DNA from: Fusobacterium varium
GTDB lineage: Bacteria > Fusobacteriota > Fusobacteriia > Fusobacteriales > Fusobacteriaceae
Direction: 5' to 3'
Assembly (NCBI GenBank): GCA_900637705.1
Contig: LR134390.1
Coordinates: forward strand, 2,790,001 to 2,854,000
DNA: 64,000 bases
The notes beneath the pieces are model-generated. The model had not been told where the DNA came from. It ran no database searches and saw nothing but the letters and a program-made list of their open reading frames with translations. Made by a program: the position numbers and the translations under genes. Within the stretch, counting starts at the first letter, position 1. Every line of letters begins with the position of its first letter. Below, in pieces: positions 1-64,000 of the stretch.

Positions 1-59
1 TCCACTTTATGAAATATTCTATTATATTTAAACATATCCTTTTTCTATATTAATATTTT

Positions 60-1064
60 TTAGAGATCATACATAAATTCTACATCATTCATTACAGCTG
101 ATTTTTCTATAATATTGCAAAGCTCATTATATTCCTCATAAACTATTTTATTTATTCCAGCAACTGCTCTTGCACCTAAATGTAATATTTTTTTATTTTT
201 AGTTGTATAAATAATTATTTTTCTGAAGTTTTTCCCAATCAATCCTTCTTCATATGAAGCTGGAGTAGCAACTATTTTCTTTATCTCTTTCATACTATAA
301 ACTTTTCCATCAATATTAATATTGTCTATATCCACATATATTCTCTCAGGAATTTCATTCCTCTTCTTTATATATTCATAAAATATAGCTATTCCAGGTA
401 TTCCAAACATTAAAATATTAAATAAAATCATTATTCCTAGAAGTGGTGCCATCTCTCTTCCACCAGAATTTTTTTTAACGAGAAAATAAAGTCCACTACT
501 CAAAATTATAGCTACTCCTGTTGCTAGTATTACATATTTTTTTAACAATCTCATATGTTCTTCCAAAATATCTTCTTTTGGGATATTAAATATTTCCTTT
601 TTTAGAGAACTTTTTATTTCCTCTTTATCAAGTGTCTTTTTATTTAAAATAGCCAGTACTTTATCAAATGATTTTTTAGAAAAATTTGAAAGTTTTATTT
701 CTTTTTCTTCATTCCCATCAAATATAATTAAAAATCTTTCTACCTGTGTTGGTATAAAATTTATAGAATGAGTACATATTCTTGATGAAAAAACATATTT
801 ATCAAATTCTAATTTTCCTTTCTTTGATATTAGATTTTTTATAGTAACTTCTCTTTCTCCTATATTCACAATAACATATCCTGTCGTTATAGAATAAATG
901 GCACAAACTATAAAAATTATTATTCCTATTGGGTATAAATAAGAAAATCTTATAACTATAAATTTTGAAAGTATATATGTCAAAAACAACATTATTCCTA
1001 TACCTCCAAGTATTGTCCAGATAAAATTATATAGCATTATAAAAAAACTGCTTCTGTACCTCAT
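60..1064 (-). CDS. multi-pass membrane protein of unknown function
   Basis: The product is 334 residues. It has two hydrophobic segments near the N-terminus (about residues 10-30 and 40-65) and two more in the middle (about 175-195 and 205-225). The regions after each pair look like soluble beta-rich domains, so the layout is TM pair, domain, TM pair, domain. This resembles proteins with bacterial PH-like domains, but I do not recognise a family. The ATG start is supported by GGGGGAAG just upstream. Rubredoxin lies upstream on the same strand but its terminator separates the two. No function is assigned. Confidence 0.75.
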   Translation of the reverse strand: MRYRSSFFIMLYNFIWTILGGIGIMLFLTYILSKFIVIRFSYLYPIGIIIFIVCAIYSITTGYVIVNIGEREVTIKNLISKKGKLEFDKYVFSSRICTHSINFIPTQVERFLIIFDGNEEKEIKLSNFSKKSFDKVLAILNKKTLDKEEIKSSLKKEIFNIPKEDILEEHMRLLKKYVILATGVAIILSSGLYFLVKKNSGGREMAPLLGIMILFNILMFGIPGIAIFYEYIKKRNEIPERIYVDIDNINIDGKVYSMKEIKKIVATPASYEEGLIGKNFRKIIIYTTKNKKILHLGARAVAGINKIVYEEYNELCNIIEKSAVMNDVEFMYDL

Positions 1065-1189
1065 TCTTCCCCCTTATGCTGTTTTTTATTTATTCTAACA
1101 TAATTTTTTTCTTTCTTCTATGTACCAGAGGTTGCTTTTATCTTAAATTATGTCTAGCTAAAGTTGCTATTTTTCTCTTTTATTTCTTA

Positions 1190-1220
1190 AAAACAAAAAG
1201 ACAGGATATTATATCCTGCC
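1190..1220 (-). terminator. rho-independent terminator of rubredoxin
   Basis: A 7-bp stem (1202-1208 with 1212-1218, CAGGATA/TATCCTG) is followed on the minus strand by a T-rich tract. It lies directly downstream of the rubredoxin stop. Confidence 0.7.
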
Positions 1221-1238
1221 TATTCTTTAATTTTTTTA

Positions 1239-1397
1239 TTAGATTGCTTCAAAATCGTCTTTTCCTACTCCACATAAAGGACATACCCAATCATCAGGAA
1301 TGTCTTCAAATGCTGTTCCTGGAGCTATTCCACTATCTGGATCTCCTTCTACTGGATCATAAATATATCCACATACTTTGCACTCATATTTTTTCAT
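1239..1397 (-). CDS. rubredoxin
   Basis: Small iron-sulfur electron carrier of 52 residues, the usual family length. Two CxxC knuckles (CKVCGY near residue 6 and CPLCGVGK near residue 39) supply the four cysteines that bind one iron. The aromatic GYIYDP segment and the DDWVCP segment are typical. I chose the ATG at 1397 because AGGAGG sits 7 bases before it; a longer reading frame beginning at 1433 lacks this. In strict anaerobes rubredoxins typically feed oxygen- and peroxide-reducing enzymes; no partner gene is adjacent here. Confidence 0.95.
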
Positions 1398-1596
1398 ACC
1401 ATTTCCTCCTAATTGTTTTTTTATTTTAAACAAATAAATTATTTATATTATTATCATAATTTATTCTTATCTATTATATTATACTATAAAAACTATCTAT
1501 TTTCCTCTTTTATTTTTCAAATTTTTTTATTTGTTATTATCAAATACCTTCCATTTAAAACTTTTGCCTATATTTCACTTCTAAAAACTCTTTTAA

Positions 1597-1631
1597 ATAA
1601 AAAAGGCTGCAGTCATTTAGATTACAGTCTT
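1597..1631 (-). terminator. terminator after the tRNA cluster
   Basis: An 11-bp imperfect stem with GU pairs, followed on the minus strand by a run of seven T, lies 17 bases beyond the CCA end of tRNA-Arg. Confidence 0.6.
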
Positions 1632-1647
1632 ATTATTTAAAATTAAA

Positions 1648-1724
<77 letters not shown>

Positions 1725-1770
1725 ACTGGGATTGTATAAAAAAAGGTAGTTGCCTACCTGAACTTACAAA

Positions 1771-1861
1771 TGGCGGTGAAGGAGAGATTTGAACTCTCGG
1801 TACCGTTTATAGGTACTCTCCCTTAGCAGGGGAGTGCATTAGGCCACTCTGCCACTTCACC
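1771..1861 (-). tRNA. tRNA-Ser (GCT)
   Basis: This is a 91-nt class II tRNA with a long variable arm. The acceptor GGTGAAG pairs with CTTCACC, CCA is encoded and the anticodon is GCT, reading AGC/AGU serine codons. It is second in the three-tRNA cluster. Confidence 0.97.
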
Positions 1862-1869
1862 ATCATATC

Positions 1870-1953
1870 TGGCGGAAGATCAGAGATTCGAACTCTGAAG
1901 TCTTGCGACGCCGGTTTTCAAGACCGGTTCCTTACCAATTAGGATAACCTTCC
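1870..1953 (-). tRNA. tRNA-Ser (TGA)
   Basis: The acceptor GGAAGGT pairs with ATCTTCC (one GU), CCA is encoded and the anticodon loop is CTTGAAA with anticodon TGA. It has a long variable arm as expected for serine tRNAs and is first in the cluster, closest to the promoter. Confidence 0.96.
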
Positions 1954-1964
1954 ACGCATTAGTT

Positions 1965-1993
1965 ATGATATCATATGATTTCTTATTTGTCAA
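1965..1993 (-). promoter_or_regulatory. sigma70-type promoter of the tRNA cluster
   Basis: On the minus strand TTGACA (1988-1993) is followed after 17 bases by TATCAT (1965-1970). Transcription would start a few bases before tRNA-Ser(TGA). The perfect -35 box fits stable-RNA expression. Confidence 0.8.
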
Positions 1994-2026
1994 TAATATT
2001 TTATAAAAATGGCTTGTAGATACTAA

Positions 2027-2057
2027 AAAAGGCAGATTATATAAAAATCTGCCTTTT
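2027..2057. terminator. bidirectional terminator
   Basis: The stem AAAAGGCAGATT/AATCTGCCTTTT (arms 2027-2038 and 2046-2057) has T-runs on both strands. It ends the DUF1858 gene on the minus strand, upstream of the tRNA promoter. Confidence 0.85.
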
Positions 2058-2079
2058 GTTTTTAGTAATTTTAATATAA

Positions 2080-2280
2080 TTATTTTTGTGCTGCTACTAA
2101 TTCATTAGCTTCAGCTATTATAGCATCTGCATCTAATCCATGAGCAGAAATTCCTTCTCCTAGAGTTTCTCCAGCAGCTATCATACAACCTACACATCCT
2201 AATCCATGTTTTCTGAATATATCTGCTAATACAGGGTATTGTTGAACTGCTTCAAGAATGTTCATATCTTTAGTTATCAT
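2080..2280 (-). CDS. DUF1858 domain protein
   Basis: A 66-residue protein matching the DUF1858 pattern: an N-terminal helix with a P-x-L-A-D-I-F segment followed by HGLGCVGC, giving two cysteines three apart, then an alanine-rich helix. Family members occur alone or joined to hybrid-cluster or redox proteins and may act in redox or metal chemistry, but the function is unproven. The ATG at 2280 is preferred over a GTG at 2289, because AAGGAG lies 8 bases before the ATG and abuts the GTG. Confidence 0.85.
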   Translation of the reverse strand: MITKDMNILEAVQQYPVLADIFRKHGLGCVGCMIAAGETLGEGISAHGLDADAIIAEANELVAAQK

Positions 2281-2361
2281 TATTATCACTCCTTAAAAAT
2301 TTAATTTTTATGTATATCTAAGATTATATAAAATTTACTTCCCATGTCAACTATTTTCCAA

Positions 2362-3336
2362 TTATCTTCCTACAACATTTAGAAGGTCATGTACTCTTAC
2401 CATTCCTACTAGTTTATCCTTATCAAATACAGGAAGAACCGATATCTGACTTTCTCTATTTTCCATAAGTTCCAAAGCATCTATTGCCATACTTTCACTA
2501 TCTACTTTAGTAAAATTTCTTGTCATTATATCCTTTGCTTTAAAACCAAAAAATTCTTCTCTTCTTTTTAAAGCTCTTCTTATATCTCCCTCTGTGATTA
2601 TTCCAACCATCAAATCCCCATTCATTACACAGACAGCTCCAAGTCTTTTATCTGTCATTGTTAATATTACATCATCTATTATACTTTCTTTATCACATAA
2701 AGGAAGCATATCTTCTTTATGCATAACATCTCTTACCTTCATCAAAAGTCTTTTTCCAAGACTTCCACCTGGATGATACAATGCAAAATTCTCTGGTTTG
2801 AAATCTCTTTTTTTTATGAGAATAGCTGCAAGAGCATCTCCCATTACTAATGTACTTGTAGTAGAAGACATTGGTGCAAGGTTAAGAGGGCATCCCTCTC
2901 TCTTTACCCCTATATTTAATATATAGTCTGCTTCTCTTCCAAGTTTTGAATTTCTGTTTCCTGTCATTGCAACTATCTTAGCACCTATTTTCTTGATAGA
3001 TGGAAGTATAGCAACTATTTCATCACTATTTCCACTATTTGATATAGCTATAACTACATCTTCTTTAGATATCATTCCAAGATCTCCATGAAGTCCCTCT
3101 GCTGAATTCATAAATACTGAATGTGTTCCAGTAGAAGCAAGTGTAGCAGCTATTTTTTTACCAATCAACCCTGATTTTCCGATACCTGTTACTACTACTT
3201 TTCCCTCTGACTTCAAAATTTCTTCCACTACTTCTATTATTTCTCTGTTTATTTTATCTCTCACTATTTTCAATTCTTCTATTTCTGAATCAAAAACTTC
3301 TTTGGCATAATTAATTATATCCATTTCCTTTGTCAT
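2362..3336 (-). CDS. kdsD: D-arabinose-5-phosphate isomerase
   Basis: Converts ribulose 5-phosphate to arabinose 5-phosphate, the first step of Kdo synthesis for LPS. The product is 324 residues, the usual length. An N-terminal SIS domain (about 40-180) has the GIGKSG and SNSGNSDE phosphosugar motifs and the LYHPGGSLGKRL segment with the catalytic histidine. Two CBS domains fill residues about 205-324. It starts 6 bases after the kdsA stop, so the two genes are co-translated within one LPS-precursor operon with murE upstream. Confidence 0.95.
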   Translation of the reverse strand: MTKEMDIINYAKEVFDSEIEELKIVRDKINREIIEVVEEILKSEGKVVVTGIGKSGLIGKKIAATLASTGTHSVFMNSAEGLHGDLGMISKEDVVIAISNSGNSDEIVAILPSIKKIGAKIVAMTGNRNSKLGREADYILNIGVKREGCPLNLAPMSSTTSTLVMGDALAAILIKKRDFKPENFALYHPGGSLGKRLLMKVRDVMHKEDMLPLCDKESIIDDVILTMTDKRLGAVCVMNGDLMVGIITEGDIRRALKRREEFFGFKAKDIMTRNFTKVDSESMAIDALELMENRESQISVLPVFDKDKLVGMVRVHDLLNVVGR

Positions 3337-3342
3337 CTCCTA

Positions 3343-4182
3343 TTATCTTCCTTTTACAAGATCATCTATTTTAACTGCCATTTTTAGTATCTCTTCAAGG
3401 TCAGATAAATAAAGCATATTAGGACCATCTGACATAGCTTTTTCTGGATTTGGGTGCACCTCTGCAAATATTGCATCTACACCTATTGCAAGTCCTGCCC
3501 TCATTAGAGGATAAACATATTCTCTATCTCCAGAAGTAGCTGTTCCCAATCCTCCTGGTTTTTGTACTGCATGAGTTACATCAAATACTACTGGATATCC
3601 AAATTTTCTCATTTCCATAAAAGATCTCATGTCTACTACCATATTATTGTACCCAAATGTGCTCCCTCTTTCACAAAGCATAACATTTGGATTTCCACTT
3701 TCCTCCATTTTAGTTACTACATTTTTCATATCCCATGGAGCAAGAAATTGTCCTTTTTTTACATTTACAGGAAGCCCTGTTTCAGCTGCTGCTATGAGCA
3801 AATCTGTCTGTCTGCATAAAAATGCCGGTATCTGTATAAGGTCTACTACTTCTGCTGCTTTTTTACATTGCCATACTTCATGTACATCTGTTACTACTGG
3901 AAGTCCATATGTATCTTTTACTTTTTTCAGTATTCTAAGCCCTTCTTCTATCCCAGGTCCTCTATATGAATGAATAGATGATCTGTTAGCTTTATCAAAA
4001 GAAGCTTTAAATATGTAGTTTATTCCTAATCTGTCACATATTTCCTTTACTTTTCCTGCTACCTCCATCACCAATTCTTCAGATTCTATTACACATGGAC
4101 CTGCTATCAAAGTGAATCTATTATTGCCACCAATCTCTATATTTTTTCCTACTTTAACTTTCTTTACTTCACTTACCAGCAT
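3343..4182 (-). CDS. kdsA: 3-deoxy-8-phosphooctulonate (Kdo-8-P) synthase
   Basis: Condenses phosphoenolpyruvate with arabinose 5-phosphate to give Kdo-8-phosphate in the cytoplasm. It is 279 residues. Visible family signatures are IAGPCVIES near the N-terminus, FKASFDKANRSS, KKGQFLAPWDM, ERGSTFGYNN and DVTHAVQKPGG. The start is supported by GGGGGAATC before the ATG. It lies directly before kdsD, its substrate supplier, and 9 bases after the murE stop. Confidence 0.96.
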   Translation of the reverse strand: MLVSEVKKVKVGKNIEIGGNNRFTLIAGPCVIESEELVMEVAGKVKEICDRLGINYIFKASFDKANRSSIHSYRGPGIEEGLRILKKVKDTYGLPVVTDVHEVWQCKKAAEVVDLIQIPAFLCRQTDLLIAAAETGLPVNVKKGQFLAPWDMKNVVTKMEESGNPNVMLCERGSTFGYNNMVVDMRSFMEMRKFGYPVVFDVTHAVQKPGGLGTATSGDREYVYPLMRAGLAIGVDAIFAEVHPNPEKAMSDGPNMLYLSDLEEILKMAVKIDDLVKGR

Positions 4183-4191
4183 GATTCCCCC

Positions 4192-5642
4192 TTATTTCAT
4201 CTTTTTCTTTTTTACTATCTCTCTTCTAGCTATTTCTCTATCATCAAAGTGTATTTTTTTTCTACCTAATATTTGATAAGTTTCATGACCCTTTCCTGCA
4301 ATAAGAATAATATCTTTTGCTTCTGCTAACTTTACAGCCTTAGATATAGCAATATCTCTATCCTCCTCTACAATATGATTTTTTCCTTTCATTCCTTCCA
4401 GTACTTGTTCTACTATTTTATGAGGATCTTCTGTTCTTGGATTATCTGATGTTACTATTGCAATATCACTCAATCTTTCAGCTATTTCTCCCATAACAGA
4501 TCTTTTATTTGGATCTCTATCTCCACCACAACCAAAAACTGTTATTATTTTCCTTTTTTCAATTCATTTATACTTTTTAATATATTTTCAAGAGCATCCC
4601 CTGTGTGAGAATAATCAACTATCACTGTAAAATCCTGTCCACAGTTTACCAACTCATATCTTCCTGGTGCTCCTTTTAATTCTTTTATCTTATCTAAAAT
4701 AATATCTCTTTCAATTCCTAAAAGCAATGCTATTGATAATGCTCCAAGTACATTGTATACATTATATCTTCCCAGTATAGCTAGTTTTATTTTTGTTGAA
4801 AAGTTATCTATATTAATCTCTACTTCCTGTCCATCGCCATGAAATTCAAGTATTTTTCCTCTTACTCTTCCTTCATTATGCATACCATAAGATATTCCAC
4901 CAAATTCTGAAGAAAGTCTTTTTCCATATAAATCATCTATATTAATAACACAATTTTTTTCGCAACCTTTTTTCATCATTGTAAAAAGTTTTCTTTTTGC
5001 TTGAAAGTAATCTTCCATTGTTTTATGAAAATCAAGATGATCTAAAGTGAGATTAGTGAACATACTCACATCAAATTCAAGCATATCAACTCTTCCAAGA
5101 GCAAGAGCATGAGAGCTCACTTCCATCACAAGATATTCCATTCCCTTTTCTACAGACTTTTTACACATCTTTACTATATCTAAAGATTCAGGAGTTGTAT
5201 TAGGAGCTTCTATTATTTCATCTCCTATTTTATATTCAACAGTTCCTATTCTTGCTGTTTTATCACTTCCTAATATAGATTCTATCAGGTAAGTTGTTGT
5301 TGTTTTTCCATTTGTTCCTGTTATTCCTATAATCTTTAATTTTTTTTGAGGCCAATTATAAAAATTAGAAGCTAACACTCCTAATTTTCTTCTTAGATCT
5401 TTGATCCAAATATATTTCACTGGAAAGACAGCTTCTATTTTTTTAGATACTAAAATACATTTAGCTCCATTTTTCACTGCCTGTTCTATATAATTATGCC
5501 CATCAGATACAGCACCTTCCAAGGCAACAAATATATTTCCAGTTTTTATTTTTCTAGAATCATACTCTATTCCAGTATATTCTTCCTCTTTAACTACATC
5601 TTTTAAAATTTCATATTCCAGTCCATTAAGAAATTTTTCCAT
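4192..5642 (-). pseudogene. murE: UDP-N-acetylmuramyl-tripeptide synthetase MurE, frame broken by one base
   Basis: Adds the third amino acid to the peptidoglycan precursor UDP-MurNAc-L-Ala-D-Glu. The N-terminal part (4545-5642) carries GTNGKTTTT (ATP), NLTLDHLDFHK and PGRYE. The C-terminal part (4192-4494) carries the DNPR motif typical of diamino-acid-adding MurE and [10 protein letters not shown]. The frame stops at AAA TAA around 4545. Adding one A in the A4 run (4548-4551) or A6 run (4554-4559) restores FGCGGDRD and gives 483 residues, normal for MurE. The gene is essential, so a sequencing error is likelier than real loss. AAAAAAGGAAAATAA could also support -1 slippage. Confidence 0.9.
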
Positions 5643-5718
5643 CTTATATTCTCCTTAAAAAGAAATTTTGATACTGTAATAATTCTAACATAATTTTTAT
5701 TATTTTCATAGAAAAAGA

Positions 5719-6096
5719 CTAATCTGCACTAGTTAAAGAGTTTTGTTTTAAATTATTCTTATATGTGATTTCTTCTAATTTATTTTTATACTTTAAAAGT
5801 TCATTTGTAAGCTGTCCTTGTAAAGCAAAAAATCTTTTATTAAGATCGTCCATATATCCCCAATCTGGAGTTTCTTTTCTCATTTCTTGCTGTATCTTAT
5901 ATCTAATACTTTTCAATTGATCTTTTATCTCATTAGATTTGACCAAAAGATCCTCTCTAAGCTCTATCACTTCTTCTTTTTGCTCACTGCTCAATTCATT
6001 GAAGTAAACAGTACATCCATCAATTATGATTTCATCAGCATATATACATAGAGTAGAAATAGAAAATATTAAAATCAACATACTAATATACTTCAT
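5719..6096 (-). CDS. Spy/CpxP-like periplasmic protein
   Basis: A 125-residue protein with an N-terminal signal peptide (MKYISMLILIFSISTLCIYA) followed by a mostly helical, charged region. The segment LSSEQKEEVIELRED resembles the LTxxQ helix motif of Spy/CpxP periplasmic chaperones or metal-stress proteins. Assignment to that family is by pattern only. I take the ATG at 6096, where GGAGGCTAATT precedes it; a frame open from 6153 would put 19 non-signal residues before the signal peptide. Confidence 0.7.
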   Translation of the reverse strand: MKYISMLILIFSISTLCIYADEIIIDGCTVYFNELSSEQKEEVIELREDLLVKSNEIKDQLKSIRYKIQQEMRKETPDWGYMDDLNKRFFALQGQLTNELLKYKNKLEEITYKNNLKQNSLTSAD

Positions 6097-6157
6097 AATT
6101 AGCCTCCAGTTTATAACCTCTTTTACACAAATTATATTAAACATCTGTGTCATATTT

Positions 6158-6213
6158 GTGACAACAGCATTTATTTAATACAACTTAAATAAAAGATAAA
6201 ACTGTTGTATCAC
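6158..6213. repeat. inverted repeat between ung and the Spy-like gene
   Basis: GTGACAACAG (6158-6167) faces CTGTTGTATCAC (6202-6213). The hairpin could end ung transcription or act on the downstream gene. It lacks a T-run, so its role is uncertain. Confidence 0.35.
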
Positions 6214-6218
6214 TCCAT

Positions 6219-6893
6219 TTATACATTTTCTATCTGCCAGTTGATTTCTTTCTTACCTAAATTACTCAATATTTCATTTATTTTCTTAAAATGACCACAA
6301 CCAAAAAAACCATTGTGAGCAGATAGAGGACTTGGATGTGCTGCTTCAAGTATATAGTGTTTATCTGTATTAATAAAAGATTTTTTCTTTCTTGCATTTC
6401 CTCCCCACAAAACAAATATAACTGGATCTTCTCTATCATTTAGATATTTAATTATATTATCTGTAAATATTTCCCAGCCTATTTTTGAATGAGAGTTTGC
6501 TGCTCCTGCTCTTACTGTAAGAGCAGTATTTAAAAGAAGTATACCCTGCTCTGCCCAAGGAACAAGATATCCATTATTTGGCACATATAATCCCAATTCA
6601 TCTCTAAGTTCTTTGTACATATTTTGAAGTGAAGGAGGAGTTTTTATTCCAATATTCACTGAAAATGCTAACCCATGTGCCTGATTAGGTCCATGGTATG
6701 GATCTTGCCCTAAAATCAATACTTTACAATCTTTATAACTAGTAAGTTTTAATGCTGAAAATATATTTTCCATTTTAGGATAAATAATCTCAGTTTTATA
6801 TTCTGTTATCAGAAATTTTCTCAATTTTTGATAATATTCCTTTGTAAATTCATTTTTTAGTATTTCGTCCCAGTCATTTCCTAGATTTACCAT
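6219..6893 (-). CDS. ung: uracil-DNA glycosylase (family 1)
   Basis: Removes uracil from DNA to start base-excision repair. The product is 224 residues, normal for family 1. GQDPYHG (about residue 62) has the water-activating Asp, followed by [15 protein letters not shown] and [13 protein letters not shown] supply the uracil pocket and DNA-intercalating loop with the catalytic His. The ATG follows GGAGAGAAA. Downstream is the Spy-like gene; the frame-broken radical SAM gene ends just upstream. Confidence 0.97.
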
Positions 6894-6918
6894 TTTCTCT
6901 CCTCCAATTTTATTTTTA

Positions 6919-8678
6919 TTAATCTGTTGCTATTTTTAAACAGTTAGGAAATCTCTTTTTCATTCCACAACCAGAGCATACTTCTCTACAATCTGGTGTT
7001 AGTGTTCCCTCTTCTGCTTTTTATATTCTTTTAAAAGAAAACCTTTATCTACTCCTATATCCACAATATCCCATGGAAGATTATTTTCCAAATCCCTTGC
7101 TCCAAGATAATCTTTTTCATCTATTCCAAGTTCATCAGCTGATGATTTCCAGATATCATAGTTATCTTTATAGTCATCAAGTTTTGCACCTTTTTTCCAA
7201 GCAAGTTCTATAAGATCTCCTGTTCTTTCATCTCCCCTTGAAAGAAATCCTTCAAGATAAGATTTTCTCATATCATGTATTCTCAAAGTACAATGTTTTG
7301 AAGTTCTAAATAAATCTTTCAATATTTTATGTTTTCTCTTCATTTCCTCTATATCCATCTGTTCAGCCCATTGAAATGGAGTATGAGGCTTTGGAACAAA
7401 ATTTGAAACACTCACTGTTACATTTATTCTCTTACTTATAGGTCTGCATCTCTTTATAACTTTAGAAGCAAGTTCAAATATTTCTGCTACATCTTCATCT
7501 GTTTCAAAAGGAAGTCCTATCATAAAATAAAATTTAAGATTCTCCCAACCACCTCTTATAGCAGCTTCTGCAGTAGTCAGTACATCTTCTTCTTCTACAC
7601 CTTTATTTATTATATCTCTTAGTCTTTGCGAACCAGCTTCTGGAGCAAATGTAAATCCAGTTCTTTTTCCTCCACTTATATCATCTGCTACTTGTACAGA
7701 ATATGGGTTCATTCTCAAAGATGGAAGAGATATTCCAAGATTCCTATTTTCATATCTATTTTTTAACCCTTTAATAAGATCATCTATTTTACTATAGTCG
7801 CTACTGCTTAAAGATGAAAGTGAAATTTCTGAATAACCTGTATTTTTTATCATCTTTTCTATAAGTTCACAATTATTTTTAAAGCTTCTCTCTCTAATAG
7901 GTCTATATACAATTCCTGCTTGACAAAATCTGCAACCTCTTGTACACCCTCTCTGTATCTCCACAGAAGCCCTATCATGTACTATATTTATATATGGTAC
8001 AAGTTGATTATCATAAAATTCTGTTTTATTTAAGTCTTCAACAATAGCTCTTTTTATTCTTTTCTTTCCTTTATGAAGTGAAGGAACATAAACTCCATCA
8101 AAACCCTCTATCAATTTCAATTTTTCTATCTTACTTTTATCATGGTTAGCTGTAAGAACTTTAGCTATCTCTACCATGACATCTTCCCCATCTCCTATGA
8201 CTATAAAATCAAGAAATTTTTCCATAGGTACAGGATTCATCATACATGTTCCTCCTGCCATTATTAAAGGATATTCTTCTCCTCTATTTTTACTTTCAAC
8301 TGGTATTCCAGCTAAATCCAAAGCATTTAATACATTCGGATAACACATTTCATATGATAATGAAAATCCTATTACATCAAATTCCTTCAATGGAGTTTTG
8401 CTTTCTAAAGAAAACATTGGAATTCCATTTTCTCTCATGAGATTCTCCATATCTTCCATAGGAGAAAATCCTCTTTCTAGAGAAAAACCCTCTACTCTAT
8501 TCATAATACTATATAAAATTCTTATTCCTAAATTAGACATTCCAACTTCGTATATATCAGGAAAAAATAAACACATTCTTGCTTTAAATTCATCTTTATG
8601 TATACTATTTATTTCATTTCCTAGATATTGTGCTGGTTTTTCAACTTTTAATAAATATTTATCTAAATTTACTCTCAT
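6919..8678 (-). pseudogene. TIGR03960-type B12-binding radical SAM protein, frame broken near its end
   Basis: The main frame (6999-8678) holds an N-terminal cobalamin-binding-like region and the radical SAM cluster motif RGCTRGCRFCQAG (CxxxCxxC) near residue 247, with the conserved MIGLPFETDEDV. The family is widespread in anaerobes but has no settled substrate. The frame runs off at QKREH. One extra base in the T5 run at 7018-7022 (A5 in the coding strand) instead continues into a cysteine-rich tail (TPDCREVCSGCG) ending at 6919, for 586 residues. Such Cys-rich C-termini are usual in the family, so the break is probably artefactual. Confidence 0.85.
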
Positions 8679-8744
8679 CTTTTCCTCACTTTTTTATTAT
8701 TACATTTTTATTTTATCATTTTCTTATTAAAATTACCTGCTTTT

Positions 8745-9163
8745 TTACTTATCATCTAATTTTTGAAATTCTTTCATTTTTATATCATCACTTTTATCAT
8801 GATGTATTCTGCATAATTGAGCTAACTCTTTATTTATTTTTTTTAATTTCCCATAAGCATTCTCTGTATGACCTTCAAGCTTTCTATCACCAATTACAAC
8901 TTTTTTCATTCTTTTTAGAAATGTAGTTTTACCCTTCCCACAGTCGTGGAGAAGAGCAAGCTTCCAGTATAAAATATCATCTTTCAATATTTCATTTTTT
9001 TTACAAAACTTAATAATCGAACAGAGTGAACTTTGTCATACTCCATCATAGAATCAAAAATTTTAAATTCATCTTCAGAAAGGATTTCTTTTACAATTTT
9101 ATCTTTTTCCCCATTATATCTTCCAAATACATAGATAATTCCTTGTCTGAGCCTGTTTAACAT
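8745..9163 (-). pseudogene. small HD-domain protein, frame broken by one base
   Basis: Reading from the ATG at 9163 (GGGAG six bases upstream) gives MLNRLRQG, then an acidic helix, then runs into TGA after an A8 run in the coding strand (8995-9002). One more A joins it to the frame 8745-8987, which has the metal-binding LLHDCGKG motif and RIHHDKSDD. The restored protein is 139 residues and resembles HD-type phosphohydrolase domains. It starts next to the stop of the pseudouridine synthase/KH gene, so it is probably co-transcribed. The substrate is unknown. Confidence 0.75.
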
Positions 9164-10014
9164 TTAAATCTCCCTCACTACTATATCTCCATATTTTTTC
9201 TTTAGTCCTTTTATATTTTTTCCATTTTTTCCTATAAATTCTCCCCTTTTTCCTTGGGCTACATAGAAAATATATAAACTTCCATCTGTTGTTTTTTCAA
9301 TTTTAATTACATTTTCTTCTAATTTATCTGAAACTTCCTGAAAAATTATATTTTTCATCTCATCTTTTAAATAAATTTTTTCAAGAGTCAGATATTTTCC
9401 CATAAGAGGCTCTTTTTTCCTGTAAGTATATATCCTGACATTATTCTTACTTGTTTAGGCATAAATGAACTTCCTAAAAATCTTAATTTTCCTCTTTCAT
9501 ATGTAATTTTCACTTCTCTTATATGTTCTTTAAGCTCAAGTCCTTTCTTATCAGTAAATTCACTTACATCATATATTCCACTAAGTTCTTTACAAAGTTT
9601 TTCTATTTCTTTTTCTGTATTTTTAATAAGTTTTTCAGGATATGAATATATATATTCTCTTTTCTCTATCATATCTGGAAATATAATATTAGGAAAAGTT
9701 TTTTTTACCATAGTAACTTTCAATTCATCATCAGAATTTTTATTAAATTTTTCCTGTATTTTATTTATATCACCATTAAAATTACTGCTGACATAGAGAA
9801 TGTTTTCATTTGCACTTACTTTAGCATCAGTTCTTCCTGCCTGTTGTATCCCTTTTGCCCAAGTAAATCCTACTTTCTCCATTATATCTTTAAATTTTCC
9901 TTTTACACTTTTTTTCCCATTTATTTCATCAAAAGATTGAAATTTTTGCCCATTGTATGAGATATAAAACATATATCCCCATTTTTTACTTTTTTCTATT
10001 GTTCTTATATCCAT
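9164..10014 (-). pseudogene. TruA-like tRNA pseudouridine synthase with C-terminal KH-like domain, frame broken
   Basis: The frame 9388-10014 has the TruA signature AGRTDAKVSA with the catalytic Asp, plus LGSSFMPKQVRIMSGYIL, but only 208 residues. The next frame (9164-9403) overlaps it, lacks a ribosome binding site, and ends in a KH-like GKRGEFIGKNGKNIKGL motif. One added base in the T6 run at 9413-9418 (A6 coding) fuses both into 283 residues. The likely role is pseudouridylation of tRNA or another RNA, with the KH tail helping RNA binding. The RxGAGRTD context is divergent (QQAGRTD). If the break is real, the KH part is a separate 79-residue gene. Confidence 0.65.
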
Positions 10015-10062
10015 ACCTTTTCTCCTTATTTTCCGATTCTTTTAATTATATCATATCATCAA

Positions 10063-10104
10063 AGAAAAAAAAAGCTGTAAGCAGTTTTAACTGTTTACAG
10101 CTTT
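10063..10104 (-). terminator. terminator of the MORN-repeat gene
   Basis: The stem AAAGCTGTAA/TTACAGCTTT continues as CAGTT/AACTG and is followed on the minus strand by nine T. Confidence 0.85.
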
Positions 10105-10114
10105 AAATATTTTA

Positions 10115-10930
10115 TTAATTCCAAGTTTGACTTTTCAATCTCCCATTTTCATAAACAGCTATGCTGTCAACGGTTCCATCTTCTTGGTATCTTTTCCATG
10201 TACCATCTTTAACCCAATTTTTATATTTCCCTTCTTCCAATAACTTTCCATTATCCCAGAAAAATTTCCATTCTCCAGTCCCTGTACTCATATCACTTTT
10301 ATGAAGAAGCTTTCCATCTTGGGCATAAAATTCAATCCCTGTTACTCTATTGTTTTTATATTTTGTTATTGCCTTTATACTTCCATCTGAATAGTATGAC
10401 CTTTGCTCCCCGTTTAATTTTTCATTCACATAGCTTTCTGTCATAATAATATTCCCTTCATCAGAATACCATATCTTGTTGCCATTCAGTTTTCCATCAA
10501 CATAAGCTTCACTATATTCGATAATATCTCCAATGAACAGTCCAAACTCTCCAGTAAAAGGCTTATCTTCTCCTTGAGCATAGACAAGTTTATTATCTCC
10601 ATGAACTTTTTTACTAATATCTAATATTCTTATTCCACTTTTTTGAAGTGCTTTTTGTGCATCAGTTAATTTAATTTCACTTTCAGCACTTTTTTCTGCA
10701 ATAACTGTTTCAGTTTTTACCTCTTCTTTTTTTTCTGATGTATTCAGTTTTTCTAAAGGTTTCAGCTCATTATTTATATTTGATACAGGTTTTGATACAT
10801 TGGTTCTTGATGTTGTTCCTTTATTGATTTCATCTAGAGTTTTTATCTCTCTAAGTTCATCAGCAAAAATCTGTAAACTATACATGGATATGACTGATAA
10901 AAAAATAATTATCCTTGTCCTTTTTTTCAC
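10115..10930 (-). CDS. exported MORN_2-repeat protein
   Basis: The product is 271 residues. A signal peptide (about residues 1-23) is followed by a low-complexity Ser/Lys/Glu region to about residue 85. Then come at least five degenerate repeats of the MORN_2 type (patterns such as GxWKxYxxDGxLxxxxxYxNG). Repeats of this type form beta-hairpin rods and are common in large numbers in fusobacteria, often as envelope proteins; the function is unknown. The start codon is GTG with GGAGAGG upstream. No partner gene is evident. Confidence 0.75.
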   Translation of the reverse strand: MKKRTRIIIFLSVISMYSLQIFADELREIKTLDEINKGTTSRTNVSKPVSNINNELKPLEKLNTSEKKEEVKTETVIAEKSAESEIKLTDAQKALQKSGIRILDISKKVHGDNKLVYAQGEDKPFTGEFGLFIGDIIEYSEAYVDGKLNGNKIWYSDEGNIIMTESYVNEKLNGEQRSYYSDGSIKAITKYKNNRVTGIEFYAQDGKLLHKSDMSTGTGEWKFFWDNGKLLEEGKYKNWVKDGTWKRYQEDGTVDSIAVYENGRLKSQTWN

Positions 10931-10986
10931 TTTTCCTCTCCTTAAACTTAAAAATAAAATAAATCAGTCCCAAGAGGAAACATATC

Positions 10987-12441
10987 CTATTTAGAATAGT
11001 TTGGAGCCTCTTTAGTTATAGTAATATCATGTGGGTGGCTTTCTTTTAAACCTGCTCCAGTTATTTTTATAAATCTTCCATTTATTTTAAGATCTTCTAT
11101 AGTTCGTGTTCCACAGTATCCCATACCTGCTCTAATTCCACCACAAAGCTGGAACACTACATCTTTAAGATTTCCTTTGTATGCAATACGACCTTCAATT
11201 CCTTCTGGAACTAATTTTTGAGCATCATTTTGGAAATATCTGTCTTTTGATCCTCTCTTCATTGCTACAATAGAACCCATTCCTACATATATTTTATATC
11301 TTCTTCCCTCAAGAATAATCTCTTCTCCTGGTGCTTCTTTAGTTCCAGCTAAAAGCCCTCCAAGCATTACACAATCTGCTCCTGCAGCCAATGCTTTTAC
11401 TATATCTCCAGAAAGTTTTATTCCTCCGTCAGCTATTACTCCTATTCCTCTATCTTTACATACTTGATATACATCATTTACAGCTGTAAGCTGAGGAACT
11501 CCTACTCCTGCAACAACTCTTGTTGTACAGATTGATCCTGGTCCGATACCTACTTTTACTGCATTTACTCCTGCAGCTATAAGATCTAATGCAGCTTCAG
11601 CTGTTACTATATTTCCTCCAATTAAATTTAAATCTGGAAAAGCTTCTCTTATTTCTCTTATTTTTCTTATAACTCCAGCTGAATGTCCATGAGCAGAATC
11701 AACAGTAATAATATCCACTCCTGCTCTTACTAAAGCTTCTACTCTTTCTAAAGTATCTGCTCCAATCCCTACTGCTGCCCCTACTCTAAGAGTTCCATGA
11801 GCATCTTTACAAGCATTTGGATATTCCACAAGATTATCTATATCTTTTATTGTAATAAGACCTTTTAAATATCCAGACTCATCAGTTATTGGAAGTTTTT
11901 CTATTCTATTAGATAAAAGAACTTCTTTTGCCTGTTCTAAAGTAGTTCCTACTGGAGCTGTAATAAGATTTTCTTTAGTCATTATTTCACCAACAAGCTG
12001 CTCCATATCTTTATGATACTTTATATCTCTATTTGTAACTATACCTATAAGCTTTCCATCATCTTCAATAACTGGAAGTCCTGATATTTTATATCTTCTC
12101 ATTAAGTCTTCAGCAAACCCTACTGTACAGTCTTCTTTTAAAGTTACAGGATTTCTTATCATTCCACTTTCAATTCTTTTTACTCTGTCTACTTCAGCAG
12201 CCTGATCAGCTATACTCATATTTTTATGAATAAATCCAATCCCACCTTGTCTTGCTAAAGCAATAGCTAAATCTGATTCAGTTACAGTATCCATTGCTGC
12301 ACTAAGAACTGGTACATTAAGTACTATGTCCTTTGTTAAGTTAGTTTTCAGGCTTACCTCATGTGGTAAAACGTCTGATTTTGCAGGCACCAATAGTACA
12401 TCATCAAATGTAATAGCTTCTTTTACTATTTTTCCGTTCAT
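10987..12441 (-). CDS. guaB: inosine-5'-monophosphate dehydrogenase
   Basis: Oxidises IMP to XMP with NAD, the committed step of GMP synthesis. The product is 484 residues. The TIM barrel is interrupted by two CBS domains (about 95-205). The catalytic loop is GPGSICTTR (Cys about residue 303), and the IMP-binding segments DGGIKLSGD and [11 protein letters not shown] are present. The start is supported by AAAAGGAGAGG. It has its own promoter and an upstream leader of about 85 bases, and appears monocistronic. Confidence 0.97.
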
Positions 12442-12532
12442 ATCCCTCTCCTTTTTTCATAAAAACTCAATATTTATGCTTCATAAAATCAAAATTTAAT
12501 AGCCAAAAAAACTTTATATATATATTTTGATT

Positions 12533-12562
12533 ATTATAGCACAAATTTAAGAATTTTGTCAC
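12533..12562 (-). promoter_or_regulatory. guaB promoter (extended -10)
   Basis: On the minus strand GTGACA (12557-12562), an 18-base spacer and TATAAT (12533-12538) preceded by TGC make a good extended -10 promoter upstream of guaB. Confidence 0.6.
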
Positions 12563-12587
12563 ATAAAAAAGATATTTTTTATAAATA

Positions 12588-13412
12588 CTACTTTTCAGTT
12601 CTATTGTATATATCAATTTTCTGATATGGAATTTCTATACCATTTTCATCAAAAACTCTTTTTACTTCCTCATTAAAGTCATACATTGTATCCCAATAAT
12701 CTGAACTTTTTACCCATACTCTAAAATTAAAATCAAGGGAACTTGCATTTTGTTTAACCATTCTTATAGTCATAGCTTTATCTTTTAAAACTGCTGGATG
12801 ATTTTCAGCTATTTGTCTTAATAATTCTTTAGTTTTATCTGTAGGAGTATCATATGATACAGAAAATACCATATCTAATCTTCTCTCTGATTTTTTAGAA
12901 TAATTTATTATTGCATTATTTGCAAGTTGTCCATTAGGAACTACAATTACTTTATTATCTACTGTTATAAGAGTAGTGTAAAGAATATGTATCTGATCTA
13001 CTGTACCTTCTATTCCACCATTATTAGATATATAATCTCCTTTTGAAAACTGTTTGAAAAAAAGTATAAGAACTCCTCCAGCCAGATTAGATAAACTTCC
13101 TTGTAAAGCCAAACCAACTGCGATACCAGCAGTACCTAAAACTGTAACAAGAGATGTTGCTTTTATTCCTATTACACTCACTACTACAAAAAATAAAGCT
13201 ATATAAGCAAGAGTTTTAAGTAAAGAAACAGTAAAACTTTCAAGTAAAGGATCTACTTTTTTCTTTTCAAGTGTCTTTTTATAAGTTGTTAAAACCATTC
13301 CTAAAAGTTTAGGCCAAGCTATAAATAAAACTATCAGAACCAATCCTCTTATTACCAATTCTGGAAGAACTCCCAAAATATCCGTAAAAAAACTTTCTAC
13401 TAATGCATGCAT
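12588..13412 (-). CDS. small-conductance mechanosensitive channel MscS
   Basis: Inner-membrane osmotic-release channel of 274 residues. Three N-terminal TM helices are visible (about 15-35, 60-80, 85-110). The pore-lining TM3 reads GLALQGSLSNLAGGVLILF, followed by the beta-domain with GDYI and NGQL segments and an alpha/beta C-terminal domain. The ATG at 13412 is preferred; a GTG at 13424 overlaps the AAGGAG site. It stands alone between guaB and a divergent hydrolase gene. Confidence 0.93.
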   Translation of the reverse strand: MHALVESFFTDILGVLPELVIRGLVLIVLFIAWPKLLGMVLTTYKKTLEKKKVDPLLESFTVSLLKTLAYIALFFVVVSVIGIKATSLVTVLGTAGIAVGLALQGSLSNLAGGVLILFFKQFSKGDYISNNGGIEGTVDQIHILYTTLITVDNKVIVVPNGQLANNAIINYSKKSERRLDMVFSVSYDTPTDKTKELLRQIAENHPAVLKDKAMTIRMVKQNASSLDFNFRVWVKSSDYWDTMYDFNEEVKRVFDENGIEIPYQKIDIYNRTEK

Positions 13413-13628
13413 ATTTAATACCACTCCTTTGAAATTAATTTAAATTTATATAATTATACTTAAATAGTATAACTATTCTTTTATTATTTTTATAAAATTT
13501 CTGTTCATTTACATTAATTATAATATCTTTTCTATTTTTTAACAAGTCCCTACTATAAAATTCTATATGTAATTTTATTTTATTTTTACTATTTATGATA
13601 TATAATAATATTACAGAGGTGAAATTCT

Positions 13629-14483
13629 ATGGCAGAAAAGATAAAAGGAATTATACAGATTATTCATGGAATGAGTGAGCACAAAGGAAGGTATCTTCAT
13701 TTTTTTAAATATTTTACAGAACGAGGTTATCTTGTATTTTTACATGAACATTTGCACCATGGAAATAATGTTGTAGCAAAAGAGGAACTAGGTATATTCC
13801 AAAGTGATTTTCCTATATTAATAAAGGAGCAGAAAGCATATACTGAAAAATTAAAAAAGGATTATCCTGACATTCCTTTTTTTATATTTGGGCATAGTAT
13901 GGGATCTTTTATTGCTCAAGAACATATGAAGACTTGCTGGAATGAAATAGATGGATATATATTTTGTGGTTCATGTTATAAACAGCCTTTTTTATGGAAA
14001 GCTGGAGAAATAGCAAGTTATCTTTTAGATAAAATATATAGAAACAGAAGAGCCTATATAATTAAAAAACTTGTTTTTTTAAATTCTAACAGTAAAACAA
14101 GATCTGAATATTATTATAATGAAAACTCGTGGCTATCTAGAGATGTAGAAGAAGTAAAAAGATACTGCAATGATAAATTATGTGATTTTACTTATAGCAG
14201 CACTTTTTATACTACTTTTTTTAAATTTCTAAATTCTCTTTACTTAGAGAACTCTTTCAAAGATATACCTAGAAAACTTCCTATAATGATAATATCAGGA
14301 GATATGGATCCTGTGGGAAAATTTGGAAAAGGAGTTATTGAGCTTGAAAAATTTTATAACAGAATAGGATTTGAAGATGTTACATGTCATTTATATAAAA
14401 ATGCAAGACATGAACTGCACAATGAAATAAATAGAGATGAAGTCTTTAGTGATATTGAAAAATGGTTAGAAACTAAAATTTAA
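13629..14483 (+). CDS. alpha/beta hydrolase, monoacylglycerol lipase-like
   Basis: A 284-residue cytoplasmic serine hydrolase of the S33/lysophospholipase group. The oxyanion motif IIHGMSEHKGRY is followed by the nucleophile elbow GHSMGS (Ser about 90), the acid ISGDMDPVG and the base NARHELH. The most likely substrates are monoacylglycerols or lysophospholipids, but this is inferred from family only. The ATG follows AGAGGTGAAATTCT. A DUF1847 gene and a small gene follow on the same strand within 30 bases each and may form an operon. Confidence 0.88.
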   Translation: MAEKIKGIIQIIHGMSEHKGRYLHFFKYFTERGYLVFLHEHLHHGNNVVAKEELGIFQSDFPILIKEQKAYTEKLKKDYPDIPFFIFGHSMGSFIAQEHMKTCWNEIDGYIFCGSCYKQPFLWKAGEIASYLLDKIYRNRRAYIIKKLVFLNSNSKTRSEYYYNENSWLSRDVEEVKRYCNDKLCDFTYSSTFYTTFFKFLNSLYLENSFKDIPRKLPIMIISGDMDPVGKFGKGVIELEKFYNRIGFEDVTCHLYKNARHELHNEINRDEVFSDIEKWLETKI

Positions 14484-14508
14484 TATATACATTTAAGGAG
14501 ATGATTTT

Positions 14509-15131
14509 ATGTACACTTGTGACGCTTGTACTAAATATGTTTGTAGAACTGGGAATCTTGCTGAAGCTCCCCTCAACTGCCCATGCAGAGAATTGGACAA
14601 TATTGAGGAAATAAAAAATTCTATCTTGAGAAAGAAAATATGAAACTTGCTCATAATTCAGCTCTTACTGAAAGTGAAGGATATTGTAAGCAGACAAGAG
14701 TGGAGGAAATAATAAATTTTGCAAATAAATGTGGTTATAAAAAACTTGGACTTGCTTTTTGTGTAGGGCTCTCAAAAGAAGCAAAAATTTTTGCTTCTAT
14801 ACTTAGAAATCATGGCTTTGAAGTGGAGTCTTTATCATGTAAAAATGGTTCTGTTCTTAAAGAATTTATCAATATATCTAATGAAGAACAAGTAAGACCT
14901 TGTACTTATGAACCTATGTGTAATCCTATTGGTCAAGCAAAACTTTTAAATCAGTCTGGAACTCAATTAAATATACTTTTAGGACTTTGTGTAGGACATG
15001 ACTCTCTATTCTTGAAATATTCAGAAGCTCCTGTTACAATATTTGCAGTTAAAGACAGAGTATTAGGACACAATCCACTTACAGCCATATATATGGCTGA
15101 AGGATACTACAAGAAAAAACTTTTTAAATAA
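14509..15131 (+). pseudogene. DUF1847 protein, frame broken by one base
   Basis: From ATG 14509 (AAGGAGATGATTTT upstream) the frame encodes a Cys-rich N-terminus (MYTCDACTKYVCR, then CPCREL) and stops at 14642. One extra A in the A6 run at 14613-14618 joins it to the frame at 14640-15131 for 207 residues. The full protein has about ten cysteines including CGYKK, CVGLS, CEPMCNP-like and GLCVGHD segments, typical of DUF1847 metal- or Fe-S-binding proteins in anaerobes. The function is unknown. It lies 25 bases after the hydrolase gene. Confidence 0.8.
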
Positions 15132-15146
15132 AAGCGAGGAAACATA

Positions 15147-15338
15147 ATGGTAGAAAAAAATTCCCTATGGATAAATAATAAAAATGGAAGAGAATATCAA
15201 GTTATAGATGAAGCTATAGACTGTACAAATGAGAGAGATGGATTAATAGTGGTAGTCTATATCTGTAAAGAAGCTAAAGGAAAACTTTTTGTAAGAGAAA
15301 AAAATGAATTTTTAAAAAAATTTTCACCTAAAAAATAG
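15147..15338 (+). CDS. small protein, possibly DUF1653-like
   Basis: A 63-residue protein with no membrane segment. The GREYQVIDEA and LFVREKNEFLKKF pieces resemble the YRVLGIA and WVRPLEMF pattern of small DUF1653 proteins, but similarity is weak. GCGAGG precedes the ATG. It is the last gene before a strong terminator, 15 bases after the DUF1847 gene. Confidence 0.6.
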   Translation: MVEKNSLWINNKNGREYQVIDEAIDCTNERDGLIVVVYICKEAKGKLFVREKNEFLKKFSPKK

Positions 15339-15341
15339 AAA

Positions 15342-15376
15342 ATAAGGTGGTTCAAAATTACTCTGAACCACCTTAT
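15342..15376. terminator. bidirectional terminator between convergent genes
   Basis: A perfect 13-bp stem (ATAAGGTGGTTCA/TGAACCACCTTAT) with A- and T-rich flanks serves the plus-strand small gene and the minus-strand racemase gene. Confidence 0.9.
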
Positions 15377-15381
15377 CTTTA

Positions 15382-16089
15382 TTACAATTCATATTCATTT
15401 TTTGCATAAGCCACTGCCACTTTTCCTATAATATCATTAGGATCTATAAGAGGCACTGTAAAACTCTTTCCTTTTAATATAATTGGAATTTCTGTACATC
15501 CCATTATTAATGCCTCTGCTCCATTTTCTATAAAATATTCAGCACAATCTGTGGCATCTTTTACATTCTTTTCTGTAACCCCATTGTATTTAAAGTCAAA
15601 TATAGTATCATGTACTTTATTCTGTACATCTTCCTTTGCAGCTATCACTTCTATTCCAAATTTTGCACAGCATTTATCATATAATTTAATTTTTACTGCT
15701 GCATTAGTTGCCATTACCCCCACTTTTTTTATTCCTGGCACTTGACGCATCATCTCTTTAACTGCTTCTTCTATTATATGTAAAAATGGTATATCTACCT
15801 GACTGGCAACTTCATCATAAAAATAATGTGCTGTATTTGCCCCAATTATTATAAAATCAGCCCCTGCTTTTTTTAAATTCTCTGCTGTAGCAACCATTGC
15901 TGCAACTGGACTTTCTGTTCCTTTCATAATTGCATCCTGTCTACTTGGCATTTTTGGGTTATTGTCTATTATTATTCTCAAATGATCTTCATCACATTTT
16001 GCATGTGTTTCTTCTACTATTTTAGCAAAAAGGTCTATAGTAGCTTCTGGTCCCATTCCTCCTAATATTCCTACAACTTTCTCTCTCAT
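15382..16089 (-). CDS. aspartate/glutamate racemase family protein
   Basis: A 235-residue member of the Asp/Glu racemase superfamily (GILGGMGPEATIDLF at the N-terminus). The C-terminal catalytic motif MGCTEIP (Cys198) is present. The N-terminal motif that is usually CNT reads GANTAH, with Ala84 in place of the first catalytic Cys. Family members with a non-Cys residue there (for example E. coli YgeA, Thr) racemise substrates asymmetrically, so the reaction may differ. The start overlaps the symporter stop by one base (TAATG), so it is translationally coupled to an amino-acid transporter. Confidence 0.88.
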   Translation of the reverse strand: MREKVVGILGGMGPEATIDLFAKIVEETHAKCDEDHLRIIIDNNPKMPSRQDAIMKGTESPVAAMVATAENLKKAGADFIIIGANTAHYFYDEVASQVDIPFLHIIEEAVKEMMRQVPGIKKVGVMATNAAVKIKLYDKCCAKFGIEVIAAKEDVQNKVHDTIFDFKYNGVTEKNVKDATDCAEYFIENGAEALIMGCTEIPIILKGKSFTVPLIDPNDIIGKVAVAYAKNEYEL

Positions 16090-17315
16090 TATTCTCCCTC
16101 CCTAACTGCCTCTTTCTGCTCATTTTTTCTTTCACCAGCATCTAGAACAGCAGCTACGACTACAGATCCCACTACATTTACAGTAGTGATTCCCATATCC
16201 ATTATACGGAAGATTCCTCCTAACAAGCCAACAAACTCTATTGGCAATCCTAAAGTTGTAAGGAAAATAGTTGTTGCAACAAATATTCCTCCAGGGATAC
16301 CAGGACTTCCTAAAGTCATTAATACTCCTGTAAATACAGCTATAAACATTTGATATAAAGACATTTCAATTCCAAGTACTTGTGATACAAACACTGCTAC
16401 CACTCCATACCAAAGTCCATTTCCATCCATATTCATTGTTGCCCCTACTGGAATAGTAAAGCCAGCTATATCTTTTTTTAATTTTAATTCATCTTCACAG
16501 ACTTTTATAGATACTGGTATAGTTGCAGCTGTACTGCATGTAGCAAAACTTGTAGTCCATACTGGAGCTATTTTCTTATAAAATGAAACTGGACTTTTTC
16601 CAGAGGCTGCCAAATACATTCCTCCATAAACTATAAAAGCATGTATTATTAATCCTATATAAATAGTAATAATAAATTTTCCTAAAGGTCCTAATATATC
16701 TGTTCCATATTTTCCTGTTGTTGTTGCCATAAGAGCAAAAACACCATATGGAGTAAATCCCATAACAAATTTTAATATCATCATTATGAAACGAGAAAGA
16801 GTTCCAAACATATCTAACATATGTTTTTTATCCTCTTCTTTTAACAGAAGGATAGCTATTCCAGAAAATATAGCAAAAGTAATTATCTGAAGCATATTTC
16901 CTTCTGAGAATGACTGCATTATATTAACAGGGAAAAATCCTAAAATAACACTGCTTACAGTAGGAGCCCCTTTTTCTACTATTCCACTGACATCTGTCAT
17001 TACAAATCCTACACCTGGTCTTATCACAAGAGCAGAAAATAATCCAATACCTGCTGCAACAAATGTTGTAGCTAAAAAGATAACAACAAGTTTCACTCCA
17101 ATTTTTCCAAGACGTCTTAAATCTCCCATACCTGCTACTGCTAAAACAACATTAGCAAAAATAAGAGGTACAACTGACATTCTCAACAATCTTAAAAAAA
17201 CATCCCCAATAACAGCTATTGCTGTAATTTTTGGTCCTATAACAAGTCCAGCTATTGCCCCCAGAATCATACCAATTAATATCTTATTGGCTAATCCTAT
17301 CTTCTTTTTCAACAT
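16089..17315 (-). CDS. dicarboxylate/amino acid:cation symporter (SDF/GltP family)
   Basis: An inner-membrane Na+- or H+-coupled symporter of 408 residues for glutamate, aspartate or C4-dicarboxylates. It has about eight TM segments plus re-entrant loops. The substrate-site motif GATMNMDG and the serine/threonine-rich loop TTSFATCSTAATIP are conserved. GGGGGG precedes the ATG. It is followed directly by the racemase and preceded by a GntR regulator, so the operon looks like uptake and interconversion of acidic amino acids. Confidence 0.93.
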   Translation of the reverse strand: MLKKKIGLANKILIGMILGAIAGLVIGPKITAIAVIGDVFLRLLRMSVVPLIFANVVLAVAGMGDLRRLGKIGVKLVVIFLATTFVAAGIGLFSALVIRPGVGFVMTDVSGIVEKGAPTVSSVILGFFPVNIMQSFSEGNMLQIITFAIFSGIAILLLKEEDKKHMLDMFGTLSRFIMMILKFVMGFTPYGVFALMATTTGKYGTDILGPLGKFIITIYIGLIIHAFIVYGGMYLAASGKSPVSFYKKIAPVWTTSFATCSTAATIPVSIKVCEDELKLKKDIAGFTIPVGATMNMDGNGLWYGVVAVFVSQVLGIEMSLYQMFIAVFTGVLMTLGSPGIPGGIFVATTIFLTTLGLPIEFVGLLGGIFRIMDMGITTVNVVGSVVVAAVLDAGERKNEQKEAVREGE

Positions 17316-17397
17316 AATAATCCCCCCACTTAAAATTAAGCAGTATATGAAAGATTGCTATTCTTGACATTTTGCAACTTAATACTTGATGAAGACT

Positions 17398-18192
17398 TTA
17401 ATGACGTTTTCCATTTCTCTCTTCAATAGAAATTTCTGAATTAATAACTTCCATTTTTTGATTGACAGCTACAAATTCCAAGCAGAGATCACATCTATCT
17501 CCTCGATAGGTCCTTCTATTAAACACTACAGGATCTTTTCCTATAAATGACAAACATTCCACTACCATTCCTGTTGGTACTTCTGGAAAATCAAACTGTT
17601 CCTTTTCATATTGATCAAGCATTATTGCCTGTACCCCTATTTTATAATTAGTAAATTTTTTTTCATAGGTATTCTCAATATACTTATATACAGCTATTTC
17701 TTTAATATCTTCCTTTGAAATATCTCCTGCCCATTTTGGATTGATATAGTGAGTATCTAAAAGAACAGGCTTTCCACTAATATAATGAAGCCTTTCTATT
17801 TGATACACTGTTTCATTGTTTTCTAGTCCTAGTATTTTTTGCATTCTGCTGTCAGTTTCTGTAAAATCTGAAAAAATCACTGTTGAGTAATCATTCAGTC
17901 CTGTTTCTCCACTTTTCTTACTGAAAGCTGGTTCTAATAAAAAATTTTCTGTAATTTTTTGATAGACCACAAAAGATCCTTTTCCTTTTTTCCTTACAAT
18001 AAGTCCTTCGTTTACAAGACCATCCATTGCTTGCTTTACTGTGGCTCTGCATAAATTAAACTCATCACAAAGCTTCAATTCTGAAGGTATCTCTGTTCCA
18101 TATCCCCAATCTTCATTCATTATTTTATCTCTTATAATTTCTCTGAGCTGATAATAAAGAGGAATTGGACTATCACTTTTTAATTTTTTCAT
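17398..18192 (-). CDS. GntR/HutC family transcriptional regulator
   Basis: A 264-residue repressor-type regulator. The N-terminal winged HTH (about 10-75) has the GntR pattern PLYYQLREIIRDKI and ELCDEFNLCRATVKQAMDGL, and the C-terminal UTRA effector-binding domain covers about 95-250. It lies directly upstream of the symporter and racemase genes and likely controls them and itself through the palindrome at 18293-18312. The start could be GTG 18201 or ATG 18192; I use the ATG, 10 bases after AGGG. Confidence 0.9.
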   Translation of the reverse strand: MKKLKSDSPIPLYYQLREIIRDKIMNEDWGYGTEIPSELKLCDEFNLCRATVKQAMDGLVNEGLIVRKKGKGSFVVYQKITENFLLEPAFSKKSGETGLNDYSTVIFSDFTETDSRMQKILGLENNETVYQIERLHYISGKPVLLDTHYINPKWAGDISKEDIKEIAVYKYIENTYEKKFTNYKIGVQAIMLDQYEKEQFDFPEVPTGMVVECLSFIGKDPVVFNRRTYRGDRCDLCLEFVAVNQKMEVINSEISIEERNGKRH

Positions 18193-18230
18193 ACAAACCA
18201 CACCCTATCCAAATTTTAAAACTCTTCTAC

Positions 18231-18259
18231 ATTGTATAAAGTGTAGCAATACTTGTCAA
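18231..18259 (-). promoter_or_regulatory. consensus sigma70 promoter of the GntR operon
   Basis: On the minus strand TTGACA (18254-18259), a 17-base spacer and TACAAT (18231-18236). The -10 box lies inside an imperfect palindrome (CTACA...TGTAG, 18226-18245) that may be a second operator. Confidence 0.88.
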
Positions 18260-18292
18260 GAATATTAAAACCATATACAGATATTCGATTGT

Positions 18293-18312
18293 TCAAATGT
18301 CTAGACATTTGA
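18293..18312. promoter_or_regulatory. 20-bp perfect palindrome, likely GntR/HutC operator
   Basis: TCAAATGTCTAGACATTTGA is perfectly self-complementary. Its core GTCTAGAC matches the half-site type bound by HutC-subfamily regulators. It lies about 35 bases upstream of the -35 box of the GntR gene. Confidence 0.75.
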
Positions 18313-18519
18313 ATTATACCAATTATATATTTTATTGTCAATAGTTTTACGAATTAAATGTTTTATTAATTTTTATTTTGTATTTTTTCCTTACAAAAAT
18401 ATTTACAAGTTTTAGAATATAGCTTAAATAATATTTTCTCTCTTTTGCTTCATGTGTAAAAAGAAAGAATTAAAGTAAAATAGATAAATAAAATTTAATA
18501 CTATATAAAAAATTTATCT

Positions 18520-18566
18520 TTTTTAATATTTATTTTTAATATTTATTTTTAATATTTATTTTTAAT
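18520..18566. repeat. 13-bp tandem repeat, 3.6 copies
   Basis: TTTTTAATATTTA occurs three times exactly in tandem (starting at 18520, 18533 and 18546), with a partial fourth copy. Confidence 0.85.
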
Positions 18567-18625
18567 TCTTTGAAAAATCTGAAGCACTTGTTACTCATTT
18601 TATAAATCAATGTATAAAATAAATT

Positions 18626-18652
18626 AGAGGTGTGAAGTTTATCCACACCTCT
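18626..18652. terminator. hairpin terminator downstream of the small membrane gene
   Basis: The stem AGAGGTGTG/CACACCTCT has T-rich sequence on both sides. It is placed just after the minus-strand gene at 18666. Confidence 0.7.
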
Positions 18653-18665
18653 TTATACTTTTTTA

Positions 18666-18977
18666 TTAAAGCTTTATTCCCATTTCTTTAAATATTAAAA
18701 TACAAACACTCAATGAGAGTAAATTAATAACCAATCCAATAAAAGCTAATCTTTTTTTATTAAAGGAACCAAATATTCCAATTCCACCAAAAATTAATCC
18801 TACCACTGCAACTGCCGGTCCAATTAATGCTATGGCAATCATAACAAGCACCATAATATGACCCAATATGACAAACCAACCATTTCCAGAATTTATCAAA
18901 CATATTTTTAAGAGCCCAACTGACAATCCACTGGCAACGAGCAGAAGTATTCCTATTACCAAAGATATTGTTCCCAT
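18666..18977 (-). CDS. small four-helix membrane protein, unknown
   Basis: 103 residues, almost entirely hydrophobic, with about three to four TM segments and a glycine-rich segment (GLIFGGIGIFGSFNKKR). I do not recognise a specific family; it looks like a generic small inner-membrane protein. The ATG at 18977 is chosen because GAGGAG lies six bases upstream; a GTG at 19004 also has a possible site (GGAGAAAA). It is separated from the TauE permease upstream by 93 bases. Confidence 0.65.
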   Translation of the reverse strand: MGTISLVIGILLLVASGLSVGLLKICLINSGNGWFVILGHIMVLVMIAIALIGPAVAVVGLIFGGIGIFGSFNKKRLAFIGLVINLLSLSVCILIFKEMGIKL

Positions 18978-19070
18978 CAAGTTCTCCTCATGATTTATTT
19001 TCACTCTTTTCTCCTTATATTTTGAAGTAATTTTTTAAGTATAGTCTTATAATTTAGAGAATGTTGCATT

Positions 19071-19856
19071 CTATTTCATAAAAACATATGCATTGTAAAT
19101 ATTTATAAATACTATAACGAGCATCAAACCCATAAAAAGTTTATCAACCTTTTCTTCTGATATCTTCTTGTTAACTATACTTCCTGCTATTCCTCCGCAT
19201 ACTCCACCTAATACCATAAGTCCAAGATAAAGGATACTTACATCTGGAATTTTTCTCGCAAATATAGTGTGAAGCAGACTTGCTATTTGTGAAAATAGTA
19301 TTATGTATATAGAATTAATAGCTGCTTCCTTAGTAGTCATAGAAAAGAAAAAGATTAATATTACAAGATTGATAGGTCCCCCTCCTATTCCTAAGAAAGA
19401 TGAAAATATTCCTAAAATAACTCCTATAACAAAACATAAAAACTTATTTTTAAAATGATGTGTCTTTATTTGAGATTTTTTTGCTGTATATATCAAAGTC
19501 CCCAATGTTATAAATATCATAACAATTGATTGAACTGCTCCTGTCTTATTTTCATTTTGAAGAATCTCTTTTACAGTCTGAAACATAACCTTTCCACTCA
19601 TACCACCTAATACACTTCCTAAAGCAAGCCATGTCGTAATTCGTGTATTTATCTTTATTGTAGTATTTTTTATTGCTTTAGCTACAGAAATAATAGACAT
19701 AGAAAGAACAGTACATCCTGACAAAAAACTTATAGCTGTTACACTCATAGTTCCTGTTGCATCAAGAACAGGTTTAATTATTACTCCTCCTCCTATACCA
19801 CATATTGCCCCTACAAGAGAAGAAAAAAAACTAACTAGTAAAAAAATGACTGGCAT
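19071..19856 (-). CDS. TauE/SafE family permease
   Basis: A 261-residue inner-membrane protein with about eight TM helices. Two family repeats are visible, each with the GIGGG motif (GAICGIGGGVIIKP near residue 20 and FLGIGGGPINLVIL near 150). Members export or import sulfite, sulfoacetate or other small organosulfur and organic anions; the substrate here is unknown. TTGGGGGTAAGAT precedes the ATG. Confidence 0.9.
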   Translation of the reverse strand: MPVIFLLVSFFSSLVGAICGIGGGVIIKPVLDATGTMSVTAISFLSGCTVLSMSIISVAKAIKNTTIKINTRITTWLALGSVLGGMSGKVMFQTVKEILQNENKTGAVQSIVMIFITLGTLIYTAKKSQIKTHHFKNKFLCFVIGVILGIFSSFLGIGGGPINLVILIFFFSMTTKEAAINSIYIILFSQIASLLHTIFARKIPDVSILYLGLMVLGGVCGGIAGSIVNKKISEEKVDKLFMGLMLVIVFINIYNAYVFMK

Positions 19857-19987
19857 ATCTTACCCCCAAATACTTTTATTTTTATATCATTCAATAATTA
19901 TATTTGTTTTTTTATAAAAAATCAACCTTCATTCTTTTATAATTCGCTATTTTCCACTTTTTAGAAAACTACATTAAATTTCTCTCT

Positions 19988-20016
19988 TTGTATTATTTAT
20001 AAATTTATGATAAAAT
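19988..20016 (+). promoter_or_regulatory. putative thyA promoter
   Basis: TTGTAT (19988-19993), 17 bases, TAAAAT (20011-20016) preceded by TGA, an extended -10 form, about 37 bases before the start codon. Confidence 0.55.
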
Positions 20017-20052
20017 ATAACGATAAAAATTTAATTTTCAAAGGAGTTGAGT

Positions 20053-20877
20053 ATGACTAAATTTGATAAAATATACAAAGAAATTGTTGAAATTATAGAT
20101 AAAAATGGAATATGGAGTGAAGGAAATGTCAGAACTAAATATGCTGATGGAACCCCTGCTCATTATAAAAGTTATATAGGATATCAATTTAGACTTGATA
20201 ATTCTACAGATGAAGCACATCTTATCACTACTAGATTTGCTCCAAATAAAGCTCCCATAAGAGAACTTTACTGGATATGGATAATGCAGTCTAATGATGT
20301 AGATGAATTAAATAAATTAAAATGTAAATTCTGGGACGAATGGAAAATGAATGATGGTACTATTGGAAAAGCCTATGGTTATCAAATTGCAAAACAAACA
20401 TTTGGATATAAAAGCCAACTTGATTATGTAATAGGAGAGTTGAAAAAAAATCCTAACAGTCGTAGAATAATGACAGAAATCTGGGTACCAGAAGATCTTG
20501 ATAAAATGGCTCTTACCCCTTGTGTACACCTTACTCAATGGAGTGTCATAGGAAACAAACTTTATCTTGAAGTAAGACAAAGAAGCTGTGATGTAGCTCT
20601 TGGACTTGTTGCTAATGTATTTCAATATTCTATACTTCATAAACTAGTAGCTATGGAATGTAATCTAGAACCTGCTGAAATTATATGGAATATTCATAAT
20701 GTACACATCTATGACAGACATATGCCAGACCTTTTAGAACAGATAAAAAGACCTTCAATAGATGGTGCAACTGTAAAAATCGAAAACTTTAAATCTATAT
20801 ATGATTTTAAACCTGACGATGTAGTTGTTGAAAACTATCAATATGGAGAAAAAATTTCTTATGAGGTGGCGATATAA
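20053..20877 (+). CDS. thyA: thymidylate synthase
   Basis: Methylates dUMP to dTMP using methylenetetrahydrofolate. The product is 274 residues. The catalytic motif is TPCVHLTQWSV, followed by the dUMP-binding QRSCDVALG and HNVHIYDRH. The stretch after QRSCD reads LGLVANVFQYSIL rather than the common LGIPFNIASYALL, so this is a divergent branch, as in some phage and Firmicute enzymes. The ATG at 20053 has AAGGAG six bases upstream; a TTG at 20047 abuts that site. It overlaps folA by one base, so the two are co-translated. Confidence 0.93.
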   Translation: MTKFDKIYKEIVEIIDKNGIWSEGNVRTKYADGTPAHYKSYIGYQFRLDNSTDEAHLITTRFAPNKAPIRELYWIWIMQSNDVDELNKLKCKFWDEWKMNDGTIGKAYGYQIAKQTFGYKSQLDYVIGELKKNPNSRRIMTEIWVPEDLDKMALTPCVHLTQWSVIGNKLYLEVRQRSCDVALGLVANVFQYSILHKLVAMECNLEPAEIIWNIHNVHIYDRHMPDLLEQIKRPSIDGATVKIENFKSIYDFKPDDVVVENYQYGEKISYEVAI

Positions 20878-21356
20878 TGAATAAACCAAAATTAAATATG
20901 ATAGTATGTGTGGCAGAAAATAATTTAATAGGCGATAAAGTTCCTGAAGGAAATGGACTTTTGTGGCACTCTCTGGAAGAACTAAACTACTACAAATCTA
21001 AAACAGTTGGAAATGTCGTTTTATTTGGAGAAAATACAGCTAAATATGTTCCTATTAATCTAATGAAAAAAAATAGAGAAGTAATAGTTCTTACTCTTGA
21101 TTCTAAACTTAAAGATATTATGGAGCAGTATAAAGATAGTGGGAAAGACATCTTTATCTGTGGAGGATACACTATTTATAAATATTATTTAGATAATTAT
21201 GAAATAGATGAAATTTATATTTCAAAATTAAAACCTCATGTGAAAGTAGCTCATGCTTCTAATCCTCTTTATTTTCCAGATGTAGAAAAATACGGATATA
21301 ATCTTGTGTCTGAAACTGATTATAATGATTTTACTGCAACAATATATAAAAAATAA
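20877..21356 (+). CDS. folA: dihydrofolate reductase
   Basis: Regenerates tetrahydrofolate from the dihydrofolate that ThyA makes. The product is 159 residues. The N-terminal MIVCVAENNLIG, the LLWHSLEELNYYKSKT segment (W at the usual position, with the active-site acid as Glu), FICGGYTIYKYYL and the C-terminal strand pattern fit DHFR. The usual GxxxxxPWxxPxD is altered (GNGLLWHSLEEL), so it is divergent like its thyA partner. The ATG overlaps the thyA stop (TAATG) and GAGGTGG precedes it. Confidence 0.88.
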   Translation: MNKPKLNMIVCVAENNLIGDKVPEGNGLLWHSLEELNYYKSKTVGNVVLFGENTAKYVPINLMKKNREVIVLTLDSKLKDIMEQYKDSGKDIFICGGYTIYKYYLDNYEIDEIYISKLKPHVKVAHASNPLYFPDVEKYGYNLVSETDYNDFTATIYKK

Positions 21357-21363
21357 TTTTTAA

Positions 21364-21410
21364 AAGAACCTGAATTGCTAGAAAGTTCTATCAAGACAGG
21401 TTCTTTTTTA
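21364..21410 (+). terminator. terminator of thyA-folA
   Basis: The stem AAGAACCTG/CAGGTTCTT is followed by TTTTTT, 10 bases after the folA stop. Confidence 0.85.
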
Positions 21411-21483
21411 TTATTTATCAAAAAGTTTTTATAATTAATTTTCACTTACATTTTAATAAATTATCTATAGAAAAAAGAAAAGT

Positions 21484-21512
21484 TTGACATTATTAGAAAA
21501 TAATATTACAAT
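21484..21512 (+). promoter_or_regulatory. consensus promoter of acuI
   Basis: TTGACA (21484-21489), a 17-base spacer, TACAAT (21507-21512), 44 bases before the acuI start. Confidence 0.88.
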
Positions 21513-21524
21513 CAATGTATAAAA

Positions 21525-21540
21525 AGTACGATATCGTACT
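21525..21540. promoter_or_regulatory. 16-bp perfect palindrome, likely operator
   Basis: AGTACGATATCGTACT lies 12 bases downstream of the -10 box, where a bound repressor would block transcription start. The regulator is not evident nearby; MarR, TetR or HxlR types are possible. Confidence 0.7.
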
Positions 21541-21555
21541 ATTAGGAGGTGTAGA

Positions 21556-22542
21556 ATGAATTTTAGAGCTTTAAGAATTTATGAAGAAAATGGTACTTTT
21601 ATTAGAAAAATTGTTGAACGAAATATTAATGAACTCCCTGAAGGAGAAGTTTTAATCAAAGTTAAATATTCATCACTTAACTATAAAGATGCTTTATCTT
21701 GTATAGGAAATAGAGGAGTAACTAGAGAATATCCTCATACTCCTGGAATAGATGCTGCTGGTATTGTAGAAGATTCTAATGTTCCTGATTTCATAAAAGG
21801 TGAGGAAGTTTTTATTACTGGATATGATTTAGGTATGAATACTGATGGAGGATTTGGAGAATACATAAGAGTTCCAGCAAACTGGGTAGTTAAAAAACCT
21901 GTAAATCTTTCTTTAAAAGAAGCTATGATATATGGTACAGCTGGTTTCACTTCTGCCCTATCTGTTTTTGAGCTTATAAAAGAAGTAGTTCCTGAAGATG
22001 GAGATATCTTAGTCATTGGTGCTGGAGGAGGTGTAGGAAGTCATTCTGTTAAGTTTCTTACTAAACTTGGATACAAAGTTACTGCTGTAGTAAATGATGA
22101 AAAAGGTATTGAATATGCAAAGGAGCTCGGTGCTTCTGCCTGCATACTAAGAGATGAAATAGATGATAAATCAGGTAAGCCTATGCTAAAGCAAAAATGG
22201 GCTGGTGTTATTGATACAGTAGGAGGCAATCCACTATCTACTGCTATAAGATCACTTAAATATGGTGGAGTAATTACTACATGTGGAAATATAGCTGGTG
22301 GAGATATTCCTAATGCTAATGTATATCCTTTTATTTTGAGAAGTGTAAAACTTATAGGAATAGATTCTGTTCAATGTCCTATGAAAAAAAGAAAAGAAGT
22401 TTGGGATACCTTAGCTGAAAAATGGAAAGGAGAGAATTTAGAAAAAGGTATTAAAGAAGTAACACTTGATGAAATTTCTAATTCAGTTGATAAAATGCTT
22501 GCTCAACAACTTATAGGTAGAGTCATTCTTAAACATAAGTAA
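21556..22542 (+). CDS. acuI: acrylyl-CoA reductase / YhdH-type quinone oxidoreductase
   Basis: A 328-residue zinc-free medium-chain dehydrogenase of the YhdH/AcuI group, which reduces acrylyl-CoA to propionyl-CoA with NADPH. YSSLNYKDAL near residue 38, HTPGIDAAGIV, and the nucleotide motif GAGGGVGSHSV near 155 are seen. AGGAGGTG precedes the ATG. It is monocistronic, between its own palindrome-bearing promoter and a terminator, which suggests induction by a reactive compound. Confidence 0.92.
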   Translation: MNFRALRIYEENGTFIRKIVERNINELPEGEVLIKVKYSSLNYKDALSCIGNRGVTREYPHTPGIDAAGIVEDSNVPDFIKGEEVFITGYDLGMNTDGGFGEYIRVPANWVVKKPVNLSLKEAMIYGTAGFTSALSVFELIKEVVPEDGDILVIGAGGGVGSHSVKFLTKLGYKVTAVVNDEKGIEYAKELGASACILRDEIDDKSGKPMLKQKWAGVIDTVGGNPLSTAIRSLKYGGVITTCGNIAGGDIPNANVYPFILRSVKLIGIDSVQCPMKKRKEVWDTLAEKWKGENLEKGIKEVTLDEISNSVDKMLAQQLIGRVILKHK

Positions 22543-22551
22543 TTTTCAAAT

Positions 22552-22592
22552 AAAAACAGTTATCAAAATTATTTTTTTATAACTGTTTTTTT
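22552..22592 (+). terminator. acuI terminator
   Basis: A 12-bp stem, AAAAACAGTTAT with ATAACTGTTTTT, runs into a T-tract. Confidence 0.85.
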
Positions 22593-22621
22593 ATTTACTT
22601 AATAAAAGTTTTATTTTGCTG

Positions 22622-22650
22622 TTGACTATTTATTAAATATGTGGTAAATC
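22622..22650 (+). promoter_or_regulatory. hutD-hutG promoter
   Basis: TTGACT (22622-22627), 17 bases, TAAATC (22645-22650) with a TGG extension, 35 bases before hutD. Confidence 0.65.
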
Positions 22651-22684
22651 TCTTATCAAGAAATTCTATAAAAGGAGAGTATAA

Positions 22685-23233
22685 ATGATTGAAATTATAA
22701 AAAGTGATGCCTTTAAAGAAAGCAAATGGAGTGGAGGAATAACTACACAATTGTACATTTATCCTAAAGACTCAGATTATCAAAAAAGAAATTTTAATTT
22801 TAGAATAAGTATAGCAACTACTGAACTTATGGAATCTAATTTTACAAAATTAGAAGGTGTAAAAAGAGTTATTTCCATACTTGAAGGAAAAATGCAACTC
22901 TCTCATAAGAATAAATATGATATTACATTAACTCCTTATGAAATAGATAGATTCGATGGTAACTGGGACACTATTTCCAAAGGAAAAGTAAAAGATTTCA
23001 ATCTTATGCTTAAAGATTGTGATGGTGATTTTTTATACAAAGAAATCAATAGTGATGAAAATATTATTTTAGGAGAAAAGGAATTAATATTTTTTATTTA
23101 TTGCATTTCTGGTAAAATTGAAATATCTGAAAACTTATTACTTAAAAATGAGCTAGCTGTTGGAAAGGGAAAAAATATTCAAATATCTGGTAAAAACAGT
23201 AAAATATTCTATGGTTATATAACAAAATTATAA
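22685..23233 (+). CDS. hutD: HutD/Ves family protein
   Basis: 182 residues matching the HutD cupin-like family: KWSGGITTQLYIYP near the N-terminus, FNFRISIATTE, and a central LEGVKRVISILEGKM segment. HutD accompanies histidine utilisation genes and is thought to protect against over-activation of the pathway, though its biochemistry is not settled. The next gene, formimidoylglutamase, is a histidine-degradation enzyme, which supports the call. AAAGGAGAG precedes the ATG. Confidence 0.85.
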   Translation: MIEIIKSDAFKESKWSGGITTQLYIYPKDSDYQKRNFNFRISIATTELMESNFTKLEGVKRVISILEGKMQLSHKNKYDITLTPYEIDRFDGNWDTISKGKVKDFNLMLKDCDGDFLYKEINSDENIILGEKELIFFIYCISGKIEISENLLLKNELAVGKGKNIQISGKNSKIFYGYITKL

Positions 23234-23260
23234 TATAAGTAAGACTACAGGAGGATTGGA

Positions 23261-24157
23261 ATGAAAGATTTATGGAATGGGAGATTAGACAGTTATGAAG
23301 AAATTGATCTCAGATTATGGCAAGTAATAAAAGAAATAAAAGAAGCTCAGGAACCTGGTGGAATATGTTTTATAGGTTATAATACAGATGAAGGAGTAGT
23401 AAGAAATCTTGGAAGAAAGGGAGCTGAGGGTGGTTCAAATGCTATTAGAAAAGCTATTCAATCTTTTCCTCGATTAAAAGGATTAAAAGTATATGATTAC
23501 AGAAATCTCAAAAATAAAAGTGTGGAAGAGGCTCAAGAGGAATATTCTGAAAAAATAGCAGATGTATTAAAAAAAGAAATTTTTCCTATTGGATTAGGAG
23601 GAGGGCATGATATAGCCTATGGCTCATACCTTGGAATAAGAAAAGCCTATCCTGATAAAAAGATAGGAATAATAAATTTTGATGCTCATTTAGATATGAG
23701 ACCCTATGATAATGGTAGAACATCTGGCACTTCATTCAAAGAAATAATGGATAATGACAAAGAAGTTCAATATGCAATAACAGGATTTCAAAAAAGTGGA
23801 AATACAGAAAGATTAATAAAAACTGCTGAATCCTTTAATGTATTAATATTAGAAGAAGAATATCCAGAAGAATTGGTTATTGAAGAATTAAAAAATTTTA
23901 TAGAAAAAGTAGATATACTCTATATAACTTTCTGTATGGATGTATTTGAAGCAAGTTCAGCTCCTGGAGTATCTGCTCCTGTTGTAATGGGAATGGATCC
24001 CAAAAAAGGTAAAAGATTATTGAGATTTCTTATGAGAACCGAAAAAGTAATATGTGTTGATTTTGCAGAAGTAAATCCTGTGTATGATATCGACAACAGA
24101 ACTGCAAAACTTGCTGGCTGTTTAATTTATGAAGTAATGGAACATATCAAAAAATAA
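23261..24157 (+). CDS. hutG: formimidoylglutamase (arginase family)
   Basis: Hydrolyses N-formimidoyl-L-glutamate to glutamate and formamide, the last step of one histidine-degradation route. It is 298 residues with the binuclear manganese motifs GGGHDIAYG, NFDAHLDMR and CMDVFEAS. The arginase fold is certain; the substrate is inferred from its place next to hutD. Agmatinase-like activity is the alternative. AGGAGG precedes the ATG. No other hut genes lie in the window. Confidence 0.85.
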   Translation: MKDLWNGRLDSYEEIDLRLWQVIKEIKEAQEPGGICFIGYNTDEGVVRNLGRKGAEGGSNAIRKAIQSFPRLKGLKVYDYRNLKNKSVEEAQEEYSEKIADVLKKEIFPIGLGGGHDIAYGSYLGIRKAYPDKKIGIINFDAHLDMRPYDNGRTSGTSFKEIMDNDKEVQYAITGFQKSGNTERLIKTAESFNVLILEEEYPEELVIEELKNFIEKVDILYITFCMDVFEASSAPGVSAPVVMGMDPKKGKRLLRFLMRTEKVICVDFAEVNPVYDIDNRTAKLAGCLIYEVMEHIKK

Positions 24158-24168
24158 AAAATATTACC

Positions 24169-24201
24169 GAAAAAGGTCCTAATAAAGTTAAGACCTTTTT
24201 C
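24169..24201. terminator. bidirectional terminator after hutG
   Basis: The 10-bp stem GAAAAAGGTC/GACCTTTTTC sits between convergent genes and overlaps the stop of the minus-strand membrane gene. Confidence 0.85.
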
Positions 24202-24583
24202 AATTTTTATTGCTAGCATAGGAACTTACCTTGAATACTTGATAAAATAATGAGTTTATAATTGCGAGGAATAACCCAACTACAAATACTATAAAAGGAA
24301 CATATTTAAAGTCGACATGAATTATATTAGGGCTGATTAAAAAATTTGTAATGCTCATAGCTAATAAATTTGATAAAAAGTATCCTAAGTAATATTTCAA
24401 CCCATAGTAATCATCTAATACCCAATATGCAAAAATAATTATACTTTTACTCATTGATAGATATTCAACTATTCTCAACAAATTTTTATTATTATCAAAA
24501 ATACTTTTACTAATAATTATTACAACTATAAAATTTAAAACTAATCCTAATTCTAGAACAAATCGATCAAAATGATTTTTCAT
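24200..24583 (-). CDS. small four-TM membrane protein, unknown
   Basis: 127 residues with four hydrophobic helices (about 10-28, 45-60, 66-85, 95-115) and short charged loops. No family was recognised. GGGAG lies 7 bases before the ATG. It stands alone, convergent with hutG. Confidence 0.65.
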   Translation of the reverse strand: MKNHFDRFVLELGLVLNFIVVIIISKSIFDNNKNLLRIVEYLSMSKSIIIFAYWVLDDYYGLKYYLGYFLSNLLAMSITNFLISPNIIHVDFKYVPFIVFVVGLFLAIINSLFYQVFKVSSYASNKN

Positions 24584-24696
24584 ACAATTTCTCCCTTTTT
24601 ATTTTTTATATACAATAATAGTCTTGATTTACTTTTAAATTGTTTATTATTATTATACACATTTTATAATACAAAATCAAGAAAAATAGAAGTATA

Positions 24697-24730
24697 TAAA
24701 AAAGCTACAAACCAATAACAGTCTATAGCT
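24697..24730 (-). terminator. marR terminator
   Basis: AGCTATAGAC pairs with GTTTGTAGCT (two GU pairs) on the minus strand, followed by six T. Confidence 0.7.
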
Positions 24731-24753
24731 CAAGTTTTTTGATTGATATTTTT

Positions 24754-25185
24754 TTATTTTTGATAATTTTTTCTAATTTTATTAAGTAGCAGTACAAGAG
24801 TTTCCTTTTCCTCCTGAGTAAAATCCTTGTACGTTTTTTCTAAAAGATTATCACTTATTTCTTCAAATAAAGTTTTAAACTGCCAACCTTTTTCTGTAAG
24901 GCTTATTTCAATAACTCTTGAATCTTTTTCACTTTTTTCTCTTGTTATATATCCAAGCTCAGTAAGTTTTCTTACCAAATCTGTAAGAGTTGATTTTTTC
25001 TTTCCAATTATCTTTCCAATCTCATTCATAGTTATTTTTCCATCATGATCATATAAAATAGAAAGGATAGTTCCATGACTATTTATAAGCCCTTCCACTC
25101 CTTTTTCTTTTAATTGGCTATTTATAAATTGAGCACTTTTTTCTCTTATATTTGATATTAACCCCACCACTTTGACAGTTTCCAC
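24754..25185 (-). CDS. MarR family transcriptional regulator
   Basis: A 143-residue winged-helix regulator. The dimerisation helices flank TMNEIGKIIGKKKSTLTDLVRKLTELGYI (about 50-85), then the wing RVIEISLTEKG. I place the start at GTG 25185: AAGGAGG lies six bases before it and the length is then typical. A longer frame from TTG 25296 has no ribosome binding site and would run across a consensus promoter at 25240-25268, so the extension is unlikely to be translated. The ligand and targets are unknown. Confidence 0.85.
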   Translation of the reverse strand: METVKVVGLISNIREKSAQFINSQLKEKGVEGLINSHGTILSILYDHDGKITMNEIGKIIGKKKSTLTDLVRKLTELGYITREKSEKDSRVIEISLTEKGWQFKTLFEEISDNLLEKTYKDFTQEEKETLVLLLNKIRKNYQK

Positions 25186-25239
25186 TTTGTTCCTCCTTAA
25201 AACGGTGAAAAGTTCATCTTTATTTAAACTTTCTATTAA

Positions 25240-25268
25240 AGTATAGATTATCTCTATTACAAAGTCAA
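25240..25268 (-). promoter_or_regulatory. marR promoter
   Basis: On the minus strand TTGACT (25263-25268), 17 bases, TATACT (25240-25245). A CTTTA...TAAAG inverted repeat just downstream could be an autoregulatory site. Confidence 0.75.
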
Positions 25269-25567
25269 ATAAATTTTTTCTGTGATATTTTTTCAAGTTA
25301 CAGTTTTCTACTTTTGTTAATAAATTTTATAAATTACTTTTTAATATATTTTTATATACAAAAAATATTAAGAAATAGAGGAAACAATCTTTTTTTTAAT
25401 AGAATTACTATTTTTTTCTTTATAAAAATATAAAGAATTTTTTATTTCTTAATGGTATAATTTTATTAAAATGATATTTGTGATTTAAAATTTTAATAAA
25501 ACAAAGGGGGGAAGTATTTTGGGAATATTCCATAAATATCTCTGGCTTTTTCTCATTATACAATAAA
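25269..25567. other. divergent intergenic region with a possible 15-codon leader ORF
   Basis: The region is very AT-rich. GGGGGGAAG is followed by TTG at 25519 opening a 15-codon frame (MGIFHKYLWLFLIIQ) that stops at 25566, one base before the CmpB-like ATG. It may be a leader peptide, or the true N-terminus with a frame error. TATAAT occurs at 25456. Confidence 0.4.
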
Positions 25568-26167
25568 ATGGCTGGCAAAGAACAAATGAAATATGAGTTA
25601 AGAATGTATTTTTTTCTATTCATGCTTTATTCATTTATAGGCTGGATATACGAAACTATAATATTCTCACTTGAAGAAGGACATTTTATTAACAGAGGAT
25701 TTAATTTTGGACCTTATATTCCAATATATGGTTTTGGAGCTGTCATTATTATGATAATAATCTCAAGATTTATAGCTGAGCCTGATAAAAGCAATAAATT
25801 TAATATAAGACCTTTGAAAATATTTTTACTTATTCTTATACTTTCCACTTTTGCTGAACTTATAGGAAGTTATATTATGGAGTATACTCTTGGATTAGTA
25901 CTATGGGATTACAGTAATGAATGGATGAATTTTCAAGGAAGAATATCCCCTAGAACAAGTTTTATCTTTGCTGCTGGAGGAACTGCTGTGTTTTATACAA
26001 TACAGCCTCTTGGTAAAAAATTAATTGATAGAATATCTGTCAAAGGGCAGAAGATATTTGCTTCCATTCTTTTAACTTTAGTATTAATAGATTTTTCTGC
26101 TTCTCTTGTTACAACAATATGGTTTTCTGATTCTATAAAAAAAGCTGGAATAATAGAAAGAAAATAA
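25568..26167 (+). CDS. CmpB-type putative ABC transporter permease
   Basis: 199 residues with about five TM helices. The YSFIGWIYETI segment with a conserved WxxE, the NRGFNFGPYIPIYGFGA loop and the LWDYS motif are typical of the ABC_trans_CmpB family, annotated as permeases but with no proven transport role. Neither ATG 25568 nor ATG 25586 has a clear ribosome binding site; translation may be coupled to the short upstream frame. No ATPase partner is adjacent. Confidence 0.8.
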   Translation: MAGKEQMKYELRMYFFLFMLYSFIGWIYETIIFSLEEGHFINRGFNFGPYIPIYGFGAVIIMIIISRFIAEPDKSNKFNIRPLKIFLLILILSTFAELIGSYIMEYTLGLVLWDYSNEWMNFQGRISPRTSFIFAAGGTAVFYTIQPLGKKLIDRISVKGQKIFASILLTLVLIDFSASLVTTIWFSDSIKKAGIIERK

Positions 26168-26227
26168 AAATAAAAGCATCTTTATTTACCTAATACACAA
26201 TAACTATTACAAAATAAGGGGGAAATA

Positions 26228-29010
26228 ATGGACATACGTAATAAATATTGGAAAATGATAACGATTTTTTATCTATGTTTATTTTTTAGTAATTGTGGTA
26301 GCAGTGGTGGGGGCAGCTCCTCTTCATCTAATAATAATATTGCTCCTCCTCCTCCACAAAATATAACCATGGATTTTAAAAAATCCGATACTATTATAGG
26401 GGTTATCGATTCTTCTTTTTCGTATCTTGATGAATTTAAAGATTCTTCAGGAAAATACAGAATATTTATAGATAACAGCTTCCCTACTGATCCTGAGGAA
26501 AGAAAAACCAGTTCCTATACACATGGAGAACTAGTATCCCTTCTTATAGGAGGTAATAAAACTGGTGTCACTGATGGAGTAAAAATTTATGCTATTCCAT
26601 CTTTTTTGGCATATAGTGATCAAATAAAAATACAGGGAAGTATGTATCAAAAAATGTATCAAGCAGGAGTAAGAATATTCAGTCAATCCTTCGGAAGTCC
26701 AACTAATGACTTAACTTCTGAAAAATTTCCTGCTTCCAGTTCTTTAGTCAATTTTTATATAAGTAGATCTTCTACTGATAGTTTATTTATTTTTGCTGCA
26801 GGAAACAATGGAAAAAATAATCCTGCTGCTGAAGCTCTTTTTCCTAAACTTTATCCAAAAGCTGAAAAAGGTTGGATATCTGTTGTAGGAATAAATCCTG
26901 CAACAAAACTAATAGACCCTGAATCTAATAGAGCAGGAGATGCAAAAAATTGGACTATTGCTGCAAACTATGCAGTTACAGTGAATAAAACATCTGGTGT
27001 TACTGTTTATACTACTACAGCATATGGAACTTCTTTTGCTGCTCCTGTAGTAGCCGGTGCTGCTGGTGCCATTCAATTAAAATATCCATGGATGTCCAGA
27101 GATCTTATCAAACAATCTTTGTTAACTACAGCAACAGATTTAGGAGCTACTGGGGTGGATGATATTTATGGTTGGGGATTATTAAATTTAGAAAAAGCAA
27201 TAAATGGACCTGCTGCCTTTGATAAAAGACTTACCTTTGATGAAAATGGTTATCGTTCAAATGATGTAATTATAGATATGGAAGGATATCCCTCTTCTGC
27301 CAGTGATATTGACAGTTATACTTTTTCAAATAACATATCTGGAAATGCTGGTGTTATAAAAAAAGGTTCTGGAACATTATGGTTTACAGGTTACAATACT
27401 TATTCTGGTCAAACTACTATACAGGATGGAGTGCTTACTGTTACAAATCATTTAAATTCAGATGTAGTAATAGAAAAAAATGGTACAATGAGGGCTGTTG
27501 GGCTTATTTCTCCTTTGGGTACTGTTGAAAGGACTGTTACTGTAAATGGAAATATAAAAAATACCTCTTCATCTTTGGAAGGATTGAGTATATCCAGAGG
27601 TGGACTAAAAATAAATGGAAATTATACAGGAAACAGTTTAAGTTCTATCAGTATTGACATAACATCTGCTTTAGAAGTAACTGGAACATTTAACAATGAA
27701 AATGGTAAAATAAATATTACCTATGGAAGTAAAAATATTCCATCAGCTTCAGTATATACTACTAAAGATATAATCATAGCTGGAGCTGTTCAAAATACAA
27801 CAGTTGGTGATATTGATACTAGTACTCTAAATAATTATTTTGATCTTCAGAATATAACTGTTACAGGACAGAAAATACATTTAGATTATAAAAGAAATTC
27901 TACTGAATATGTAGTAAGTAGTCTTGGTATAACATCTGTTTCTGCTATGAATACAGCTTTAAATTTAGAAAATTCTTTTAGTTATATTGGAAACGATGAT
28001 ACTCTTTTAAGAGCAGCTTCAGGAATATTAGCCACTCCTAATGCTCTGCTTCCAAGAACTATTGATTCTCTGTCTGCTGAAATATATGCTTCATCTCAAA
28101 ATCTTATATTTAAACAGTTAAAAGAAATGAACAGAGATCTTTCTAACAGAATGATATTGATTTCAAATGATAAAAATAAAAATATGGCTGGAATATGGTT
28201 CAATGGAATAGGAACAAAAGGAGAACTTTATCAAAGTGGTTATGCTAAAGCAGATACTAAACTATATGGTGGACAAATAGGAATAGATAAATATTTTACA
28301 GATAAACTTCTATTAGGAGCTACTATTTCTGCTTCAAAAGCTGAAGCTGATTTTAATAAATATGCTGGTAAAGCTGAAAATACAAATGTTATGCTGTCTG
28401 GATATGGTTTATATGAATTTAATAAAAATTTCTATACTTTAGGAAGAATAGGAATAGGCTATACAGAGAGCGATGTTGAAAGAGATATCTGGATAAATAA
28501 TGATAATATCCATCTAAAGACAGATTATGATAGTATTACTTACTCTTTATATGGAGAATTAGGATATAAATTTTCTATTACTGAAAAATAAAAATAAATC
28601 CTTTTGCTGGACTTATGTATGATCATGTAAGAAGAGGAAGTTTCAATGAAGATTCTAACAGTATCTATGGAATAGAAGCTGACAGAAAAAATTATGAACA
28701 ATTCTCTGGAACAGCTGGAATAAGGGGAGAACTTGAATTTGATAAAATCAAACTATATAGTGGTATAACTCAAGTGGTTTCTCTTTCTGAAGATAAGCTT
28801 GATTTTAAAGCAAGATATGTAGGTGATACAAGTGGCAATAAATATAATATAACAGGTATAAAACTAAATAAAAATACTACTTGGATTAATCTAGGAATAG
28901 AAGCAAAAATAAGTGAACAGACATCAATAAATGCTTCTTATGATATCTCTGTAGAAAGATCAAAAATTTCTGATAATATGATATCAATAGGATATAAATT
29001 TAGATTCTAA
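26228..29010 (+). pseudogene. subtilisin (S8) autotransporter, frame broken in the barrel
   Basis: Predicted surface protease with a type Va autotransporter layout. The N-terminus has a hydrophobic signal ending at Cys23, then a Gly/Ser/Asn linker, suggesting an NalP-like lipoprotein, though FFSNC is a poor lipobox. The S8 triad is Asp61 (GVIDSS), His99 (THGE) and Ser269 (YGTSFAAP). A passenger-associated repeat (GSGTLWFTGYNTYSG) is near 390, and the beta-barrel domain occupies about the last 270 residues, ending SIGYKFRF. A stop after SITEK is bypassed by one extra A in the A5 run at 28584-28588, giving 927 residues. Confidence 0.9.
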
Positions 29011-29020
29011 TAAGCAGAAA

Positions 29021-29252
29021 TAACTTTTAGAACTTTTTCAGTAGAAAGGTTTGTTATTAATTTCGTTCCTAAAACTAAAAAAATAGTTAAAGGATTACAA
29101 CAGTTCCACTGTTGCATCTCAGTAATTATAGCAGTTAAATTTTTAACTGCTTAATTACTGGAAACTCATTTCATTCAAACATACTATTTTTTACGTTTTA
29201 CTTACTTCATTAATTATACAAACCTTTCTAATTTCCAAATTTCTAAAACTTA
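29021..29252. mobile_element. MITE-like inverted-repeat element, about 232 bp
   Basis: Imperfect terminal inverted repeats of 34-35 bp (29021-29054 and 29218-29252) share TAA-TTTTAGAA at the outside and a perfect AGAAAGGTTTGT at the inside. A strong internal hairpin (29120-29160, CAGTAATTA...TAATTACTG) lies between. No ORF is present. It sits between the autotransporter and deoC. No target duplication is clear. Confidence 0.4.
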
Positions 29253-29262
29253 TTCAAACTTT

Positions 29263-29919
29263 TTAGATATCCTCTATTTTTATTATTTTTACCAGTCTGC
29301 TTGTTCCTAATCTATCTGCTCCTGCCTCTATAAATTTTTCTGCATCTTCAAAAGAACTTATCCCACCAGCTGCCTTTATTTTCACATTCTTTCCTACATA
29401 TTTTTTCATAAGAAAAACATCTTCCAATGTAGCCCCAGAGGTAGAAAACCCTGTAGAAGTCTTGATATATTCAGCTCCTGATTCAGTAACTATTTCACAC
29501 ATTTTTATTTTTTCATCTTCAGTCAAAAGACAAGTTTCAATAATTACTTTTAATATTTTCCCTTTACAAGCCTTGTGGATATCTTTTATCTCATTTAAAA
29601 TAATATCATATTTTTTATCTTTCAAATCTCCCATATTGATTACCATATCTATTTCATCAGCACCATTTTTTACTGCTTCTTCTGTTTCAAACACTTTTAC
29701 AGCTGTTGTATTGTAACCATTTGGAAACCCTATTACAGTGCATATAGGAAGAGATTCCTTTACATATTCTTTAGCTCTTTTTACAAATGATGGAGGTATA
29801 CAGGCTGAAGCCGTTTCATATTTCATTCCATCATCAAGTATTTCTTTTATCTGTTCCCATGTAGAAGTTTGAGTCAAAAGAGTATGATCCACTATTTTCA
29901 ATATATCTTTCTTAGTCAT
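29263..29919 (-). CDS. deoC: deoxyribose-phosphate aldolase
   Basis: Cleaves deoxyribose 5-phosphate to glyceraldehyde 3-phosphate and acetaldehyde. The product is 218 residues. VDHTLL at the N-terminus, the EIDMVINMG strand, the Schiff-base lysine in EYIKTSTGF and VKIKAAGGI are all conserved. It is last in the minus-strand operon udp-cdd-deoD-deoB-deoC, 14 bases after deoB. Confidence 0.96.
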
Positions 29920-29933
29920 TTTTTCTCCTCTGA

Positions 29934-31124
29934 TTATTTTAATTCATCAAGTATAGAGCTTCCTATTGTATTTTCAGGCATCACTACATCAAAATTATCA
30001 GCAATAGTAGCTCCTATTACAGCAAATGTATCTGCTACTGGTAAAGCTCCTGCTCCTTTCATAGAAGGTGAATATGCTATAAAGGGAACTCTTTCTCTTG
30101 TATGATCAGTTCCTCTAAATGTAGGATCATTTCCATGATCAGCAGTTATTATCAAAAGGTCATTTTCTTGAAGCTTTTCCAGTAATTTTCCTAAATTTAT
30201 ATCAAATTTTTCTAATTCTTCTGCATACCCTTTGGGATTTCGTCTATGCCCCCATAAAGCATCAAAGTCAACTAAATTCACAAAACATAATCCAGTAAAG
30301 TCTTTATCTAAAAGTTCCAAAGTTTGTTCCATACCATGTACAGAGCTTTTTGATTTATATGCTTCTGTTATTCCTTCACCATCAAAGATATCTCTAATTT
30401 TTCCAACAGATATTACATCAAATCCTCCTGTTTTCAACACATCTAAAGTTGTCTTTCCAAATGGTTTCAGAGCATAATCATGACGATTACTTGTACGTTT
30501 AAATTCTCCTTTTTTCATTCCAATATATGGTCTGGCTATTACTCTTCCTACTTTCCATTCATCTCTCATAGTAAGTTCTCTTGCTATTTCACAAAATCTG
30601 TACAGAGTTTCAAGCCCCATAGTTTCTTCGTTTCCACATATCTGAAGAACTGAGTCAGCACTGGTATATACTATTACATCTCCAGTAGCTATTTCATGCT
30701 CTCCATATTCCTCCAATATCTCTGTTCCACTAGCTGATTTATTTCCAACTATTTTACGTTCAAATCTTTTCTCTAGCTCATCAATTAATTCTTTAGGAAA
30801 TCCAGTTTCTGTAAATGTTTTAAATGGAGTTCTTATATTTAGTCCCATCATTTCCCAGTGCCCAGTCATAGTATCCTTTCCTATACTTCTTTCTTTAAGT
30901 TCTCCATAATAGGCAAGAGGTTTTTCTACTGCTTTTACATTTTTCATTAGATGAAGATTAGCAAGTCCTAATTTTTGAAGATTTGGTATATTAAATTTTT
31001 CCACTGAATCAGCTATGTGTCCTAATGTATCTGCCCCTGTATCTCCATACTTTTCAGCATCGTCCATAGCTCCTATTCCCAATGAATCAATAACTATAGT
31101 AAATATTCTCTTATACTTTCTCAT
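29934..31124 (-). CDS. deoB: phosphopentomutase
   Basis: Interconverts (deoxy)ribose 1- and 5-phosphates, linking the phosphorylases to deoC. It is 396 residues of the alkaline-phosphatase superfamily: [13 protein letters not shown] near the N-terminus, [11 protein letters not shown] (phosphothreonine region) and [19 protein letters not shown] for the manganese ions. The ATG at 31124 follows CGGAGGTAATACTT; a frame open to 31160 lacks this. Confidence 0.96.
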
Positions 31125-31143
31125 AAGTATTACCTCCGTTGAA

Positions 31144-31854
31144 TCAACAGAATGTTTCAAGAGCTACTTTCATCATATTTATAAAAGATGATTGCCTCTC
31201 CTCTGGTGTAGTTTCTTGTTTAGTTACAAAAGAATCTGATATAGTCAAAAGACATGCAGCATTTTTTCCCAAAACTGCTGCATTATGGAAAAGTGCAAAA
31301 CTTTCCATCTCTACACAAACACATCCATGTTTAGCATAAAGTTCTTTAAATCCATCTACATTACTTTCTCTGTAGAATACATCACTTGAATGTATTTTAT
31401 CCAAATGTATTTTTACACCTAATTTTCCTGCTGTTTCCAGTATTTTTTTATTCAATTCAGTACTTGGAAAAATTGTATCTCCCTTAAAACCATTTTGTGT
31501 ATGAGCAAAACTTGATTCACTCCATGCACTCTCTGCAAGTACTACATCATATATATTCAAATTTTCTATGTAAGATCCTGCTGAACCTACACGAATTATA
31601 TTTTCAACTCCATATACTTTATACAGCTCATATGAATATATTCCAATAGATGGCATTCCCATTCCAGAAGCCATAACAGTTATTTCTTTCCCTTTATATT
31701 CTCCTGTAAAGGCAAGCATATTTCTTACAGAATTCACTTGTTTTACATTTGTTAAAAATGTATCTGCTATAAATTTTGCTCTTAAAGGATCTCCTGGCAT
31801 AAGAACATTTTTTGCTATTTCTCCAAGACTTGCTTGATTGTGTGGTGTAGACAT
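31144..31854 (-). CDS. deoD: purine nucleoside phosphorylase DeoD-type
   Basis: Phosphorolyses purine (deoxy)nucleosides. It is 236 residues of the trimer-subunit/hexameric PNP family, starting [14 protein letters not shown] with [25 protein letters not shown] and VEMESFALF, and with SDSF near the active-site Asp. ATG 31854 has AAGGAGGAAATT upstream. It lies between cdd and deoB in the operon. Confidence 0.95.
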
Positions 31855-31864
31855 AATTTCCTCC

Positions 31865-32263
31865 TTATAAGTCATCACTTGTAAATGACATTGGTAAAAG
31901 TTCTTCTATATTTGTTATCATCTCTTCTTCACCATTTGATAATAGAATAGGTGTATTTCCATTTAAAAGTTCTACTAACACCTGCCTGCATGCACCACAT
32001 GGTGTTGCAAGAGTTTTTCCTCTGCTCACAATTGCAATAGCTTCTATATCTTCCTTTCTATAGCCTTGTGAATATGTCTGAAATATTGCATTCCTTTCTG
32101 CACAGTTAGTTAATCCATAAGAAGCATTTTCCACATTGGCTCCTATAAAATATTTACCATCTTTTGTTTTTACACAGGCTCCTACATAATAATTGGAATA
32201 TGGAGCATAAGCATTATTCATAGCTGAGAAAGCTTTATCTAATATCTCTCTATATTTTTCCAT
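31865..32263 (-). CDS. cdd: cytidine deaminase
   Basis: Deaminates cytidine and deoxycytidine to uridine forms that Udp then cleaves. It is 132 residues, a homotetrameric-type enzyme. The zinc site is NCAERNAIF plus TPCGACRQVL. YAPYSNYYVGA near the N-terminus binds the nucleoside. The gene lies between udp and deoD, with about 11 bases on either side. Confidence 0.96.
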   Translation of the reverse strand: MEKYREILDKAFSAMNNAYAPYSNYYVGACVKTKDGKYFIGANVENASYGLTNCAERNAIFQTYSQGYRKEDIEAIAIVSRGKTLATPCGACRQVLVELLNGNTPILLSNGEEEMITNIEELLPMSFTSDDL

Positions 32264-32274
32264 ATCTTTCTCCT

Positions 32275-33048
32275 TTAATCTGGTATATCTGTTTTTATAA
32301 GATTACGTATAGCTTCTACAGCCAATCTTATTGCTGCATCTGTATCATGTACAACTGGATTTTCAAGCCCAGCCTTTTCTCTTTCTTGATTAGCTACTAC
32401 TAAAAATGCTGATCCTACACGTACTTTTAAATAATCTCCTATTACAAAAAGTGCTGCAGACTCCATTTCAGAAGCTTTACAGCCAAGACGTATCCATGCT
32501 TCCCATTTATTCATTAATTCATAACTTACTGGTTTTATTTCAGGTTCATGCTGTCCATAAAAAGAATCTTTACATTGAACTATTCCTGTATGATACTTTT
32601 CTCCTAAATCTTTTGCTGCTTGAATAAAAGCATTTACTATTTCTATGTTTGCAACTGCTGGAAATTCTATTGGAGCATATTCTCTGCTAGTTCCTTCCAT
32701 TCTTATTGCTCCAGTAGCAATTACTATATCCCCTCCCATAATTTCAGTCTGCATTCCTCCACATGTTCCTACACGCAAAAATGTATCTGCTCCTGATTTT
32801 ACGAGTTCTTCTAAAGCGATAGCTGCTGACGGTCCACCTATCCCTGTAGAAGTAACACTTACTTTTATACCATCAAGGTATCCAGTATATGTTATAAATT
32901 CTCTATTATCTGCTATAAGTTTTGCATCTTCAAAGTATTTTGATATTTTTTCACAACGTTTTGGATCTCCTGGAAGTATTACATATTTTCCAACATCACC
33001 TTTTTTTATTCCTATATGATATTGAACTCCTTCTTCTGCATATTTCAT
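32275..33048 (-). CDS. udp: uridine phosphorylase
   Basis: Cleaves uridine to uracil and ribose 1-phosphate. It is 257 residues of the nucleoside phosphorylase superfamily: [11 protein letters not shown] then [28 protein letters not shown], and [17 protein letters not shown] 33048 has GGAGGGATAATT upstream. It is the first gene of the salvage operon and lies next to the promoter at 33112-33141. Confidence 0.94.
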
Positions 33049-33111
33049 AATTATCCCTCCAATATCTATCATATTTTAAATACTTTATAAAACTATACTA
33101 TCTATATGTTT

Positions 33112-33141
33112 AATATACCACAAATATAAATATATTGTCGA
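33112..33141 (-). promoter_or_regulatory. putative promoter of the udp-deo operon
   Basis: On the minus strand TCGACA (33136-33141), 18 bases, TATATT (33112-33117) with TGG before it (extended -10). Confidence 0.5.
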
Positions 33142-33160
33142 ATAATTTACTGGCAAAATG

Positions 33161-33200
33161 AAAAAAACGGCAAATGACTTTATTGTCATGCCGTTTTTTC
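33161..33200. terminator. strong bidirectional hairpin with no obvious gene
   Basis: AAAAAACGGCA/TGCCGTTTTTT with a further TGAC/GTCA extension has T-runs on both strands. It lies upstream of the udp promoter, so no annotated gene ends here; it insulates the operon from the cassette beyond. Confidence 0.75.
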
Positions 33201-33254
33201 ATATCTATATATAAAACATCTTGGGGAAAGATTTATATGTTTTGATAATACCAA

Positions 33255-33282
33255 ATATTTGTGACAATTTTGTTACAAATAT
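33255..33282. repeat. 28-bp near-perfect palindrome
   Basis: Arms ATATTTGTGAC and GTTACAAATAT match at 10 of 11 pairs around a 6-base centre. It may be an operator for the cassette or the udp operon. The core TTTGTGACAA also occurs upstream of the Spy-like gene (6154-6164). Confidence 0.5.
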
Positions 33283-33584
33283 CAAAAATATTTTTTTTAT
33301 TTAAAAATATTTTTAATTTCTATATCTAAGTAGATTATTTTCTTAAAAAATTAATAAACTTTATATATTTAAAGAATTAAATTGTTTTAAAAAATATATA
33401 TAAACTAAATTAAACGTGTTGAAGATAGTTAATCACATTATAAATTATAAAGTACAATTTTTTATGTATATAAAATTCTAAAAAAGTGTTACAATTTAAA
33501 TTGTATAATTCAATAAACTTCTTAAGAAACATAAAATTAAAAACAGTAACATATATAGCTGTTGTTTAGGAGGTATAAATTTAA
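33283..33584. other. AT-rich leader region of the four-gene cassette
   Basis: No coding frame is seen. It contains a perfect 16-bp palindrome TACAATTTAAATTGTA (33490-33505) overlapping a TATAAT -10-like box (33504-33509). It ends with AGGAGG 12 bases before the first cassette ATG. No good -35 box was found. Confidence 0.5.
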
Positions 33585-34469
33585 ATGATTAGAATTGGCT
33601 TTAACAAAAAGCAAAAAGAGCAAGAAATAATAAAATATCTCAACAGTAATTGTATAAATAAAATTTATTGCTTCTTTTTCAAAAAATTTTACGTTAATTA
33701 TGATATTGGAACTGAAAATATTGAATATATTGAATATTCTAATATTGAAAAATATAAATATTTTTATAGATTACTAAGTGAAATAAATGAAAATTCCTTA
33801 ATTATAATAGATGAATGTATGAGAACAAGTAACAGAAGCAAATTGATATATAATTGTGCCCATCATTACTTAAATCAAACTCCTCATAGAATAATTTTTG
33901 AATATTTTCCAATAATAGAAAATTATGAGGACTTCATGATTCTTTTAAATTTTGAGAATAAAGGGAAATATAAAGGGAAAGGATTTGATTACAACTTTTT
34001 AAAAAATGAAGATATAAAAATGATTAAAAGAACTATTCCTATGAAAGTACATACAATAAGGACAACAAGATTTATGAGAGAAAGATATGAAAGAGAGAAA
34101 AATCTATTATTTAAACTTCTTGGAAATCAAGACCCTGATATCCTTCCAAGAAATCTGCATCTGTTAACAGGAGATTTTAAAAAAGAACATATAAAAGAAA
34201 AAATTTCTGTTGCAAGAAATAATAGATTTAGACTTAAAAATGTTGTTTCCTATAATAATATAAATCTAATATCTGAAGAACCAGAAGTGCTTGTTGTTGA
34301 TTTTCATTATAGAAGATTAAATTTCAACGATTTTTTAAAAACCATGAAAAATATAAAAGAATTTGAATTTCTTTCAACGAGTTTACCAGTCGACAAATTT
34401 TATATAAAAAGTTATATAGAATGGAAGGATAAGTGTGAAGCGATCTATGATAAAGCAAATGTATTCTAA
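33585..34469 (+). CDS. uncharacterised protein, first gene of the DUF3440/ParB/MTase cassette
   Basis: 294 residues, basic, Lys/Tyr/Asn-rich, no membrane segment or signal peptide. The only motif I see is SLIIIDECMRTSNRSK (about residue 67), which looks like a Walker B strand with DE followed by an arginine-rich helix, as in P-loop ATPases. No Walker A GKT/S is evident, so ATPase activity is uncertain. AGGAGGTATAAATTTAA precedes the ATG. It overlaps the next gene's GTG start by 35 bases, so the four genes are probably translated as a unit. I do not recognise the family. Confidence 0.75.
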   Translation: MIRIGFNKKQKEQEIIKYLNSNCINKIYCFFFKKFYVNYDIGTENIEYIEYSNIEKYKYFYRLLSEINENSLIIIDECMRTSNRSKLIYNCAHHYLNQTPHRIIFEYFPIIENYEDFMILLNFENKGKYKGKGFDYNFLKNEDIKMIKRTIPMKVHTIRTTRFMRERYEREKNLLFKLLGNQDPDILPRNLHLLTGDFKKEHIKEKISVARNNRFRLKNVVSYNNINLISEEPEVLVVDFHYRRLNFNDFLKTMKNIKEFEFLSTSLPVDKFYIKSYIEWKDKCEAIYDKANVF

Positions 34470-35574
34470 TAAAAATGTTCTTGAGGTATCAAAAGAAAGA
34501 ATAAGTTTCCTTTTTGATAACTTTAAAAATATATGTGTTTCTATTTCTGGTGGAAAAGATAGCACAGTTTTGGCATATCTCACTTTAAAAGAAGCTGTTA
34601 AAAGAAATAGAAAAGTAGGATTATTTTTTTTAGATGAAGAAGTTGTCTATAGCAGTACAGTAAAACAAATAAAATATTTAATGAATCTTTTTCCCCAAAA
34701 CACTATAAACTACTGGCTTCAAGTGGAATTTAATCTTACTAATGCTACAAGTATCACAGAAGGGCAGCTTAAGTGCTGGGAAAAAAATAAATCTCATTTA
34801 TGGATGCGACCTAAAGAAAAAAATTCTATTCAAAATAAACCATGGGATATAGAAACTGAAACTGTAAGAGATAAAAATAAAGGCTTTGGGTTTTATGATG
34901 CAATAGATAATTTCCAAAAACTAAAGAGTGATACCATTTTTTTAGTTGGTTTAAGAGCAACGGAAAGCCCAAATCGCTGGGGAGCTGTTGTAAAAAATCC
35001 TGTAGATGTAAATGGAACTCTTATTTATTGGGGAACAAAATTAAAATATGGAAGTTTTTCTTTTTATCCTATATATGATTGGAATTTTCATGATATATGG
35101 AAATATATTTACGATGAAAAATTAAAATATTCTAAAATATATGACTATCAATATAAAAAAGGGACAGGACTAAGAGAAATAAGAGTGTCCTCATTAATAC
35201 ATGAAAAAAGTTTTAAAGCATTGGTTGATCTTCCTGAATTTGAACCTAAAACTTATGATAAGCTTCTCAAAAGAATAGCTGGAATAAGTATTGGAAATCT
35301 TTATGGAAAAGACAGCAAAATGTTAAGATGTACAAAACTTCCTAAAAATTATGATTCTTGGATAGAATATAGAAATTTTTTATTAGAAACATATCCCATT
35401 GAAAATAAAAAATGGATATTTCAAAAAAGATTTCAAAAACATTTGGAAAATGAGTATGTTGCAAGACAGCAATGTAAACAGCTTATACTAAATGATTATG
35501 AAAATAATTTACCAGTAGATAATAGAAAAGACCCAAGATTAGAAAAACTAAAAAAATGGAGAGCAATACTATGA
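34435..35574 (+). CDS. IbrA-like PP-loop ATPase (DUF3440, PAPS-reductase family)
   Basis: 379 residues. The PP-loop SGGKDS is at residues 38-43, followed by FFLDEEVVYSSTV. Further on are GLRATESPNRWG and a DWNFHDIWKYI segment like PAPS reductase and IbrA proteins. A DUF3440-type C-terminal region follows. These enzymes adenylate or bind sulfur-carrying substrates, and relatives such as DndC act in DNA sulfur modification. A metabolic PAPS reductase role is unlikely without sulfate genes. The start is GTG 34435 (GGAAGGATAA before it) or ATG 34447/34459. It overlaps both neighbours. Confidence 0.85.
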   Translation: MKRSMIKQMYSNKNVLEVSKERISFLFDNFKNICVSISGGKDSTVLAYLTLKEAVKRNRKVGLFFLDEEVVYSSTVKQIKYLMNLFPQNTINYWLQVEFNLTNATSITEGQLKCWEKNKSHLWMRPKEKNSIQNKPWDIETETVRDKNKGFGFYDAIDNFQKLKSDTIFLVGLRATESPNRWGAVVKNPVDVNGTLIYWGTKLKYGSFSFYPIYDWNFHDIWKYIYDEKLKYSKIYDYQYKKGTGLREIRVSSLIHEKSFKALVDLPEFEPKTYDKLLKRIAGISIGNLYGKDSKMLRCTKLPKNYDSWIEYRNFLLETYPIENKKWIFQKRFQKHLENEYVARQQCKQLILNDYENNLPVDNRKDPRLEKLKKWRAIL

Positions 35575-36107
35575 GATATATAAAAACAAAAAAAGGAAAT
35601 ATAGCACTTCCTGTTATGAATCCTATTATAGTTCCTATATACAAGGTAGAACCAAACAAATACAATCCAAACAAGGTTGCAATTAATAATATGGAATTAT
35701 TAGAAAGATCTATCTTAGATAATGGATTTTGTTTTGCTGTAGTTACTATATATGATCAAAATAGGGATAAATATATAATAGTTGATGGTTTTCATCGATA
35801 TGAAATTTTTAAAAAATATTTCAAAGCTAAAGAAATTCCAATAATTGTATTAGAGCATGAGATAGAAAAAAGAATGGCTGCAACAGTACAATTTAACAGA
35901 GCTAGAGGAGTTCATCAAGTTGAACTTATGGGGGAATTAGTCAGAGAATTATGTGAAAAAGGTCTTGAAGATGAGAAAATAGCCCAATCTCTAGGAATGG
36001 AAGAAGAAGAGGTTTTTAGACTAAAACAGATAACAGGTATTGCAGAAATTTTTAAAAATAAAGCTTATTCAAAAAGCTGGGAAATGCTGGAGGTTGATGA
36101 TGAGTGA
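35571..36107 (+). CDS. IbrB-like ParB/Srx-fold protein
   Basis: 178 residues. The ParB N-terminal fold is visible: VEPNKYNPN, IIVDGFHRYEIF (DGFHR at 72-76) and the nucleotide-box-like FNRARGVH (109-113). It is followed by a helix-turn-helix-like LEDEKIAQSLGMEEEEVFRLKQ. IbrB relatives are always paired with IbrA-type PP-loop proteins. ParB-fold enzymes bind CTP/ATP or act as nucleases. The ATG overlaps the upstream stop (ATGA) and GGAGAG sits 7 bases before it, so it is coupled. Confidence 0.85.
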   Translation: MRYIKTKKGNIALPVMNPIIVPIYKVEPNKYNPNKVAINNMELLERSILDNGFCFAVVTIYDQNRDKYIIVDGFHRYEIFKKYFKAKEIPIIVLEHEIEKRMAATVQFNRARGVHQVELMGELVRELCEKGLEDEKIAQSLGMEEEEVFRLKQITGIAEIFKNKAYSKSWEMLEVDDE

Positions 36108-36735
36108 AAAATGGGAATATGGAGGTTCTTATCTAAACTATCCAATAAAACCTGCTGTTCCATATATTATAGATAAAAATATCATTATGGCATCTGATCT
36201 TATTGATGAACTGCCAGATTTTATGAAAAAAGCAGATATATTATTTATCGATCCTCCTTGGAATTTAAGAAATCTCAATACTTTTTATATGAAAGCCAGA
36301 TTAATGCCTAAGGTAGAGAGTTATGAAGAATTTTATGAAATACTTTTTAAAAGAATAAGTGAGATAAAGGCAAAACTCTGTTTTTTGGAAATTGGTAAAG
36401 AATATCTTGCTGATTTTATAATAGAAATGAAAAAACTCTATAAATATGTAACATTTTATAATAGTACTTACTATAATAATAGTAAAAATTTATGTTATAT
36501 AGTTCAAGGAAGTGAAAAAAGACTAAATCTAAAATTAGATGGTATGGATGAAGAAAAAATAATAGAATTTATTTGTAAAAACCTCCAATACGAATGTATA
36601 GGTGACCTATGTATGGGAAGGGGTCTTGTTGGTTTTAATTCTTACCTTAATAATAAAAATTTTGTAGGAATTGAGTTAAATCATAAAAGACTATCTGTCC
36701 TTCTGGAAAATATTTCCAAAAGAAAATATAGCTAA
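36100..36735 (+). CDS. DNA amino-methyltransferase (DPPW, beta-class order)
   Basis: 211 residues. Catalytic motif IV is DPPW at 51-54 (LFIDPPWNLR). The AdoMet-binding motif I comes later (IGDLCMGRGLVGF, then FVGIELNHKRL). IV before I is the beta-class arrangement of N6-adenine or N4-cytosine methyltransferases. The protein is short with no clear target-recognition domain, so it may rely on the ParB-fold partner. ATG 36100 has GGAGG six bases upstream; ATG 36097 is possible. It overlaps the ParB-like gene by 8 bases. No restriction gene is adjacent. Confidence 0.85.
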   Translation: MSEKWEYGGSYLNYPIKPAVPYIIDKNIIMASDLIDELPDFMKKADILFIDPPWNLRNLNTFYMKARLMPKVESYEEFYEILFKRISEIKAKLCFLEIGKEYLADFIIEMKKLYKYVTFYNSTYYNNSKNLCYIVQGSEKRLNLKLDGMDEEKIIEFICKNLQYECIGDLCMGRGLVGFNSYLNNKNFVGIELNHKRLSVLLENISKRKYS

Positions 36736-36748
36736 TTAGCCAAAATTA

Positions 36749-36783
36749 AAAGCTGTAATTTCAAGTTAAAATTACAGCTTTTT
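36749..36783 (+). terminator. terminator of the cassette
   Basis: The 13-bp stem AAAGCTGTAATTT/AAATTACAGCTTT leads into TTTT, 14 bases after the methyltransferase stop. Confidence 0.88.
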
Positions 36784-36789
36784 AGTTTT

Positions 36790-36969
36790 TTATTTCTTAT
36801 TTTCTTTACTATATATTTTAAATAATTCCAAAAGTATTACACTATTTGACATATCTTGTTTTTTCTTCAATTTTTTTAATTTTTTATTTATATATTTAAA
36901 ATCCTCTTCGATAAAACGACAGCCAAATAATCTGTAAGTTTTTTCTACTTCTTTATCAACTTTTTTCAT
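36790..36969 (-). CDS. small basic protein with GCRF motif
   Basis: 59 residues, Lys-rich, predicted helical. The segment FGCRFIEEDFKYINKKLKKL and the end VILLELFKIY align with LGCRFTEKEYLLIQESLKDL and KIILNLFKKY of the small gene at 37751-38020, so the two are paralogues. They may be ribbon-helix-helix-like regulators or small cytoplasmic adaptors; the function is unknown. It starts 10 bases after the FadA-like stop. The ribosome binding site is weak (AGAGTG). Confidence 0.65.
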   Translation of the reverse strand: MKKVDKEVEKTYRLFGCRFIEEDFKYINKKLKKLKKKQDMSNSVILLELFKIYSKENKK

Positions 36970-36979
36970 AGTATCACTC

Positions 36980-37342
36980 TTACTTTATTGCTTCAAATAT
37001 ACTGATTATTTCTTCCTGCTTCCTCATATCTGCCTCAAGTTCCTTTTTAGCCTCACCATATTTTTTTGCTAATTCCTGATATTGTCCTTTATAAAACTTA
37101 TTATCTTTTACACTTAATATTCTTTTTTCTTTCTCTGATATCTCTGCATACATTTTTCTTTGAGCTTCTAATGTTTTTTCTGCCTCTTCTGCCTCAGCTT
37201 TTCTTTGATTGTACATTGCTCTTTCCTCTGCTTCTAATTGTTGAAGATTAAGTTCAAGCTGTTCCAATGTAGACATTACATCTGTTGCTGAATATGATAC
37301 TGCTGATACTGCCAGAAGACACCCTATTATTATTTTTTTCAT
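36980..37342 (-). CDS. fadA: FadA-family adhesin
   Basis: 120 residues. A signal peptide (MKKIIIGCLLAVSAVSYSA) is followed by an all-helical, Glu/Lys/Gln-rich mature part. It matches FadA closely in layout and in the C-terminal piece FYKGQYQELAKKYGEAKK, where FadA has FYKSQYQDLASKYEDALKK. FadA forms antiparallel helical hairpins that assemble into surface filaments and bind host cadherins. Orthology to FadA itself versus a FadA-like paralogue is unclear. Ribosome binding site AAAGGGGG precedes the ATG. Confidence 0.85.
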   Translation of the reverse strand: MKKIIIGCLLAVSAVSYSATDVMSTLEQLELNLQQLEAEERAMYNQRKAEAEEAEKTLEAQRKMYAEISEKEKRILSVKDNKFYKGQYQELAKKYGEAKKELEADMRKQEEIISIFEAIK

Positions 37343-37365
37343 CTTATCCCCCTTTTAGTTTTTCT

Positions 37366-37797
37366 TTATTTATTTTCCTCTTCTTTTTTCGCTGATTCTT
37401 CTACTTTTATATACTCTTTTAATACATCGTTTATCTTGTACTTCTCAACTATTTCATTTATTACCTTTACTTTTTCTTCTCCAAGTTTTTGATTAAATAG
37501 CGCCTGTTGAAGTTGTGGATATACTTCCACTGTATTTTTATCCTTTAATAGTTCTGCATTGTTTTTGTATACTTCTAATAATTCATAGTCATGTATTTGA
37601 ACTGTTTTTTGAGCTATTGAATTAAGATAAAATTCTATCTCCATATTAAGTTTCATTTCTTCAAGATACTTTTTTTCCTCTTCTGTATATTCTTTTTTTC
37701 CCATTTCTTCAAGGATAGCTTTTCTCACTAAAAGTTGTGCAATTGCATCTTTATTTTCCCCTAAAGTTTCTAATTCCTTTTTTGTTAATTTTATCAT
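37366..37797 (-). CDS. helical protein of the adhesin locus, unknown
   Basis: 143 residues, highly charged, predicted helical with coiled-coil tendency (KELETLGENKDAIAQLLVRKAI, KKYLEEMKLNMEIEFYLNS). No signal peptide is visible with the chosen start, ATG 37797, which has GGAGG six bases upstream. The pattern slightly resembles the N-terminal region of SurA/parvulin-type chaperones, which would suit an adhesin assembly factor, but this is weak. It lies between the small GCRF gene and the FadA-like gene, 23 bases before the latter. Confidence 0.65.
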   Translation of the reverse strand: MIKLTKKELETLGENKDAIAQLLVRKAILEEMGKKEYTEEEKKYLEEMKLNMEIEFYLNSIAQKTVQIHDYELLEVYKNNAELLKDKNTVEVYPQLQQALFNQKLGEEKVKVINEIVEKYKINDVLKEYIKVEESAKKEEENK

Positions 37798-38020
37798 TCT
37801 TTTCCTCCAAAATAGTATTTTTTCCCTTTTTTTCAATGTTATTTCCATATTTTTTAAAAAGATTTAAAATTATCTTACCATTTGATCCATATTCTTCTTT
37901 TAAATCCTTTAAGCTTTCTTGGATTAGTAAGTATTCCTTCTCAGTGAACCGACACCCAAGAGTGCAGTAATTTTTTACTCCACTTCCTAAAGGGCGGCCT
38001 CTTTTTCTTTTTTCTGTCAT
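37751..38020 (-). CDS. small basic GCRF protein, possible regulator
   Basis: 89 residues as read. It begins MTEKRKRGRPLGSG, an AT-hook-like GRP motif, then the CRFTEKEYLLIQESLKDL segment shared with the gene at 36790-36969, followed by ILNLFKKYG, reminiscent of ribbon-helix-helix DNA binders. AAAGGAGGTCAAAAT precedes the ATG. The last 16 codons overlap the next gene. One extra base in the T6 or T7 run at 37818-37833 would instead end it at 37794 (75 residues) with an ATGA overlap, so the C-terminus is doubtful. Confidence 0.65.
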   Translation of the reverse strand: MTEKRKRGRPLGSGVKNYCTLGCRFTEKEYLLIQESLKDLKEEYGSNGKIILNLFKKYGNNIEKKGKNTILEEKNDKINKKGIRNFRGK

Positions 38021-38045
38021 ATTTTGACCTCCTTTAGTAATATTA

Positions 38046-38069
38046 GACTGCCTTTATTCAAAGGCAGTC
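38046..38069 (-). terminator. hairpin after the giant autotransporter
   Basis: GACTGCCTTT/AAAGGCAGTC forms a perfect 10-bp stem 19 bases after the stop. The following T-tract is weak on the minus strand, so readthrough into the small genes is possible. Confidence 0.65.
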
Positions 38070-38087
38070 CAATACTTTAATTATTGA

Positions 38088-41000
38088 TTAGAATTTATAA
38101 TTAAATCTTACACCATATTTAATTGATGAATCGTTTTTATGTGATTCATCTGCTGCTTCCACTTCAAATGTTACTCCCATATGGTTGGCTTTTTCCACTG
38201 TAAGTCCAATTTTTCCTGACAGCTTTCCTTCTCTCTCTTCTGGAGTGATTAAACTATAATATCCTTCTCTTCCATTTTTAAGCTTTGCTTTATTTCCATC
38301 ATAATTATCTCCGAATTCGTATGCATATTTTACATCTGCTGTTACTTTTACAGATATATCATTTCCTGCATAGATTCTTTGTGATGCTTTTACTCCTGCT
38401 GCTGCCTGTGCGCTTAAGTAATCATTATCTTTAATTTGTACTTCAAGTCCACCTTTGCTTCCAGCATGTTCTTTAAAGTCATCTACTTTTCCATATTCTA
38501 AATCTAAATCAGCATATACATCTAACTGTCTAGATAAATCTGTATAGATAACTTTTGTAAGTCTGTTGTCAAATGCTACAGAGTAAGTATTATACTCTCC
38601 TTTGTTTTCATAAGTTTTATTCAATTCAAGTTTTCTCTTAGCAATATGTCTGTTGTATCCTAGTTCTATTCTTGATAACCATGATACTTTATGCTCATCA
38701 CTTAAATTTTTAACTCTATGAGCTCCTACTCTCAATGAATATACATCTTCTTTTGATCCACCATCATCAAAGTCAAATTTAGATCCAGCAAATCCCACTG
38801 TATATCCATATTTGCTTCCATATTCTGTTCCCTCTTTTTCTTTCATATATAGAAGTCCCATTACCTTGTAATCATAGTCGTCTATTCCTAAAGTAGAATC
38901 CTTATAGTTTCCATCAGTATAGATAACACTGTATTTACTGCTGTCTTTAGTCAGGTTGTATGATGATTCAAGTTCATAGAAAGAATTATCAAATGCCTGA
39001 TTAATATCCTGCATTCTTCCTTGAATAGTTGCATAAATATCTCCTCTAGTTTCAGCTAATTTCTTTGAAGCTTCTCTTTCAAATTCATCTCCATGGAAAT
39101 TCCCTAGATATTTATTCAATTCTTTTAATATTTGAGCATCTCTTCCTTGTCCATTAGTATCATCAATCAGATTATCCAATCCTTTATATAGCGCATCAAA
39201 TTGTTCACCTAAAGTCAATCCTGCATAATCTTTTACTACTAATACTAGTTTTCCATCATCTGTTATTTTTCCTACAAACATAGGTGATGTTATAGGAGTA
39301 AGTTTAGTTCCTGTAATTGTTCCCATTGCTGTATTTACAAATCCTTCTATTTCATATGTACGACCATTTCCTGTAGCTGCAAAGTTTGGTAATATATTTA
39401 CTTCTCCACTTACACTATGTGCATTAAATAGAGGTGTTCCAGTTGTTACATCTACATATGCTCCATCTACTACTATATTTCCTGCTGTAGAAAGAGTTCC
39501 TCCAATAGAAGTATAGTTCCCATTAATTTTAATAGTTCCATCTGGTTTTATCTCTATAGCTCCTACCTGAGCAGTAGCTAATCCACCTGATCCTACTGCC
39601 GCTCCACCATTTACTATTATATGTCCAGCATTTACTGTACTTCCTATTCCTTCTATTCCCACTCCGTTATTTACTACAATAGTTCCATTATTTTCAAATG
39701 TTGTTCCTACTCCTACAAGCATTCCAGCACCTTGATTTACTGTAATAATTCCATTATTAACAATCTTAGCTCCTGCTCCATGTGATGCCATACCTACTGT
39801 TACTGCTCCACATGATGCAAGTGTTCCTCCTAAATTAATATTAGCTCCTACAGCATTTACAGCTACTGCTCCATCTCTTACAAGAATTCCTACTCCACCA
39901 TTATCTACATTGATAGTTCCTGTATTTGTAAAGCTTGTTCCAGCTCCTTCTCCATATACTCCTACTGAATGATCATGATTTACAGTTATTGTTCCAGAAC
40001 TTGTTGCTATTGTTCCACCAGAAATATACATACCTACTGAGTTAAGATGATTTTGAGTATTATTATGATCACCATTTACATTTGTACTTCCTACAGTTAT
40101 ATTTCCTGCATTATTTACTGTATTAGCTCCATTAGAGAATATTCCTACTGATGATGTTCCTAGTGTCATATCAGCATTGTTGTTGATTATCGCTGATTGT
40201 CCTGCTGTTTGTTTTAAATAGATTCCATATCCACTGTTTCCTACTGACCAGTTTCCTACTGATGTAGTTATAGTTCCTGTTCCATCTACCTTATAGATTC
40301 CTACTGAAGCTGTATCATTTATTCCAGTTCCCTTATCATCTATTGTTATAGCTCCTGTATATGTCACATTTCCATTACCTTCACTTGCAATACCAACACT
40401 TGTATTTGCACCAATTCTCATGTTTCCTGTTACTACTGAATTCATTCCTTTGGCGTATACTCCTATTGCATTACCTGTTCCTACTGTAATGTTTGACATG
40501 TTAGCAGTTATTGTTCCTCCAGTTCCTTCTCCATAGATTCCAACTCCTTCTGTTCCAACAGCCATTGTTTCTGTTCCAGTTCCTTGAGTAATTACACTTC
40601 CAGGTGCCATTCCTTTTCCAAAAACACCTATACTGTAGTTTCCTGCTGAAAGATTTCCATTTCCTGTGTATGACCCTCCATTTATTGAAACTCCTATTGA
40701 TGATGTTGTTTTATTTACACATGTTGAAGAATCTGCAACTATTACGTTACCATTTACAGTAATTATACTGTTTTCTCCATATACACCAATATTATTATCT
40801 CCTCCACTTATATTTACTGTTCCTGCTACTGTAAGGTTAGAGTTTCCTTTTGCCATTACTCCTACTTGATTGGCTGTTCCAGAACCACCAATAGAAATTC
40901 CTCCTGCTGTAGTCCCTGTTGAATTATTTAATACCATACCAATAGTATAGCTTCCTGTTTGTGTTATTACAGGTGCAGTTCCTATAGAAGATACTCCATC

Positions 41001-44000
41001 ATAGTAAACTCCTATAGAGTAATATTCAGAGGATGTTCCTGTCTGTACATCTATTGTTGTTGTTCCAAATGCTGGTGCTGCATTCTTTACATATGCTCCT
41101 ATTCCACCATTTTGAACTGTTATTGTTGAAGCTCCCATAGCATTGATGGTTCCACCATCTGCTACTATTCCTATTTGATTGTTTGCTGTAATATTTCCAC
41201 TGAAATTTAATGTAGCATCTTTAGAATACATATATATTCCTTGTGTACCAACTGTAATATTAGCAGTATTTGGAACTGTTACTGTTGTTCCTGCTCCTTG
41301 AGCATATACTCCTATACCACCTTTTCCAGTAGTAATTGCTGTTGTTCCTGCTAAAGTTACACTAGAACCAGCATTTGCTACTACTCCTATTGCACTCTTA
41401 GAAGTACTTGACTCTCCAACTATAATAGTTCCATCTATTGTAGAAGTTGTTCCTGAAGTTGCCATTACTCCTACACTTTCATTTCCTAAGTTAACAGTTC
41501 CTGCATTTATATTTGATGTTACACCTTCAAGAACTACCCCTGTATTTCTTGAACCTGTTGAAGTTATATTATTTGCAGTAAGTCCACTTGTTGCTCCTTT
41601 AATATATACTCCTATTCCATCAGTTCCTGTCATATTCATATTATTATTTTGTACTGATGTCATAACTCCATTGTGGCTTGAGTATATTCCTATTCCTCTA
41701 TCTCCTACATTAATAGTTCCTGTGTTTACTATATCTGCTACATCTGTATAAATTCCTATTGATGGTGTGTTTGTACTTGATATTCCAGATATATTGATTG
41801 TTCCTGTATTATTTATTGTTACTGGAAATCCAGGATTTGTTGCTCCTTTTACTGCTGCCAGTCCTATTCCTCCTGATACAGCTGTAATAGTTCCTCCATT
41901 ATTTGTTATACTTTGAGGTCCTCCCATTGTTCCATCATATGTTCCAAGCATTCCAGTAGCACCTTCTCCTATATTCAGATTTCCTGTAGAATTAAGGCTT
42001 CCATTTGAAGTAGCTGCAAGTGATCCTGAGCCTGTTACAGTTATGTTGTTTCCAAGATTAAGTGTTCCTCCATTATTGTATACTCCTATTCCTCCACCAG
42101 CTAAAAAATTAAATGTTAAGCTTCCTGCTGTTCCAAGGTTGGCAGTTCCCCCAGCTACATATACTCCTGTTCCTCCATTGATATTCATAGTTGATGTTCC
42201 TGTAGCTAAAGTAGTTCCTGTAGGAACATATATTCCTATTCCACCTTCAGTAGTTACATTTCCATTATGGTTAAGAGTCATTCCAGCTCCACCAAGGTAT
42301 ACTCCTACTCCATTTTTAGCGTTTACACTCACATTATTCATAGTATATGTGCCAGTTATTCCAGCATCAAACAATATTCCTACTGATGTTTTTGTACTAT
42401 TTGTACCTGTTGTTATATTAGCTCCATTAAATGATACACTATTATCAAGAACATATACTCCAACCGAATCTTGTCCTGTTGTTATATTTCCTGATATTAC
42501 AGAGTTAGTTTTTGCTGCAACTCCTACTGCTTCTGTTCCTACAACATTTACTGCAAAATCTATCTTAGCATTTTCTCCAAATACTCCAACTCCCCCTGAA
42601 GCTATATTCAAAGTTCCTGCTGTTATTTTATTAGTATCTGTATTTTTTAGATAGATTCCAACTGCATTTGAAGTAATAGTTCCTCCAGTTCCATCAAAAC
42701 TATTTCCTGAACCATCTATATACACTCCAGTTCCTGTTCCAGTAGCAGTTATACTTCCTGTATTTCTTCCAGAACTTGCACCTGCTCCTGCTATATACAT
42801 TCCAAGATTATTACCAGCAGTGATTACATTTGTATTTTCTACAACAGCTGTTTTTCCTGCTTTTGCTTCAGATGCCATTCCTACCATTGAACCTGCTGTT
42901 CCATTTAATGTGATAGTTCCAGAATTAATACCTTTTCCTTCTTCTGTATATATTCCAATTCCATCACTTGTATCATTTAAGGTAATAGTTCCATTTGAAG
43001 TCAGCTGTGAACCTCCTCCAACATATGAAGCTATACTATCACTTTGCCCTACTGCTGATGTAATATTGGAATTATTTACTAAAGTTATTCCATCTGCTGC
43101 ATATATTCCTATACTTTCACTTCCAATAAGAGAAATAACTGAGTTATTTGTTACAGTTCCTGATGCAGTTCCTTTACTGTAATAAACCCCTATATTTTTA
43201 GTTCCAGCAACTGTATTATTTACAGTTATTGTTCCTCCTGTTGCAGAAGCTCCATCTGTAAGATACATTCCTGTTCCTCTTCCAGAATTAGTATTAAGAA
43301 CAAGTCCTCCTGCTCCTATAGTTACAGCTCCTCCACTTCCATATACTCCTACTGCTCCTGCTGTAGCTGTTCCTGTAGCAGCTACTGTTCCTGATATAGT
43401 TGATGTTCCATCAATAAATATACCAGTTGTTCTCTCTCCAGTAGCAGTTACATCAACATTTAAAGTATTATTTCCCTTAGAATATATACCTACTGCTTCA
43501 TTTGTAACATTAAGCTTCCCTGTTCCATTAAATGTACTTCCAGTACTAACATTTTCAAGATAAATCCCAACAGTTTTATTTCCAGGTGTTGTTGGTGTTC
43601 CCACTCCATCTATTGTTACAGTTTTACCTGAGTCTATTCCTACTGTTGCATCTTTCCCATATACAAAGATATTTTTATTTTCATTTGTACTTGTAAGAGT
43701 CAGGTTATCTTTAAAGTTTACAGATGAATTTTCAGCGAAAACTCCTACACTTGATTTTCCACCAAACACTATTTTATTTCCAGTATTAAGTTCAGTTACA
43801 GCACCTGCTTTAACATATATTCCTGTAGTTCCATCTACATTAAGATTGATTGTACCTTGATTTATTGCTTTAGCCCCTGATCCTTCTGCATACATTCCTA
43901 TTTGTGAAGCATCATTTACATTAATTATTCCTGTTGTAGTATCATTAAGGATATTAGCTGTTTTAGTATACATTCCAACAGCTCCTGTCTTCCCTGTTCC

Positions 44001-47000
44001 TAAAGTTATAGTTCCTGTATTAGTTCCTGTATTAGTACTACTTCCTTTAATATATATTCCTACTCCAGAAGTTCCTATACTTAATGCTCCTGATGATGAA
44101 ACATTCATATCTTCTGTATATATAGCAGTTCCTTTATCTAAAGCTAAAGCATTTACAGCTACACCAATATTTTTAGTTTCTCCACCAGTTCCTTTATAGT
44201 AGATAGCAGTTTTTCCAAGTGTTCCAGTATTATTTGATGTTACTGTTACAGTAGTTGCAGTAAGGTCTGATGTTCCATCAAGCATTACTCCAACACCATC
44301 TGCTCCAAGATCAAGAGTACCAAGACTTGTAACCTCAGTTCCATTTTTAGCATAAATAGCTACTCCACCATCTCCTACAGATACTTTTCCAAGATTTGAA
44401 ATAGTCGCTTTATCCCCATAAATACCAATAGCAGCATTAGAGCCACTAGAATGTCCAACTTTTATTTCTCCAGTTGCTGTATTTGTTACAAGAACATCCC
44501 CTTTTGCTCCAGTTGAATTGTTATTGTATGCATAAATACCAACACTTCCTGTTCCATCAAGAGTTATTTTATTATTGTTAGTAATATCAGCTTTTCCCTG
44601 CCCTACTGCTAATGAACCAAATTCATTAACTATTGGCACTTTAGAAGAATCTTCTCTATATGCCATTCCTAGAATACCTATAGATTGCTCTCCTCCTACT
44701 TCAATACTTCCATCATTTGATACTGTACTTCCATTTACAGCATAAATACCTACTGCTTGTGCATTCGCAGCATTACTCTCTTTTTCAACTTTTATCGAGC
44801 TAGTTCCATCTACTGTTACAACTCCATAATTTATAAAAGCTCCAATAGCTCCTGTTCCTACACCATCTCTATCAGCAACAATAGTTGAATTAACTAAGTT
44901 TATTCCTGCTTCTGTATTAGAAGTAGCCAACTTACTTGAGTTCATTTCTAATCCAACCACTTGATTGTTAAATTTAGATGCCTGAGTATTATCGAGAATT
45001 GCAGAAATAGTACTTCCTGTAGCAGTCGCTACAAGTCTTTGTCCTAAAAATCTATTATAATAGAAATTCCCATCTTCTTGTGCCTGAGTTTCTCCTAATG
45101 CACCTACTCCAGTTTTATCCAAATTTCCAATATTAATTGTTCCTCCATCAACTGCTGCTATTTTATATTTGTCAATACCACCACCTGCAACTATAAGATC
45201 TGAAAGATTTGCTCCTCCCAGAGCTGTTCCAAGAGCTCCAGTTATACTGGCTTCCAATCCAGTTGTACTCAATCCAGTTGCATTTTTTAGATTAAAGACA
45301 ACAACATCATTAGATTCTACATGAATTCTTGAGTTTGCATCTAATGTTACAGGTGGTGTTCCTGCCAACATATCTACATCAAATGCTGTTGCCTTTCCTT
45401 TAAGAATCATTTTAGAATTACTTAAATTTATTTTTCCTACTCCATCTGAATAAACAGCATATCCTGAACCATCAAATTCTACTGTCCCTCCTGATAAATC
45501 TATATTAGAATTTGTTCCTATAGAGGCTGCTGCTGTTGATCCATTAGTTACTTTTATATAATTGTTTTTAGCATTAACAACTCCACCATTTGTTGCCATA
45601 ACTCCAAATCCAACATATCTGTCTGCATCACTTAATTTTGATCCTGTTATAGATATATTAGCACTTCCTGGAGTTGCTGTTCTATTGATTGTAATAACAG
45701 TATTAGCTCCAGAAGCAAAAGCTGCTCCTGTATCTTTTCCATTTATAGTTGTAGGGTTAGCTCCTACTTTTGAAACTACATTTAATTCCTTTGCTGTAAT
45801 TTGGGCTCCACTTTCTCCATAAACAACCACTGAATCTTCAGTATTTGCAGCTGTTATTTTATTTACTGTTACAGTTTCTGCTATTCCAGAAGAAGCACCT
45901 TTTACATAGACTGCCATATTTCCTATTCCATTAGTTAATGAAATATCTCCTGTAGAAGTTATACTTCCTTTACCATTAATTAAAACACCAATATTTCCAC
46001 TTCCACCATTTAGAGAAATCTCTCCTCCACCTATATTAAGTGCTACATCAGCATTAGGATATACTCCAACATTATTTTCAGTTTTATCATATATTCTTAT
46101 CTGATGACTTGTTAGATTTATGGCTGCATTAGCAATTATTCCAAAAGAACCTTCTATATTTGTATTTGTTCCACCACTTGGATTGATATTATAATCTGTT
46201 AAATTTGTTCCATTAGTAGTTCCAGAAGCTGTAGAAGTTGTGAAATTCTGATTTCCTTTACCAGTTTCTCCAATATCAACAGCAAAATTTCCAATTGTAG
46301 AACCAGATGTAGCAGCTCCATATAAACCTATACTTTTATCTCCAAATAGCTTCAATGGTTTATAGCTTCCTGCAGTTACAGTATTAGTTGCACTATTGAA
46401 TGCAAAATTATCAGTAGCAAAATATAAATCATTATCAGAACCTGTTTTTAGGAAAATTCCAGCAGAATTCTCTCCATACATTTCTAAAGTTCCTCTATTT
46501 ACTATACTCAATGGTCTTCCTGTGCCACTTGAACCAGAAAGGAAAATAGAAGCTGTCTGAGTGTATGTTTTTATACTTCCAGTAGGTCCATTATACATTA
46601 TATGATGAACCCCAGTTCCATCAAGGGACATTACAAAAGCTGAAGTATATTTTTGATAATAATTAGTTCCATTAAAATATGGTTGAAAAATTACCTCACC
46701 TGTATTCATAGCTATAGCTTTTCTTCCTGCTGAACTATGGTCATAATGGTTAGTAAGAGAAGTGTTTCCCCCTTCAATAACTATTTTTCCACTATTTATC
46801 CATGTATATCTAGCTGAAGCAGCTGTTGTATTTTTTGTTGTTCCATAAGTCCAGTTAATATTATTTCCAGCATCATCATAAGCAGCTAAAATGTCAGCTT
46901 TATTACTTAGACCATTAGTTCCAGTATCTAATCCTGCTCTTTGACTTGTTGGATCAGCAGCCCCATGAATATCCATATGTACAAATTCTCCTAGGTTAGA

Positions 47001-48262
47001 AGCTGCATTTTCCATTCCTCTAGTATAAAGAAATGTTGCATTACTTAACATTGTCGATTGAGTTCCTGACCCAACTAATTTTTGAAACCCTAGTTGAGAT
47101 CCACTAGAAGCTGTAGAAGTTCTAGCTAAACTATTCCATGTCAATCCTGCTCCAACATTTGCATGAAGATCACTTTTAGCATCATTTCCACCTTGAGCCC
47201 AAACATTAGCTCCACTATATCCAGTATATTCATATGTCCATGTATTAGCAGTATTTCTAACTAAATTAAAATTTCCACCTTTAATTGCAACCATTTCTAT
47301 AACACCATTACTTAAAGTTCTAGTATCAATATGATTATCTGTTCCATTTCCACTTGAAGCAACATTTGAAGCAAATGATGGAATAGTTGGTGGCACGATA
47401 ACTGGTATAGTTGGTGCTGTTGGTGCTGTTACTGTAGTTGGTTCAAATCCTGTTGGCGTTGCTGGAGCACTCACATTTATATTCTTATCCCCTGGTGTTG
47501 TTGGTGTTGTTATTACTGGTGCTGTTACTGTTATCTTATCAACAGCTGCTGGAGTTGTAATTGATACACTTACTCCACTTGGTGATGATGGTATTGAAAC
47601 TACTGGTGCTGTAATTGTTGGCATTGTTGGCATTGTTGGACTTACCGTTCCTGGTAATGCTCCTAAATTTACAGTAGGTGTTGATACATTCACTGACACA
47701 CTTGGATTAATTATTGGAAGCTCTGGTTCAATAGGTTTGATATTAGCTCCAACTTCAATTGTTTCTCTAAATACTTCAGTGTCAACAGCTACTCCATTTC
47801 CAGCCATTATTTTATCTTTTCCAACATTTCCTGTAGCTCTAAGCAGACTTCTTCCACTCTTTGTTCCATAATGCTCATTTATTGCATCTATTGTTTCTTT
47901 AAATTCTTTATCAGTTCTGTCTTTCATTTTTCCATTATCTAAATATTGATAACTTAAAAATACCTGTGTACTGTTGAATAAAGGTTTAGAATAAAAATCT
48001 CCCTTTCTTACAAGTTCCACAAAATCTGAATTGTATTCTTTTATCATTCTTTCATTTTCTGCTATTTTTCTTTTATTTCCTCGCGCTCTGTTTGTATCTT
48101 AGTTAAAAGATCTCCTTTAGTTTCCTGTATCTCCTCTGCTGTTATCCCTGCACCTAAAGATATCCCTCCTGTTATCATGAAGGCTATCAAAAGCGAAAGA
48201 GAATAACTGACTTTTCTCTTCAAAAATCTCTTTAGAGATTTTTCAATGTCACCTTTTTTCAT
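38088..48262 (-). pseudogene. giant type Va autotransporter adhesin (RadD-sized), frame broken near the N-terminus
   Basis: The main frame (38088-48047) lacks a signal. The short frame 48062-48262 supplies it: MKKGDIEKSLKRFLKRKV, then a hydrophobic core ending near SLGAG. One extra base in the T5 run at 48065-48069 joins them into 3,391 residues. A proline/threonine linker (about 200-290) precedes a passenger of hundreds of short Gly/Asn/Thr beta-helix-like repeats with recurring GVGIY/GIYA. The last 300 or so residues form the autotransporter barrel ending GVRFNYKF. Size and N-terminal style match fusobacterial RadD/Fap2-type adhesins. AAGGGGGAAAGATTT precedes the ATG. Confidence 0.93.
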
Positions 48263-48275
48263 AAATCTTTCCCCC

Positions 48276-48860
48276 TTAGTTTCCTGCTCTAACTTTTTGT
48301 TCCATCTTATCTAATCTATTCAAGTATTCATTAAGTTTTTCATTTTCTAATAATAATAGTTCAATCTCATTATTATTAGATTTGAATTCATCATATACTT
48401 CATCATATTTTTGACTTAGAAATACTCTGTTTTCATCAGATTCCATTCCTAAAACTTCCTCAAGCTTCATGATTTCTTCCTCTTCCATTTTCAGAAAAGC
48501 CATTCTTTCCTTACCTATTTCAAAAGCTGCTCCTGCTGCTGCAATTCTAGCTTCTGGAGTACTTTCGCTTCTGAATACCTTTTCCTCAAGAGATTCATTT
48601 AAATCTCTCCTGATATCTTCAATTATTTTCTTTCCTTTTTTTTCCTCTGCCTTTTCAGCAGCAATTCTTGCTTTTTCTTCAGCTTCTTTAGCTTTTTCAG
48701 CATCTTCAATGGCTTTTTGCTTTGCTTTTTCTTCAGCCTGTATCTCTTTTCTTATCTGTTCAAGAACTTTTTTCCCTTCTTTTTCACTTATTTCCTGTGA
48801 ATAAAGAGTTGTTGCTCCCAAACAAGATATCAAAAGAAATATCCCCAAAATTTTTTTCAT
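48276..48860 (-). CDS. exported coiled-coil protein, FadA-like
   Basis: 194 residues. A signal peptide (MKKILGIFLLISCLGATTLYS) is followed by long Glu/Lys/Ala heptad regions (about 30-95 and 125-190). It ends LDKMEQKVRAGN, like the RAGN end of FadA. It lies 13 bases upstream of the giant autotransporter, a place where fusobacterial adhesin operons carry small helper proteins. It may be a co-adhesin or a periplasmic chaperone. ATG 48860 has AAGGAGGAAAGAAAT upstream; a frame open to 48890 would precede the signal with ten residues. Confidence 0.75.
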   Translation of the reverse strand: MKKILGIFLLISCLGATTLYSQEISEKEGKKVLEQIRKEIQAEEKAKQKAIEDAEKAKEAEEKARIAAEKAEEKKGKKIIEDIRRDLNESLEEKVFRSESTPEARIAAAGAAFEIGKERMAFLKMEEEEIMKLEEVLGMESDENRVFLSQKYDEVYDEFKSNNNEIELLLLENEKLNEYLNRLDKMEQKVRAGN

Positions 48861-49352
48861 ATTTCTTTCCTCCTTAAGAATAAACTTCATAATTTTTTAA
48901 ATGTCATGATTTTTCAATAATCAATAAAAATCCCCCCTTTTTTATAAAAAATGACAAACAAATATTTTTAAAATTGTGATTTATAGAATATATTTATTTG
49001 TAATTTTGTTAATTTTATAAGTTTACAATCTTATTTAAAGTAAGTAAATTATAGCATAATATTTTTTTGCATACAAATAAAAACATATTATAAATAAATT
49101 ATTTTTATTGTATATATTTATTTTTAGATTTATAGATATTAAACAATATTTTTATTTTTTATAAAAAATGTATATATTTTTTGAATGTGTAATAAAAATA
49201 AAAAATAAATTATAGTATTTTTTGAAAAATAAAGACAATGAAGAAAAATGTCAAAAAAAGGAAAATGAAAATATTCCACTTTAAAAAATTTCTAGAATAT
49301 AAAATAAAGAAGACTTTTATGATAAGAAAAAGATATTGGCAATTTATAAAAA
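48861..49352. other. long AT-rich leader of the adhesin operon
   Basis: About 180 bases lie between the promoter at 49048 and the first start codon. It contains GGGGGG (48932-48937) followed by a seven-codon frame TTG...TGA at 48904-48924 (MIIEKS), a possible leader peptide. Nothing else was recognised. Confidence 0.45.
49048..49076 (-). promoter_or_regulatory. promoter of the adhesin operon
   Basis: On the minus strand TTGTAT (49071-49076), 17 bases, TATAAT (49048-49053). Confidence 0.6.
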
Positions 49353-49396
49353 GAAATAAAAAAATGGCTGAATATAGTTTTACACTACATTCAGCC
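49353..49396 (-). terminator. terminator of the CstA-type gene
   Basis: GGCTGAATATAGT/ACTACATTCAGCC (one mismatch) is followed on the minus strand by seven T. It lies 62 bases beyond the cstA stop. Confidence 0.85.
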
Positions 49397-49457
49397 TCAA
49401 AAAATTATTTATTTATTTTAATTAATTTTTAAAATATTTTATTAAAAACAAAAATCA

Positions 49458-50897
49458 TTATACATTTGCTTCTACAATTTTTTCTTTCTTTAAACTTTTA
49501 AAAAATCCTAAAGTACATACTGCTGATAATACTAATCCACATATTAACCCAATCATTTCTATTGTAGCCACTGGAGTTTCATGGAAGAATCTTACAAATC
49601 CTTCTGGAGCTATAACAATATAATCAGTAACAACAACTGTCATAAACATTGCTGGAAGAAGAGCTATATAATAATTTTTTCCATGATTATTTAAATATTT
49701 AGCTGCAGCCCAAAGTGCAATTGTAGCAAGAGTTTGGTTAGACCAACTAAAATATCTCCATAAAATATTAAAATCTATAAAACATAATGAAATTCCAACA
49801 ATAAATAGTGGAATAGCAACTATAAATCTATTTGCTACAGGTCCTTGCTTATATCCAATTGCATCTGCTATTGTAAGTCTTGCACTTCTAAAAGCTGTAT
49901 CTCCTGATGTTATTGGACATGCTACTACTCCTAATAGAGCTAAAGCTCCTCCTACTTTTCCTAATACAGAATTAGAAATTCTATTTACTACAACTGCTGC
50001 TCCACCATGTCCTAATGCTTCTCCCAATCCTGGAGTTCCACCAAAGAAACTCATTGCTGCTGCTGCCCATACTAGAGCTACAACACCTTCAGAAATCATA
50101 GCACCATAAAATACTTTTCTTCCTTCAACTTCATTCTGAAGACATCTAGCCATCATTGGAGATTGAGTAGCATGGAATCCACTTATAGCTCCACAAGCTA
50201 TTGTTATAAACAAATAAGGAAAAATTGATTGTTTTGCTGGATGAAAATTATGTAAAGCTATCTCAGGAATATTATATCCTTGAACTACTATTCCTATACC
50301 TATTCCCACAGCCATTACTAATAAAGCAATTCCAAATATTGGATAAATTCTTCCAATTATTTTATCTATTGGTAATACTGTTGCTGCTAAATAATAAATT
50401 ATTATAATTCCAATAAGTACCATTTTATCTATTCCTGTAAGGTCATTCAATATAGCAGCTGGACTTGTTATAAATACCACTCCAACTAGTACTAAAAGAA
50501 TAATTGAGAAAACTACCATAAGCTTTCTTGCACCATTTCCAAGATTTTCTCCAACTAATTCTGCGACACTTGCTCCATTCTTTCTTAAAGACATCATTCC
50601 AATTAAAAAGTCATGAACGGCACCTGCAAATATACAACCAAATACAATCCATAAAAATGCTGCTGGTCCCCACATTGCTCCTGCTACTGCTCCAAATATA
50701 GGTCCTGTTCCAGCTATATTTAGAAATTGAATTAGAAATGCTTTTTTCCATCCCATTTCCACATAATCAACACCATCACTTAATTTTTTAGCTGGTGTAA
50801 CTCTATCTGGTTCAATCCCAAATATTTTTTCAACTATTTTTCCATAAATAATGTAACCTACTATTAGAGCTATTATTGAAATAATAAAACTAAACAT
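49458..50897 (-). CDS. CstA-family transporter (pyruvate/peptide)
   Basis: An inner-membrane carbon-starvation protein of 479 residues, the short form of the family. About 13 TM helices are visible. Family motifs IAGTGPIFGAVAGAMWGP, GAVHDFLIGMMSLRKNG, HATQSPMMARCLQNE and CPITSGDTAFRSARL are conserved. Relatives in E. coli (CstA, BtsT) import pyruvate or peptides. It is divergent from a LytS/LytTR pair, the same arrangement in principle as BtsS/BtsR controlling btsT. GGGAGG precedes the ATG. Confidence 0.92.
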   Translation of the reverse strand: MFSFIISIIALIVGYIIYGKIVEKIFGIEPDRVTPAKKLSDGVDYVEMGWKKAFLIQFLNIAGTGPIFGAVAGAMWGPAAFLWIVFGCIFAGAVHDFLIGMMSLRKNGASVAELVGENLGNGARKLMVVFSIILLVLVGVVFITSPAAILNDLTGIDKMVLIGIIIIYYLAATVLPIDKIIGRIYPIFGIALLVMAVGIGIGIVVQGYNIPEIALHNFHPAKQSIFPYLFITIACGAISGFHATQSPMMARCLQNEVEGRKVFYGAMISEGVVALVWAAAAMSFFGGTPGLGEALGHGGAAVVVNRISNSVLGKVGGALALLGVVACPITSGDTAFRSARLTIADAIGYKQGPVANRFIVAIPLFIVGISLCFIDFNILWRYFSWSNQTLATIALWAAAKYLNNHGKNYYIALLPAMFMTVVVTDYIVIAPEGFVRFFHETPVATIEMIGLICGLVLSAVCTLGFFKSLKKEKIVEANV

Positions 50898-51097
50898 AAA
50901 ATTTGCCTCCCATTTTTATATTTTAATATATAATCTTCTAGTATAAATAATACATCAAAAGCTTCTAAAAAGAATGGATTGTTCTTTAAAAGGTTAAATT
51001 TAATACTTAGAATGCAAAAATAAATCCTTTAATATCACTTTTTATATTCTATTCTTTATGGTATAATTTTTGTGTCTATACATGGAGGGGATATAAA
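50898..51097. promoter_or_regulatory. divergent control region between cstA-like and lytS-like genes
   Basis: 200 bp. A TATAAT (51062-51067) fits a promoter for the plus-strand kinase gene, without a clear -35 box. I found no convincing pair of LytTR direct repeats by eye, though the region must hold the control sites of both units. Confidence 0.4.
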
Positions 51098-52753
51098 TTG
51101 TTAAAATTAACTAGCCATTTATTAAATAATCTAGGATATATTATTGCAATAGCTTTCTTTTTTACAAAGTTTAAAAGTGCTAAAAATATATTTACAAGAA
51201 AAAAATATAGCCAAAAGGATATTCTTCTCCTTTCTACTTTTTTCTCAGGACTTGCAATAATTGGTACATATACAGGAGTAGACTATCGTGGAGCAATAGT
51301 AAATGTTAGAAATATAGGTGTAATTGTTGGAGGAATTCTTGCAGGACCTGAAGTTGGAATTATGGTTGGTCTTATTGCTGGTATTCATAGATTATTTGTA
51401 GATGCAAGTTCTATAACTACTATTCCATGTGCTATTGCTACAATGTCAGGTGGCTTTGTCACTGCTCATCTTTATAAAAAAACCAATGAAAAAAATTGCT
51501 ATCTATATGGATTTCTTGGTGGTTTCATTGTTGAAAATCTCAGTATGATATTAATACTTGTCCTTGGTTCAGATTTTGAGCTTGCAAAGGACATAGTTTC
51601 TAAGATATATTTCCCAATGATACTTGCTAATGCAATTGGTGTATCAATAGTAATTCTTATTATTCAGGATATAATTTCTGAAAAAGAAATTATAGCTGGT
51701 AAACAGGCAAAACTAGCTCTTGAAATAGCTAATAAAACTCTTCCTTATTTTAGAAAGGGAGAATCTATGAATGAAATTTGTAAAATAATCTTAAATTCTT
51801 TAGAAGCTAAAGCTGTTGTAATAACTAATGATAAATATATAATTGCTAGTTATGCAGAATCTGATGAATTTAAAATAGCTCATACAGATATAAGAAGCGA
51901 AGTGACAAAACAAGTTTTAAAAACTGGTAAAGTTCTTGTACTTGGTGAAGAAAATGGAATAAAAGACTTTCATTGTATTTCTGGAAAAATAAAATCATGT
52001 ATAATTTCTCCTCTTTTCCAAGGTGAAAAAGTAGTATCTGGAACACTTAAAATATATTTTGATAAAGCTGAAAATATTACTGCTAGGAATCAATATCTTG
52101 CTGAAGGTCTTTCTCTGCTCATATCTACTCAATTAGAAATAAGCACTGTTGAAAACTTCAAAGCTATGGCAAGAGATGCTGAACTAAAAGCTCTACAGAC
52201 ACAAATCAATCCTCATTTTCTCTTTAACGCACTTCATACTACAGCATTTTTTGTCCGAATGGATCCTGCAAAAGCAAAAGAAGTAATAATTGATTTGTCC
52301 ACATATTTACGTTATAACTTAGAGAATGCTTCTAAAGTTGTATCTCTTGATATGGAACTTACTCAAGTAAAAGCCTATGTTAATATAGAAAAAGCTCGCT
52401 TTGGAGATAAAATTTCAATAGAATATGATGTTGAAGAAGGGTTAGAAAATATAAAAATTCCAAGCCTAACTATTCAACCTTTAGTTGAAAATAGCATAAA
52501 ACATGGTCTACTAAAACAAAGAGGAGGAGGACATGTTTATATTACTGCCAAGAAAAAAGATAAGGGGTGTATTGTAACTATTGAAGATGATGGTGTTGGT
52601 ATTGATCCTAAAATAATAGATGAATTAGATGAAAGAATGGAAAAAAGTATTGGTCTTAAAAATGTTCATAACAGAATAAAGTTAATGTATGGTAAAGGAT
52701 TAGTTATAGAATGTCTGGAAAAAGGAACTAGAATATCCTTTTATATTGAATAG
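51098..52753 (+). CDS. LytS/BtsS-type sensor histidine kinase
   Basis: 551 residues. The N-terminal 5TMR-LYT sensor membrane domain (about 1-190) contains DYRGAIVNVRNIGVIVGG and AGIHRLF. A GAF-like region follows (about 205-345), then the His_kinase module with QINPHFLFNAL (phospho-His near 375) and ATPase motifs PLVENSIKHG and EDDGVGID. The start is TTG with GGAGGGG upstream. It is co-transcribed with the LytTR regulator 9 bases downstream and probably senses pyruvate or another substrate of the divergent transporter. Confidence 0.92.
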   Translation: MLKLTSHLLNNLGYIIAIAFFFTKFKSAKNIFTRKKYSQKDILLLSTFFSGLAIIGTYTGVDYRGAIVNVRNIGVIVGGILAGPEVGIMVGLIAGIHRLFVDASSITTIPCAIATMSGGFVTAHLYKKTNEKNCYLYGFLGGFIVENLSMILILVLGSDFELAKDIVSKIYFPMILANAIGVSIVILIIQDIISEKEIIAGKQAKLALEIANKTLPYFRKGESMNEICKIILNSLEAKAVVITNDKYIIASYAESDEFKIAHTDIRSEVTKQVLKTGKVLVLGEENGIKDFHCISGKIKSCIISPLFQGEKVVSGTLKIYFDKAENITARNQYLAEGLSLLISTQLEISTVENFKAMARDAELKALQTQINPHFLFNALHTTAFFVRMDPAKAKEVIIDLSTYLRYNLENASKVVSLDMELTQVKAYVNIEKARFGDKISIEYDVEEGLENIKIPSLTIQPLVENSIKHGLLKQRGGGHVYITAKKKDKGCIVTIEDDGVGIDPKIIDELDERMEKSIGLKNVHNRIKLMYGKGLVIECLEKGTRISFYIE

Positions 52754-52762
52754 GAGGTAGTA

Positions 52763-53485
52763 ATGCTTAAATGCGTAATTATAGAAGATGAATTTCCTGC
52801 TAGAGAGGAATTAAAATTTTTTATAGAAAAACACAATGGAATTGAAGTTGAAAAAGAGTTTGATAACCCTCTAGATGCTCTCAAATATCTTCAAGAAAAT
52901 GAAACAGACATAGCTTTCTTAGATATTAATATGCCCGAATTAGATGGTATGAGTCTTGGGAAAATTCTTTCTAAACTTAATAAAAATCTAAAAATAGTAT
53001 TTATTACAGCTTATAAAGAATATGCTGCAGAAGCTTTTGAAATTAAAGCTTTTGATTATCTTCTAAAACCTTATTCTGAAAAAAGAATAAATGAAGTATT
53101 GAGTAATCTTACAAAAGAAAAAGAAATAGATCACACAAAAGATATCAACAAAATTAATAAAGTAACTGTTACATCTGATGAGAAAATGTATGTTATTTCT
53201 ATTGATGACATCTATTATATTGAAGCTGGAGAAAAAGAAAGTATGATATATACCAAAGATAATTTCTATTCTTCAAAAATAAAAATATCAAAATGGGAAG
53301 AAATACTTCCTAAAAATAAGTTTTATAGAACTCATAGATCATATATGGTAAATTTGGATAAAATAACAGAAGTAGAACCTTGGTTTAATGGAACTTATGT
53401 GTTAAAAATACAAGATTTAAAATTCAAAATTCCTGTAAGTAGAAATAATATAAAAGAATTTAAAGAAATATTAGTTATAAAATGA
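52763..53485 (+). CDS. LytTR-family response regulator
   Basis: 240 residues. The receiver domain has EDEFPAREEL, the phospho-acceptor Asp54 in FLDINMPELDG, and Lys in YLLKPYSEKR. The LytTR DNA-binding domain (about 135-240) contains IYYIEAGEKESMIYT and FYRTHRSYMVNLDKI. TAGGAGGTAGTA precedes the ATG. It is the partner of the upstream LytS-like kinase and the likely activator of the divergent cstA-like gene. Confidence 0.94.
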   Translation: MLKCVIIEDEFPAREELKFFIEKHNGIEVEKEFDNPLDALKYLQENETDIAFLDINMPELDGMSLGKILSKLNKNLKIVFITAYKEYAAEAFEIKAFDYLLKPYSEKRINEVLSNLTKEKEIDHTKDINKINKVTVTSDEKMYVISIDDIYYIEAGEKESMIYTKDNFYSSKIKISKWEEILPKNKFYRTHRSYMVNLDKITEVEPWFNGTYVLKIQDLKFKIPVSRNNIKEFKEILVIK

Positions 53486-53519
53486 TAAAATTTCAGTTGA
53501 AAAATAAATATATGAAATA

Positions 53520-53556
53520 AGGAGGATAACTCAGTATCCTCCTATTTTATTATTTT
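53520..53556 (+). terminator. terminator of the lytS-lytTR operon
   Basis: AGGAGGATA/TATCCTCCT stem followed by a T-rich tract, placed between convergent genes. Confidence 0.8.
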
Positions 53557-53557
53557 T

Positions 53558-55061
53558 CTATTTTTTATCTCCTGTTATTGAAAGCTCAGGCATATTTATA
53601 GATTTTGCTATATCATTTGCCATTTTAAAAGCTGGTATAGCTCTTGTTATATCTGTCACTATTCCTGCAATTTGATTTCCTGCTCCACTATTTCCATCTG
53701 TTGATCCTCCATCACCAGATATAATATTCAGACTATTAATATCTATGTTTGCCACTGCATCTGCCTGTGCTCTTGCCAACTCTGGAAGTATTTCAATAAG
53801 TTTAAGCCCCATAATTCCTGACTGTCCATATACCTCCAAAAGTTTCTTCTCTGCTTCAGCTTTTTTCTCAATGGGTAGTGCCACTTTGATTGCATCTGCT
53901 TCAGCTAATGCCTTCAATTTATCTGCTTCTGCTCTTGCTTCTATTAATATTGCATCAGCCTTAATTTTAGCAATTTCTAATTGATTGTCTGCCTCTAATT
54001 TTTTTAGTTTAAGCTCTGTAATTTTTCCTATTTCAAGTTTTTCATTATATACTTTTGTTTCTACTATTTCCTTTGCTCTCTGAGTTTCCAATGCCACTTC
54101 TGCCTGTTTTTAACAGTTTCTTTAGATTTATCTGCTATTTCCTGTTTTAAATTTTCCTCTTGAAGTTTTATTTCTTTTTCTTTATCTAATTCCTTCAAAT
54201 TAATTGATTTTTCACTTTCTATTCTATAAAGATTTTGAGCTTTTTGAGATTCAGATTCCATTCTTTTCTCTTCAGCTAATTTATTTTGAGTTGCATTAGT
54301 CTGAATAAGCTCTGCCTTAATTGTTTCTTCTGTTATCACTGCTTTAGTTTTTGATACTTGTATCTGTCTTACTTTATCCTGCTCAGTTACAGCTATATCT
54401 CTTTGAGTATTAGCTTCTGCTACTCCTACATCAGACTTTCTCTGTTGTTCTGCTACAGCTATCTGTGCATCTGAAGTTGCAAGAGCAGAAGCTTTCTTTC
54501 CAAGCATCTCTGTGATTCCGTCCATATCTTTTATCATCTTGATATTATAGTTAATTAAATCAAGTCCTAGTTTACTAAGTTCTTTTTCAGCATTTTCACT
54601 TACTTTTGTCATCAGTAAAACCCTATCCTGTAGTAAGTCTTCAAATTCCATTTCTGATATAATGGTTCTTGTCTGTCCTGTTAGTATTTCTTTTGCTAAT
54701 GTACATATTTCATTGTCATTAAAACTCAACAATCTATGTGAAGCTATAATTCTCTCCTCTGGTGAACTAGATATAGCAAAAGTAGCATCTGCTTCCACTA
54801 CTACTCTAATTTTATCATTAGATACAACATTTGAGTCCTCTTTTAAATCTATGTCTATATTCATAGGTTTCAAATTAAGCTTCTTACATCCTTGAACTAT
54901 TGGTAGTATAAAAGTCCCATTTGATGTTATTATTTTATTTCCACCAAGTCCATATTTCACTAAAATAACATCATTAGGACATTTTCTGTATATAAGAACT
55001 GCTCCCCCTATTAATATAACTACTAAAAAATAACTAAAGTAAGTCCTGTTTCTAAAATCAT
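53558..55061 (-). pseudogene. SPFH/flotillin-like membrane scaffold protein, frame broken twice
   Basis: Two single-base losses interrupt it. The N-terminal one is the A6 run at 55025-55030: the ATG at 55061 (GGGGGAAGAT upstream) reads MILETGLTLVIF, then needs one base to continue as LVVILIGGAVLIYRK. The second is the T5 run at 54107-54111. Restored length is 501 residues, normal for flotillin: one N-terminal TM, an SPFH domain to about 190, then a long Ala/Glu-rich coiled coil with EADAIKVA and QADAVANIDI. A frame open to 55116 reads the wrong frame before the TM. It probably organises membrane microdomains. Confidence 0.85.
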
Positions 55062-55625
55062 ATCTTCCCCCTATCAATTTAATATTTTTTATCATTAAAA
55101 ATAAAACATCCATCACTTAAATATACACTATTTAAATTTAAAAGTCTATATTTTATATGATGAAATATATTTTAATTATATTTTTTTATACAAAATAACA
55201 TTTTTTAAATCAATAATAAACTATATTATTATATTTTTGTAAGTTTTTTAATTTTATTTGTTTTTGTTCCATACAACAAACATAATTATAAATAATTATG
55301 TTTTATACAATATATATAATTTAAAAATTATTAAATATAATATTGTTTTAAAAATATTATTCTACTAAAAATAAGATTATTAAAAAATAATATTTTCATT
55401 TATTTTTCAATTTTTAGCAACTAAAAAATATAAACTTTTTATTTTATATTTATTATTTTCTTACTACTATTTTCCTAATAACAAGTATTCTACTACTTAT
55501 CTTTATAATTATATATATATATTCATATCAATATTTAAGAAAACAAACTCTAATACCTTTCATAAAAAACTATTTAAATTTTCAAGAATATAATTTATTT
55601 CTACTAAACAGAAATTTTTTAATAA
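55062..55625. other. AT-rich intergenic region, no gene seen
   Basis: About 560 bp of extreme AT content with no plausible start site plus coding frame. It would hold the flotillin promoter; I could not pick one with confidence. Confidence 0.55.
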
Positions 55626-55656
55626 AAAAAGATGGCTACTAACCACCCTTTTTTAT
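55626..55656 (-). terminator. terminator of the MATE gene
   Basis: A short stem (GGTGG/CCATC with flanking A:T pairs) followed on the minus strand by seven T, eight bases past the stop. Confidence 0.55.
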
Positions 55657-55664
55657 TTTTAATA

Positions 55665-57038
55665 TTATTCTTCTATTTTCTCTTCCTGTTTAATCATTCG
55701 ATACTTTAAATCTTTAACTACTTTAAATGCTATTACAGTTCCAAGTATAAAAGTACATACATCAGCAAAAGGCTGACATAGCTGCAATCCTCTTATTCCT
55801 CCAATTTTTGGAAAAATAAACAATACAGGGATAAGAAAAGTTCCTTGCCTTCCCATTGCTACAAGAGTAGCCATAAAACCATATCCAATAGATTGAGTAA
55901 GCATATTTGCCATTATTATACATGCCTGTATTGGAAGAGTCATGCACTGAAATCTCAATGCAAGAGCTCCTATTTCTATAACTTCAAGGTCTGTTTTACG
56001 GAACAAAGCTAAAATATCTGGAGCAAATATGAAACAAATAGTTCCCAAGATTGTTAAAAGAATTACTGCTACTTTTAAACAAAAATGATAAGCCTCTAAT
56101 ACTCTGTCATATCTTTTAGCTCCATAGTTAAATCCACATACTGGCTGAAATCCCTGCCCAAACCCTATTAAGCTTGAGTTTACAAACATCATTATTCTTG
56201 ATACTATAGACATTGCAGCAATAGCTGCATCTCCAAATGGTGAAGCACATACATTCAATGCCACAGCTGCCATACTTGCAAGTCCTTGTCTTGAAAGAGT
56301 TGGAAACCCTGCTCGAAATATTTCTTTATACATAGTAAGCCTAAACTTAAAACTGCTTAATTTTATAGTCACATGCTCTTTGTTTTTATTACACATATAC
56401 ATCAATATTGAAAAGCTTATAAATTGACTTATTATAGTAGCCAATGCTGCTCCTGATATCCCTAAATTAAGTTGAAATATAAATATAGGATCAAGAACCA
56501 TATTAAGAATTCCACCAGTTCCTATTCCTATCATTGAATAAAAAGCATTACCTTGAGAACGTATTATATTATTTAAAACAAAAGAACAACACATATATGG
56601 AGTAGCTATAAGAATATATTTAGCATAATCCTTTGCATAAGGAGCTATTGTTTCAGTAGCCCCAAGCAACCTAACAAATTTATCTAAAAATAATAAACCT
56701 AAAACAGCTAATAAAGCTCCCAATATTAAGGCAGTAAAAAATGCTGTAGCTGCTGCTTCATGAGCACCTTCTCTATCCTGTCTTCCAAGACTTCTAGATA
56801 TATAATTCCCGCTTCCCATTCCCAAAGTGAAGCCAATAGCTTGAATCATTGCCATTACAGAAAAATTTATTCCTACTGCAGCTGATGCAGATGTTCCTAT
56901 CTGACTTACAAAAAATGTATCAGCCATATTATAAATAGAAGTTACCAACATACTTATTATAGTAGGTATAGCTAATCTTGGTATCAATTTTGATATTTTT
57001 GTTTCTGTCATTTTTATAAATAAATCATTTTGTGCCAT
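55665..57038 (-). CDS. MATE family efflux transporter
   Basis: An inner-membrane Na+- or H+-driven multidrug or toxic-compound exporter of 457 residues with 12 TM helices in two related halves. PTIISMLVTSIYNMADTFFV at the N-terminus and the GFGQGFQPVCGFNYGAKRY motif in the second half are characteristic of the DinF/NorM-like group. ATG 57038 has GGGGGAATAT upstream; a TTG at 57050 overlaps that site. The substrate is unknown. Confidence 0.93.
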   Translation of the reverse strand: MAQNDLFIKMTETKISKLIPRLAIPTIISMLVTSIYNMADTFFVSQIGTSASAAVGINFSVMAMIQAIGFTLGMGSGNYISRSLGRQDREGAHEAAATAFFTALILGALLAVLGLLFLDKFVRLLGATETIAPYAKDYAKYILIATPYMCCSFVLNNIIRSQGNAFYSMIGIGTGGILNMVLDPIFIFQLNLGISGAALATIISQFISFSILMYMCNKNKEHVTIKLSSFKFRLTMYKEIFRAGFPTLSRQGLASMAAVALNVCASPFGDAAIAAMSIVSRIMMFVNSSLIGFGQGFQPVCGFNYGAKRYDRVLEAYHFCLKVAVILLTILGTICFIFAPDILALFRKTDLEVIEIGALALRFQCMTLPIQACIIMANMLTQSIGYGFMATLVAMGRQGTFLIPVLFIFPKIGGIRGLQLCQPFADVCTFILGTVIAFKVVKDLKYRMIKQEEKIEE

Positions 57039-57088
57039 ATATTCCCCCAAATATTACAAAATTTTATTTTTATTTATATACATATAAT

Positions 57089-57585
57089 TTAGTATATATT
57101 TTTATTTCTATACTCCATCAATACTGTATTCTGCCAAATATTATTCCTATCCTTTGATATTTTTTCTCTATATCCCACTTCTCGAAATCCACATTTTTTA
57201 TGAAGTTTTATACTAGCCTCATTAACTTGAAATATTGAGGATTGTAAAGTCCATATTCCATTTTTTTCTGCTTCTTCTTTTACTTTATTTAAAAGAAATT
57301 CACCAAGTTTTTTCCTTGATGAGCTTTATCAATATATATACTTACTTCAGTTACTCCACAATAGTCTATTCTGCTGGAAGTAGGACTGAGTGCTGCCCAA
57401 CCTACTACAGTTCCATCATTATTGCACAATACAAATCTACATATTTTCAAATGTGAGTTTTCCCATGACTTTTGATCAGGCAAATCTTTTCTGAATGTAG
57501 ATATTCCTGATTCTATTCCCTGTTTATATATTTTCAGTACATCTTCCCAATCTTTATCTTCCATTTCTCTGATAAAATATTCCAT
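57089..57585 (-). pseudogene. GNAT N-acetyltransferase (phosphinothricin acetyltransferase-like), frame broken
   Basis: The first 98 codons give EDVLKIYKQGIESGISTFR, VVGWAALSP and VSIYIDKAHQGK, the pattern of Pat/YncA-type N-acetyltransferases up to the acetyl-CoA loop. The frame then stops after LVNFF. One extra base in the T6 run at 57308-57313 continues it through KLGEFLLNKV, FQVNEASIKLHKKCGFREVG and ends at 57089, 165 residues, the normal size. Substrates could be phosphinothricin, methionine sulfoximine or other amines. AAAGGGGATTAT precedes the ATG. Confidence 0.88.
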
Positions 57586-57638
57586 ATAATCCCCTTTGAT
57601 CTTTATAATAGAATTTTATCATATAAAATGAAAAATTT

Positions 57639-58109
57639 CTAAACTATTATATCTCCAACTGTCATATTCAAATATTTTATTAAATCTTTTGGTGATATTA
57701 TAATTTGAATTCCCCTCATTCCACCACTTACAAATATTACATCTTTTGTTAAGGCTGACTGATGTATAAATGCCTTATGTTTCTTTTTTATACCAACAGG
57801 AGAACAACCTCCTCTAATATATCCAGTCATAGCAAACAACTCTTTCATTTCTAACATTTCTACTTTTTTATCTCCAGATAATTTCGCTAATTTTTTTAAA
57901 TCAATATTATCACTTCCAGGAATACAAGCTACTAGCATTTCTCTCTTTTCATTTAAAAGTATTAATGTTTTAAATATCTTTGTTATATCCTGTCCTGTTT
58001 TTATTGATACTGATATTGCACTAAGATCATTTTCATCAACTTCGTATTCTACATATTCATATTTTATTTTATTTTTATCAAGTTCTCTCATTGCATTAGT
58101 TTTTTTCAT
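57639..58109 (-). CDS. ybaK: YbaK/EbsC-type aminoacyl-tRNA deacylase
   Basis: 156 residues. It hydrolyses mischarged tRNA, typically Cys-tRNA(Pro), in trans. The family pattern is clear: TNAMRELDKNKIKYEYVEY, FKTLIL with the conserved Lys, ACIPGSDNIDLKKLAKL, and TGYIRGGCSPVGIKKK. GGAGGTCATA precedes the ATG. It lies 37 bases downstream of tRNA-Asn on the same strand, so readthrough from the rRNA operon is possible. Confidence 0.94.
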   Translation of the reverse strand: MKKTNAMRELDKNKIKYEYVEYEVDENDLSAISVSIKTGQDITKIFKTLILLNEKREMLVACIPGSDNIDLKKLAKLSGDKKVEMLEMKELFAMTGYIRGGCSPVGIKKKHKAFIHQSALTKDVIFVSGGMRGIQIIISPKDLIKYLNMTVGDIIV

Positions 58110-58146
58110 TATGACCTCCAGAAAAAAATTCCAAAAAATAAAAAAA

Positions 58147-58222
58147 TGGCGCTTCCTAATGGACTCGAACCATTGACACTGCGGTTAACAGCCGCATGCT
58201 CTACCGACTGAGCTAAGGAAGC
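58147..58222 (-). tRNA. tRNA-Asn (GTT)
   Basis: A 76-nt cloverleaf. The acceptor GCTTCCT pairs with AGGAAGC, CCA is encoded, and the anticodon loop CTGTTAA has GTT. It is the last gene of the rRNA operon and is followed directly by seven T. Confidence 0.97.
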
Positions 58223-58232
58223 ACTCATTTGA

Positions 58233-58352
58233 GCTTGGCAAGTTCCTATCCTCCCGGGAGGCTTCCCTCCAAGTACTTTCAGCGTTTACGGGCTTAACTT
58301 CTGGGTTCGGAATGGGACCAGGTGTACCCCCGCAGCTATTCTTACCAAGCTG
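58233..58352 (-). rRNA. rrf: 5S ribosomal RNA
   Basis: The terminal stem CAGCTTGG/CCAAGCT encloses conserved 5S elements including TCCCATTCCGAACCCAGAAG and the AGTACTTGGAGGG region. About 120 nt; ends are approximate. Confidence 0.93.
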
Positions 58353-58422
58353 TGTCTTTTTCTCTTCTTATAGACACTTGAAACTATATAGTAGCTTACG
58401 CCTTCGCGCTTTTCAATCTTTA

Positions 58423-61330
<2,908 letters not shown>

Positions 61331-61444
61331 TATTTTGTTTTTGTTTAATTTGATTGACAGCTAACTCTGTTTATATAAACAAGAGTTAAAATTGTATTAT
61401 CTACTATATAGTTTCCAATGTCCATAAAAAATTGAAAAAAAATT

Positions 61445-61521
61445 TGGTGGAGATAAGCGGGATCGAACCGCTGACCTACGCAGTGCAAGTGCGTCGCTCT
61501 CCCAAACTGAGCTATATCCCC
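61445..61521 (-). tRNA. tRNA-Ala (TGC)
   Basis: In the 16S-23S spacer. GGGGATA pairs with TATCTCC (one GU), CCA is encoded, anticodon loop CTTGCAC. It is next to tRNA-Ile, the common Ile-Ala spacer pair. Confidence 0.97.
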
Positions 61522-61529
61522 ATACCATA

Positions 61530-61606
61530 TGGTGCGTTTGAGTGGACTCGAACCACCGACCTCACGCTTATCAGGCGTGTGCTCTAACCAGCTGAGCTAC
61601 AAACGC
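61530..61606 (-). tRNA. tRNA-Ile (GAT)
   Basis: In the 16S-23S spacer. GCGTTTG pairs with CAAACGC, CCA is encoded, anticodon loop CTGATAA. Confidence 0.97.
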
Positions 61607-61699
61607 ATTCATAAAGATACTGTTCTATCTTTTAACTGATAACTGCCGTTACCACAAGAACACCATCAATAGAATAGAGAAAGAGAAATGATCTCCTTA

Positions 61700-63210
<1,511 letters not shown>

Positions 63211-63342
63211 CTATTTACTCAGTTATTCAACTGATTGTTTACACCTATTTATTGTTTGTTGATTTTTTCATCTCTCTCTATTCTGTTGCTAATGTCCTTT
63301 TTTATTACTTTTTTCTTCCCGCTTTCCTGCGGTACATTGATT

Positions 63343-63371
63343 ATAATATCATAATTTTTAGATTCCGTCAA
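63343..63371 (-). promoter_or_regulatory. rRNA operon promoter
   Basis: On the minus strand TTGACG (63366-63371), 17 bases, TATTAT (63343-63348). A long A/T-rich stretch upstream could act as an UP element. The leader to 16S is about 130 nt. Confidence 0.7.
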
Positions 63372-63490
63372 TATTTTTTTGCTTTTTTTAAAAAAATTAT
63401 TTATCTTCTAAATTCTTTGATTTCACTTTTAAATTATTAATATTTCTTAATTCTAATATTATAATCTTTTCCCAAGATTTCTTTATATTT

Positions 63491-64000
63491 TCAAAAAATA
63501 TTCTTTAAAGATATACTTAATTTTATTTCTTCTTTTGTTATAAGTTTTCCAGTTTCAACAACATTTCCATCTATCACAACTTTATATTCTCCCAAAACTT
63601 TTCCTGCTTCTACTGGGGCAATTGCTCCCTTATTCCTTTTTATAGATATTTTTATATCACTATCTTTATTCAAGATATCTGTAAAGCTTTTATCAGGATA
63701 TAAATCAGCATATTCTTTATCTCCACTAAATATTGGAACTTTAGCAATAGCTATATTTTTATCAGTAAGTTTTCTAAATTGATAATGCTCATAAAATTCT
63801 TCCATTTTTTTTAAAACACTTTCATCTCTTTTTTTATAAGTAGGTCCTCCCACAACTACTGTAAATATCTGCATACTTTCTTTATCACTTAATACAGAAA
63901 TATTATACCCTACTTTAGAATGATGTCCTGTTTTAATTCCATATATTCCCTCTTCTCCTAATAATAAATTTCTATTTTTTATTTTCAATTTTCCATCATG
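63491..64000 (-). CDS. D-alanyl-D-alanine carboxypeptidase (PBP5/6 type), 3' part
   Basis: The frame is open to the window edge (HDGKLKIKNRN before the first in-frame TTG), so only the C-terminal 169 residues are seen. The KTG box of penicillin-binding serine peptidases is present (GIYGIKTGHHSKVGYN). It is followed by the C-terminal beta-domain of the PBP5 family, with SFTDILNKDSDIKISI and an AGKVLGEYKVVIDG segment. It trims pentapeptide side chains in the periplasm. The SxxK and SxN motifs and the signal lie outside the window. Confidence 0.9.
   Translation of the reverse strand, partial: HDGKLKIKNRNLLLGEEGIYGIKTGHHSKVGYNISVLSDKESMQIFTVVVGGPTYKKRDESVLKKMEEFYEHYQFRKLTDKNIAIAKVPIFSGDKEYADLYPDKSFTDILNKDSDIKISIKRNKGAIAPVEAGKVLGEYKVVIDGNVVETGKLITKEEIKLSISLKNIF

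Follow-up and report, generated by a model that had tools for sequence, protein, structure and literature searches.

A four-gene cassette with an IbrA/IbrB-like pair in Fusobacterium varium: probable phage origin and a leader shared with adhesin operons

Organization of the locus

The window, that is, the whole stretch of 64,000 nucleotides that was analysed, sits in a 3.30-Mb single-contig genome of Fusobacterium varium. It contains four overlapping genes, all on the + strand, between a leader and a terminator.

33361..33517, + strand: conserved leader element of about 157 bp, which in the same genomes recurs ahead of TpsB-TpsA (two-partner secretion) haemagglutinin operons
33490..33505, no strand assigned: TACAATTTAAATTGTA, a 16-nt palindrome within the leader, perfect here but not in relatives
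33585..34469, + strand: G1, a 294-aa protein predicted to have a minimal two-lobe SNF2 fold, with no Walker A (putative pseudo-ATPase)
34447..35574, + strand: IbrA-like PP-loop ATP pyrophosphatase (PF01507 and DUF3440), more likely to start at the ATG than at GTG 34435
35571..36107, + strand: IbrB-like protein of the ParB/Srx superfamily, which carries DGFHR and is closer to SerK/SbnI than to canonical ParB
36100..36735, + strand: small putative methyltransferase of N6/N4 amino type, DPPW ahead of a D-x-CMG-x-G SAM motif
36748..36782, both strands: intrinsic terminator, a hairpin with a T tract on each strand

An earlier note on this DNA described the genes as coupled by GTG, ATGA and ATG overlaps. 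The overlaps stand, including the ATGA at the junction of the PP-loop and ParB-like genes, but GTG 34435 is probably not the start of the PP-loop gene; ATG 34447 is likelier, since a TAA lies between the two in a relative (G002), and the residue matching this ATG is the start in most phage PP-loop homologues. The strong terminator proposed for the end of the cassette is present, with a stem of 14-16 bp, and the hairpin is kept in 4/4 species though its sequence changes. When the genome was searched with the PP-loop protein, this copy alone was found.

A four-gene set carried mostly by phages

Do the four genes stay together elsewhere? Their co-occurrence in other genomes and phages, set beforehand as the refuting test of the proposed cassette, turned out to be strict. 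Used as a query against viral contigs, the PP-loop protein found 22 loci, all of which carry the four genes in identical order, and a scan of genome contigs gave 14 further loci, mostly in Firmicutes, some of which are prophages as judged by endolysin or terminase genes. An independent scan with G1 as query gave 43 loci on contigs partly shared with the earlier scans. In the merged set of 48 distinct G1 sequences or loci, the PP-loop gene adjoins G1 in 48/48, and the ParB-like and methyltransferase genes are both there in each of the 46 whose flanks are long enough. Most of these loci are phage or prophage. A related arrangement, ParB-PAPS-ParB-methyltransferase, adjoins the terminase in Arthrobacter phage Wheelbite. 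A 261-aa haloarchaeal neighbour tried as a G1 homologue was rejected (profile comparison probability 1%).

Two kinds of genes accompany the set in a looser manner. A gene for an SNF2 helicase of the active type occurs in 33 of the 48 loci, often just upstream in phages, and a second small PP-loop gene in 10/48, never together with SNF2; neither is present in the remaining five, four of which are Fusobacterium chromosomal copies. Elsewhere in the genome no second PP-loop gene was found, and the SNF2 genes are generic (best identity 29%). The four core proteins diverge in step, with r of 0.75-0.87 between their pairwise distances and of only 0.41-0.47 against those of SNF2; the distances share phylogeny, so the correlation is supporting rather than decisive. 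From the co-occurrence counts, and from core correlations above those with SNF2, the four-gene core is an evolutionary unit, to which SNF2 or a second PP-loop gene is added as an interchangeable accessory.

G1, a putative SNF2-fold pseudo-ATPase

The earlier note left the first protein unrecognised, which is no longer the case. By sequence alone the SNF2 match of G1 is sub-threshold: no match was obtained against solved structures or phage records, PF00176 is matched by 6/22 members at E<=0.1 with the window's G1 below the gathering score, and the G1 profile aligned to that of the neighbouring SNF2 family across 165 columns with E 3e-4, but a probability of just 40%. Structure prediction, which that note had proposed, yielded an AlphaFold model (pLDDT 86.8) that matches SNF2 ATPase cores with Z 19.2 and rmsd 3.3 over 287/294 residues; the best Foldseek E value was 5e-8. 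Walker A is found in none of 48 G1 proteins versus 37 of 37 SNF2 proteins, motif VI is likewise absent (0/48), and motif II is degenerate, with D replaced by N in 25/48 and no conserved DExx. Many other residues are invariant across the homologues. Because the predicted fold is that of an SNF2 core and every homologue lacks Walker A, G1 is taken as a two-lobe SNF2-fold pseudo-ATPase, one that would bind DNA.

The PP-loop protein and the question of sulfur

The second protein matches PF01507 (54.6 bits) and DUF3440 (39.7 bits), both above cut-offs, and lies beside a ParB-like gene, as in IbrA/IbrB pairs. The pair also matches phrog_2302 (E 7e-81) and phrog_2159 (E 2e-54). The window's PP-loop protein retains SGGKDS, and SGGKD is kept in 82/84 homologues.

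A sulfur-linked modification, as first suggested for this cassette, does not agree with the family. No cysteine is universal across the 84 PP-loop homologues and only four have CxxC, so sulfur chemistry was rejected; the catalytic ECGxH of CysH is in 0/84, and cysH-like metabolism was rejected on that account. Sulfur transfer by a single cysteine is only disfavoured, because C347 (numbered from the GTG) is invariant inside the cassette subfamily. The fold leaves the nucleophile unsettled, since FAD synthase and PAPS reductase are both nearest (Z about 15). The PP-loop homology and this one cysteine could still speak for a sulfur-based DNA modification akin to phosphorothioation (Dnd/Ssp), as could PADLOC, whose matches are weak and single-protein only, including a DndC-like one of 28 bits. 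Such a modification is nevertheless very unlikely in view of the missing family-wide cysteine signature, of a score of 22.5 bits against a cut-off of 290.4 for the DndC model, and of flanks in which no DndD, DndE or cysteine desulfurase was seen.

Phage annotations name such a gene a metabolic PAPS reductase (cysH) for sulfur assimilation, and phage genes of this type have been listed as host-metabolism genes (PMC11318856). PF01507 and the CysH-like fold go with the name, but besides the lack of ECGxH, CysH models score far below cut-off (TIGR02057, 19.4 versus 254.2 bits) and the gene is strictly tied to those for the SNF2-fold protein, the ParB-like protein and the methyltransferase, which makes the metabolic role extremely improbable. 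Such constant partners (a pseudo-SNF2, a protein of ParB fold, an amino-methyltransferase) argue that at least this branch would be DNA machinery, not sulfur metabolism.

The IbrB-like protein and the methyltransferase

Among IbrB-like proteins, DGxHR is present in 77/78 and the GERR CTP-binding motif in 0/78. The window's protein scores 28.5 bits with the canonical ParB model TIGR00180 (cut-off 58.45) and so falls outside canonical ParB, while the model of the serine kinase SerK is matched weakly by 16/23 members. Methyltransferase motifs are well kept, DPPW in 51 and D-x-CMG-x-G in 47 of 56 homologues, and DPPW precedes the SAM motif. PF01555 is matched by 15/22 members, the window's own not at E<=0.01, and the protein weakly resembles adenine methyltransferases; its catalytic and SAM motifs indicate an N6/N4 amino-methyltransferase.

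Two active-looking enzymes and an SNF2-fold protein suggest that the cassette acts on DNA, as had been proposed. Would it then be a defence system, one that labels the cell's own DNA or attacks foreign DNA? A DNA-type methyltransferase beside an SNF2-fold protein, retention on the chromosome and the DndC-like PADLOC match could be read so, but that match is weak and from one protein, the relatives are mainly phage-encoded, and no nuclease or restriction partner lies in or beside the cassette. The earlier note had already seen that no Dnd, CysH or restriction gene is adjacent, and none was seen in the flanks. Defence is therefore an improbable role.

Chromosomal copies in Fusobacterium

The cassette lies at the same place in 4 Fusobacterium species, with nucleoside-catabolism genes on one side and a FadA-like/autotransporter operon on the other, and no phage structural, lysis or integrase gene is in view beside it in the flanks of these species. 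It is absent beside the same nucleoside gene in 4 other genomes of the genus, where gene order differs and leaves no clean empty site. For all four genes, dN/dS among the 4 species is 0.035-0.104 at dS of about 0.5-1.0, which indicates purifying selection; the idea of a decaying remnant was rejected on these values. A plasmid copy in Fv113-g1, in which G1 is cut down to its last 53 residues, is also beside FadA-like and autotransporter genes.

The suggestion of a mobile, prophage-derived module is thus right for the set, which is mobile and phage-derived, but not for a prophage setting of the present copy, which is syntenic in four species. The best reading is that a phage-derived set was domesticated in the chromosome of the F. 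varium clade without its accessory gene. Such domesticated copies offer a prophage-free chromosomal setting for the long-open question of the role of IbrA/IbrB.

A leader shared with two-partner-secretion operons

The leader is 79-87% identical among the 4 species, compared with 55-68% at 4-fold sites. At 4 further places in relatives a diverged copy precedes a TpsB (ShlB/FhaC) gene, after which comes a gene for a TpsA haemagglutinin. A sequence model built from 8 copies, namely the cassette leaders of the 4 species and the 4 diverged ones, found, in the genome that holds the window, 2 additional copies that had been held out of the model (E 1.7e-14 and 9.9e-13). Both are about 100 nt upstream of TpsB and score about 55 bits, whereas 3.2 Mb of random sequence matched in composition gives no score above 11.9. 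In all, every one of the 6 further copies lies just upstream of a TpsB gene. The leader with palindromes described earlier is therefore borne out as a leader, conserved beyond neutral sites and recurrent; the palindromes exist, but AT-rich DNA yields many inverted repeats around them. An RNA structure in the leader was considered and rejected, as RNAalifold found covariation in just 2/38 pairs and Rfam gave no match there. That the leader is common to two-partner-secretion (TPS) adhesin operons had escaped the earlier note; this sharing suggests regulation no less than defence.

The leader may have been picked up a single time, as a promoter, from a TPS operon, for example at insertion. Its conservation since then indicates that it matters in either case. 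Through this sharing the cassette is tied to named surface-adhesin operons of a gut bacterium.

Do the proteins then simply act as an IbrAB-type transcription co-activator complex, which binds the leader or RNA polymerase and switches on the TPS haemagglutinins and its own operon while DNA chemistry is unchanged? In E. coli, IbrAB is reported to activate adhesin (eib) genes and to raise Eib expression (PMC7649339 and PMC6008420, citing Sandt 2002). The leader stands at 6/10 TpsB loci of cassette genomes and, among the matches listed, was not found in 7 cassette-free genomes of the genus, where weak copies could be missed; it is absent from the other 4 TpsB loci of cassette genomes and from one in a cassette-free genome. 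This association represents one clade, however, so that co-inheritance confounds it. Adjacency is also suggestive, as ibrAB lies 1.6 kb from an autotransporter gene on an E. coli plasmid and the window and plasmid copies of Fusobacterium adjoin FadA-like and autotransporter genes, but with 32-44 autotransporters per such genome (PMC5720691) it is weak by itself. Moreover, catalytic motifs conserved in the PP-loop protein and the methyltransferase imply chemistry, and in phages, which retain the module, no adhesin genes were noticed next to it. A pure co-activator thus seems possible, though rather unlikely.

A proposed mode of action

We favour, with moderate confidence, a phage-derived four-protein module acting on DNA, most likely by modifying bases, that probably serves adhesin regulation in the F. 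varium clade. Base modification is favoured by the phage origin, the obligate four-part set, the dead SNF2 fold, the PP-loop ATP enzyme and the amino-methyltransferase; regulatory use in Fusobacterium is favoured by the conserved adhesin-type leader and by the reported eib activation in E. coli. The two are compatible.

How might the module work? G1, judged from its modelled fold and motif loss to be a dead SNF2-fold clamp, would hold duplex DNA. The IbrA-like PP-loop enzyme might then use ATP to adenylate a base at a carbonyl or similar group, for which a non-sulfur nucleophile would be substituted. On the analogy of SerK/SbnI or DpdB, the IbrB-like DGxHR protein may be a partner that uses NTP, and the DPPW methyltransferase would complete the product with a methyl group on an exocyclic amine. 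Phages add an active SNF2 translocase or a second PP-loop enzyme, and there the product would shield the phage genome. For the F. varium clade, adhesin regulation appears probable since the leader is common to haemagglutinin operons and the four-gene core is fixed in the chromosome without an accessory; the cassette would be a co-regulated target, or would act by marking this DNA.

Several points count against the favoured reading, among them the chance that the shared leader is a promoter captured at insertion. IbrA-IbrB pairs are widespread without G1 or methyltransferase, so methylation would not be needed for their basic activity, and the only IbrAB phenotype reported is a change of gene expression. 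The module could act instead on RNA, nucleotides or other proteins. The fullest version of our reading, in which PP-loop adenylation and amine methylation make a new, non-sulfur modified base and the module in Fusobacterium is an epigenetic switch, marking or reading the leader so as to control the haemagglutinin operons and itself, is improbable.

Comparison with known systems

No description of the four-gene set was found in the literature searched, and its novelty is provisional. Iyer et al. 2013, in predicting phage base-modification systems, reportedly proposed PP-loop, ParB-like and SNF2 genes for a lysidine-like base modification. The two-lobe fold predicted for G1 is that of prokaryotic and phage SNF2 helicases, and an active SNF2 gene often lies just upstream in phages, but G1 is about 290 aa and lacks Walker A, conserved DExx and motif VI.

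Dnd/Ssp phosphorothioation likewise places a PP-loop enzyme and a ParB-superfamily partner in a DNA-modification operon, and an inactive SNF2-type domain is reported in DndH (PMC10853773). The cassette, by contrast, has no desulfurase, DndD/DndE or cysteine signature, and has a methyltransferase and a pseudo-SNF2. In the Dpd system, a ParB-like ATPase, DpdB, helps put the modified base into DNA (PMC12839542); unlike this 7-deazaguanine system, the cassette has no TGT or DUF328 protein, and PP-loop and amino-methyltransferase genes are there instead.

The IbrA/IbrB pair of E. coli differs in its identity of about 28% and, in the plasmid pair examined, in having neither G1 nor methyltransferase. 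Further plasmid copies are listed for Shigella and Klebsiella. The likeness is in the pair itself: in E. coli and in phages, a PP-loop gene with PF01507 and DUF3440 stands beside a small ParB-like gene, and such pairs, found on phages and plasmids too, have a reported link with adhesin expression (PMC7649339, PMC6008420).

Exchange of the accessory gene

Beside the core cassette, the place of the SNF2 helicase gene is taken by a second PP-loop gene in loci L010, L049, L055, L056, L109, L133 and L136, and in none of the 43 loci that have either one of these accessory genes are the two found together.

Surroundings of the cassette and of a leader copy

Within the window, the following features flank the leader and the cassette.

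33162-33199: inverted repeat with 11-nt arms that pair perfectly, AAAAAACGGCA/TGCCGTTTTTT, in the stretch separating the leader from the nucleoside operon
36980-48890: immediately 3' of the cassette, FadA-like genes in convergent orientation, a gene for an autotransporter of 3319 aa, and more FadA-like genes

The inverted repeat is terminator-like. Paralogues of the FadA-like and autotransporter genes also lie near the plasmid copy of the cassette (L043), and on the E. coli plasmid NZ_CP062205.1 (L067) an autotransporter gene is followed 1.6 kb downstream by the IbrA-IbrB pair.

Elsewhere in the same genome (G000), one leader copy is adjoined by TpsB and TpsA frames at the following locus.

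G000:C1:3067000-3079000 (L194): TpsB and TpsA frames with one leader copy

Here each frame is broken into two, TpsB into 216 and 308 aa and TpsA into 527 and 2460 aa, and this might reflect a pseudogene, a phase-variable frame or a sequencing error.

Related gene clusters

A QueC-like gene (L053:14563-15747) is located about 4 kb away from the cassette in a Peptoniphilus locus. In the Arthrobacter phage Wheelbite (L069), a ParB-PAPS-ParB-methyltransferase block is directly followed by terminase genes. A haloarchaeal plasmid, that of Actinarchaeum halophilum (L068), carries a second PP-loop gene, a DPPW methyltransferase gene, a ParB-like gene, a gene for a 261-aa unknown protein and an IbrA-like gene, and it is possible that this cluster is an archaeal version of the cassette.
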